Shown here one piece after another: positions 1 to 39,964 of a stretch of DNA of 39,964 bases (positions are counted from its first letter, which is position 1; every line of letters starts with the position of its first letter). The position numbers and the translations under genes are program-made. This DNA comes from Clostridiaceae bacterium (GTDB lineage: Bacteria; Bacillota; Clostridia; DSM-8532), in the NCBI GenBank assembly GCA_012840245.1, contig DULR01000057.1, forward strand, positions 1-39,964. The letters are read 5' to 3'. The notes below the pieces were generated by a model, which did not search any database, was not told the origin of the DNA, and saw nothing but the letters and a program-made list of their open reading frames with translations.

Positions 1-359
1 CGGCCAACAGCCTAACATGTCATGTACTCATTGTCAACAGCTTTCGCGGCATAAACGCTTAGACTATTGTTTGATTAGCTACTGCTTTGATGACCGAGGT
101 ATTTTACACACAAATTTGGACTTGACTTTAAAGTATCTTTATAATATCATTGAATCTGCCATATGTCAATAGAAATTAAAAGTAATATTTTTCTATTATA
201 AACGGGATTTGCGGTAACAAACCCCCGACAAATATAGCATTGAACCGCTAAATTTTTTATATTCCTGATTGTCTGTGATTTGTCTTTTTCCATTTGGGTA
301 AATACAAGTAACAAAATTATCAAACCTATACATTTAATTGAGTATCAGGAGGATTTAGC
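1..359. other. Intergenic region upstream of the chemoreceptor
   Basis: No gene was recognised here. The region is AT-rich. An imperfect hairpin lies at 203-227 (CGGG-TTTG pairing with CAAA-CCCG around a six-base loop). A minus-strand promoter-like pair, TTGACA (32-37) and TAGGCT (9-14) with a 17-base spacer, could serve a gene beyond the left edge. An AGGAGG ribosome binding site at about 348-353 belongs to the chemoreceptor. I saw no clear sigma-D (flagellar) promoter. Confidence 0.4.
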
Positions 360-2360
360 ATGAGAAAGGGGATGTCCATCAGAATCAAAATATTGGCGCT
401 GGTAATAGCAGTCGTACTGCTGCCAACGTCAATGTTGACCTACATAAGTCAGAAGACTGCAAGCGACGCAATAAAAGATGAAATAATGAAATCCATCAAT
501 GAAAACACGAATAATATAAAAGAAACAGTAAATATGTTCCTTAAAACACACGAGGAAAACCTCCGATCATTCAGTCAAAATAAATCCCTCATCAGTTTTC
601 TTTCATCGCAGCGTAGAGATATTGGAGAAATGCTCGGTGATCTGGAGTGGTTCAAGTCGCTTAATTCCGATATCCAGTCCATTTATGTGGCAACAGCAGA
701 CAAAGAACTGTATATAGTGCCTGAAGCCGATCTTCCCGACGACTTCGATCCCACCACCAGAGTATGGTATACCAATGCAGTTTCTAAAAATGATCTTATA
801 TGGACTGATCCATATCTCGACGCAGCCGTCGGCAATCTGGTCATTACTGTAGCAATACCGATCTATGATGAAAACAACGATATCCTTGGAGTCCTGGGCG
901 CAGATATCTCTCTGGAATATATGACCGGAATCATCAACTCATTCAGGATCGATGATACAGGATACTATATTTTAAGCACCAACAGGGGCAAAATCGTAAC
1001 ACATCCTCAACAGGACAAGATAGGTCAGCCTCTGGCTACTGATGTATTAAGAGAAGAGGCAATATCAGGCGAATATGAAGGAAAAATGGTATACCATTAT
1101 AACGGGGAAGATAAATATACCGCATATACGACCATAGATAAAACAGACTGGAAGCTGTTCGGTACCTTCAACCTTTCGGAAATAAGGAAGAAAACCAATG
1201 CCATCGTCCAGAGCTCCATAATTGCAACAGTGCTGTTAATCACAGCAGGGATACTGATGGGTGTCTTTTTGTCAAATCCCATCATCAGGAACATCAAGCG
1301 CCTCGTTAAGGACATGAACCTCATCGGCAACGGGGATTTCACAGTCAGAAGCAAGATCAGGAGCAAGGATGAAATAGGACTTCTGGTCCAGAGTCTGAAC
1401 AAAATGACTGCAGACCTGAGCAGTACCATGGAAAATATAAAAAAGATGTCTCTGGATGTATCCATGTCTGCCGATTCATTGGCTGCATCAGCTGAGGAAT
1501 CAAGCGCTACGACCGAGGAGATCTCCCGTACCATCACTGAAATTGTAAAAGTGACCGAGGATCAGGCATACAGTACCGAAGACGGCCTTAAAAAGACAAC
1601 TCAGCTGGCTGAAAACATTCAGGATGTCTCTTCTGAAATAGACAAGATAATAGATGTCGTCAAAGAGTCGAATACTCTTAAGGAAAAAGGACTGAATGCT
1701 GTCATCGTCCTGAAGGAAAAGTCCGATGCCAGCAATGCTGCTTCGGATGAGATCAACTCGGCTATCCTGGAAATGGACAAGAGCGCAGAGCAAATCGGAG
1801 TGATCGTGGAAACAATAAACAATATAGCCGCTCAGACAAACCTGCTCTCTCTGAACGCATCCATCGAAGCCGCGCGTGCGGGCGAATCAGGCCGGGGCTT
1901 TGCCGTTGTGGCAGATGAGATAAGGAAGCTGGCTGAGCAATCGGCAGAAGCTTCAAGAAGCATCAAATCCCTGATCGACAATATACAGGCCAAGTCCAAG
2001 AATGCCGTCAATACGGTAGATGAAAGCAAAAAAATAATTGAAGCACAGAATGTAGCCGTTGCAGAGACACAGGGAGCTTTCAACGATATCTCGGAGATGC
2101 TGCAGAGCATAAGCGACAACCTCTCGTCCATAAGCAGCCTCAATGAGGTAATGGTCGGGAAAAAGAATGAGATACTGAGCGTTATGGAAGCAATATCTGC
2201 TTCTGCTGAAGAAACTTCGGCATCTACAGAGCAGATCTCAGCATCATCAGTCCAGCAGGCAGCAGCCATAGAGGAAGTGGCAAAGACTGCAGAGCATCTC
2301 AATATACTCGCACAGAAGCTGTCCGAAGAAATATCCAAGTTCAAAATCGATGAAAAATAA
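360..2360 (+). CDS. Methyl-accepting chemotaxis protein with extracellular Cache domain
   Basis: A 666-residue transmembrane chemoreceptor that passes an extracellular small-molecule signal to CheA/CheW. Visible parts in order: a first membrane segment at about residues 8-29; an extracellular double-Cache-like domain to about 275, with the typical [12 protein letters not shown] strand; a second membrane segment at about 282-304; a HAMP linker at about 305-357; and the coiled-coil signalling domain to the C-terminus, with the family hairpin tip around [20 protein letters not shown]. The ATG has an AGGAGG site 6 bases upstream. It stands alone, convergent with the LonC gene. The Cache domain suggests an amino acid, carboxylate or similar ligand, but the ligand cannot be read from sequence. 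Confidence 0.95.
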
Positions 2361-2361
2361 A

Positions 2362-2434
2362 AATGAGTCTAGGGGACGGAGACTTTGACTCATTCTTGCC
2401 CCATCAAACAGAATGAGTCAAAGTCTCCGTCCCC
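2362..2434. repeat. Inverted pair of GGGACGG-core hairpin repeats
   Basis: A perfect 25-base inverted repeat (2372-2396 and 2410-2434) surrounds a 13-base loop. Inside the left arm is a smaller hairpin, AATGAGTC (2362-2369) with GACTCATT (2387-2394), holding the GGGGACGG core in its loop. The same 25-base arm recurs exactly at 30061-30085. It lies between convergent genes and could also stop transcription of the chemoreceptor. Confidence 0.8.
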
Positions 2435-2448
2435 AAAACTCACTTCAT

Positions 2449-2488
2449 TTCGTTCGGAATGACAGGCTAGACTGCGAAGCTATAAAAT
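2449..2488. repeat. Fragment of the TGTCATYCTGAG repeat (right end)
   Basis: GGAATGACAGGCTAGACTGCG and the bases after it resemble the right end of the fuller element at 29843-29989 (GAATGACATGGTTAGGCTGCG). Only this end is present, so it is read as a truncated copy. Confidence 0.5.
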
Positions 2489-2495
2489 AAGAAAA

Positions 2496-2526
2496 GGGCA
2501 GATGAACGATTTGATTCATCTGTCCC
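2496..2526 (-). terminator. Intrinsic terminator of the LonC gene
   Basis: GGGCAGATGAA (2496-2506) pairs with TTCATCTGTCCC (2515-2526) with a single bulge and an 8-base loop. Read on the minus strand, the hairpin follows the protease stop codon by about 10 bases and is followed by a T-rich run (CCCTTTTCTTATTTT). Confidence 0.75.
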
Positions 2527-2536
2527 TGATATGCAT

Positions 2537-4942
2537 TTACATATTGTACTTGGCGGTGGTTTCGGCAAAGTAGCGTAGCTTTTTGTATACCCTGTCGTTT
2601 ACGGTCCCCACCGGATATGTGCCGTCGGGAAGCCTTTCGCCTGCCGGAACACCGGTCAGTATCTCGATGCCTTCGTCTACCGTCTTTATGGGATAAATGT
2701 GGAACAGTCCTTTTTCGACCGCTTCAACCACCTCATCCGACAAAACCAGATTCTTTATGTTCTGATACGGGATTATAACACCCTGTTTCCCATTGAGCCC
2801 GTTTATTTTGCATATTTCAAAGAAACCCTCTATTTTGAACGTGGCACCGCCGATGGGCTGTATGTAACCCATCTGGTTCACTGAACCGGTGACTGCAATC
2901 CCCTGATATATGGGCAGATCTGACAGGCTGGAAAGTATTGCGAACAGCTCGGTTGCCGAAGCGCTGTCTCCTTCTATGCCGCTGTACAGCTGCTCGAAGC
3001 ATATGCTTGCAGACAGGGACAGAGGTATCTCCTGGGCATATTTTTTGCCGATATAGCCGCTTATGATCAAAACTCCCTTGGAGTGGGTGGTCCCGCCTGT
3101 TTCAACTTCCCGTTCGATATCGAGGATCCCGGTCCTTCCCATATAAGTCGCGGCAGTGATCCGGTTGGGCTTTCCGAAGGCGTAATCTCCCATATCCACA
3201 ACGGCAAGGCCGTTTATCTGTCCCACCGCATATCCGTCGGTATCGATCATAAGAGTGCCCTCGCGGATCATCTCCAGAAGCTCTTCGTTATATTTGCCGG
3301 ACCTCTTCTTCTTCTCTGCTATGGCCTTTTTGACATGGCGCTCTGTCACCAGCCGGCTGCCCTCGATCCTGGCCCAGGTCCCGGCTTCGCCCAGAATGTT
3401 GACTATTTCCGAAAACCTTGTAGTGAGCTTGTTTTGATCCTGTACGAGCCACGAGCTGTAATTCACCACTTCTGCGACCGCCGATCTGTCAAAATGCCTT
3501 ATGCCCTCCTTGTTGCAAAATGCGCCTATGTACTGTGCAAGCCGGTATATATTCTCGTCGGTCCTGTCCATATGGTCGTCAAAATCAGCTTTGATCTTGA
3601 AATATTTTCTGAAGTCCCTGTCGTAGTTATATAAAAGATGATATATTTCGCTGCTGCCCACAAGGATTATCTTGACGCTTATGGGGATGGGCTCGGGTTT
3701 GAGCGCTGATACGGCCACCAGACCCATCTGCTCCTTTATGTTCTCTATTATTATCTGCCTTGTCTTCAAAGTGCGTTTTATTGCCTCGAAGGACTGGGGG
3801 TTCGACAGCACGTCATTGACCTGAAGAATAAGAAATCCGCCGTTTGCCTGATGGAACAATCCCGGTTTGATAAGAGTATGGTCGGTCGTCATGGTCCCAA
3901 ACTCGTTCTCGTACTCGCATCTGCCCATGAGGTTATAGTAGGTGGGATTATAGTCCACTATCACAGGCGCGCCATGGAGCCTGCTGTTATCGACGAGAAG
4001 ATTTACCTTATATCTGTCATATGGTTTCTCTTCTCCGCCCTTCTTCATCATGATCAGCTGGGCCAGCATGTTTTGCTGGTCTTCACCGTAATCTCTCTCC
4101 ACCATGCTGTCTATATTGTTGAGAATGTCTTCCCTGACTTTGTCCAGATATTCGACAACCAGAGGATACTGGCTGTATTTGTCCTTCAGATCATCGATAT
4201 GGATGCCTACGGCGTAAAGGGCTATCTGGTTTTCCCATTCCTTTATGGCAGCCTCGGCTTCCATTTCGATTTCCCGGATCTTTCTGATGGTATCGTTCGT
4301 TTCGGTCTGAAGCTCTTCGGAGGATTTGGACATTTCGATCTTGGTCTCTTCGTCCAGAGCCCTGAATTCCTCTTCACTTAAGGGCTTCCCGTTAATGATC
4401 GGCATAAAATATATGCCGGAGTTGGCAAGCTTGACTCTAAATCCCCTCTCGGCAGCTTCATTGCTCAATTGCATCACGTATTCGTCTTTTTTGTCACGGA
4501 ACTCTTTTATGATACGGGAGCGTTCTTCTTCATACTCTTCCCCGTCGAAGGCTTTGGAGATTTCCTGCTCGATTATCTTTACGAAATCCTCCATATCCTT
4601 TTTGAATTCCCGGCCCATGCCGGCAGGAAGATTTATTGCCATTGGTCTGTTGGAATCTTCAAAATTATATACATAGCACCAATCGTCGGGCACAGGCATG
4701 AATCTCGCCTGTCTCTGAGCGCTTTCCAGAGCGTACCGGGTCTTCCCTTCACCCGATTCTCCTGCCATATAAATATTGTAACCGTCCAGTTGGATGCTAA
4801 GGCCGAACTCTGTGGCTTCAGATGCTCTTTTTTGTCCGATAAGCTCTCTTGATGGGGTCAATACTGATGTGTCATGAAATTTGAATATCGAAGGATCGCA
4901 TTTTTTTCTCAGTTCATTGGCGCCAAGTGGTGTCACTGCCAT
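2537..4942 (-). CDS. LonC-type ATP-dependent protease (AAA and Lon proteolytic domains)
   Basis: An 801-residue Lon-family protease without the N-terminal LON substrate domain of LonA. The P-loop is GESGEGKT at about residues 61-68. A long charged, probably coiled-coil insertion spans roughly 115-290. A GGFLILQVND strand marks the Walker B region. The C-terminal Lon protease domain has the dyad Ser660 (GDSASATE) and Lys703 (GGATFKIEGFF), exactly 43 residues apart as in Lon. The start has GGGGGTG 6-10 bases upstream. It lies 120 bases after rimI and may be read from the same transcript or its own promoter. Known family role: turnover of damaged or regulatory proteins, but the targets are unknown. 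The GATFK segment departs from the GGVNEK form I recall for this subgroup. Confidence 0.88.
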   Translation of the reverse strand: MAVTPLGANELRKKCDPSIFKFHDTSVLTPSRELIGQKRASEATEFGLSIQLDGYNIYMAGESGEGKTRYALESAQRQARFMPVPDDWCYVYNFEDSNRPMAINLPAGMGREFKKDMEDFVKIIEQEISKAFDGEEYEEERSRIIKEFRDKKDEYVMQLSNEAAERGFRVKLANSGIYFMPIINGKPLSEEEFRALDEETKIEMSKSSEELQTETNDTIRKIREIEMEAEAAIKEWENQIALYAVGIHIDDLKDKYSQYPLVVEYLDKVREDILNNIDSMVERDYGEDQQNMLAQLIMMKKGGEEKPYDRYKVNLLVDNSRLHGAPVIVDYNPTYYNLMGRCEYENEFGTMTTDHTLIKPGLFHQANGGFLILQVNDVLSNPQSFEAIKRTLKTRQIIIENIKEQMGLVAVSALKPEPIPISVKIILVGSSEIYHLLYNYDRDFRKYFKIKADFDDHMDRTDENIYRLAQYIGAFCNKEGIRHFDRSAVAEVVNYSSWLVQDQNKLTTRFSEIVNILGEAGTWARIEGSRLVTERHVKKAIAEKKKRSGKYNEELLEMIREGTLMIDTDGYAVGQINGLAVVDMGDYAFGKPNRITAATYMGRTGILDIEREVETGGTTHSKGVLIISGYIGKKYAQEIPLSLSASICFEQLYSGIEGDSASATELFAILSSLSDLPIYQGIAVTGSVNQMGYIQPIGGATFKIEGFFEICKINGLNGKQGVIIPYQNIKNLVLSDEVVEAVEKGLFHIYPIKTVDEGIEILTGVPAGERLPDGTYPVGTVNDRVYKKLRYFAETTAKYNM

Positions 4943-5062
4943 TTAAAACACCCCCGTTTTGATAGTACAACATAACTGTCGAACTTATTCATACATTTCT
5001 ATCTACCACTAAGAAAACATATGAAACAGAGGGTGTTTGTGTGAACGGCATATGTTTTGATA

Positions 5063-5512
5063 CTACAGCTTCAGCCACATTATCAGCGCGTCTTCATTAT
5101 TGTCTGAATAATAATTTTTACGGATTCCTGCGGTTTTGAATCCAAAGCTTTCATATAGCGAGATGGCGACCATGTTGCTCTTCCTTACCTCTAGAGTTAT
5201 AGCATGTATTTCCATCTCTTGCGCTTTTTCGATCATGGCCGTGATAAGCGCCCTGCCGTAGCCCAGTCCCCTGAAATCGGGATGGATAGCTATATTGGTG
5301 ATCTGCCCCTCATCGAGGATCTTCCAGAATCCGATATATCCGACCACTTTCCCTTCTGCTTCGGTGACGAGATATCGGGCGTTCGGATTGAACAGCTCAT
5401 CTTCGAACATCAGTCTGGACCATGGAATGCTGAAGCTCTTTTGCTCTATTTCGACTATGCTGTCAAGATCCCTGCTCTCCATATTGCGGATCACAGGCTT
5501 TATGTATTCCAT
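5063..5512 (-). CDS. rimI: Ribosomal protein alanine N-acetyltransferase RimI
   Basis: A 149-residue GNAT enzyme. The acetyl-CoA loop RGLGYGRALI lies around residue 82 and the late motif ISLYESFGFKTAGIRKNYY is typical of RimI. Known role: N-terminal acetylation of ribosomal protein S18, though in Firmicutes the substrate is less certain. I chose the ATG at 5512 because GAGGTG lies 4 bases upstream; an in-frame ATG at 5524 overlaps the tsaB stop as ATGA but has a poor ribosome binding site. It follows tsaE and tsaB, the common Firmicutes order. The usual next gene, tsaD, is absent and a LonC protease follows instead. Confidence 0.88.
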   Translation of the reverse strand: MEYIKPVIRNMESRDLDSIVEIEQKSFSIPWSRLMFEDELFNPNARYLVTEAEGKVVGYIGFWKILDEGQITNIAIHPDFRGLGYGRALITAMIEKAQEMEIHAITLEVRKSNMVAISLYESFGFKTAGIRKNYYSDNNEDALIMWLKL

Positions 5513-5520
5513 AGTGCACC

Positions 5521-6231
5521 TCATAAAGCTGATTTTTCTTTCAACTCTTTCATTCGCTCTGCCTGGGATTTCCGAAGATAAATGGGTTCCAGTTCGAATG
5601 CGCTCACCGCTTTGTTTTTATAATATGCTTCCTCAGCCAGAAGTGCGGTGGCAGAAGCCCTTTGATATGCCATTGACTGTCCGGCGCATAGCAACCTGTT
5701 GCCCAATTTGTCCTTCAGCATGTCATAATGCAGGGATACGGCATCCCCAAGGATCAGGACGTCTTCATCGAAACCTGCAGAATAATTTATCCATTCATCT
5801 ATATGGATACCAAGATCCGGAGTGATCTTCTCAAACTTATTGCCGATCTTGCGGTAAAATGCCGTGAAGACCTGACGGTTCCGCGCATCGATCATGGGCG
5901 AGATCACACCCTTGAAATCAGGCATGGTATATGCAAGAGAATCAAGGGTAGGAATTCCGCACACAGGTTTTTTTAGGGAATAGGCAAGTCCTTTTATGGT
6001 GACCACTCCTATCCTCAGTCCTGTAAAAGAACCTGGACCTGTTGACGCGGCAAAAAGATCCACATCGCTGAAACTCCTGTCCAGGGCTGAAAGAATGGTC
6101 TTCAGCATGGGCATTATTTTCTGGGAATGTGTTTTGCCATATTGAGTCGAGAGCTCGGCCACGACCTTTCTATCCTCAACAACGGCACATGAGGCCGTGA
6201 GCCCTGAAGTATCAACGGCAAGGGTAAGCAT
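5521..6231 (-). CDS. tsaB: tRNA t6A biosynthesis protein TsaB
   Basis: A 236-residue ASKHA-fold protein that partners TsaD and TsaE in transferring threonylcarbamoyl to A37 of ANN-decoding tRNAs in the cytoplasm. The N-terminus AVDTSGLTASCAVV and the motif STGPGSFTGLRIGV (about residues 64-77) are diagnostic. Its start overlaps the end of tsaE by 20 bases, behind AAGGAAG, so the two are translationally coupled. The stop codon lies just before the rimI start. Length is normal for the family. Confidence 0.93.
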   Translation of the reverse strand: MLTLAVDTSGLTASCAVVEDRKVVAELSTQYGKTHSQKIMPMLKTILSALDRSFSDVDLFAASTGPGSFTGLRIGVVTIKGLAYSLKKPVCGIPTLDSLAYTMPDFKGVISPMIDARNRQVFTAFYRKIGNKFEKITPDLGIHIDEWINYSAGFDEDVLILGDAVSLHYDMLKDKLGNRLLCAGQSMAYQRASATALLAEEAYYKNKAVSAFELEPIYLRKSQAERMKELKEKSAL

Positions 6232-6670
6232 TGGTCTTCTTCCTTTCTATACAGATCAAACGGCCGTCTGGGTCGCTTGAGTCACGTTCCAGCCTTATGC
6301 GTACAGTATCGGGAGGAAGGATTTCCCGTACTTTGTCACCCCATTCCACCACATTGATCTCTTCGCCGGTGAAATAATCCTCCCAGCCGATTGCCAGAAG
6401 CTCTTCGGGATCATCGATCCTGTAAACGTCGAAATGATTGAGAACTATTTTACCCATATAAGTATTTACCAATGTAAAGGTCGGACTTGTTATGAAGGCG
6501 TCTATCCCCAATCCTGCGGCGATACCCTTCGTCAAAGCCGTTTTTCCTGTTCCCAGATCCCCTTCGAGGCTTATGGTGTCACCGGGCTTCAGTTCCCGGG
6601 AAAGATCTTTCCCGAGACTGAATGTTTCTTCTTCCGATTTTGTTCTGAATATCTGTACTTCCGGCGGCAT
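6212..6670 (-). CDS. tsaE: tRNA t6A biosynthesis ATPase TsaE
   Basis: A 152-residue P-loop ATPase needed for t6A modification of tRNA. The Walker A GDLGTGKTALTKG (about residues 37-49) is followed by the family motif SPTFTLVNTY; a VVEWGD strand lies near residue 107. I chose the ATG at 6670, four bases after the amidohydrolase stop codon at 6675-6677, because AAGGA lies 7 bases upstream and overlaps the preceding gene's end. An in-frame ATG at 6694 inside the upstream gene has no ribosome binding site. Confidence 0.93.
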   Translation of the reverse strand: MPPEVQIFRTKSEEETFSLGKDLSRELKPGDTISLEGDLGTGKTALTKGIAAGLGIDAFITSPTFTLVNTYMGKIVLNHFDVYRIDDPEELLAIGWEDYFTGEEINVVEWGDKVREILPPDTVRIRLERDSSDPDGRLICIERKKTNAYPCR

Positions 6671-6674
6671 TTCT

Positions 6675-7856
6675 TTATCCTTCTTTGTTCTCATAAATGA
6701 GTTTCCCGTCGATAAAAGTCATTTTTACCTTGCTCAGGTAGTCGAAGGGATGCTTCGTATAGATGACCATATCGGCATCCTTTCCAACTTCAAGGCTGCC
6801 TATGCGATTTTCAAGCCTTACGCTCTTTGCAGCGTTAATAGTGATTGCCTTTAATGCTTCCTCCTGTGGCATCCCTTCGCGGTATGCAAGGGATGCGCAT
6901 AACATGAGATGCTGGCTTGGAACGCAAGGGTGATCGCTCATTATGGCTACATCTATTCCTGACCTGGCCAGTATTCCGGGCGCTTTGACTGTCTGATTCC
7001 TGAGCTCGATTTTTGATCTGTCTGTCAGGATAGGTCCCAGAATGACATTATATCCGTTTTCCTTCAATATATCAGCTATAAGCCAGCCTTCGGTGCAATG
7101 ATCCAGGGTCATGTCCAGGTCGAATTCCTTTGCGATCCTGATAGCAGTCATGATATCGTCGGCTCTGTGGGCATGGGCTTTTATCACCAACTCCCTTTTG
7201 ATGACCGGAATGAGCGCTTCCAGCTTCATGTCGAAATCAGGCTTCTCGTTCTCTTCCTTATCTGCTTCGTATTTTTCAAGGTTCTCCAGATATTCTTTTG
7301 CCTTGAACAGCTGCTCTCTTATAAGGGCTGCCGTAGCCATACGGGTCGTGGGAAGCTGATGTTTTTCATGGTAGACTGTTTTTGGGTTTTCCCCGAATGC
7401 AAACTTCATGGCGCATGGAGCTTTGATGACCATCTCGTCCACGCTGCGCCCGTATGTTTTCAGCGCCGCAAACTGCCCTCCTATGACATTTGCGCTTCCG
7501 GGGCCTGTCACGACAGTAGTTATCCCGCTCTGATAAGCCTCGACGAAAGCCCTGTCTCCATGATAAACTCCGTCTATTGCCCTTAAATGGGGAGTTACGG
7601 GATCGGTCATCTCGTTCACATCATCGCCTTCAAACCCTACCGAATCCTCCATCATGCCTATATGGTTATGGGCATCCACCAGCCCGGGCATCAGAAACAT
7701 GCCCTCTGCATCGATCACCGCATCTCCTTCTTCCGGCTCAGGCATCGACGCCATATCGCCCAGATCTGCTATTTTACCGTCCTTCACCGACAAAAATCCG
7801 TTTTCATAGTCCTTACCTGTCATGGTAAGTATTTTTGCGTTCTTAATTAAAAGCAT
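6675..7856 (-). CDS. Amidohydrolase of the imidazolonepropionase-like group
   Basis: A 393-residue metal-dependent amidohydrolase. The N-terminal strand region (LLIKNAKILTMTG) and C-terminal GKDADMVIY form the composite beta-sandwich. The barrel carries the metal ligands: HxH in LVDAHNHIG (about residues 60-70), Lys in CAMKFAFGENPK (possible carboxylated bridging lysine), HAH (IKAHAHRADD), LDHCTEG and the late Asp in IMSDHP. The ATG at 7856 has GGAGG 5 bases upstream; a GTG at 7868 is less likely. The substrate cannot be assigned; bacterial relatives act on cyclic amides, dipeptides or deaminated rings. It heads an operon with tsaE, tsaB and rimI and has no evident link to tRNA modification. 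Confidence 0.85.
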   Translation of the reverse strand: MLLIKNAKILTMTGKDYENGFLSVKDGKIADLGDMASMPEPEEGDAVIDAEGMFLMPGLVDAHNHIGMMEDSVGFEGDDVNEMTDPVTPHLRAIDGVYHGDRAFVEAYQSGITTVVTGPGSANVIGGQFAALKTYGRSVDEMVIKAPCAMKFAFGENPKTVYHEKHQLPTTRMATAALIREQLFKAKEYLENLEKYEADKEENEKPDFDMKLEALIPVIKRELVIKAHAHRADDIMTAIRIAKEFDLDMTLDHCTEGWLIADILKENGYNVILGPILTDRSKIELRNQTVKAPGILARSGIDVAIMSDHPCVPSQHLMLCASLAYREGMPQEEALKAITINAAKSVRLENRIGSLEVGKDADMVIYTKHPFDYLSKVKMTFIDGKLIYENKEG

Positions 7857-7883
7857 CCTGACCTCCACGCCAAATTAGGCTAA

Positions 7884-7943
7884 TTATTTGATGTGACAAT
7901 GTGGAGATATGCTGTGAAAAACAGGTCGACTTACAGCTTTCAC
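7884..7943 (-). CDS. Possible 19-codon leader peptide upstream of the amidohydrolase operon
   Basis: A GTG-started frame of 19 codons (MKAVSRPVFHSISPHCHIK) ends at TAA 27 bases before the amidohydrolase start. It has a full AGGAGG site at 7949-7954, 5 bases before the GTG. The frame and its ribosome binding site overlap alternative pairings: ACAGG with CCTGT, or GTGAAA with TTTCAC. That is the layout of a translated leader, but nothing shows it is expressed. Three histidines and one cysteine lie near the end. The strong ribosome binding site is the main support. Confidence 0.35.
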   Translation of the reverse strand: MKAVSRPVFHSISPHCHIK

Positions 7944-7982
7944 GCAAACCTCCTGTGTCGCCAATGTAATCATAAAATAAAA

Positions 7983-8000
7983 AACAGGTGTTACCCTGTT
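7983..8000 (-). terminator. Terminator-like hairpin just downstream of a promoter
   Basis: On the minus strand AACAGG pairs with CCTGTT around a 6-base loop and is followed by TTTTATTTTATG. It lies only a few bases after the -10 element at 8005-8010, so it may act as an early terminator or attenuator for the amidohydrolase-tsaEB-rimI operon. The stem is short (6 bp). Confidence 0.45.
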
Positions 8001-8004
8001 CTTA

Positions 8005-8013
8005 ATTATAGCA
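8005..8013 (-). promoter_or_regulatory. Extended -10 promoter of the amidohydrolase-tsaE-tsaB-rimI operon
   Basis: On the minus strand TGCTATAAT is a perfect extended -10. The -35 position is poor (TAATCC at a 17-base spacing), as is common for extended -10 promoters. No other good promoter was seen before the amidohydrolase gene. Confidence 0.55.
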
Positions 8014-8039
8014 TGTTTTCTTTATATGGATTACAAAAT

Positions 8040-8360
8040 ATTCTGATTTGGGTGCACACAGCACATCCTGCTGATTCTTTGCTTTGCTCAGGCAAAAATA
8101 TGAGGCGGGCGCAAGGTTTCTCGCGGCAGTGAGCCGATAAACTTCGAAGGAAATGACCACCGAGCGATGACATTATTAGATAAGTTTGAGCGACCCGTAA
8201 GAAAAAGACCACACTTTGGGGCATGACGGAGCGAAAGCGGAGGAATGCCACATCATAGAGGTGACGGATCATACTGACGCAGGTGCTTAAAGGCGAACAG
8301 AGCGAGATTCTTGCGCTCGCCTAAGCAAGAAAGAGTCAAAGTCGAATGAATCAAGGGTTC
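8040..8360. other. Hairpin-rich intergenic block, possible structured RNA or degenerate repeat
   Basis: No credible gene. Several pairings follow one another on the plus strand: CGGGCGC (about 8106) with GCGACCCG (about 8197); inside it AAACTT with AAGTTT; then GGCAT...ATGCC closing an AGCGAAAGCG tip (about 8220-8249); then AGGC-GAGCG with CGCTC-GCCT (about 8290-8322). The block is richer in G and C than the intergenic DNA around it. An 88-codon frame across it on the minus strand has no ribosome binding site. It could be a structured RNA, a decayed mobile element or a genome repeat; I cannot decide. Confidence 0.4.
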
Positions 8361-8364
8361 AAAA

Positions 8365-8393
8365 TGTGCATAGAGGACCGTCCCTAATGCACA
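8365..8393 (-). repeat. GGGACGG-core hairpin repeat
   Basis: TGTGCAT and ATGCACA form the stem around the AGGGACGGTCCTCT core (minus strand). It matches the copy at 39437-39465 at 26 of 29 positions. On the minus strand it is followed by TTGATTCATTCGA, a degenerate form of the tag seen after other copies. Confidence 0.7.
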
Positions 8394-8394
8394 A

Positions 8395-8427
8395 AATGAG
8401 CATGGGGGATGTTCCCCCATGCTCATT
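8395..8427 (-). terminator. Intrinsic terminator of lonA
   Basis: A perfect 15-bp stem (8395-8409 with 8413-8427) with a 3-base loop begins two bases after the lonA stop codon. It is followed on the minus strand by TTTTGTG, so the U-run is short. Confidence 0.8.
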
Positions 8428-8428
8428 A

Positions 8429-10846
8429 TTACATCTCTATTGAAACTGCTGCCTCGTCGGAAGCGTGGTTTATTATCACATCATGAGTCCTGCGTTTCTT
8501 CCTGGCTTCAGGCTTCCTCACCAGAGCGTACCTGATTACTTCATCCATGTGGGAAACAGGGATCAGGCGAATCTCTTTCCTGGTATTCTCCGGAATATCA
8601 TTGATGTCCTTTTTGTTTTCTGTGGGCAGCAATACGGTATCCACACCGGCTCTGTGTGCTGCAAGGACCTTCTCCTTCAGCCCGCCTATGGGCAACACCT
8701 TGCCGCGCAGGGTTATCTCCCCTGTCATAGCCACATTCTTTCTGACAGGTATCCCTGTCAGGGCTGAAATTATAGCTGTCGCAATGGTTATGCCCGCAGA
8801 TGGTCCGTCCTTGGGTATGGCGCCTTCGGGAACATGGATATGGATATCATATTTTTTGTGGAAATCGGGCTCGATCCCATATTCCTCAGCAACAGAACGG
8901 ATAAAGCTTCGTGCTATGCGCGCCGACTCCTTCATCACGTCGCCCAGCTGTCCGGTGAGCTCAAGCTGTCCTTCCCCTGGCATGATATTTACCTCGACAG
9001 GCATGGTATCCCCTCCGACAGGTGTCCAGGCAAGGCCTCTGACTATCCCTATCTCATCCTTTTCAGCCGCCATGTCATACAAATACTTGCGCGGTCCAAG
9101 ATACTCCTTGATGGTGTTCTTCGTTATCCTTACAGATGCCTTCTCACCTGTCACGATCTTCTTCAGCGCTTTGCGTATTACTGTAGCAATTTGCCTTTCA
9201 AGAGTTCTGACTCCAGCTTCCCTGGTATAATAGACCACTATCTCTCTGAGAGCCGATTCGTCGAACCTTACTGCTTTGGATTCAGCGCCGTGGAGCGACA
9301 ACTGCTTCGGAACCAGGTATTTGGAAGCTATATTCAGCTTCTCATCCTCGGTATAGCCTGAAAGGTCGATGACCTCCATCCTGTCCAGAAGCGGTCTGGG
9401 AATAGCTTCCTTGTAATTTGCCGTAGTAATGAACATGACATCCGACAAATCGAACGGCAGCTCCAGGTAGTGATCCCTGAAATCCTTGTTCTGTTCTGTA
9501 TCCAGCACTTCCAGCATTGCAGAGGCAGGGTCCCCTCTGAAGTCACTGGACATTTTATCTATTTCGTCAAGCAGGATCAGCGGATTTGCCGAACCGGCCT
9601 GTCTCAGTGCGTTGATTATGCGGCCGGGCATAGATCCCACATAGGTTCTTCTGTGACCTCTGATTTCGGCTTCATCCCTTACTCCTCCCAATGACATACG
9701 CACATAATTGCGGTTGAGCGCTTCTGCTATGGATTTGGCTATTGATGTCTTGCCCACTCCGGGAGGTCCGACGAAACATATTATCGGGCCATGGAGTCCA
9801 TTCTTCATCTTCCTCACAGCCAGATATTCGAGTATTCTTTCTTTGACCTTTTCAAGACCGTAATGGTCTCTGTCGAGAATCTCCTGAGCAAGGCCGATAT
9901 CAAGCCTTTCTTCGGTTTTCTTTTTCCAGGGCAGTTCCAGGATGATATCCAGATAAGTCCTGATAACACCGCTTTCAGCCGAAGTGGAGTGCATACGGGA
10001 CAATCTCTGGACTTCTTTCAGGGCTTTTGCTTTTACTTCATCAGGAAGGTTTGCCTCCTCGATCCTCTCCCTGTATTCATCCACTTCAGTAGTTACATCC
10101 TGATAATCACCGAGTTCCTTCTGGATTGCCTTGATTTGCTCCCTGAGGTAATACTCCCTCTGATTTTTGTCTATCTGCTGGCGGACTTTTGTCGTTATGC
10201 TTCGTTCTATCTCCAGGATATCATTTTCCTTTGCAAGAATATCCAGAAGCTTTTCAAGACGCCTTTTAGGTGATATCTCTTCCAGAATGACCTGTTTCAG
10301 ATCTATCGGGATCCCAAGATTTGCCGCGATCAGATCAGGAAGTCTTGCCAGATCATCTATATTGGTGATCAGCATGGTGGCGTCAGGCGATATTTTCCCT
10401 GAAAGCTTCGCATATTTCTCAAAATTTTCGATAACCTGTCTTGAAAGTGCCTGTATGTCAGGCCTATTGCTTTGCAGCAGGCGGTCTTTTATCTCTCTTA
10501 CTTCAACTGAGTAAAAAGGCTCATTTCCTGTAAATCTGGTTACTTTTGCCCTCACTATCCCTTCCACCAGGACCCTTATGGTATCTCCGGGAAGTCTGAG
10601 AAGCTGTTTTATATGCGCAACGGTTCCAAACGTGTTGATTTCATCGAATGACGGATCATCTATATTGGGATCTTTCTGTGCAGTCAGAAAAATCCTCTGA
10701 TCTTTAAGCATGGCCGCTTCAATTGCTTTTATTGATTTTATACGGCCTACGTCAAAATGCAGTATCATATGGGGATAAATCACTATCCCCCTCAACGGCA
10801 GCATGGGTATGCCGTAAACTTGCGCAGTTTTAGTTGTTCTAGGCAT
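8429..10846 (-). CDS. lon: ATP-dependent protease LonA
   Basis: An 805-residue cytoplasmic AAA+ serine protease of normal length for LonA. It has the N-terminal LON domain (about residues 10-200, starting [14 protein letters not shown]), a helical region, the AAA module with GPPGVGKTS (about 356-364) and [10 protein letters not shown], and the protease domain with dyad Ser683 ([10 protein letters not shown]) and Lys726 ([14 protein letters not shown]), 43 residues apart. The C-terminal tail is basic ([12 protein letters not shown]). The ATG has AAAGGA upstream. A near-consensus promoter lies at 10926-10954 and a strong terminator follows the stop, so it is probably a single-gene unit. I found neither a CIRCE element nor a CtsR heptad repeat upstream. 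Confidence 0.97.
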
Positions 10847-10925
10847 ATCTGTTCATCCTTTCATATTCCAATGCCTTTAAGGTCTATGGTGTCAACGGCA
10901 ACTCCTGCCTTGATGAAGCATCTTT

Positions 10926-10954
10926 ATTATACTGATGACCAACATACTTTTCAA
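10926..10954 (-). promoter_or_regulatory. Sigma-A-type promoter of lonA
   Basis: On the minus strand TTGAAA (10949-10954) and TATAAT (10926-10931) are separated by 17 bases, about 80 bases upstream of the lonA start codon. Confidence 0.75.
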
Positions 10955-11002
10955 ATGTTTCTTTTACCAGTTGACTTAAGTTTGGAGAAATTCTAGAAAT
11001 AA

Positions 11003-11038
11003 GAAAAAAGGACTTTCTGAACCAGAAAGCCCTTTTTC
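11003..11038. terminator. Terminator after the sugar-binding protein gene, probably bidirectional
   Basis: GGACTTTCT pairs with AGAAAGCCC with one mismatch. A-rich sequence lies on one side and T-rich on the other, so minus-strand transcripts from the binding protein gene (stop at 11079) would end in a U-run. Confidence 0.65.
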
Positions 11039-11078
11039 TTTTATATTTATATTGAATGGAATTTCTTGATCATTTTAC

Positions 11079-12362
11079 TCAGTTGAATTTAGCCTGAACC
11101 TCATCAAGGATCTCCTTGACCGATTTGCTGCTGCCTGCGAGGATCTTCTCCTGCATTGCCGGGATAAGGGTGTCTATGAATTTCTTAGTATCTGCAGGAT
11201 ATCCGAAGTCCTTTGCATATGGAACCATAGCTTCGATTGCCTTGAACTCAGGATTTACCTCATAGTATTTTGCTGACAGAGCCGGTTTGGACGGATTGAT
11301 ACCAACCTCGGTCATGATCTTCTCGAGGGCTTCGTCTCTGGTCAGGTAATATGCAGCCTTAACTGCAGCGACCTTGTCCGGAGCATCCTTCAATACTACC
11401 CAACCGTCGGAGTGGGATGTGCATCCCTTCGTTGTTCCTTCAGGCATACCTATAACAACATAGTTGATGTCAGGAGCTGACTCTGAAAGGAAGCCTTTAT
11501 ACCAGTATCCACCGGTCGACATGGCAGCTTTCTTGTTGGCGAAAACTTCGCCATCCCATCCGAATCCTGCTTCCTGAGGCGATATAGCTACGCCGGACTC
11601 GAACATGTCAACGATAGTTTCAAGAGCTTTGACATTGGCATCGGAGTTGATGGTCTTGCCATAGCCCCAGCCGCCGCCATAAGAAAGGGCATATTGAGTA
11701 AAGTGGAACTCCATGATATTTATGCATATGCCTTTTACATCATCTTTGGTCAAAGCCTTTGCAGCTTCCTTGACCTCTGCCCAGGTTTTGGGATATTCCT
11801 TAAGTCCGGCTGCATCCCACATATCCTTGTTGATGATGAACATAGCGGGAACAACGCTTACAGGGATACCATACTGTTTTCCGCCTGCAGCCCAGATCTG
11901 TTTTGCAGAATCAGCATATGCCGAAAGATCCAGATTGGCTTCCTTGATCAGATCGTCGATAGGTGCGAACATTCCCTTTTCGATGTATTCGTAAGAGCCT
12001 TCGTTCGTGAGCTTCACTATATCCGGAGCTGTTTTTGCCGCGATTTGCGCAGGAAGCTGATTCCAGAAGTCTGCGCTGCTCGGATAGGGCTGCATTTCAA
12101 GCTTCAGTCCGGGGAACATTTCTTCGATGCCCTTGGAAACTTCGGTGTAGGTGGTGATCTCCTTGTCGGATCCCCAAAGGCCAAATCTTACAGTAACTTC
12201 TTTAGGTGCTTCTGCAGATGTTTCCGGGGACTTTGAAGGTTCTGCTGAAGGTGACTTTGTCTCACCGGCGGGTTTTGCCTGGTTTCCGCAGCCTGTGAGC
12301 ACCACAGCAATCATCATAACCAGAGCGAGTACCATGGACAATGCTTTTAGACCTTTTCTCAT
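11079..12362 (-). CDS. Sugar ABC transporter substrate-binding lipoprotein
   Basis: A 427-residue extracellular solute-binding protein (family 1) anchored to the membrane by a lipid. The signal peptide ends in the lipobox LTGC (Cys25), followed by a Pro/Ser/Glu-rich linker to about residue 55 and then a bilobal fold with the family features RFGLWG, TNEGSYEYI and GWVVLKDAPDKVAA. The start has GGAGG about 8 bases upstream. It lies directly downstream of the YesM/YesN-type pair. The matching permeases are transcribed the other way from 16200. The neighbouring GH65 enzyme suggests an alpha-glucosyl disaccharide or oligosaccharide ligand; that is inference. Confidence 0.93.
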   Translation of the reverse strand: MRKGLKALSMVLALVMMIAVVLTGCGNQAKPAGETKSPSAEPSKSPETSAEAPKEVTVRFGLWGSDKEITTYTEVSKGIEEMFPGLKLEMQPYPSSADFWNQLPAQIAAKTAPDIVKLTNEGSYEYIEKGMFAPIDDLIKEANLDLSAYADSAKQIWAAGGKQYGIPVSVVPAMFIINKDMWDAAGLKEYPKTWAEVKEAAKALTKDDVKGICINIMEFHFTQYALSYGGGWGYGKTINSDANVKALETIVDMFESGVAISPQEAGFGWDGEVFANKKAAMSTGGYWYKGFLSESAPDINYVVIGMPEGTTKGCTSHSDGWVVLKDAPDKVAAVKAAYYLTRDEALEKIMTEVGINPSKPALSAKYYEVNPEFKAIEAMVPYAKDFGYPADTKKFIDTLIPAMQEKILAGSSKSVKEILDEVQAKFN

Positions 12363-12396
12363 AACGAAATTTCCTCCTTTTTTTTATTGCAGCTTG

Positions 12397-12405
12397 ATTG
12401 TAGCA
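12397..12405 (-). promoter_or_regulatory. Possible own promoter of the binding protein gene
   Basis: TGCTACAAT on the minus strand is an extended -10 (-10 at 12397-12402), with a weak TTATCT 16 bases before it. It would allow the binding protein to be expressed above the regulator genes. Confidence 0.45.
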
Positions 12406-12528
12406 CAGAGGAGAATACAGATAAGTAAACAGAATTACTATTTATTAAATAAGATTTTTCAATATTGATCCCTGAATAAAAAGTTTAATGAAATAACTAT
12501 TTCTTTAATAATTTTATACTTCATGCAT

Positions 12529-14115
12529 TCAGCCGAGTATCCTGTCCCTGTACTGTTTAGGGGAATACCCAGTCAGTTTGTTGAAGACTATATTGAAATG
12601 CACTGAGCTGTTGAAGCCCACTTTCTCACCTATTTCATATATTTTCAATTCCTTTTTATGCATCAGCTTTTTCGCCTGCTCCACTCTTACCTCGTTGACA
12701 TAATTGAAAAGCGTTTTCCCTACCTCTTCTTTAAAAACACGGCTGATGTAGTTGGGGCTCACATTGAGATGCTCCGCGATCATGCTGAGTGACAGCTCTT
12801 CGGTATAATGCCTGTTTATATAAGATATTATGTTCTTTACGATAAAGCTGTAGTTTTTATATTCATTTTCCTCCATATTGTAGAGCTTCTGGTCGATTAT
12901 CTTCCTGAATGCATCATGGAGCTCTTCAAGCGTTTCACAGCAGGAAATGAGCTTCATCTCCTCAAAGCATGTTCCCAGCTCGTCAAGAAGGAAAAGGATG
13001 CCGTTGAACAGCTTGATCACCTCTTCTGATGAGAGGACCGGATTCTCTCTGAGAAGTTTGAAAATCTCCTCAGTATTGCTCTTATATTGATAATAGTTAT
13101 GGCTGCTGACATTCTCCTTGAGCTTGATGACGAATTCGTCGATCTTGTTGAGAAGCTGCCTGCTGTCACGGAAGCTGGTAAGAGTGTTATAATGGATCAC
13201 TTTCTCCGCCGGATGATAGAATCTCCGCTGAAGCGCTTTATAAGCTTCTTCAAATGCCGTTTTCACCCGTTTGAAGGATTGATGTATACCGCTTATGCCT
13301 ATGCCGACATCGATATCGAGGAATTTTTTAAGTGAATCTGCGATCAGATGGACATATCTGTTCTGCATGTCGATGATCTCCTTGACGCTGGCGATCTTCT
13401 CCATGGTCATGACTGCTGTGTACAGGTTTTTGGAATAATTGAAGAATACCACTTCTCCTTCGCTCAGAAAGACCTGTCCTAATATGTCAAGGATGGATTT
13501 GCACAGGAGATTTTTATTTTCGTCGGAGTACCTTTTCTCGATCTTGTCCAGATTGATGACTGAAAAAACTATGCAACTGAAATTTGAGCGTCCAAGGCCG
13601 ATATGGTTTTCTTTGAGCCCGCGCTGGAATTCTGCGTCATCGGTAAGCTGACCGTCCACCAGCTTCCTTAAGAATGATTCTGCCGTATCTTCCCTCTTAT
13701 TGCCTATATTATGGACATAATCCTTATAATCTTTCTTTTCATTGATTAATTCTTTATTTATTTCTGTCAGTACTTTTATTATCCCTTCCGGATTCATGCA
13801 GGGCTTATGGAGATAGTCCAATGCTCCGAGTTTCATTGCCTCCTTCACATGCTCCAGATCGTCGAAGCTGCTTAATATCACGGATCTGCATGGATTCCTC
13901 TCCTCCTTGAGTTTTTTTAGAAGTTCGATGCCATCCATCACGGGCATCTTGATATCGAGGAGCAGTAAATCCGGCTTGCACTGATGGATCTTTTCAAGTG
14001 CCTCCTGGCCGTTGGAGGCTTCGCCTACGATTTCAAAGCCATGCTTATCCCAGTTGATGGAAGATTTCAAGCCGATCCTGACAAGAAGCTCATCATCCAC
14101 GATCAGTATTTTCAT
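12529..14115 (-). CDS. YesN-type response regulator with AraC DNA-binding domain
   Basis: A 528-residue regulator. The receiver domain (about residues 1-120) starts MKILIVDDELLVRIGL and carries the phospho-acceptor Asp54 (LLLLDIKMP) and conserved Ser/Lys (SVILSSFDDLEHV, LHKPC). A long middle region without an assigned domain follows, then two AraC helix-turn-helix motifs at the C-terminus (LSMIAEHLNVSPNYISRVFKEE and IGEKVGFNSSVHFNIVFNKLTG). The ATG at 14115 follows GAGGGG and overlaps the kinase gene by 23 bases, so the pair is translationally coupled. It probably activates the adjacent transport genes when the kinase senses the sugar. An earlier in-frame start at 14163 is unlikely. Confidence 0.92.
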   Translation of the reverse strand: MKILIVDDELLVRIGLKSSINWDKHGFEIVGEASNGQEALEKIHQCKPDLLLLDIKMPVMDGIELLKKLKEERNPCRSVILSSFDDLEHVKEAMKLGALDYLHKPCMNPEGIIKVLTEINKELINEKKDYKDYVHNIGNKREDTAESFLRKLVDGQLTDDAEFQRGLKENHIGLGRSNFSCIVFSVINLDKIEKRYSDENKNLLCKSILDILGQVFLSEGEVVFFNYSKNLYTAVMTMEKIASVKEIIDMQNRYVHLIADSLKKFLDIDVGIGISGIHQSFKRVKTAFEEAYKALQRRFYHPAEKVIHYNTLTSFRDSRQLLNKIDEFVIKLKENVSSHNYYQYKSNTEEIFKLLRENPVLSSEEVIKLFNGILFLLDELGTCFEEMKLISCCETLEELHDAFRKIIDQKLYNMEENEYKNYSFIVKNIISYINRHYTEELSLSMIAEHLNVSPNYISRVFKEEVGKTLFNYVNEVRVEQAKKLMHKKELKIYEIGEKVGFNSSVHFNIVFNKLTGYSPKQYRDRILG

Positions 14116-15922
14116 GATTTTTCCCCTCACCATCCGATTTGATAGAAACAGCGGGTATGACAATGACTACCTTCGTCCCTTCCCCCGGCCTGCTGTGTAT
14201 AGTTATGCCGTATTCTTCGCCAAAATGGAGCTTGATTCTTTTATGTACATTGGATAAACCGATGGAATTGAACTTCTGCTTGTTGCTTCCCTCATCCTGT
14301 TCCAGGATGGACTTCAGCTTGTCAGCATCGAATCCCTGGCCGTTGTCGGCAACGGTGAAAACGATGTTCCCATTCTCCCTGACGATCTTTATGTTGATCT
14401 CTCCTTTGGTATGGAGGCCTTCAAAACCATGGAACACCGAGTTCTCTATGATGGGCTGGAGAAGGAATTTAAGAGTCTTGCAGTTATATACACTTTCATC
14501 TATATCATAATTCACTGAAAATTTGTTGTAATATCTTATATCCAGAATACTTATGTAGTTTTCAACGAACACCATTTCATCGGCAATTGAGATATAGTCG
14601 CTGTTCCATTTGGAGGTATATGCCATAAGGAAAGCCATGGAATTAAGAGCCTTCTCGATACCCACAGCCCCCTGAATGTTGGCCATCCATTTGATGGCAC
14701 TCAGTGTGTTATACAGGAAATGGGGATTTATCTGCGCCTGCAGGGCATTCAGCTCAGCCCTTCTTTTTTCTTCTTCTTCAAGGTATATCTTTCGTATAAG
14801 CTCCTTGATCTTTGTCTGCAGGGCATTGACGGCATTGCCTATAACTCCCATCTCCCCGTAATATTTCCCCACATCCAGATTGAAGTTCCCTTCGCCGATC
14901 TTCCTCATGGTGCCACTCAGCTCATAGATAGGCCTGGTTATTGACGTAGTGATGATATATATGCCGCCCAGCGACAAAACTACCACGATGGCCCCTATTA
15001 TCAGCGTGATCTTGTACATCTCTTCATTATATGAGAACAGCTCATTTTCTGGTATGATGCTTACCGCTCTCCATTTCGATATGACCGACTGGCTGGATAT
15101 CAGCTGATATCTTGTCCCGTTTAAATGGACTGTCCTTCCCGGTTCGGCATCAAAATCTATATCCTCGTTGAATATGTCGTAAACGCTTTGATTGACCTGT
15201 TTTCTGTCCTGGCTGTAGATTATCCGGCCATTGTCATCTATCAGGTAAAAAAGGGTGTTTTTTGTTATCCCTCTGTCCATCCAGAGCTGTTCCAGCTGTT
15301 CTATATCTACGTCGATTATTATCAGACCGATCGATTCTCTTGAGGATTTATCCTTGATAAGCCTTCCGATGGATATGACATAACCGGTACCGGGTATTTT
15401 CTGTTTGTGCTGATGTATGCCTATGATCACAGCTCCGCCATCGGCCTCGATTATTTTGGAAAGCCACTCCTCCTGTGCAGGGCTGTAGCTTATATCCATG
15501 GTCTCTACAAGAGCCCGCCCCCTGAGATCATAGTTGTCGATGCTGTAAAGCCATACTGAGTCGATGAGGTTCGAATAAAAAACCACGTTATTATTGAGAA
15601 GATCCTTTGCTTTCGCAAAATCTATGCTTCTTACATATTTAGAGTTCTCCAGCGTGCTGTAATCCTTCTTCAATATTTCGATGAGCGTCTCATCATAAAG
15701 GGGATATTCGGAAATCTTCATCAGCATGCCCAGGCTGTTGTCCAGGTTGTGGATTATCTGCTCATTATTGCCTGAAGCACTTGAGATCAGTTTGCTCTTT
15801 ATTTCATTGGAATAAAGGTTTATGGATAAAAAGCTCAGAATGAACATAGGCATGATTATCATGATAAAGGAAATAACGAGCTTGTTTCTTAGACTGATCC
15901 TGCTGATTACCTGTCTGTTCAT
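14093..15922 (-). CDS. YesM-type sensor histidine kinase
   Basis: A 609-residue membrane kinase. It has a membrane segment at about residues 16-36, an extracellular dCache-like sensor to about 280, a second membrane segment at about 285-305, a HAMP linker, and the LytS/YesM-type kinase core with phospho-acceptor His401 (QINPHFLYNTLSAIKWM). The ATPase shows IENSVFHGF and DNGQGFD. The ATG at 15922 has GGAG 6 bases upstream; the reading frame stays open to 16093 but with no better start. Known relatives sense extracellular carbohydrates, sometimes through the binding protein. It is divergent from the permease genes. Confidence 0.92.
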   Translation of the reverse strand: MNRQVISRISLRNKLVISFIMIIMPMFILSFLSINLYSNEIKSKLISSASGNNEQIIHNLDNSLGMLMKISEYPLYDETLIEILKKDYSTLENSKYVRSIDFAKAKDLLNNNVVFYSNLIDSVWLYSIDNYDLRGRALVETMDISYSPAQEEWLSKIIEADGGAVIIGIHQHKQKIPGTGYVISIGRLIKDKSSRESIGLIIIDVDIEQLEQLWMDRGITKNTLFYLIDDNGRIIYSQDRKQVNQSVYDIFNEDIDFDAEPGRTVHLNGTRYQLISSQSVISKWRAVSIIPENELFSYNEEMYKITLIIGAIVVVLSLGGIYIITTSITRPIYELSGTMRKIGEGNFNLDVGKYYGEMGVIGNAVNALQTKIKELIRKIYLEEEEKRRAELNALQAQINPHFLYNTLSAIKWMANIQGAVGIEKALNSMAFLMAYTSKWNSDYISIADEMVFVENYISILDIRYYNKFSVNYDIDESVYNCKTLKFLLQPIIENSVFHGFEGLHTKGEINIKIVRENGNIVFTVADNGQGFDADKLKSILEQDEGSNKQKFNSIGLSNVHKRIKLHFGEEYGITIHSRPGEGTKVVIVIPAVSIKSDGEGKNHENTDRG

Positions 15923-16139
15923 AATCTTCTCCGTAAGAAATCCAATCATAAATATCTGTTCAAAGATTAACACTGTCGGATGGCATTTATCATGAAATGA
16001 GCTCTGCTTTCTATTATTGCATATTTTTAGCCCTGAGTATAGTGCCGGAGAAAAACTCGGACTCTTTAATCCAATCCAAGTTATACCAGTCAATATATAT
16101 TACAAGTAATAAACGTTAAATAAATAATAATTATTTTTA

Positions 16140-16168
16140 TTTACTTTAAAATCAGTTTGCATTAGTAT
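16140..16168 (+). promoter_or_regulatory. Promoter of the permease-GH65 operon
   Basis: TTTACT (16140-16145) and TAGTAT (16163-16168) are 17 bases apart, with the start codon at 16200. Just upstream (about 16118-16143) is an AT-rich near-palindrome (AAATAAATAATAATTATTTT and following bases) that could bind the AraC-type regulator. Confidence 0.5.
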
Positions 16169-16199
16169 GGTATTGACATCAATAAAAGGAGTGTGTGAT

Positions 16200-17120
16200 A
16201 TGGTTTCCGGTCAGATCAAACCCATCAGGAAAGTTCATAAAACAGGCAAAGAATCAGACACGCTTATTGGATTATTCTTTATTTTTCCTTTTATAGCGCT
16301 CTGGTTCATATGGTTCTTTTTGCCTTTTATGCAGTCCTTCATCAGAAGCTTCCAGGATGCAAATTTCATCAGTCTTGAGGATGCGAAATTCATTGGCTTG
16401 ACCAACTACATCAATATCCTCAAAGACCCTGAGTTTCACAGTGCTCTTCTCCATTCGGTGATCATCGTAGCTGTTTCTGTGCCTGCCATAACTATTCTGT
16501 CCCTCCTCATTGCACTGGCAGTGAATCAGAATATCATGGCGAAGGGTTTATTCAGAACGATTTACGTAGTTCCCTACATCACCTCACCGATAGCTGCCGC
16601 AACGGTATTCATGGTCCTCTTCAGAAAAGACAATCTGATGGCAAAAGCCATGTCCGTCTTCGGGTTCCCCAACACCACATGGTTCAGCGATGTCAATCTC
16701 GCATTGTTCTTCGTTATAATTCTCTTTGTCTGGTGGCAGGTAGGATTTTTCGTGATCATATATCTTGCCGGTCTTCAGGATGTCCCCAAAGAGCTCTATG
16801 AGGCAGCTACCGTTGACGGCGCAGGCACATTCAGAAGGTTCCTGAATATCACGGTGCCCAGCCTGAAGCCTGTTACATTTTTCGTAGTCACTGTCGTTAC
16901 CATATATGCGTTCCAGATATATGACCAGGTTGCCGCCATTTCCAGATACGGAGTCCTCGGGCAGCCCGCCGGAAGAACTACTACCATCATAACCTACTTT
17001 ATCCAGCATGGTATAAGGTATATGGAAATCGGCTACGGCTGTGCCGCTGTCGTCATATTCACCCTTATCATACTGGCAGTGACATTCATACAGAAAATTC
17101 TGATCGGCAAGGAGGACTGA
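16200..17120 (+). CDS. Sugar ABC transporter permease, MalF-type
   Basis: A 306-residue inner-membrane permease with about six membrane segments. The first is near residues 21-43 (LIGLFFIFPFIALWFIWFF). The EAA loop, which contacts the ATPase, is YEAATVDGAGTFRRFLNITV. I chose the ATG at 16200 because GGAG lies 8 bases upstream. It is followed after 3 bases by the second permease. No ATPase gene is in the locus, so it probably uses a shared MsmX/UgpC-type ATPase encoded elsewhere, as is common for this subfamily in Firmicutes. Confidence 0.93.
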   Translation: MVSGQIKPIRKVHKTGKESDTLIGLFFIFPFIALWFIWFFLPFMQSFIRSFQDANFISLEDAKFIGLTNYINILKDPEFHSALLHSVIIVAVSVPAITILSLLIALAVNQNIMAKGLFRTIYVVPYITSPIAAATVFMVLFRKDNLMAKAMSVFGFPNTTWFSDVNLALFFVIILFVWWQVGFFVIIYLAGLQDVPKELYEAATVDGAGTFRRFLNITVPSLKPVTFFVVTVVTIYAFQIYDQVAAISRYGVLGQPAGRTTTIITYFIQHGIRYMEIGYGCAAVVIFTLIILAVTFIQKILIGKED

Positions 17121-17123
17121 ACC

Positions 17124-17945
17124 ATGAATAATTACGATAAAAAGAATATCCCGGTCACCATCATTCTTTCCATATTTGCAGTCGTTTTCATCCTTCCTTT
17201 GCTTTATGCTCTGTACACCTCATTTTTAAAACTCTCTGACATAGATAAGCTTGTGGGCATACAGCACTGGACTCTTGAAAGCTACCTCAGGTTCTGGAAG
17301 GATCCGAATTATGATATCCCACGCTGGTTTATGAATACTGTAATTATGACTCTGATAACCGTTGCAGGCAATGTCGTCATCAACTCGATGGCAGGCTATG
17401 CTCTGGCAAAACTGAAATTCCCGGGAAAAACGCTTGTGTTTTTCATTATCGTCGCTACCATGACCATACCATATCAGGTCGTTCTGATACCTGTATATGT
17501 AACAATGGCTAAACTCAACTGGCTCAATACCATGGCTTCCCTTACCGTACCCTATCTGTACCAGTGCCTGTTCGTATTCATGATGAAGCAGTTCTTTCAG
17601 AGCATACCAAATGAGCTTCTGGAAGCTGCAAGGATCGACGGTCTTTCCAAAATCGGCATTTTCTCCAGGATAATGCTTCCTCTGTCCAAACCCGGCATTA
17701 TTTCAATGATCATTTTGAATTTTACCTCCACCTGGAATGCTTACCTTGTTCCCAGCACCATGACCAGCAACAGCAAAAGCTATGTTCTTATCGTAGGTCT
17801 GAACAGCGTCAAGGATCAGTTTTTCGACAGGACCAACGTGATTATGGCAGGTGTCGTACTGATCACATTGCCAGTTATCCTGCTGTTCCTGATTTTCCAG
17901 AGACATTACATAGAAGGCGTTGCTACGTCCGGTTTGAAAGGATAA
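17124..17945 (+). CDS. Sugar ABC transporter permease, MalG-type
   Basis: A 273-residue permease with six predicted membrane segments, the first at about residues 13-31. The EAA loop is LEAARIDGLSKIGIFSRIML. GGAGG lies 8 bases before the ATG. With the upstream permease it forms the membrane channel for the locus's binding protein. The GH65 gene begins three bases after its stop, so import and cleavage are on one transcript. Confidence 0.93.
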   Translation: MNNYDKKNIPVTIILSIFAVVFILPLLYALYTSFLKLSDIDKLVGIQHWTLESYLRFWKDPNYDIPRWFMNTVIMTLITVAGNVVINSMAGYALAKLKFPGKTLVFFIIVATMTIPYQVVLIPVYVTMAKLNWLNTMASLTVPYLYQCLFVFMMKQFFQSIPNELLEAARIDGLSKIGIFSRIMLPLSKPGIISMIILNFTSTWNAYLVPSTMTSNSKSYVLIVGLNSVKDQFFDRTNVIMAGVVLITLPVILLFLIFQRHYIEGVATSGLKG

Positions 17946-17947
17946 AG

Positions 17948-20293
17948 GTGATAAGATTGGAAAAAAAGAATTTATGCACATCTCACGGTATAAATGACTG
18001 GAAAGTCGTTGAAGAATGCTTCAGTCCTGAGACCAGCTACAGGAATGAGACCCTCTTTTCCCTCGGCAACGGATATCTCGGATTCAGAGGGAATCTGGAA
18101 GAGGGTTCCGATGGTACAGGCCTTGAAGGGACATACATAAACGGTTTTTACGAGACAGAAACCATCAAATACGGTGAAATAGCATACGGCTTTCCTGAAA
18201 AAAGCCAAACCATGCTGAACATCGCAAATTCAAAAAGGATCCGCATTTTTGTGGAAGATGAGGAATTCAGTTTGCTTAAGGGCAATCTGACTGCATACAG
18301 CAGGGCTTTGAACATGAGGGAGGGATTGCTGAAACGAACTCTTGTCTGGACATCACCCAAGGGTCGAACCATAGAGCTCGATTTTGAGCGGATCGTACAT
18401 CTTGGACGGAAACATCTTGCAATGATACGCATCAGACTGACACCTGTCGAAGCTGATTATAAGATCCAGGTCATTTCAACCATTGACGGCAATGTTACCA
18501 ATCTCACTGTTGAAAATGACCCGAGAGTTGGTTCAGGTTTGCAGGGAAAAGCCCTTGTCACCGAAAACCTTGAAGCAAACGGCACATTCGGCCTTATAAG
18601 ACAGAAAACAAAAAACTCAAAGCAAACCGTAGTATGCTGCGTGGAACATGTACTGGAGACCGACTGCAGGCATGTATGCAAAAGCTTTACCGGTGATTCC
18701 ACTGCAAATACTGTATATGAGATAGAAAGCAATGCCGGAAACACAGTCACCCTGACTAAATTCATAGTCTATTCCACTTCTCATGATTTCTGCGAATCAT
18801 TGCTGGAACAGGAAAGCAAAAGGATACTCAGCTCTGCCCTGAAACTGGGTTACGATATGCTGAAACAGGAACACACCGATATTCTGGAGGATTTCTGGAA
18901 AAGATCAGATATCCTCATCATCGGCGATCCTTTGCTTCAGCAGGGCATTCGGTTCAATCTGTTCCACCTTCTGCAATCAGCAGGTACCGACGGCAGAACG
19001 AGCCTTGCCGCCAAAGGACTTACCGGAGAAGGCTATGAGGGCCATTATTTCTGGGATACTGAAGTATTTGCGATGCCATTTTTCGTCTATACCAATCCGG
19101 AAATCAGCCGCAAGCTTCTGGAATACAGGTACAGCATACTGGACAAGGCCCGCCATGAGGCGCGGCTCCTTTCCCATCAGAAAGGTGTCAAATTCCCCTG
19201 GCGCACTATCGCAGGTGAAGAGTGCTCAGCCTATTTCCCTGCCGGGACAGCGCAGTACCATATCAACGCTGATATTGCATATATGGTCAACAAGTATGTC
19301 GAAGCTACCGGAGATTACGATTTTCTTGCAAAATACGGGGCTGAGATCCTGTTCGAAACAGCCAGATTCTGGGCCGATCTTGGCGCTTACATCGAAAACA
19401 AGGGCAATAAATTCTGCATCAACTGCGTCACCGGCCCTGACGAATATACGGCCATAGTTGACAACAATTGCTATACCAACCTTATGGCAAGGGAAAATCT
19501 CTATAATGCAGTAAAGGCTGTCAGGTGGATGAAAACGAACCTTCCTGAAGAGTATGCCAGACTGGCCCACAGATTAAATCTTGAGGAAAACGAGGTCATC
19601 GAATGGAAACGGGCTGCCGACAACATGTACATCCCTTATGATGAAGAAACACATATTTATCCCCAGGATGACAGCTTCCTGGACAAACCGGTATGGGATT
19701 TCGCCAATACGCCTGCAGAAAACTATCCCCTGCTTCTCCACTATCATCCGCTGGTTATATACAGACACCAGGTCTGCAAGCAGGCCGATCTGGTCCTTGC
19801 CCTTTTCCTTCTTGGTGATCTGTTCTCTGAGGAGGAGAAAAAGAAAAACTATGATTTCTATGAACCCTTGACGACCCATGATTCTTCCCTGTCCACCTGC
19901 ATTTTCTCCATCATGGCCAGTGAAATCGGGTACAGGCAAAAAGCCTTTGATTATTTTATGGAAACAGCCCGTATGGATCTGGATGATTACAAGGGAAATA
20001 CAAAAAACGGCGTACATATCGCAAATATGGGCGGAACCTGGATGTGTATCGTGAACGGTTTTGCCGGAATGAGGACATACGACGGCACACTGAGCTTCAG
20101 ACCAAGCCTGCCCGATCAATGGCAGGGATATGAATTTAACCTTTCCTTCAGGGGGCGGCTGATCAAAGTTACGGTAAATCGTTATGCCACCGCCTACCAG
20201 CTAATTGAAGGAGATGATATCTGCATCATGCATTATAATGAGAAAATCATGCTGAAGAGAGCTGTGCCAGAGGTAAGGAAAAACATAGGATAA
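17948..20293 (+). CDS. GH65 disaccharide phosphorylase
   Basis: A 781-residue glycoside hydrolase family 65 enzyme. The N-terminal beta-sandwich starts with the family motif LFSLGNGYLGFRGN. The catalytic barrel has GEGYEGHYFWDTEVF, the general acid Glu499 in VTGPDEYTAIVDNN, and AGTAQYHINADI. Known chemistry: phosphate attacks an alpha-glucoside with inversion, giving beta-glucose 1-phosphate. Substrates in the family include maltose, trehalose, kojibiose, nigerose and glucosyl-rhamnose; I cannot tell which applies. No signal peptide, so it acts in the cytoplasm after import. Start is GTG at 17948 behind AAAGGA; a TTG at 17957 behind AAAGGTG is possible. No beta-phosphoglucomutase gene is nearby. 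Confidence 0.9.
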   Translation: MIRLEKKNLCTSHGINDWKVVEECFSPETSYRNETLFSLGNGYLGFRGNLEEGSDGTGLEGTYINGFYETETIKYGEIAYGFPEKSQTMLNIANSKRIRIFVEDEEFSLLKGNLTAYSRALNMREGLLKRTLVWTSPKGRTIELDFERIVHLGRKHLAMIRIRLTPVEADYKIQVISTIDGNVTNLTVENDPRVGSGLQGKALVTENLEANGTFGLIRQKTKNSKQTVVCCVEHVLETDCRHVCKSFTGDSTANTVYEIESNAGNTVTLTKFIVYSTSHDFCESLLEQESKRILSSALKLGYDMLKQEHTDILEDFWKRSDILIIGDPLLQQGIRFNLFHLLQSAGTDGRTSLAAKGLTGEGYEGHYFWDTEVFAMPFFVYTNPEISRKLLEYRYSILDKARHEARLLSHQKGVKFPWRTIAGEECSAYFPAGTAQYHINADIAYMVNKYVEATGDYDFLAKYGAEILFETARFWADLGAYIENKGNKFCINCVTGPDEYTAIVDNNCYTNLMARENLYNAVKAVRWMKTNLPEEYARLAHRLNLEENEVIEWKRAADNMYIPYDEETHIYPQDDSFLDKPVWDFANTPAENYPLLLHYHPLVIYRHQVCKQADLVLALFLLGDLFSEEEKKKNYDFYEPLTTHDSSLSTCIFSIMASEIGYRQKAFDYFMETARMDLDDYKGNTKNGVHIANMGGTWMCIVNGFAGMRTYDGTLSFRPSLPDQWQGYEFNLSFRGRLIKVTVNRYATAYQLIEGDDICIMHYNEKIMLKRAVPEVRKNIG

Positions 20294-20300
20294 TAAAATG

Positions 20301-20327
20301 AGGACCTTCCTGAATCGGGAAGGTCCT
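20301..20327. terminator. Bidirectional terminator between GH65 and tuf
   Basis: AGGACCTTCC (20301-20310) pairs perfectly with GGAAGGTCCT (20318-20327). It is flanked by TAATAAAA on the left and TTTATTA on the right, so it serves both convergent genes. Confidence 0.85.
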
Positions 20328-20351
20328 TTATTATGTCAGTGACATCAAATC

Positions 20352-21557
20352 TTATTCGATGACATCAACAACAGCACCTGAACCAACGGTTCTGCCGCCT
20401 TCACGGATAGCGAGTCTGAGACCCTTCTCCATAGCGATAGGAGTAATGAGCTCGATCTCCATGGTTACGTGGTCGCCAGGCATGCACATTTCAACGCCTT
20501 CAGGAAGCTTGATAACGCCGGTAACGTCGGTGGTTCTGAAATAGAACTGCGGTCTGTAACCGGAGAAGAAAGGCTTGGAACGGCCGCCTTCAGAAGCGGT
20601 CAGAACGTAAACCTGAGCGGTGAATTTTGTATGAGGAGTGATTGAACCGGGTTTTGCAAGAACCTGTCCTCTTTCGATCTCATTTCTCTGAACACCGCGG
20701 AGCAGAGCACCGATGTTGTCGCCTGCAACAGCCTGATCAAGGATCTTGCGGAACATTTCAACACCGGTAACAACTGTCTTTCTGGACTCATCAGCCAAAC
20801 CTACGATCTCAACTTCGTCGCCTACTTTTATTGTTCCTCTTTCTACTCTACCTGTAGCAACGGTACCACGACCGGTGATGGTGAATACGTCCTCAACAGG
20901 CATAAGGAAAGGAAGATCTGTAGGACGAGCAGGTGTAGGAATATATTCGTCAACAGCCTTCATAAGTTCATGGATGCAAGCATATTCAGGAGCGCTGGGA
21001 TCCTTGGAATCGCATTCGAGAGCTACCAAAGCCGAACCTCTGATGAAAGGAGTGTCATCTCCGGGGAACTCATACTGGTTCAGGAGATCTCTCAATTCCA
21101 TTTCTACAAGCTCGATAAGCTCATCATCGTCAACCATATCGCACTTGTTAAGGAATACTACGATGCTGGGAACGCCAACCTGACGGGAAAGAAGAATGTG
21201 CTCGCGGGTCTGAGGCATCGGACCGTCAGCAGCCGAAACAACGAGGATAGCACCGTCCATCTGAGCTGCACCGGTGATCATGTTCTTAACATAGTCAGCA
21301 TGGCCTGGGCAGTCAACGTGAGCATAGTGACGATTAGCTGTCTCATACTCAACGTGAGCGGTGTTGATGGTTATACCTCTTTCTTTTTCCTCTGGAGCAG
21401 AGTCGATCTGATCATACTCCTTAACCTGAATGTTAGGATTGCCTAAAGCAAGCACTTTGGTAATAGCAGCGGTAAGAGTTGTCTTACCATGGTCAACGTG
21501 ACCGATTGTACCGATGTTTACGTGGGGCTTTGTACGTTCAAATTTAGCCTTTGCCAT
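20352..21557 (-). CDS. tuf: Translation elongation factor Tu
   Basis: A 401-residue GTPase that delivers aminoacyl-tRNA to the ribosome. It shows [14 protein letters not shown] (P-loop), [12 protein letters not shown] (switch I), [12 protein letters not shown] (G3), NKCDMV (G4) and GSAL (G5), then domains II and III ending in [16 protein letters not shown] lies 9 bases before the ATG. It is the last gene of the str operon and also has a plausible promoter of its own upstream. No S10-operon gene follows: a terminator and the convergent GH65 gene do. Confidence 0.99.
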
Positions 21558-21598
21558 TTGGAATTAACCTCCTTCATTTGAATCACTGATGATTCAAA

Positions 21599-21627
21599 AT
21601 TATATAATTATTAATTATTTAAATCAA
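21599..21627 (-). promoter_or_regulatory. Possible internal promoter of tuf
   Basis: On the minus strand TTGATT (21622-21627) and TATAAT (21599-21604) are 17 bases apart, in an AT-rich stretch between fusA and tuf. A small perfect hairpin, TGAATCA with TGATTCA (21579-21596), lies at the expected start of that transcript. Confidence 0.55.
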
Positions 21628-21669
21628 TAGTATCAAAGATTTGACAAGTTTGGCCAATGCCTGACTTGT

Positions 21670-23751
21670 CTATGCATTTGGTTTTTTGCCTTCTTCGATC
21701 TGATCCTGTACGCTCTTCGGAACCTGGGCATAATGTGACGGCTGCATGGTGTATACAGCGCGGCCCTGTGTCCTTGAACGAAGATCTGTGGCATATCCGA
21801 ACATTTCGGACAGAGGCACGAAAGCATGGATATTTTGTGCGCCTGATATTGCATCCATTCCCTCGATCCTTCCGCGACGGGAGTTCAGGTCTCCTATGAC
21901 ATCGCCCATGTATTCGTCAGGCGTTGTAACGTCAACCTTCATAATAGGCTCGAGGAGCACAGGATCGGCCTTTTTCATGGCTTCCTTGAAGGCCATCGAA
22001 CCGGCCACCTTGAATGCCATTTCCGACGAATCAACTTCATGGTATGACCCGTCGATCAGTGTTACCCTGACGTCTATGACCTGATAACCAGCAATTACGC
22101 CGCTGTTCATGGCATCACGGATTCCGCTGTCGATCGCCGGAATGTACTCCTTCGGAATGACGCCGCCCACGATTTTGTTGACGAATTCATATCCTTTGCC
22201 GGGTTCAAGAGGCTCGATCTCGATAACGCAGTGACCGTACTGACCCTTACCGCCCGACTGGCGTACAAACTTGCCTTCTGCCTTGACAGCCTTGCGTATG
22301 GTTTCCTTGTAAGATACCTGAGGTTTGCCTACATTGGCTTCCACCTTGAATTCCCTCAGCAAACGGTCAACGATGATCTCAAGATGCAGCTCTCCCATAC
22401 CGGCTATAATGGTCTGACCTGTTTCCTGATCGGTATAGACCCTGAATGTGGGGTCTTCCTCGGCCAGTTTTTGCAGAGCCAGTCCCATTTTTTCCTGTCC
22501 GGCTTTTGTCTTGGGCTCAATGGCTATATTGATGACCGGATCCGGGAATTCCATGGATTCCAGTATGATCGGATCGGCTTCTTCGCACAGGGTATCACCT
22601 GTAGTTGTGAACTTCAGTCCTACAGCGGCAGCGATGTCTCCTGCATAGACCATTTCGATATCCTTGCGGTCATTGGAGTGCATCTGCAGGATACGTCCGA
22701 TCCTCTCACGCTTGTTCTTGGTCGAGTTAAGGACATAAGATCCTGAGCTCAGCGTTCCCGAATAAACACGGAAGTACGTGAGCTTCCCGATGTATGGATC
22801 GGACATAATCTTGAATGCGAGCGCCGAAAACGGTGCATCATCCGAGGTAGGTCTGGAATCAGGTTCCCCTGTATCCATTTTTACGCCGGTCACATCAGGT
22901 ATATCCAGCGGTGACGGCATATAGTCCACAACACAGTCAAGCAGCTTTTGAACGCCCTTGTTCCTGTATGAAGAACCACAGGCCACTGGAATGATCTTGT
23001 TGGTTATGGTAGCTTGCCTGATTCCGGCTTTGAGCTCGTCCTCAGTAAGCTCTTCTCCGTCAAGGTACTTTGTTAAGAGTTCCTCATCAAGCTCGGCGAT
23101 GGCCTCAACCATCTTGAATCTGTATTCTTCGGCCAGTTCCTTCATGTTGTCGGGAATCTCGGCTTCATCGATCTGCTTTCCGAGGTCGTCTCTGTAAAAA
23201 TATGCTTTGTTTTTGACAAGGTCGATTATACCTTCAAAATGATCTTCCTTGCCTATTGGAAGCTGAATGGGAACCGCATTTGCGTGCAGCCTGTCCTTCA
23301 TCATCTGGACGCATTTGAAAAAATCAGCTCCCATGATATCCATTTTGTTGACATATGCAATACGGGGTACACCGTATTTGTCAGCTTGTCTCCAAACAGT
23401 TTCGGTCTGGGGCTCAACACCGCCTTTTGCACAAAAAAGTGTAACCGAACCGTCAAGTACGCGAAGGGAACGCTCGACTTCAACGGTAAAGTCAACATGC
23501 CCGGGCGTATCTATGATATTGATCCGGCAGTCCTTCCACTGGGCGGTGGTAGCAGCAGAAGTAATGGTAATACCTCTTTCCTGCTCCTGCTCCATCCAGT
23601 CCATCGTAGCTGAACCTTCGTGAGTTTCGCCCAATTTATGGGTACGACCGGTGTAGAACAAAATTCTTTCGGTGGTGGTGGTTTTACCTGCGTCGATGTG
23701 TGCCATAATACCGATGTTGCGTGTTTTCTCCAAGCTGAATTCTCTGGGCAT
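21670..23751 (-). CDS. fusA: Translation elongation factor G
   Basis: A 693-residue translocase GTPase of full length. It has [15 protein letters not shown] (P-loop), [10 protein letters not shown] (switch I), [17 protein letters not shown] (G3) and [10 protein letters not shown] (G4), then domains II-V ending near [20 protein letters not shown] lies 6 bases before the ATG. It is in the usual place between rpsG and tuf. The GTPase motifs show no disruption. Confidence 0.99.
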
Positions 23752-23799
23752 CGATACCCTCCTTCCGATGTATTGGTGCGATGTTTACTGCGATAGTTA

Positions 23800-24270
23800 T
23801 TACCACCTGTAATGAGCAAATGCCTTGTTGGCTTCTGCCATCTTGTGCGTGTCTTCCTTTTTCTTGACGGCCGCTCCAAGATTGTTTGTCGCATCCAGAA
23901 TTTCTGCGGCAAGCCTTTCCTTCATGGTGCGTTCGCTTCTCTTTCTGGCAAAGCCTACAAGCCAGCGCAACCCAAGAGCCTGCCTTCTTTCAGGCCTTAC
24001 TTCCATAGGAACCTGATAAGTTGCGCCGCCGACCCTTCTTGCCTTGACTTCAAGGACGGGCATAATGTTATTCATTGCTTCTTCAAATACTTCAAGGGGA
24101 TTTTTACCTGTCTTCTCCTTGATTATATCGAAGGCACCGTAACATATTTTCTGGGCAATACCCTTTTTGCCATCCAGCATGATAGTGTTGATAAGCTTAG
24201 AAACTCTCTTATCATTGTAAATAGGATCGGCTAAAACGTCTCTTTTAGGCGTGTGTCCTTTTCTTGGCAC
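23800..24270 (-). CDS. rpsG: 30S ribosomal protein S7
   Basis: 156 residues, the standard length. The N-terminus [20 protein letters not shown] and the central [17 protein letters not shown]-like block are typical. S7 nucleates assembly of the 3' domain of 16S rRNA. The start codon is GTG with GGAGG 8 bases upstream. The 170-base gap before it, after rpsL, holds two small hairpins: CGGGT with ACCCG at 24299-24312, and CCCGA with TCGGG at 24330-24344. In other bacteria S7 regulates the str operon by binding between rpsL and rpsG; these hairpins could be such a site, but that is inference. Confidence 0.98.
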
Positions 24271-24440
24271 TTCTCTTCCCTCCTTTTCATGATAACTGCG
24301 GGTAAAAACCCGGTATCACAGGTACTCGGCCCGACTTGTTCGGGTTCGTCAGTGCAAAACGTCAGAAATCTATATGATAACAACGTTCTACACGTTGATT
24401 CGTCCTGTTCAGTTTTCAAGCAGATTTTTATAAAATCCTG

Positions 24441-24854
24441 CTATTTCTTTGCGCGTTTAGCGCCATACTTCGACCGGCCTTGTTTGCGGTTAGCTACACC
24501 TGCTGTATCCAGTGTTCCGCGAATGATGTGATATCTGACACCAGGCAGATCCTTAACACGTCCGCCTCTTATCAGAACAACACTGTGTTCCTGCAGATTG
24601 TGTCCTATACCGGGGATATACGCGGTCACTTCAATACCGTTCGTCAAGCGTACCCTCGCAACCTTACGAAGAGCTGAGTTAGGTTTCTTGGGAGTAACAG
24701 TTTTGACAACCGTACATACGCCTCTCTTTTGGGGAGAGCTCAGATCAATGGGTCTTTTCTTCAGGGTATTCAGACCAAATTGCAGAGCCGGCGCAGTGGA
24801 TTTGTAAAGAACCTTTTTTCTGCTCTTCCTGACCAACTGGTTAAAGGTTGGCAT
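24441..24854 (-). CDS. rpsL: 30S ribosomal protein S12
   Basis: 137 residues. The start [13 protein letters not shown], the conserved [17 protein letters not shown] loop (site of streptomycin-resistance changes and of the aspartate modified by RimO in some bacteria), and [12 protein letters not shown] are diagnostic. The lysine at PKKPNS is the common sensitive-type residue. The ATG at 24854 has GGAGG about 10 bases upstream. A strong hairpin at 24912-24939 lies in the leader between the L7Ae-like gene and this one. Confidence 0.99.
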
Positions 24855-24911
24855 TCTCAACTTCACCTCCTTGATCAAAATCATTATAGATATCGTATTC
24901 ATACGTGCTAA

Positions 24912-24939
24912 ACGCATACATACGCAACGTATTATGCGT
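24912..24939 (-). promoter_or_regulatory. Intercistronic hairpin upstream of rpsL
   Basis: ACGCATA (24912-24918) pairs with TATGCGT (24933-24939); inside it ATACG (24920-24924) pairs with CGTAT (24928-24932) around a 3-base loop, leaving one bulged base. A further CGTAT/ATACG pair lies nearer rpsL at about 24895-24905. No U-run follows, so it is not a terminator. It may be a processing or regulatory site. Confidence 0.5.
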
Positions 24940-24964
24940 CAACGCAAAAATACGTTTATCCCGC

Positions 24965-25210
24965 TCAATCATTCAAAATTCCGGCCACGGCAGCCCCTAC
25001 ATCAATACCGGCTGCCTTTCCAAGCTGTTTCATAGTGTCAACCAAATGGATACTGATTCCCTTGCTTTCACAAAGCTGCTTTATAGGTCCCGCAACTCTC
25101 TGATCTGCATCAGAAGCTATAAAAACCATTGCAAGCCTTCCCTGTTCGGCTGCTTTTTTGGTTTGTTTGGCACCTATAACCTTCTCTTTAGTTTTCAGCA
25201 ATTCAATCAC
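24965..25210 (-). CDS. L7Ae-like ribosomal protein (YbxF family)
   Basis: 81 residues of the L7Ae/L30e/S12e/Gadd45 family, which bind kink-turn RNA. Visible features are the N-terminal helix with VIGAKQTKKAAEQGRL, the strand LAMVFIASDAD, and a C-terminal IHLVDTMKQLGKAAGIDVGAAV that forms the RNA-binding loop and last helix. Start is GTG behind GGAGG at a 7-base spacing. In Firmicutes this gene normally sits between rpoC and rpsL; here it is the first gene of the operon, behind its own promoter. Confidence 0.93.
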   Translation of the reverse strand: MIELLKTKEKVIGAKQTKKAAEQGRLAMVFIASDADQRVAGPIKQLCESKGISIHLVDTMKQLGKAAGIDVGAAVAGILND

Positions 25211-25287
25211 AATAATTCCTCCGGAATATGCCTAATAAATTGCAACACTATAAAACCATGCAAACCGCCATGTTTGCACGCTAAATT

Positions 25288-25317
25288 ATTGTATCACCGA
25301 CTATTAAAAATTGTCAA
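25288..25317 (-). promoter_or_regulatory. Promoter of the str operon
   Basis: On the minus strand a perfect TTGACA (25312-25317) and TACAAT (25288-25293) are 18 bases apart, about 80 bases upstream of the L7Ae-like start codon. This is the best consensus promoter in the window, as expected for ribosomal genes. Confidence 0.85.
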
Positions 25318-25424
25318 GCAAACTTTTTTGTGTCTCCGGTGCCGGGAAGCAGCCCACCCTAAGTGTTGTACAAAGCACAGCACTAAGGGCTGGAATCCGT
25401 AAATCGATGCCCGTTCCAGTAATA

Positions 25425-25477
25425 AAGGGAACATCCCATGAACCGGCTGATTTGCATTTCATATGGAATGTTCCCTT
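25425..25477. terminator. Hairpin between the str promoter and the surface-protein remnant
   Basis: AAGGGAACAT (25425-25434) pairs perfectly with ATGTTCCCTT (25468-25477). A second, imperfect hairpin lies at about 25351-25396. The T-runs are short. It probably ended the gene whose remnant lies at 25515-25613. Confidence 0.5.
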
Positions 25478-25514
25478 AAGTTTATTTTATATGATCCATT
25501 TGATCAACAGTATT

Positions 25515-25613
25515 TTATTCCTTTTCTTTTTTGCCTTTTTTCCTCAATGATATTCCTGCTGTTATGAAGGCAAAGCCTGCGCCTATCACGAGTTCCATGG
25601 GAACTCCGCCGGT
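25515..25613 (-). pseudogene. C-terminal remnant of a sortase-type surface protein, or a 27-residue membrane peptide
   Basis: Minus-strand codons read TGGVPMELVIGAGFAFITAG, then ISLRKKGKKEKE and a stop. That is the order of a cell-wall sorting signal: TG motif, hydrophobic span, basic tail. The codon just before TGG is a TAG stop, preceded by CTG GGA where an LPxTG motif would be expected, and the upstream frame is not open. The alternative is a 27-residue membrane peptide from the ATG at 25598, which has GGAG 5 bases upstream. No sortase gene is nearby. I favour a gene remnant. Confidence 0.4.
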
Positions 25614-25685
25614 CTATCCCAGTTGGTGTCAGCAAAATCGTCAAATTATATATTATACAATTATTATATAGAAATCAAGAAAAAT

Positions 25686-25721
25686 AAAGACAGGGGAAAC
25701 CGCGATATGTCCCCTGTCTTT
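25686..25721 (-). terminator. Terminator of the GH94-phosphohexomutase operon
   Basis: A perfect 12-bp stem (25686-25697 with 25710-25721) and a 12-base loop lie just past the mutase stop codon. On the minus strand it is followed by TTTATTTTTCTTG. Confidence 0.88.
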
Positions 25722-25733
25722 GATAACAACACA

Positions 25734-27149
25734 TCAATTCACTCCGAGGAAGTTTTTCATTATTTCTACCACTTTGTCGGCTTCTTCCTGTGTACTCATT
25801 TCCGAGAATATCCTCAAAAGCGGCTCGGTCCCTGAGAAACGGGCCGTGATCCAACCACCGTTCTTGAAGTATATCTTAAGACCATCCATATAGCTTACTT
25901 TTTCGATCTCATATTTATATTCGGGGATACTCTTATCCTCAAACAGTTTTTTGACCAGCCGGGGCTTGTCGCTGCTGCTGAATCTGAAGTCGCTTTCATT
26001 TGTATAGAACTGCCCGAACTGGCCATGTATTTCATCGAGCATCTCGCCCAGACTCTTTCCTGTCACGCTTATAAGCTCTATAAGCAGGCTTGCAGCGAAT
26101 ATGCCATCCTTGCCCCTTATGTGTCCCCTTATGGTAAGACCGCCGCTGCTCTCGCCACCTATCAGGGCATTCTTCTCCTCCATCTTAGAACTTATATGCT
26201 TGAACCCTACAGGAACCTCATAGCATTCCTCACCAAAGCTTCGGGCGATTTTGTCCAGAAGATGGGTGGTGGCCAGATTGCGCACTACTCCGCCCTTCCA
26301 GCCCTTGTATTTTACCAGGTAATAGTATAACAAGGCCATGATTTCATTGGGATGAATGAATCTGCCATTGTTGTCGATGATGCCAAGACGGTCGGCATCT
26401 CCATCTGTTCCTATGCCGAGGTCATACTTCTTTTCCATGACCATGTCACGCAGTCTGTGGAGGGTATGGGAGCTTGGTGAAGGAAGTCGTCCGCCGAAGA
26501 GGGTATCGTGGCGGTCGTTGATAGTATCCACTTCACAGCGTGCAGTTATAAGGATGGTGGACAATGAGGTTTTTGACACACCGAACATGGGATCGAGAAG
26601 TATCCTGAGCTTCCGGTTTTTTATAGCTTCCACGTCTATCATGGAAAGTATCGTATCAATATACTCATTGAAAGGATCGATGGGTTTTATGATCCCTTCT
26701 CCGACACCCTGTTCAAAATCCTTTACATTTATATTGCTCTCATTGACAGAAGCGATCTTTTCCTCGATCAATCCTGTCACTGCTTCGGTGGCGTCTCTTC
26801 CGCCTTCTGTAAAAATTTTGATGCCGTTGTATTCGGCCGGGTTATGGCTTGCGGTAACTGCTGCCCCATAGCATGTCTCCATGCGCTTTACAGTAAACAT
26901 CACCATGGGAGTGGGCGCTACCTTACCTATAAAGTAAACAGGTATGTCATTCCCTGCAAGAACTTCTGCCATCCAGCGGGCGGCCTTGTCTGACAGGAAT
27001 CTTCTGTCGTAGCCTATAACGAATCCTCTTTCTGTGCAGTTCTGGGATTTCATTAATTCGACCACCGCCTGGGTCAGGATCTGAACATTGGCTTTTGTGA
27101 AGTCTTCGCCGATAAGCGCTCTCCACCCGCCTGTACCAAACTTGATCAT
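25734..27149 (-). CDS. Phosphohexomutase (phosphoglucomutase/phosphomannomutase family)
   Basis: A 471-residue alpha-D-phosphohexomutase. Four family sites are visible: phosphoserine Ser101 in TASHNPAEYNG, metal-binding GTDGDADRLG, sugar-specificity GGESSGG, and phosphate-binding RFSGTEPLLRI. I chose the ATG at 27149 because AAGGGGA lies 7-10 bases upstream and the protein then starts MIKFGTGGWRALIGED. It lies 75 bases downstream of the GH94 gene on the same strand and shares its terminator. Its likely job is to turn the sugar 1-phosphate released by the phosphorylase into the 6-phosphate. GlcNAc phosphate is a reasonable guess from the neighbour; glucose phosphate is also possible. Confidence 0.9.
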   Translation of the reverse strand: MIKFGTGGWRALIGEDFTKANVQILTQAVVELMKSQNCTERGFVIGYDRRFLSDKAARWMAEVLAGNDIPVYFIGKVAPTPMVMFTVKRMETCYGAAVTASHNPAEYNGIKIFTEGGRDATEAVTGLIEEKIASVNESNINVKDFEQGVGEGIIKPIDPFNEYIDTILSMIDVEAIKNRKLRILLDPMFGVSKTSLSTILITARCEVDTINDRHDTLFGGRLPSPSSHTLHRLRDMVMEKKYDLGIGTDGDADRLGIIDNNGRFIHPNEIMALLYYYLVKYKGWKGGVVRNLATTHLLDKIARSFGEECYEVPVGFKHISSKMEEKNALIGGESSGGLTIRGHIRGKDGIFAASLLIELISVTGKSLGEMLDEIHGQFGQFYTNESDFRFSSSDKPRLVKKLFEDKSIPEYKYEIEKVSYMDGLKIYFKNGGWITARFSGTEPLLRIFSEMSTQEEADKVVEIMKNFLGVN

Positions 27150-27224
27150 CAGGATTTCCCCTTCCGCCTTAAATATGCCTTTCTTTACGAAAGGCACAAC
27201 TTATAAAATAATTTATCATACTTG

Positions 27225-29618
27225 TCATCCCATTACAACTTCTACCATATTTATGCTTCCCTCTTCCTGAGGAGGAACAGGACCCGAAACCGGCTTGCCG
27301 TTAAGCAGGACAGTTTTAACACCTTTTGAGACTTTATCGGGATTTTTCACAACAATATTATACTCTGCTCCCCGCCAGCGTCTTTTTACACTGAATCCTT
27401 CCCATTCCGACGGGATGCATGGGTCTATTACAAGGCCTTTCAGAGTCACCCTTACTCCAAGCATATAATGGGTTGCGGCATAGTAAGCCCACCCTGCGCT
27501 CCCCGTGAGCCATGGATGCCTTGCCCTTCCATGGGCGGTATGGTCTCTGCCCATGATGAACTGGCAGTAGGAGTATGGCTCTGCTTCGCGGATCTCGATG
27601 ATATCGTTCTGATTATACGGAAGCAGGGCATTATAGAACTTCATGGCCCTGTCGCCTCTGCCAAGCTTGCACTCTGCGACCCATGCCCAGGGATTGGGAT
27701 GGCTGAATATTGCCCCGTTCTCCTTTATCCCTTTATATACCCGTGTTATGAAGCCGATATCGTCATTGGGCTTGCTGTATGACGGAGCGTTGAGATGAAG
27801 ACCAAAATCGGAATACAGATACTCATCAACGGCATCCATGCAGGATATGGCTCTCTCATATGATGCGCAGCCTGATATAACTGCCCATGTATTTGATTCG
27901 AGATGGACTTTTCCTTCCTCATCGGACTGGGTCCCTATCTTGTCTCCTTTGGCTGTTATTCCGCGTATGTACCATCTGCCATCCCACAGTACGGCTTCAC
28001 ATGCTTCTCTTACCTTCTCAGCCATTTTTTCATAGTGTTCCACATCTTCGTTCCTGCCCAGATAACGGGCTATTTCCAGAAAAGCCTGAATGGCCCAGTA
28101 GTGCAGGAATGAAACCAATGCGCTTTCTCCTCCGCCAAGGTTCAGGCAGTCATTCCAGTCAGCCCGAAGTCCCTTGCAGATCCCGTTAGGGCCGATCTGT
28201 CGGGCAGAGAAGTCAAGGATCCGTTTTATATGGTCATAAACCGATGCTTCTCCGCCATCGGCAAAGGTCACTGCCTCATCAAAGAAACTTACTTCGCCTG
28301 TTTCGGCCACATATTCCAGGATCGACGGCACAAGCCAGAGTGCATCGTCTGAACACGTGTCTTTTAATCCGTGGATCATGTCCTTGACATCAGGTGTGGG
28401 CACGACTGTAGGGGATTTGAATTTGACTTCTGTTTTGTTGGGATTGAACCATTCGGGATCGAAAAGATGCAGACCATAGCCTTCATTCACCTGGCCGCGC
28501 AAAAGCTCGACTATTCTCTGGCGGCACTTTTCCCTGTTGGAATGAGGCACGCACATGGTATCCTGGGCGGTATCTCGATATCCCAGGCCGGTCCTTCCTC
28601 CCACCTCTATGAATGAGGCGAATCTTGACCAGACAACGTTGGTCTCGGCCTGGTACAGATTCCAGATATTCAGCATAGTATTCATGCCTTCATGGGGTGT
28701 ATCGCACCGGAAAGCCGAAAGCTTTCTGTCCCAGTATGCGGCTAATGTTTCAAAGGCTTCATCTACCTTTGAAAAGTCTGAGTATTTTTCCCTCATGACC
28801 TTTCCTGCCGCCCTGTTTCCTACTCCAAGAAGGAAAAGGACCCGTTTTTCTTCTCCCGGCATCAGTGTGATCTTTTTATGCAGTCCTCCGCAATGGTTGC
28901 CGCCCAGCTCGGTACTGCCGCTTAATACCCCTTTCTCGACACCTAAAGGATTGGTTTCTGTCCTGTAGGGGCCTATGAATTTGTCCCTCAGGGCATCGAA
29001 GCTGTCGGGAACGAAACTGGCAGCCATATATGTAAACGAGTCAGGATCATAGAACTGGTCGAATTCGATTATTCCGTCATCATAGCTTGAGCCGCTGCAA
29101 TAAAGGCTCATCTGGAAGTTCTGGTTGTCTATGTCTATGAGATTGAATGAGAATTCCACATAGGAAAAGACGCTTAAATTGCGTGGTCTGTCGCTTTTAT
29201 TGGCTATCTTCACATCCCAGAGCTCGACATCGTCGTCAATTGGGACAAAAAGTGTCTGTTCTGCCTGGATCCCGGCATAATCACATGTAAATTTTGAATA
29301 TGACAATCCGTGCCGGCACTGGTATTTTGCCTGGTCGAGGGGCTTTCCGACAGGCTGCCATGAAACCGACCAGTAATCGCCCGTACCATCATCCCTTAAA
29401 TATACATAATGGCCGGGCCTGTCCAGCGGGACCCCGTTGGGTCTGAATCGTGTGAGCCTGCGATGCTGGGCTGATTTATAAAATGAGTATCCGCCTGCAT
29501 TATGAGAGATCACTGTGCAAAAATCCTTAACTCCAAGGTAATTGGTCCATGACACGGGAATATCAGGTCTTTCGATCACATATTCCCTCTTTGAATTGTC
29601 GAAATAACCATATCTCAT
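27225..29618 (-). CDS. GH94 phosphorylase resembling N,N'-diacetylchitobiose phosphorylase
   Basis: A 797-residue glycoside hydrolase family 94 enzyme with no signal peptide. The whole length resembles the Vibrio chitobiose phosphorylase as I remember it (start RYGYFDN-REYVI, YLRDDGTGDYWSVSWQPV, VVWSRFASFIEVGGRTGLGY, ESNTWAVISG, HPWLTGSAGWAYY). It is much less like cellobiose phosphorylase. The catalytic Asp lies in RADWNDCLN (Asp487/Asp490; the second aligns with the general acid as I recall). Expected reaction: chitobiose plus phosphate to GlcNAc 1-phosphate and GlcNAc. Laminaribiose phosphorylases are also in GH94 and cannot be excluded. The ATG at 29618 has AAGGGTG upstream. The mutase downstream supports phosphorolytic use. 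Confidence 0.85.
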   Translation of the reverse strand: MRYGYFDNSKREYVIERPDIPVSWTNYLGVKDFCTVISHNAGGYSFYKSAQHRRLTRFRPNGVPLDRPGHYVYLRDDGTGDYWSVSWQPVGKPLDQAKYQCRHGLSYSKFTCDYAGIQAEQTLFVPIDDDVELWDVKIANKSDRPRNLSVFSYVEFSFNLIDIDNQNFQMSLYCSGSSYDDGIIEFDQFYDPDSFTYMAASFVPDSFDALRDKFIGPYRTETNPLGVEKGVLSGSTELGGNHCGGLHKKITLMPGEEKRVLFLLGVGNRAAGKVMREKYSDFSKVDEAFETLAAYWDRKLSAFRCDTPHEGMNTMLNIWNLYQAETNVVWSRFASFIEVGGRTGLGYRDTAQDTMCVPHSNREKCRQRIVELLRGQVNEGYGLHLFDPEWFNPNKTEVKFKSPTVVPTPDVKDMIHGLKDTCSDDALWLVPSILEYVAETGEVSFFDEAVTFADGGEASVYDHIKRILDFSARQIGPNGICKGLRADWNDCLNLGGGESALVSFLHYWAIQAFLEIARYLGRNEDVEHYEKMAEKVREACEAVLWDGRWYIRGITAKGDKIGTQSDEEGKVHLESNTWAVISGCASYERAISCMDAVDEYLYSDFGLHLNAPSYSKPNDDIGFITRVYKGIKENGAIFSHPNPWAWVAECKLGRGDRAMKFYNALLPYNQNDIIEIREAEPYSYCQFIMGRDHTAHGRARHPWLTGSAGWAYYAATHYMLGVRVTLKGLVIDPCIPSEWEGFSVKRRWRGAEYNIVVKNPDKVSKGVKTVLLNGKPVSGPVPPQEEGSINMVEVVMG

Positions 29619-29691
29619 TTGCTTTACACCCTTTCCGGAAGGTTGTCTGGATTCCATATGAAACGACAATAAGGCATATTGATATACTTAT

Positions 29692-29720
29692 ATTATATTT
29701 TTAAAGGGTGATGCATTAAA
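29692..29720 (-). promoter_or_regulatory. Promoter of the GH94-phosphohexomutase operon
   Basis: On the minus strand TTTAAT (29715-29720) and TATAAT (29692-29697) are 17 bases apart, about 75 bases before the start codon. A second candidate, TTGACA (29760-29765) with ACATAT (29737-29742), also has a 17-base spacer but overlaps a repeat. Confidence 0.6.
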
Positions 29721-29758
29721 ATCCTTGAAGTTTGGCATATGTTGCATTATTTTGGTTA

Positions 29759-30085
29759 TTGTCAAAGGGACGGTTCTGGTGACAACATATTGTCACAGGG
29801 ACGGACCTTTGTACGTATGATTTGATTAATGCGAACAACAAACCGGATTTTTCGCTCCGTAGCCTTACTGTGTCATCCTGAGCGAAGCGCAGCGAAGTCG
29901 AAGGATCTTTATATAAGATTCTTCATCGCAGCGACTTTATGTCGCTTCTCCTCAGAATGACATGGTTAGGCTGCGCAGTTGAAAATCGGCTCAATAATAC
30001 GCATAAAGGACTGTCCCCATGACAACTACCGGAAGAACCGTCCCTGTGGTATATCAAACAAGAATGAGTCAAAGTCTCCGTCCCC
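29759..30085. repeat. Mosaic of nested repeats upstream of GH94
   Basis: This stretch holds no gene. Two plus-oriented GGGACGG units (29759-29785 with a TTGTCA/TGACAA stem, and about 29792-29838 ending in the TTTGATTAATGCGAAC tag) face three minus-oriented units (about 30003-30027, 30029-30050 and 30061-30085). Between them lies the TGTCATYCTGAG element. The order suggests that the second element inserted into, or was carried within, an inverted array of the first. Confidence 0.7.
29843..29989. mobile_element. TGTCATYCTGAG element with imperfect terminal inverted repeats
   Basis: 147 bases, with ends that pair imperfectly over about 37 bases: CCGGATTTTTCGCTCCGTAG... on the left and ...CTGCGCAGTTGAAAATCGG on the right. 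Inside, TGTCATCCTGAG faces CTCAGAATGACA. There is no open frame. It resembles a MITE-like palindromic repeat. Partial copies occur at 2449-2488 and 32535-32570. Confidence 0.6.
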
Positions 30086-30093
30086 TAAACCCA

Positions 30094-30693
30094 CTATAAG
30101 TTGACTGATCTGTAGACGCGGATACCTCCGCTTTTCTCCATATCCTCCACGTTGCCGAAGACCTCATGCATGATTTTCTTAAGGGTATTGCCGCCCTTGT
30201 TGTGAAAAGCCACAAGCCACAGGGCCCCGTTTTTCATAAGGTGTTCGCGGGCCTCGGTTATCAGTCTTGTATTCAGTGCTTTTCCGGCAGCTATGGGAGG
30301 ATTCGAGACGATATCCCCAAAAAGTCTTCCGTGAAGTCCTTCGTAAAGATCGCTCTTTAATGTTTCGATTTCGAGATTGTTTTTCCTGGCGTTGATTTTT
30401 GCATATTCAACAGCCCTTTCGTTTATATCCACTGCGGTCACCTGCAGATGAGGATACCTGCGTTTGATGTAGAGAGCGATGGGGCCGATCCCGCAGCCTA
30501 AGTCAAGCACAAAATTGCTTGCACCCGAAGGTCTGTAATTCTCGATAAGAAGCCTGGTCGCCTTGTCGATCCTGTCACTGAAAGCAAAGACTCCGCTTAC
30601 CGAAACGAAATCAAGCTTTATTCCGTTGATCTCATAACTGAAGATATTTTCTCTGACCTCAGAACGAGGCTTTTCGGTGTAATAATGTTCCAT
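30094..30693 (-). CDS. RsmC-like class I SAM-dependent methyltransferase
   Basis: A 199-residue small-domain methyltransferase. It has the SAM motif VLDLGCGIGPIALYI (about residues 62-76), the acidic strand end TAVDINERAVEYAKIN, and SNPPI (motif IV, typical of enzymes acting on exocyclic amino groups of bases). Relatives include 16S rRNA guanine-N2 methyltransferases of the RsmC type, but this protein has only the catalytic half. Its ATG lies 4 bases after the btuD stop and uses a ribosome binding site overlapping it. Any functional link to B12 is unknown; co-transcription may be incidental. Confidence 0.85.
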   Translation of the reverse strand: MEHYYTEKPRSEVRENIFSYEINGIKLDFVSVSGVFAFSDRIDKATRLLIENYRPSGASNFVLDLGCGIGPIALYIKRRYPHLQVTAVDINERAVEYAKINARKNNLEIETLKSDLYEGLHGRLFGDIVSNPPIAAGKALNTRLITEAREHLMKNGALWLVAFHNKGGNTLKKIMHEVFGNVEDMEKSGGIRVYRSVNL

Positions 30694-30697
30694 TTCC

Positions 30698-31456
30698 CTA
30701 CTCCCAATGTTTGAGGAGATTCTTCATCCATTCGGCTACATCCACGTTATAGACCGACTTAAGATTCTCCCTCTCCAAAACCTTTTCCACAGATCCTTCG
30801 GCATGTATCCTGCCCCTGTTTATCAAAACCGCTTTGGTGCCATATGAATAAACCGTATTCAGGTCATGGACCGAAGCAATGACAGCCCTTCTTTTTTCCC
30901 TGACCCATTTAGCCAAAAGATCGAAAACAGCTATCTGGTATTGCAGATCCAGGTGGCTGGCAGGCTCATCAAGTATCAGGATCTGGGGATCCTGTGCAAA
31001 AAGCTGTGCCAGAAAAGTCCTTTGAAGCTCCCCTCCCGAAAGAGTGAGCACCGATTGATCCCTGATATCCTCTATCCCTGTAAGCACAAGGGCTTCCTCT
31101 ATCTTCTCCTTGTCCTTTTCGGTAAGCCTGCCGAATATACCGCTTTGATACGCATACCTCCCCAGGCTGACAACATCGTAAACAGTATGGGCAAACTGGG
31201 GCTGGTGCTTCTGGGAAAGCACTCCTATCCTTTTGGCCAGATCCCTGGGCTTCAGTGTCCCAATGTCGACACCATCAAGAAGAACCTTCCCCTTATGGGG
31301 CACAACCCCCATTATGGCCTTGAACAGAGTGGTTTTGCCCGCTCCGTTTGGCCCCATGACCATGCAGACATCATGTTCCCCAACCTCAAAGGATATGTCG
31401 TCTACAATTATCCTGTCCTTTATTCTAACTGATATTCCTTTGATCTCCAACAGCAA
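30698..31456 (-). CDS. btuD: Cobalamin ABC transporter ATPase
   Basis: A 252-residue FecE/BtuD-type ATPase. Walker A GPNGAGKTT is at residues 35-43, the Q-loop around VLSQKHQPQ, the signature LSGGELQRT near 140, Walker B ILILDEPASHLD, and the switch His in ASVHDLN. The start codon is TTG at 31456, with AGGAG 9 bases upstream overlapping the btuC stop. Sequence alone would also fit iron-siderophore uptake; the cobalamin riboswitch upstream of the operon is what points to B12. Confidence 0.88.
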   Translation of the reverse strand: MLLEIKGISVRIKDRIIVDDISFEVGEHDVCMVMGPNGAGKTTLFKAIMGVVPHKGKVLLDGVDIGTLKPRDLAKRIGVLSQKHQPQFAHTVYDVVSLGRYAYQSGIFGRLTEKDKEKIEEALVLTGIEDIRDQSVLTLSGGELQRTFLAQLFAQDPQILILDEPASHLDLQYQIAVFDLLAKWVREKRRAVIASVHDLNTVYSYGTKAVLINRGRIHAEGSVEKVLERENLKSVYNVDVAEWMKNLLKHWE

Positions 31457-31461
31457 TTTTT

Positions 31462-32526
31462 CTATCTCCTGGCATTTATTCCTGTATAAAAGATATATAT
31501 GAACAATATCCCTCCTACAAGGGATGTAACGACGCCAATGGGGATCTCGGCAGGACTGAGTACGGTCCGTGCCAACAGATCTGTCCCCATCAGAAAGCTT
31601 GCTCCGAAAAGAACTGAAAACGGCAATAGTTTTTTATGGTCCGGACCGGATATGAATCTCGTGATATGGGGTATAACCAGACCTACGAATCCGATGGTGC
31701 CTCCTACTGCAACAGATATGCCCACCAGCACCGATACAAGGACCAAAATCGCGAATTTGACTTTCCTGGTGCTCACACCGATAAATCCGGCCTGCTCCTC
31801 TCCAAGAGAAAATGCATTCAACTCTCTGCTCAGGGAAATCAGCGGGACAGCTCCGATCATGAAAAACGGCAGCATAAGGGCCACATGGGACCATCCTTTT
31901 CCGGAAAATGAACCCATCGACCAGAATACGACCTGCCTTAAATTATTGCCCGACAGCGCGACCAGCAGACTGGTTATGCTGCCCGTGAGCATCGAGAAGA
32001 TCACGCCGGTCAGAATGATGGTCTGGTTGGACAGGTTGAAGTCTATTTTATAAGTAAGGGTCAAAATGAATATGAGGGACAGAAAAGATGACAATATGCT
32101 CATGATTGCCAGGCCTGCCTGAGGGAAGAATGGAACGCTGATGCCCAGAACGATCGACAGAACTGCTCCCAGGGCTCCCCCCGAGGCAATGCCAAGTGTC
32201 GAGCCGTCGGCGAGAGGATTCTTAAGAAGCCCCTGCATGGCTGCTCCGGCCAACGATAGAGCCGCTCCCACAAGAGCCGACAATATCACCCTTGGCAGCC
32301 TTACGTTAATGATTATAGTGGTCACGCTGTCCGGTATGTCGCTGATATCACCGATACCGAACAGACAGTTGAGGATCAGCCGTATGGTCTCATCAAGCGA
32401 AAAGCCGATGCTCCCTGTAAGCATTGATAAAAAAAAGACCACAAGAAACAGCAGCATTGCAAAAACTGAAAGCAATACGGTCTTTGTATGCATTATTTCT
32501 TTCCCTGTGGTCTTTGAGTTCTTCAT
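31462..32526 (-). CDS. btuC: Cobalamin ABC transporter permease (FecCD family)
   Basis: About 354 residues with roughly ten membrane segments. Typical FecCD blocks are [34 protein letters not shown], and near the end [13 protein letters not shown]. The start is uncertain: ATG at 32526 has AAAGG about 9 bases upstream, while ATG at 32493 has AGGGA 8 bases upstream and would give 343 residues. The 288 bases between it and btuF are full of repeat sequence, which is unusual inside a transport operon. Confidence 0.88.
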
Positions 32527-32534
32527 AGGCCTCA

Positions 32535-32642
32535 TCCTTTTGTCATTCTGAAGGAGCGAAGCGACGAAGAATCTGACTCTTTATCCCGAGGGAGGAATAG
32601 GCATGTCAGACTCTTCGCCAATAATATGCAAAGCATATTATT
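32535..32642. repeat. Repeat fragment and hairpins between btuF and btuC
   Basis: TTGTCATTCTGAAGGAGCG (from about 32535) is the left end of the TGTCATYCTGAG family. Next, GAAGAATCTGAC pairs with GTCAGACTCTTC (11 of 12). Then AATAATATGC (32620-32629) pairs perfectly with GCATATTATT (32633-32642) around AAA, a terminator-like hairpin. Confidence 0.55.
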
Positions 32643-32680
32643 TTCATGGATATAAGCCCGGCACTACGGGTGGGCAACAT

Positions 32681-32816
32681 GGGTGCTGTCTAAAAATTTG
32701 TTCTGTGGCATGCTGTTCAGAGCTGAAATGCCTCCGCAAGAACATTAACAACTTCCTGCGACGAGGACACCAGGAAGATCTGAACAGCATGGCAAAATAA
32801 TGTTATAAGACAGCCC
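32681..32816. mobile_element. MITE-like element A with CATGCTGTTCAGA ends
   Basis: A perfect 13-base inverted repeat, CATGCTGTTCAGA (32709-32721) and its complement (32779-32791), encloses 57 bases. The inversion continues imperfectly outwards to GGGTGCTGTCT (32681-32691) and AGACAGCCC (32808-32816), giving a 136-base element. Inside, CTTCCTG faces CAGGAAG with a 12-base loop. The same ends and inner hairpin occur in the longer copy at 39515-39720. No open frame. Confidence 0.7.
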
Positions 32817-32823
32817 TTTTTAA

Positions 32824-33789
32824 TCACTTGTACAGTATTTTTACCAGCTCTTGAGCCGCATCCAGCAGTCTGGGACCGGGGCGGGTTATCATATCCGAAT
32901 CAAGCATCACTATTCTTGAATTTTTCACAGCATCCAGTCCGGTCCAGTTGGCTCTTGATGATATCTCGCCTACAGGATCATCAATTCCTGTAAGGGGACT
33001 TGCAGTCGTCAGAATAAAGTCCGGATTCCTTGAAATCACCTGTTCCTCTGATACCTCAGCCCAGCCTTCCACGTCCTCGAAAATATTCTTTGCCCCGACT
33101 ATATCGATAAGCTCCTGGATAAAGGTGTTCTTTCCGCAGGTCCAAAGTCCCCATTCCAGTGGCGAAACCTCCACATAAACTGTGGGTGACGGTTTTCCTT
33201 CGATTTCTTTGATTATTTTATCAAATCCGTCTTTCATATTTCTGACGAGTGTTTCGGCTTCACTTTCCCTGCCGATGGTCCTGCCTATGGTCTCTATGGC
33301 CTCATAGGTTTCGGAAAGGTTGTTGGCTTCAGTCACGAGTACTTTAATTCCTGATTCCTCCAGTTGTCTGAACTGATCTTCCATGGCCGACATATATGCC
33401 GCAATGACCAGATCGGGCTTAAGCGATATCAGATTCTCCATATCAAGCTTCTCTCCGGTCGGAAGCTTTGTCTTGTTTGCGGTATCCTCAGGATAATTGC
33501 AGTACTCGCTTACTGCGATGATTTTATCCCCGGCATTCAGAGCATAAAGGATCTCGGTGCCGGACGGAGCCAGCGAAACTATCCGTTCAGGGTTCTCATC
33601 GGTCTCACCGGGTTTCCTGTCATCCTCCTGATTCATAGGAGCTTCATTTTCAGTATTCATGTCAATTGTCACTTCTCCGCCTTTGCTGTCCGGGTCGACA
33701 ATGCCCGAATTTTGCTGCTGCGGTTTGGAGCAGCCTGCCACAAGGATAATGAGTGCAAGGATGACTGATAAGATGATACGTTTTTTCAT
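32824..33789 (-). CDS. btuF: Cobalamin-binding lipoprotein
   Basis: A 321-residue substrate-binding protein of the BtuF/FecB type. The signal peptide ends at the lipobox LVAGC (Cys20); a linker rich in Gln, Asp and Glu runs to about residue 68. The binding fold begins ERIVSLAPSGTEILYALNAG, and LISLKPDLVIAAYMSAME and VYVEVSPLEWGLWTCGKNTF are typical of B12-binding members. I chose the ATG at 33789 because AAAGGAG lies 8 bases upstream. It is the first gene after the cobalamin riboswitch. Confidence 0.92.
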   Translation of the reverse strand: MKKRIILSVILALIILVAGCSKPQQQNSGIVDPDSKGGEVTIDMNTENEAPMNQEDDRKPGETDENPERIVSLAPSGTEILYALNAGDKIIAVSEYCNYPEDTANKTKLPTGEKLDMENLISLKPDLVIAAYMSAMEDQFRQLEESGIKVLVTEANNLSETYEAIETIGRTIGRESEAETLVRNMKDGFDKIIKEIEGKPSPTVYVEVSPLEWGLWTCGKNTFIQELIDIVGAKNIFEDVEGWAEVSEEQVISRNPDFILTTASPLTGIDDPVGEISSRANWTGLDAVKNSRIVMLDSDMITRPGPRLLDAAQELVKILYK

Positions 33790-33846
33790 TTGAAAGACTC
33801 CTTTCGTTTTTGGACTTTGCAATCAAAAGGTTTCTTCCAAACATAA

Positions 33847-33868
33847 AGCCCCACTGAATAGTGGGGCT
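33847..33868 (-). terminator. Expression-platform terminator of the cobalamin riboswitch
   Basis: A perfect 9-bp stem, AGCCCCACT (33847-33855) with AGTGGGGCT (33860-33868) and a 4-base loop, is followed on the minus strand by TTTATGTTT. An alternative pairing exists: GGGGTTAAGAGT (complement of 33900-33911) with ACTCAGCCCC (complement of 33863-33872), which would take up the 5' arm and act as the antiterminator. So cobalamin binding most likely turns btuF off by termination. Confidence 0.8.
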
Positions 33869-33925
33869 GAGTCGACATGGCAATAATCCCATAGAAAACA
33901 CTCTTAACCCCAGAAGAAACTCACC

Positions 33926-34108
33926 ATTACGGCAGGTCTACCGACTTTGCTTCATCCTCCATGGCACCTTCCCGCAAATTTTGCAGTGGCATACGCCATT
34001 TCGTCAGCTTCACGGTTGCTGGGACAGTCCGGGCTTCTCACCCGGTTCCCTATTAAGCATTCTGTGCGGCAGAAGCAAATTGCTCTCCTGCACGTTTTGC
34101 ACCGTAAT
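33926..34108 (-). ncRNA. Cobalamin riboswitch
   Basis: 183 bases on the minus strand, closed by a perfect 7-bp P1 stem, ATTACGG with CCGTAAT. Inside are family elements: AATAGGGAACCGGGTGAGAA, GCCCGGACTGTCCCAGCAAC, CACTGC, GGGAAGGTGCCATGGAGGAT and the B12 box AGTCGGTAGACCTGCC. It binds a B12 form and controls btuF. The B12 box differs slightly from the AGCCAGGAGACCTGCC form I remember as consensus. Confidence 0.95.
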
Positions 34109-34129
34109 GTATTATTTGATTGCGAATTA

Positions 34130-34158
34130 ATTATATAAATATGCATGCAACAATTCAA
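34130..34158 (-). promoter_or_regulatory. Promoter of the riboswitch-btu transcript
   Basis: On the minus strand TTGAAT (34153-34158) and TATAAT (34130-34135) are 17 bases apart. Transcription would start about 15 bases before the riboswitch. Confidence 0.75.
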
Positions 34159-34212
34159 GAGTTTTATAGCAAAAGCATGTCATATTTGACATCTGACAAT
34201 AAATGGATATCA

Positions 34213-34241
34213 TTGAGCCTGATTGAATATTGTGCTAGAAT
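34213..34241 (+). promoter_or_regulatory. Promoter of the MATE-GNAT pair
   Basis: TTGAGC (34213-34218), a 17-base spacer ending in TG-C, and TAGAAT (34236-34241) form an extended -10 promoter 44 bases before the MATE start codon. Confidence 0.55.
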
Positions 34242-34284
34242 CCTTTATGTTTACAACATTAATGAATGCTTTTATGAGGTTTAC

Positions 34285-35625
34285 ATGAGTTCAGTACGGA
34301 AACAAAGCGACATATCACTTATCTTCAGGCTGTCCTGGCCAGTCATGCTTGGAATGGTACTTCAAAGCATACTAAGCACCGTGGACGTTTACTTTATCTC
34401 GGGCCTGGGGACCGACCAGTCTGCAGCGGCTTCATTATCCAATTCAATTGTTAATGTCATATTTGTCTTCTCCACACTGGTCTCGGCAGGTACCATAGCT
34501 CTCATCTCAAGAAGCAAAGGAGAAGGCGATATTACCGCAGTACAGGCCATAGGCGGTCAGTCTTTCACCCTTTCAGCTCTTGTCGGCGGGCTTATAAGTC
34601 TGGTTTGCTTCATTCTCAGGAAAGACTTGATCATACTCTTTTTCAACCCTGAACCGGCTGTTTTTAATTATGCAGACGAATACCTCAGGTTTTTGTTTCC
34701 CGCCACAATCCTCGTGTTTATAAATTCTGCCCTCAGAACGATATTCCAGGCCAACGGGGATACCAGAACCCCTTTATACATTTTTGGCATTTCCAATGTC
34801 ATCAATGGCATAGGAGACTACGTTCTTATCAGGATCTTCAATTTCGGCATAACCGGAGCAGCGTTGGCTACTTTGATCTCGATGCTCTTCTCTGCAGTGG
34901 TAATAAACATTATTTTGGTCAAGAAATTTTATAATAATGATTACAGGTTGTTTTTACATTCCCTTGAGCTTAAATATCAGGACAGCATACGTATTTTGCG
35001 AATAGGCGGGTGGGCATGCATTCAGAGTGTTGCCAGACCGATAACCGGAACGTTGATGTACAGCCTGGTCTATATTTTCGGAGGCAGCGCGGGTGCGGCT
35101 GCATTCGGGATCGGAGGTCAGCTTTTCAGCTATACTTTTATAGTACTTTCCGGACTATCAACAGGTCTGGCGGTCCTGGTAGGCCAAAACCTCGGGAGAA
35201 AAGATATCGAAAGCTGCAACCGCCTGATCCGGCAGGGAATGAAAGTCGCATGGATAAATACTATTATCTGCATAGTCCCATATATTTTTCTTCCGCGTAT
35301 ATTGATGTCATTTTTTATAGACGATCCTCTTGTAATATCACACGGGGTGGATTATCTTAGAATTGTGTATCTGGGTGTAATGACCATTCCGTTTACTATC
35401 GTATATGGCGGGGTTTTCCAGGGTTCGGGTGACACATTCCCTCCCATGGTCTCTTCAATGATAGCAAATGTCGTTTTAAAGCTTCCTGCTGCCTATTTTC
35501 TTGCATATGCATTGGATATGGGGATCATGGGAGTCTGGACCGCGATCGCTTTATCCACCGTGGCAGAGGCTGCCATAATCTACTTCTACTTTATACAGGG
35601 TAAATGGAAGGAAAAGAAGATATGA
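34285..35625 (+). CDS. MATE family efflux transporter
   Basis: A 446-residue membrane exporter with about 12 membrane segments in two similar halves. The first half starts IFRLSWPVMLGMVLQSILSTVD with YFISGLGTDQSAAASLSN; the second half has RIGGWACIQSVARPITGTLM and the VYGGVFQGSGDT motif. Known role: cation-driven export of drugs, metabolites or lipid precursors; the substrate is unknown. I chose the ATG at 34285 because GAGGT lies 4-5 bases upstream and the length is then normal. The frame is open back to 34120 without support. It overlaps the GNAT gene by 4 bases. Confidence 0.93.
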   Translation: MSSVRKQSDISLIFRLSWPVMLGMVLQSILSTVDVYFISGLGTDQSAAASLSNSIVNVIFVFSTLVSAGTIALISRSKGEGDITAVQAIGGQSFTLSALVGGLISLVCFILRKDLIILFFNPEPAVFNYADEYLRFLFPATILVFINSALRTIFQANGDTRTPLYIFGISNVINGIGDYVLIRIFNFGITGAALATLISMLFSAVVINIILVKKFYNNDYRLFLHSLELKYQDSIRILRIGGWACIQSVARPITGTLMYSLVYIFGGSAGAAAFGIGGQLFSYTFIVLSGLSTGLAVLVGQNLGRKDIESCNRLIRQGMKVAWINTIICIVPYIFLPRILMSFFIDDPLVISHGVDYLRIVYLGVMTIPFTIVYGGVFQGSGDTFPPMVSSMIANVVLKLPAAYFLAYALDMGIMGVWTAIALSTVAEAAIIYFYFIQGKWKEKKI

Positions 35626-36365
35626 TAAGAACAGCAGCAGATCAAAAAGTTTTTGACTTCCTCGACAGGAATAAGATCATAAATCTCAATATCAGAGGGA
35701 TCATTCATAATAATCCTGATGCTGAGATCTATGTCGATGATGAGAACGGTATCAAAGGCATACTTGTAAGGAACGGCTTTTTTTACTCTCTCTATACTGA
35801 GCAGGAAGACATCCTGAACCACTTTCTGGACAAAATCTCACAGGATCAGGATTATATAGGCTTTTCCGGAGTCCACAGACCTGTCACTGAAATGATATTG
35901 AAAAGATTCAGGCTGGATTGGCGCAATCCCTGCGACATATACTATCTTCCCGTTGAAAGGTATGATCCGGGTCTCAGAAAGAATCCCACACAACCGGTAC
36001 GGCTTGAGGATGCTGAGATCGTCGATAAGTTCTACACCTTCCGGAGCGAGACAAGTCTTGAGCAAATAAAAAAGGATATATCCCTCCGCCATTCATCGGC
36101 GGTTTATGTCAACGGGGAAATAGCCTCCTGGGTATTGACCCATGACGATAACTCAATGGGGATCATGTATACCAGGGAAGAATATCGTCGCCGGGGTTTT
36201 GCGGTCGATGTAACCATAGATCTTGCCGGAAAGATCATAAAGTCAGGGCATATACCCTTCGTTCAGATTTTGGAGAGCAATACACAGTCACCCGGACTGG
36301 CTTTAAAATGCGGTTTTGTCAAAGCAGGCAAATGCGACTGGTTTGGAGTAGAGGTAAGATCATGA
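35622..36365 (+). CDS. GNAT family acetyltransferase
   Basis: A 247-residue protein. The C-terminal part is a GNAT fold with the strand SSAVYVNGEIASWVLTHDD and the acetyl-CoA loop REEYRRRGFAVDVTIDLAGK (about residues 182-205), as in FR47-like enzymes. The N-terminal 120 residues look like a second, degenerate GNAT-like half. Its ATG overlaps the MATE stop as ATGA and has GGAAGGAAAAG upstream, so the two are co-translated. The acceptor is unknown; a link to the exporter's substrate is possible but not shown. Confidence 0.85.
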   Translation: MIRTAADQKVFDFLDRNKIINLNIRGIIHNNPDAEIYVDDENGIKGILVRNGFFYSLYTEQEDILNHFLDKISQDQDYIGFSGVHRPVTEMILKRFRLDWRNPCDIYYLPVERYDPGLRKNPTQPVRLEDAEIVDKFYTFRSETSLEQIKKDISLRHSSAVYVNGEIASWVLTHDDNSMGIMYTREEYRRRGFAVDVTIDLAGKIIKSGHIPFVQILESNTQSPGLALKCGFVKAGKCDWFGVEVRS

Positions 36366-36377
36366 AAAAAGATTGAG

Positions 36378-36405
36378 AAGGGACCTGCTCAAGTGCCGGT
36401 CCCTT
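36378..36405. terminator. Terminator after the GNAT gene
   Basis: AAGGGACC (36378-36385) pairs with GGTCCCTT (36398-36405) around a 12-base loop, followed by TCTCTTTG. On the minus strand it is followed by a run of six T, so it may also stop adhE transcripts. The 110 bases between it and the adhE stop hold further imperfect pairings (AGCCCG with CGGGCT). Confidence 0.7.
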
Positions 36406-36515
36406 TCTCTTTGTCAGCTCTTATCGATCATCGTAAGCATCAGCCCGGCCGACCCTTGATCACTCTCCGGGTCTTCCCCTGATCGTCGGGCTGCGGCTTA
36501 GACAGTTCCAATTTA

Positions 36516-39179
36516 TCAGGCTTTGGCAGGCAATACGGCAGGCTGCAGAGTAAAGATCTTATACATGGTTTTTGATTTTCCGTAATATGCATTCAGGTAC
36601 ATCTGCTTTATCTCGCACATCAAAGGATAACGGGGATTTGCGCCTGTGCACTGGTCATCGAACGCCTGCTCGACCATTTCATCCAGGCTGTCAAGGAAGG
36701 CCTTCTCGTCTATTCCGTAATCCCTGATGGTCTTCTTTATGCCTACCCTGGCTTTCAGGTCATCTATGAGTTTTATCAGGTTTTCAAGCTTCTCTTCATT
36801 GTTTTTTCCCGATACTCCCAGATGGTCTGCTATGGCAGCGTATCTGGCAAGAGCATGGGGATGGTCGTACTGCGGGAATGTGCCCATTTTGACCGGAACC
36901 TCTGCCGCATTAAACCTGATGACCTCATTTATCATCAGCCCATTGGCAACACCGTGCGGCAGGTGATGGAAAGCTCCCAGCTTATGAGCCATCGAATGGC
37001 AAACTCCGAGGAAGGCGTTTGCAAATGCCATACCGGCCATGGTGGCGGCATTGGCCATCTTTTCCCTGGCAACCGGATCATTGGCTCCGTTTTCGTATGC
37101 CCTGGGCAGGTACTCGAATATCATCTTCAATGCCCCCAAAGCCAGGCTGTCTGTATAATCGGTGGCAAGCATGGAGACATAGGCTTCGATCGCATGGGTG
37201 AGGGCATCGATACCGGAAGCAGCAGTCAGTCCCTTGGGTGCGTTCATCATCATATCGGCATCTACGATGGCCATATCAGGCATCAGCTCGTAATCTGCCA
37301 GAGGGTATTTTATTCCTGTGGTCTCGTCGGTTATAACAGCGAAGGGTGTGACCTCGCTCCCGGTACCGGCTGTGGTGGGGATAGCCACAAAGTATGCCTT
37401 CTCACCCATTTTGGGGAATGTATAAACACGTTTTCTGATATCTGCAAAGCGCATGGCCATATCCATAAAATCTGCTTCGGGGTGTTCGTATAATACCCAC
37501 ATGATCTTGGCTGCGTCCATTGCCGAACCACCGCCTACCGCGATGATGATATCAGGCTCGAAGGTCTGCATCAGCTTTGCGCCTTCTCTTGCGCTAGCAA
37601 GTGTCGGGTCCGGCTCAACATTATAGAAGGTCGTATGTTTTATACCCATTTCGTCCAGCTTATCAGTGACGGGTTTTGTATGGCCGTTTTCATAAAGGAA
37701 CCTGTCGGTAACTATAAAGGCCTTCTTTTTGCCTAAAACAGTCTTTATCTCGTCAAGAGCGACAGGAAGGCAGCCCTTCTTGATATACACCTTCTCAGGA
37801 GCTCTGAACCAAAGCATATTCTCTCTTCTTTCGGCGACCGTTTTGATGTTCAGCAGATGCTTGACGCCTACGTTATCTGATACGCTGTTGCCGCCCCATG
37901 ATCCGCAGCCAAGGGTAAGGGACGGAGCCAGCTTGAAGTTGTACAGATCGCCTATTCCCCCGTGTGATGACGGAGTGTTCAGAAGGATACGGCAGGCTTT
38001 CATTCTTTCAGCAAACTCGTCAAGCTTTGCCCTCTCTGTTACCGGATCAAGGTATACCGAAGCTGTGTGTCCATAGCCTCCTGCAGCTATCAGGCTCTCA
38101 GCTTTGTCCATGGCATCGTTGAAATCCTTCGCTTTATACATGGCAAGCACGGGAGAAAGCTTCTCATGGGCAAACTCCTCAGTAAGGCTTACACTCTTTA
38201 CTTCGCCTATGAGGATCTTTGTATTCTCAGGAACGGTGATCCCTGCAAGTTCGGCGATCCTGTATGCAGGCTGACCGACGATTTTTGCATTTAATGCGCC
38301 GTTGACAATGATAGTTTTTCGTACCTTCTCAGTTTCTTCTTTATTGAGGAAGTAGCAGCCTCTGGCTTTGAATTCGTTCTTTACAGCGTCATATATCTTG
38401 TCGACCACTATTACCGATTGCTCAGAAGCGCAGATCATGCCGTTGTCAAAAGTTTTTGAATGTATGATCGAATTCACGGCAAGCAGGATATCTGCCGATT
38501 CGTCTATGATCGCAGGAGTATTGCCGGGGCCAACGCCTATGGCAGGCTTTCCGCTCGAATATGCCGCTTTGACCATTCCCGGTCCGCCGGTGGCGAGGAT
38601 CAGGTCAGCCTCTCTCATCACCATATTGGTCAGTTCCAGTGAGGGAACATCGATCCAGTCTATGATGCCTTCAGGCGCTCCTGCTTTTACAGCCGCCTCC
38701 AGAACGATCCTTGCTGCTTCGATGGTGCAGTTCTTCGCTCTCGGATGAGGGCTCAATATGATGCCGTTTCTGGTCTTTAACGCTATAAGCGTTTTGAATA
38801 TGGCGGTGGAAGTCGGATTGGTCGTCGGAATGACCGCAGCGATAATCCCCACCGGTTCGGCTATCCTTCTGATGCCGTATGCCTTGTCTTCCTCTATCAC
38901 ACCGCAGGTTTTTACGTTTTTGTATGCATTGTATATATATTCTGAGGCATAATGGTTTTTGATGACCTTATCCTCCACAATACCCATGCCTGTTTCTTCC
39001 ACTGCCATTTTGGCAAGTCTTATTCTTTCCTTGTTAGCAGCTGATGCAGCAGCAAGGAAGATTCTGTCCACCTGCTCCTGGGTATAGGTCGCAAACTTTT
39101 TCTGGGCTTCTCTTAATCTCTGCAAAGCATTGCCCAACTTTTCGATTCCGTCGATGATTTCTCTGTTCGCTTTGTTCAT
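36516..39179 (-). CDS. adhE: Bifunctional aldehyde-alcohol dehydrogenase AdhE
   Basis: An 887-residue fusion that reduces acetyl-CoA to acetaldehyde and then ethanol, reoxidising two NADH. The N-terminal aldehyde dehydrogenase half has the nucleophile Cys250 (NGMICASEQS) and GVGPGNTPAIID. A linker lies at about 440-455. The C-terminal iron-dependent alcohol dehydrogenase half has AVGGGSAMDAAK, PTTAGTGSEVTPFAV and the iron-binding histidines in ALTHAIEAY, VCHSMAHKLGAFHHLPHG. I chose the ATG at 39179 because AAAGGAG lies 8 bases upstream; an ATG at 39185 is too close to that site. It is monocistronic. Enzymes of this type assemble into spirosomes. Confidence 0.97.
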   Translation of the reverse strand: MNKANREIIDGIEKLGNALQRLREAQKKFATYTQEQVDRIFLAAASAANKERIRLAKMAVEETGMGIVEDKVIKNHYASEYIYNAYKNVKTCGVIEEDKAYGIRRIAEPVGIIAAVIPTTNPTSTAIFKTLIALKTRNGIILSPHPRAKNCTIEAARIVLEAAVKAGAPEGIIDWIDVPSLELTNMVMREADLILATGGPGMVKAAYSSGKPAIGVGPGNTPAIIDESADILLAVNSIIHSKTFDNGMICASEQSVIVVDKIYDAVKNEFKARGCYFLNKEETEKVRKTIIVNGALNAKIVGQPAYRIAELAGITVPENTKILIGEVKSVSLTEEFAHEKLSPVLAMYKAKDFNDAMDKAESLIAAGGYGHTASVYLDPVTERAKLDEFAERMKACRILLNTPSSHGGIGDLYNFKLAPSLTLGCGSWGGNSVSDNVGVKHLLNIKTVAERRENMLWFRAPEKVYIKKGCLPVALDEIKTVLGKKKAFIVTDRFLYENGHTKPVTDKLDEMGIKHTTFYNVEPDPTLASAREGAKLMQTFEPDIIIAVGGGSAMDAAKIMWVLYEHPEADFMDMAMRFADIRKRVYTFPKMGEKAYFVAIPTTAGTGSEVTPFAVITDETTGIKYPLADYELMPDMAIVDADMMMNAPKGLTAASGIDALTHAIEAYVSMLATDYTDSLALGALKMIFEYLPRAYENGANDPVAREKMANAATMAGMAFANAFLGVCHSMAHKLGAFHHLPHGVANGLMINEVIRFNAAEVPVKMGTFPQYDHPHALARYAAIADHLGVSGKNNEEKLENLIKLIDDLKARVGIKKTIRDYGIDEKAFLDSLDEMVEQAFDDQCTGANPRYPLMCEIKQMYLNAYYGKSKTMYKIFTLQPAVLPAKA

Positions 39180-39215
39180 GCTCATCTCTCCTTTTCTCTG
39201 CATTCATTTCGCTTA

Positions 39216-39233
39216 TCGTTAATTATTTAACAA
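39216..39233 (-). promoter_or_regulatory. Rex operator, site 1, in the adhE leader
   Basis: On the minus strand TTGTTAAATAATTAACGA matches the Rex consensus TTGTTAANNNNTTAACAA at all but one base. It lies 37 bases upstream of the adhE start. Rex represses fermentation genes when NADH is low. Confidence 0.8.
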
Positions 39234-39284
39234 TCTGGCGTAAAAAATAAATGCTTTTATTTTAATGGCATTTGATTTATGACT

Positions 39285-39302
39285 TCGTTATTATTTTAAC
39301 AA
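39285..39302 (-). promoter_or_regulatory. Rex-like operator, site 2, overlapping the adhE -10
   Basis: TTGTTAAAATAATAACGA on the minus strand has the same left half as site 1 and a weaker right half. It contains TGTTAAAAT, a good extended -10 (39293-39298), so a bound repressor would cover the promoter. A perfect TTGACA at 39322-39327 is not at normal spacing from this -10. Confidence 0.55.
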
Positions 39303-39325
39303 ATTCAACTTCAGATGTATATGTC

Positions 39326-39351
39326 AAGTTTGATAAAATTTTATCAAACTT
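39326..39351. promoter_or_regulatory. Perfect 26-base palindrome upstream of adhE
   Basis: AAGTTTGATAAAA is followed directly by its reverse complement. With no loop it is more likely a protein-binding site than an RNA hairpin. It overlaps the TTGACA at 39322-39327. The regulator is unknown. Confidence 0.6.
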
Positions 39352-39381
39352 ATGTATAAATTTTTGTACATTATTTCGCTT

Positions 39382-39397
39382 TGTATACATGTATACA
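39382..39397. promoter_or_regulatory. Palindromic direct repeat TGTATACA x2
   Basis: TGTATACATGTATACA is a perfect 16-base palindrome made of two copies of the palindrome TGTATACA. The shape is that of an operator for a dimeric (for example GntR-type) regulator; this is inference from form only. Confidence 0.45.
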
Positions 39398-39436
39398 TTG
39401 TAACCAGACGGTTCTGCGACATAAGCCGTTGTTCAA

Positions 39437-39465
39437 TGTGCATAGGGGACGGTCCTCTTTGCACA
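39437..39465 (+). repeat. GGGACGG-core hairpin repeat with tag
   Basis: TGTGCA and TGCACA form the stem around TAGGGGACGGTCCTCTT. The tag TTTGATTTATGCGAA follows at about 39470-39484, the clearest copy of that tag in the window. Confidence 0.75.
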
Positions 39466-39514
39466 TTTTTTGATTTATGCGAATTACGTTTCTGTATAAA
39501 ATCAGTATTGTTGA

Positions 39515-39720
39515 CATGCTGTTCAGATCTTCCTGCTGTCCTCGTCACAGGAAGTTGTAAAATGCTCAAGTTTGCTCTCGCTAGGTCGCTGGCAATCGCG
39601 CCGTCCGGGCGCGTGCTGGCTAAAATCTGCATCACGCAGATTTTACCTCACTCGAGCTGCACTGTTCGAATTACAACATTCATCTGCTCCTGCGGAGGCA
39701 GTTCATCTCTGAACAGCATG
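39515..39720. mobile_element. MITE-like element B with CATGCTGTTCAGA ends
   Basis: 206 bases between perfect 13-base inverted ends. The left part matches element A (32681-32816), including the CTTCCTG/CAGGAAG hairpin and its loop, and the right part matches TGCGGAGGCANTTCA. The middle, absent from A, holds two strong hairpins: CGCGCC (39597-39602) with GGCGCG (39608-39613), and TAAAATCTGC (39621-39630) with GCAGATTTTA (39636-39645). No credible gene. Confidence 0.7.
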
Positions 39721-39964
39721 ACACATATTGTCATGGAGATGGACCTTCGTGCGTATTGTTTGATTTATGTGAACCATTAGATATCATTTATTCTGCGTAG
39801 TTCTACTTGTCATAGGTAATATCCTTCAACCCCGCTGCGCTCAGATACCATAGGATGTCAAGCCTTTTTTAAAAAAAAATAACTACCTAAAGTATAATAA
39901 TTATACCTTTTCCCATTGTATGTATGGCAAGTAAAACACTATTTACCGGGGATTCGGCCCTTTC
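39721..39964. other. Intergenic DNA at the right edge
   Basis: 39721-39776 is a diverged copy of the repeat block seen at 29784-29838 (ACATATTGTCA, GGACCTT, then TTTGATTTATGTGAAC). Beyond it are an A-rich run at about 39870-39881 and a small palindrome GTATAATAATTATAC at about 39891-39905. No gene start was recognised before the end of the window. Confidence 0.45.

Follow-up and report, generated by a model that had tools for sequence, protein, structure and literature searches.

Positions 8103-8322 of the window, the 39,964-nucleotide stretch of a Clostridiaceae bacterium genome that we analysed, probably hold one copy of a non-coding, non-autonomous structured mobile repeat whose folded strand would be read by an enzyme acting in trans. 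The mobile character of this structured repeat follows from its dispersal, its absence from the corresponding locus of relatives, the lack of a conserved ORF, and a fold of stems P1, P2, and P3 that the copies share. Judging from the sequence searches, the repeat family reaches well past one genome, into at least four genera and a second bacterial family. It has apparently remained undescribed so far, and no description of the element was found in the open-licence literature searched.

The unit, recognised from the alignment of copies and from the repeat family of its own genome, is near-complete in the window and lies on the plus strand. It is sharply bounded, with edges set by the alignment of near-complete copies, and measures ∼200 to 220 bp. 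Its flanking genes, both on the minus strand, are a predicted lonA (8429-10846) and a predicted amidohydrolase gene (6675-7868). An earlier note on this DNA had marked 8040-8360 as a hairpin-rich stretch; the stretch is real, and its extent has to be narrowed to the unit given above. The same note had called the stretch richer in G and C than nearby DNA and devoid of a convincing gene, and both statements agree with our results: the G+C content is 0.523 in 8103-8322 versus 0.368 in 7869-8102 and 0.443 in 8323-8428, and no ORF is conserved among the copies. A protein-coding origin was rejected because none of the minus-strand frames is open in all copies.

Several small features lie near the element in the same intergenic region. 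A short palindromic repeat of the GGGACGG type (8365-8393, no strand assigned) adjoins the element and is separate from it; a palindrome of this type also borders a Y1 transposase gene at another site of the genome. Just past the lonA stop, and outside the element, a terminator-like hairpin on the minus strand (8396-8425) was recognised by eye only and was not reported by a pattern scan. Upstream of the amidohydrolase gene, at 7980-8011 on the minus strand, a TGCTATAAT-like -10 box is followed immediately by a small hairpin with a T-run. This hairpin, exemplified by GCAGGC..GCCTGC TTT and recognisable by eye in the majority of the relatives inspected (L198 and L202 to L208), could be the terminator of lonA, an attenuator, or a tiny RNA gene. 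Farther along the window, a cobalamin riboswitch occupies 33914-34116 on the minus strand (89.3 bits).

A DNA search of the 2.9-Mb draft genome to which the window belongs as contig C35 returned 21 matches, 7 of them covering most of the unit at 84 to 100% identity, and the sister species G002, searched with one of its own copies, returned 24, of which 9 are near-complete. Among 148 relatives, the DNA search found a match in 5, all of one genus. A covariance model was then built from alignment A1, a chosen subset of 17 near-complete genus 1 copies from which L007, L008, and L009 had been dropped. With the best 6 to 7 candidates per genome scored, it matched at least 8 of 294 genomes, namely, 7 of the 14 members of the genus and G018, which belongs to genus g6. 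The G018 match is weak, and its sequence itself belongs to a high-copy family of genus g6, with at least 30 copies in G018, at least 30 in G023, and at least 22 in G027. The diverged family was matched in at least 6 of 40 genomes (best 20 candidates per genome scored), and further genera contributed at least 21 matches in G029 (genus g2) and at least 3 in G017 (genus g5). Model R3, built from alignment A4, a chosen subset of 20 sequences that contains no standard genus 1-type copy and only the diverged L072, matched at least 3 of 391 genomes of the class, again with the best 6 to 7 candidates scored. It found known genus 1 copies in G002 and two copies in G185, a genome of another family, which are 77% identical over 194 bases. 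Since few best candidates were scored per genome, the copy numbers are lower bounds and the absences weak; the genomes are mostly drafts in many contigs, and the R3 search of the 391 genomes scored 0 in G000 despite the copies there. A phage or plasmid vehicle was rejected, as phages and plasmids yielded no match and three exact patterns retrieved 0 stretches in viral_contigs.

Folded as a whole, the window copy reaches -74.2 kcal/mol; its shuffled versions average -58.6, and none of 200 does as well (z, -3.45). The opposite strand gives a z of -3.53. The interior without the closing stem folds about as well as its shuffles (z, -0.79), of which 44 of 200 equal it or do better, so the single-sequence stability comes from the closing stem, P1. 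This dominant pairing joins the element end to end, from a left arm at 8104-8124 (8104-8116 plus 8119-8124) to a right arm at 8302-8321 (8302-8307 plus 8309-8321). Within it, P2 pairs 8133-8135 with 8292-8294, and P3 pairs 8187-8196, inside the conserved motif TGAGCGACCCGT, with 8281-8289, the conserved motif GGTGCTTA, which is retained in L072, L073, and genus g6. P4, specific to the genus of the window, is a hairpin at 8220-8249 with GGCAT/ATGCC arms and the four-base tip GAAA at 8233-8236. Both pairings named in the earlier note exist in the sequence; the main end-to-end stem had escaped it. The GGCAT/ATGCC hairpin (8220-8224 with 8245-8249; AGCGAAAGCG tip at 8230-8239) is conserved. The two-part stem AGGC-GAGCG/CGCTC-GCCT (8291-8294 plus 8300-8304 with 8314-8322) is not, since all 9 of its pairs form in the window only and 4 to 7 of 9 form in the 16 other aligned copies.

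The fold is maintained across copies while the letters change. In the family of the window (A1), 93.3% of the structure cells pair, versus 33 to 47% in slid versions, and two-sided changes occur in 11 of 39 pairs, a count that none of 500 shuffles reaches (mean, 4.0). P1 keeps 16 to 19 of its 19 pairs in 17 of 17 copies, with two-sided changes in 9 of the 19, and P2 is short and nearly invariant in this family. P3, in which 90% of the cells are paired and only 1 of 9 pairs has a two-sided change, is the weakest of the three stems because its sequence is conserved with few such changes. In P4, one pair alternates between G-C and A-U from copy to copy (2/17 versus 14/17), and 14 of the 17 copies have GAAA, GTAA, or GCAA, hence a GNRA-like sequence, at the tip, with an extra G after it in one of them. 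The other genera (A4) give a comparable picture: 91.9% of the cells pair, with two-sided changes in 10 of 42 pairs (shuffled mean, 5.2; 2 of 500 shuffles). There, the internal P2 has two-sided changes in 4 of its 8 pairs, and its position is taken by 6 to 9 bp of unrelated sequence that still pair, set between the conserved motifs ATGCTTC on one side and GTGCTTTG on the other. Read from the sequences, the P2 arms are GCC/GGC in the window, AAATTC/GAATTT in G005, GGCAAC/GTTGCC in L072, GGGCGAC/GTCGCCC in genus g6, and CTGTGTTTC/GAAACACAG in G185. The P1 arms of genus g6 are unequal, with a conserved bulge of 3 bases and a second of 1 base.

A tree-aware scan of 18,915 column pairs in 62 sequences (62 of 75 matches, with 13 short or antisense rows dropped; alignment A6 was fitted to model R3) yielded no single significant pair. 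Its top 40 pairs include 6 of the 42 structure pairs, and when the test was restricted to those 42, 4 passed. Covariance analysis had been proposed in the earlier note, together with the view that many degenerate copies with no conservation of pairing would speak against a structured RNA. The copies are indeed many, their pairing is conserved, and P1 and P2 persist through two-sided changes. The covariation of P1 could stem from recognition of the inverted ends as double-stranded DNA. Because the shape is kept while the letters change, the folded form probably matters for the movement or the action of the element.

Evidence for mobility comes from the locus itself. The end of lonA was located in 13 of the 14 genomes of the genus, our own included, and the element is absent from the lonA-amidohydrolase gap in 8 of 8 other members (L198 and L202 to L208), a count that comprises the genomes with both genes in the fetched DNA; in L197, L199, L200, and L201, the amidohydrolase gene was not reached or not found. 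Since all eight readable relatives are without the element, we propose an insertion at this locus, and on the simplest reading of these sequences it would have happened in the lineage of the window. As an alternative to an RNA, the earlier note had suggested an old mobile element. The many dispersed copies and the empty locus of the relatives support the mobile half of that suggestion; the element is not simply old, since copies within its own genome reach 93% identity. Target-site duplication was not detected, flank repeats of 4 or more being found in 2 of 17 and 15 of 60 copies versus 2.2 and 17.7 in shuffles.

The copies also vary in arrangement. Genus g6 contains tandem copies whose short spacers do not vary within a given locus; contig C98 of G023 has three in tandem with 12-base gaps, contig C33 of G018 mixes full and P1-only units, and a right-end fragment precedes one of the G185 copies. 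The P1-only short versions (L057, L118, and L125) are hairpins in which the interior is swapped for a short loop. At one orthologous intergenic site, the element lies in opposite orientations in G018 and G023 (L168 versus L186), which points either to inversion across P1 or to independent insertion. Other repeats accompany the copies: TCATCCTGAGCGAAGCG..GAAGGATCTT, likewise common, often directly adjoins the element (e.g., L002, L003, L037, and L043), and repeats appear to be nested in one another. The spacers between copies in genus g6 (L119, L124, L126, L132, and L141) hold a long palindromic repeat with ends GAACTATTGTACAATA, and four loci of this genus (L127, L139, L140, and L142) carry an insert of ∼45 to 50 bases at the same point of the P1 left arm.

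In keeping with the statement of the earlier note that the stretch matches no known RNA family, Rfam 15 gave no gathering-score match and none credible to the element up to an E value of 10. A subthreshold match to an Rfam microRNA model (E value, 0.009) sits on the lonA terminator hairpin, outside the element. The raiA RNA is similar in length to the element and occurs in Clostridia; its model (RF03072) matched none of 13 genus members, our own genome included, and the single match among 21 genomes fell in another family. For the genus, raiA was therefore excluded.

By type, the element belongs near the MITE-, BOX-, and bcr-like repeats. It has the terminal inverted repeats of a MITE, in the form of P1, and lacks the target-site duplication. 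BOX, ERIC, RU, NEMIS/Correia, and similar small mobile repeats have been described for other lineages. Like them, the element is small, gene-less, intergenic, hairpin forming, and repeated, as far as the excerpted account goes (PMC2229807), and it is set apart from them, on the same account, by its internal stem, whose pairs change on both sides from one genus to another. The excerpt on bcr1 to bcr18 of the Bacillus cereus group presents them as dispersed intergenic repeats, some of them MITE-like, and bcr10 and bcr18 as having a conserved predicted secondary structure for which an RNA function was suggested (PMC3446304). The likeness to these dispersed, structured intergenic repeats is one of description (PMC3446304, in part), and, measured against that partial description, the element differs in belonging to Clostridia, in having three stems folded around unpaired motifs that are conserved, and in extending over four or more genera and into another family. 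Within Clostridium, stem-loop repeats of 31 to 93 bp (Clop-1 and Clot-1 to Clot-3) appear in the excerpt of PMC2267715, with Clop-1, Clot-1, and Clot-3 listed there as intergenic; compared by description only, the element resembles them as a structured repeat in Clostridia and is larger (PMC2267715, in part). It also recalls the REP/REPIN repeats with their RAYT in being palindromic, clustered, and sometimes tandem in genomes that hold a RAYT, and it departs from them, within the compass of the excerpt, in its ∼220 bp versus 20 to 40 bp and in not lying beside RAYT genes (PMC3733652). In place of the 20- to 40-bp palindrome typical of REP/REPIN, the element has ∼200 to 220 bp; P1-only short versions do occur.

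A search for a mobilising partner revealed no transposase-like ORF recurring beside copies among 65 fetched loci, and the clusters of recurrent neighbouring genes proved to be spurious ORFs inside repeats or shared housekeeping-type neighbours. Whole-genome searches for IS families covered Y1 and TnpB. A TnpB partner (IS605/omega RNA) was rejected, as PF07282 was not found in G000, G002, G005, G006, G007, G012, G017, G018, and G023; G008 and G027 have one match each. A reverse transcriptase partner (SINE-like, group II RT) was rejected likewise, PF00078 (RVT_1) being absent from G000, G005, G006, G007, G017, and G018; it is present in G002 and G008 and falls below the cutoff in G012. To the IscB/HEARO RNA family, the element showed no Rfam match. 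Palindromes of the GGGGACGG type, with variable arms, were seen by eye to flank single Y1 genes at L059 (G000 contig C69), L227, L230, L232, and L226 and were not evident at the remainder of the 10 loci inspected; they look like the REPs of this RAYT. Palindromes of the same type lie beside many copies of the element, including at 8365-8393 of the window.

Chance hairpins in G+C-rich intergenic DNA, to which the ordinary stability of the interior and the nonconserved AGGC-GAGCG stem might point, can hardly explain these data, being refuted by the repeat family, its sharp boundaries, and its conserved pairing. A functional structured RNA (a transcript or an mRNA element), selected as RNA and multiplied by amplification of its gene, is possible, and we judge it somewhat unlikely. 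Conserved unpaired motifs combined with changing stems resemble RNA evolution, the covariation of P1 and P2 crosses genera, the P4 tip is GNRA-like in most copies, and G.U cells outnumber A.C cells on the plus strand (46 versus 20 in A1; 53 versus 16 in A4). In 37 genus g6 copies, the G.U excess in P1 and P2 is 25 versus 11 by cells (P = 0.03) and not significant when counted by pairs (16 versus 10; P = 0.33). This excess leans toward a folded plus strand and would do so equally for RNA and for single-stranded DNA. Against an RNA stand the lack of an Rfam family and of any promoter-like site in a pattern scan of 7860-8440; no conserved promoter was found among the copies, and none travels with the element, since the flanks differ right up to P1. 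Nor was a consistent sense orientation to neighbouring genes found: by a crude ORF caller, whose counts are indicative only, 16 of 18 intergenic copies of genus 1 have a downstream gene of opposite orientation, and 22 of 31 copies of genus g6 have an upstream gene of opposite orientation. The structured RNA of the earlier note is supported as structured, through pairing kept across two-sided changes; its action as RNA gains no support from these promoter and orientation results.

That the element is a classic MITE, derived by deletion from an IS with a DDE transposase that binds terminal inverted repeats in double-stranded form, we consider unlikely, even if its ∼20-bp inverted ends (P1), small size, lack of genes, and many copies are as expected of one. 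Target-site duplications do not exceed chance, the bulged arms of genus g6 are unlike simple inverted ends, the internal P2 is conserved, and the flanks share no transposase-like ORF. Y1 enzymes act on hairpins in single-stranded DNA, an activity that would suit the element, and a single search located Y1 genes in 6 of the 7 genomes that bear clear copies and in 4 of 14 further genomes from the family. Mobilisation by the Y1 (RAYT/IS200-like) transposase of these genomes nevertheless seems very doubtful to us: the element lies beside 0 of 10 Y1 loci in the fetched flanks, where the palindromes, if present, are of the GGGGACGG type, and G006 bears the element with no Y1 match.

We therefore return to the mobile repeat with a partner in trans. 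With TnpB, reverse transcriptase, and Y1 unsupported, no target-site duplication, and no recurrent transposase ORF, the data point, short of proof, to a trans-acting enzyme that probably recognises the folded strand. Such an enzyme would recognise either single-stranded DNA or an RNA copy and would copy or move the folded element, after which local arrays may grow by tandem duplication that includes the 12-base spacer. A bolder conjecture, which we advance with little confidence, is that these repeats are class-wide mobile structured RNAs or folded single-stranded DNAs of Clostridia that use no known transposase, TnpB, or reverse transcriptase. The core ACCCGUGAGA..RGACC and GUGCUU, which is held by P2 and P3, might then be the recognition or catalytic part, and P1 might mark the ends of the unit.

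Small structured mobile repeats are a known kind, of which the element is a newly found variant. Small repeats in bacteria are in many cases plain palindromes associated with a known transposase. The element is a multistem fold kept by compensatory change, across genera and in a second family, with no Rfam match and with none of the three enzyme types supported. It offers a clean case in which to ask whether it is the folded nucleic acid that a mobilising system reads, and nature supplies full-length, P1-only, and tandem variants for comparison.
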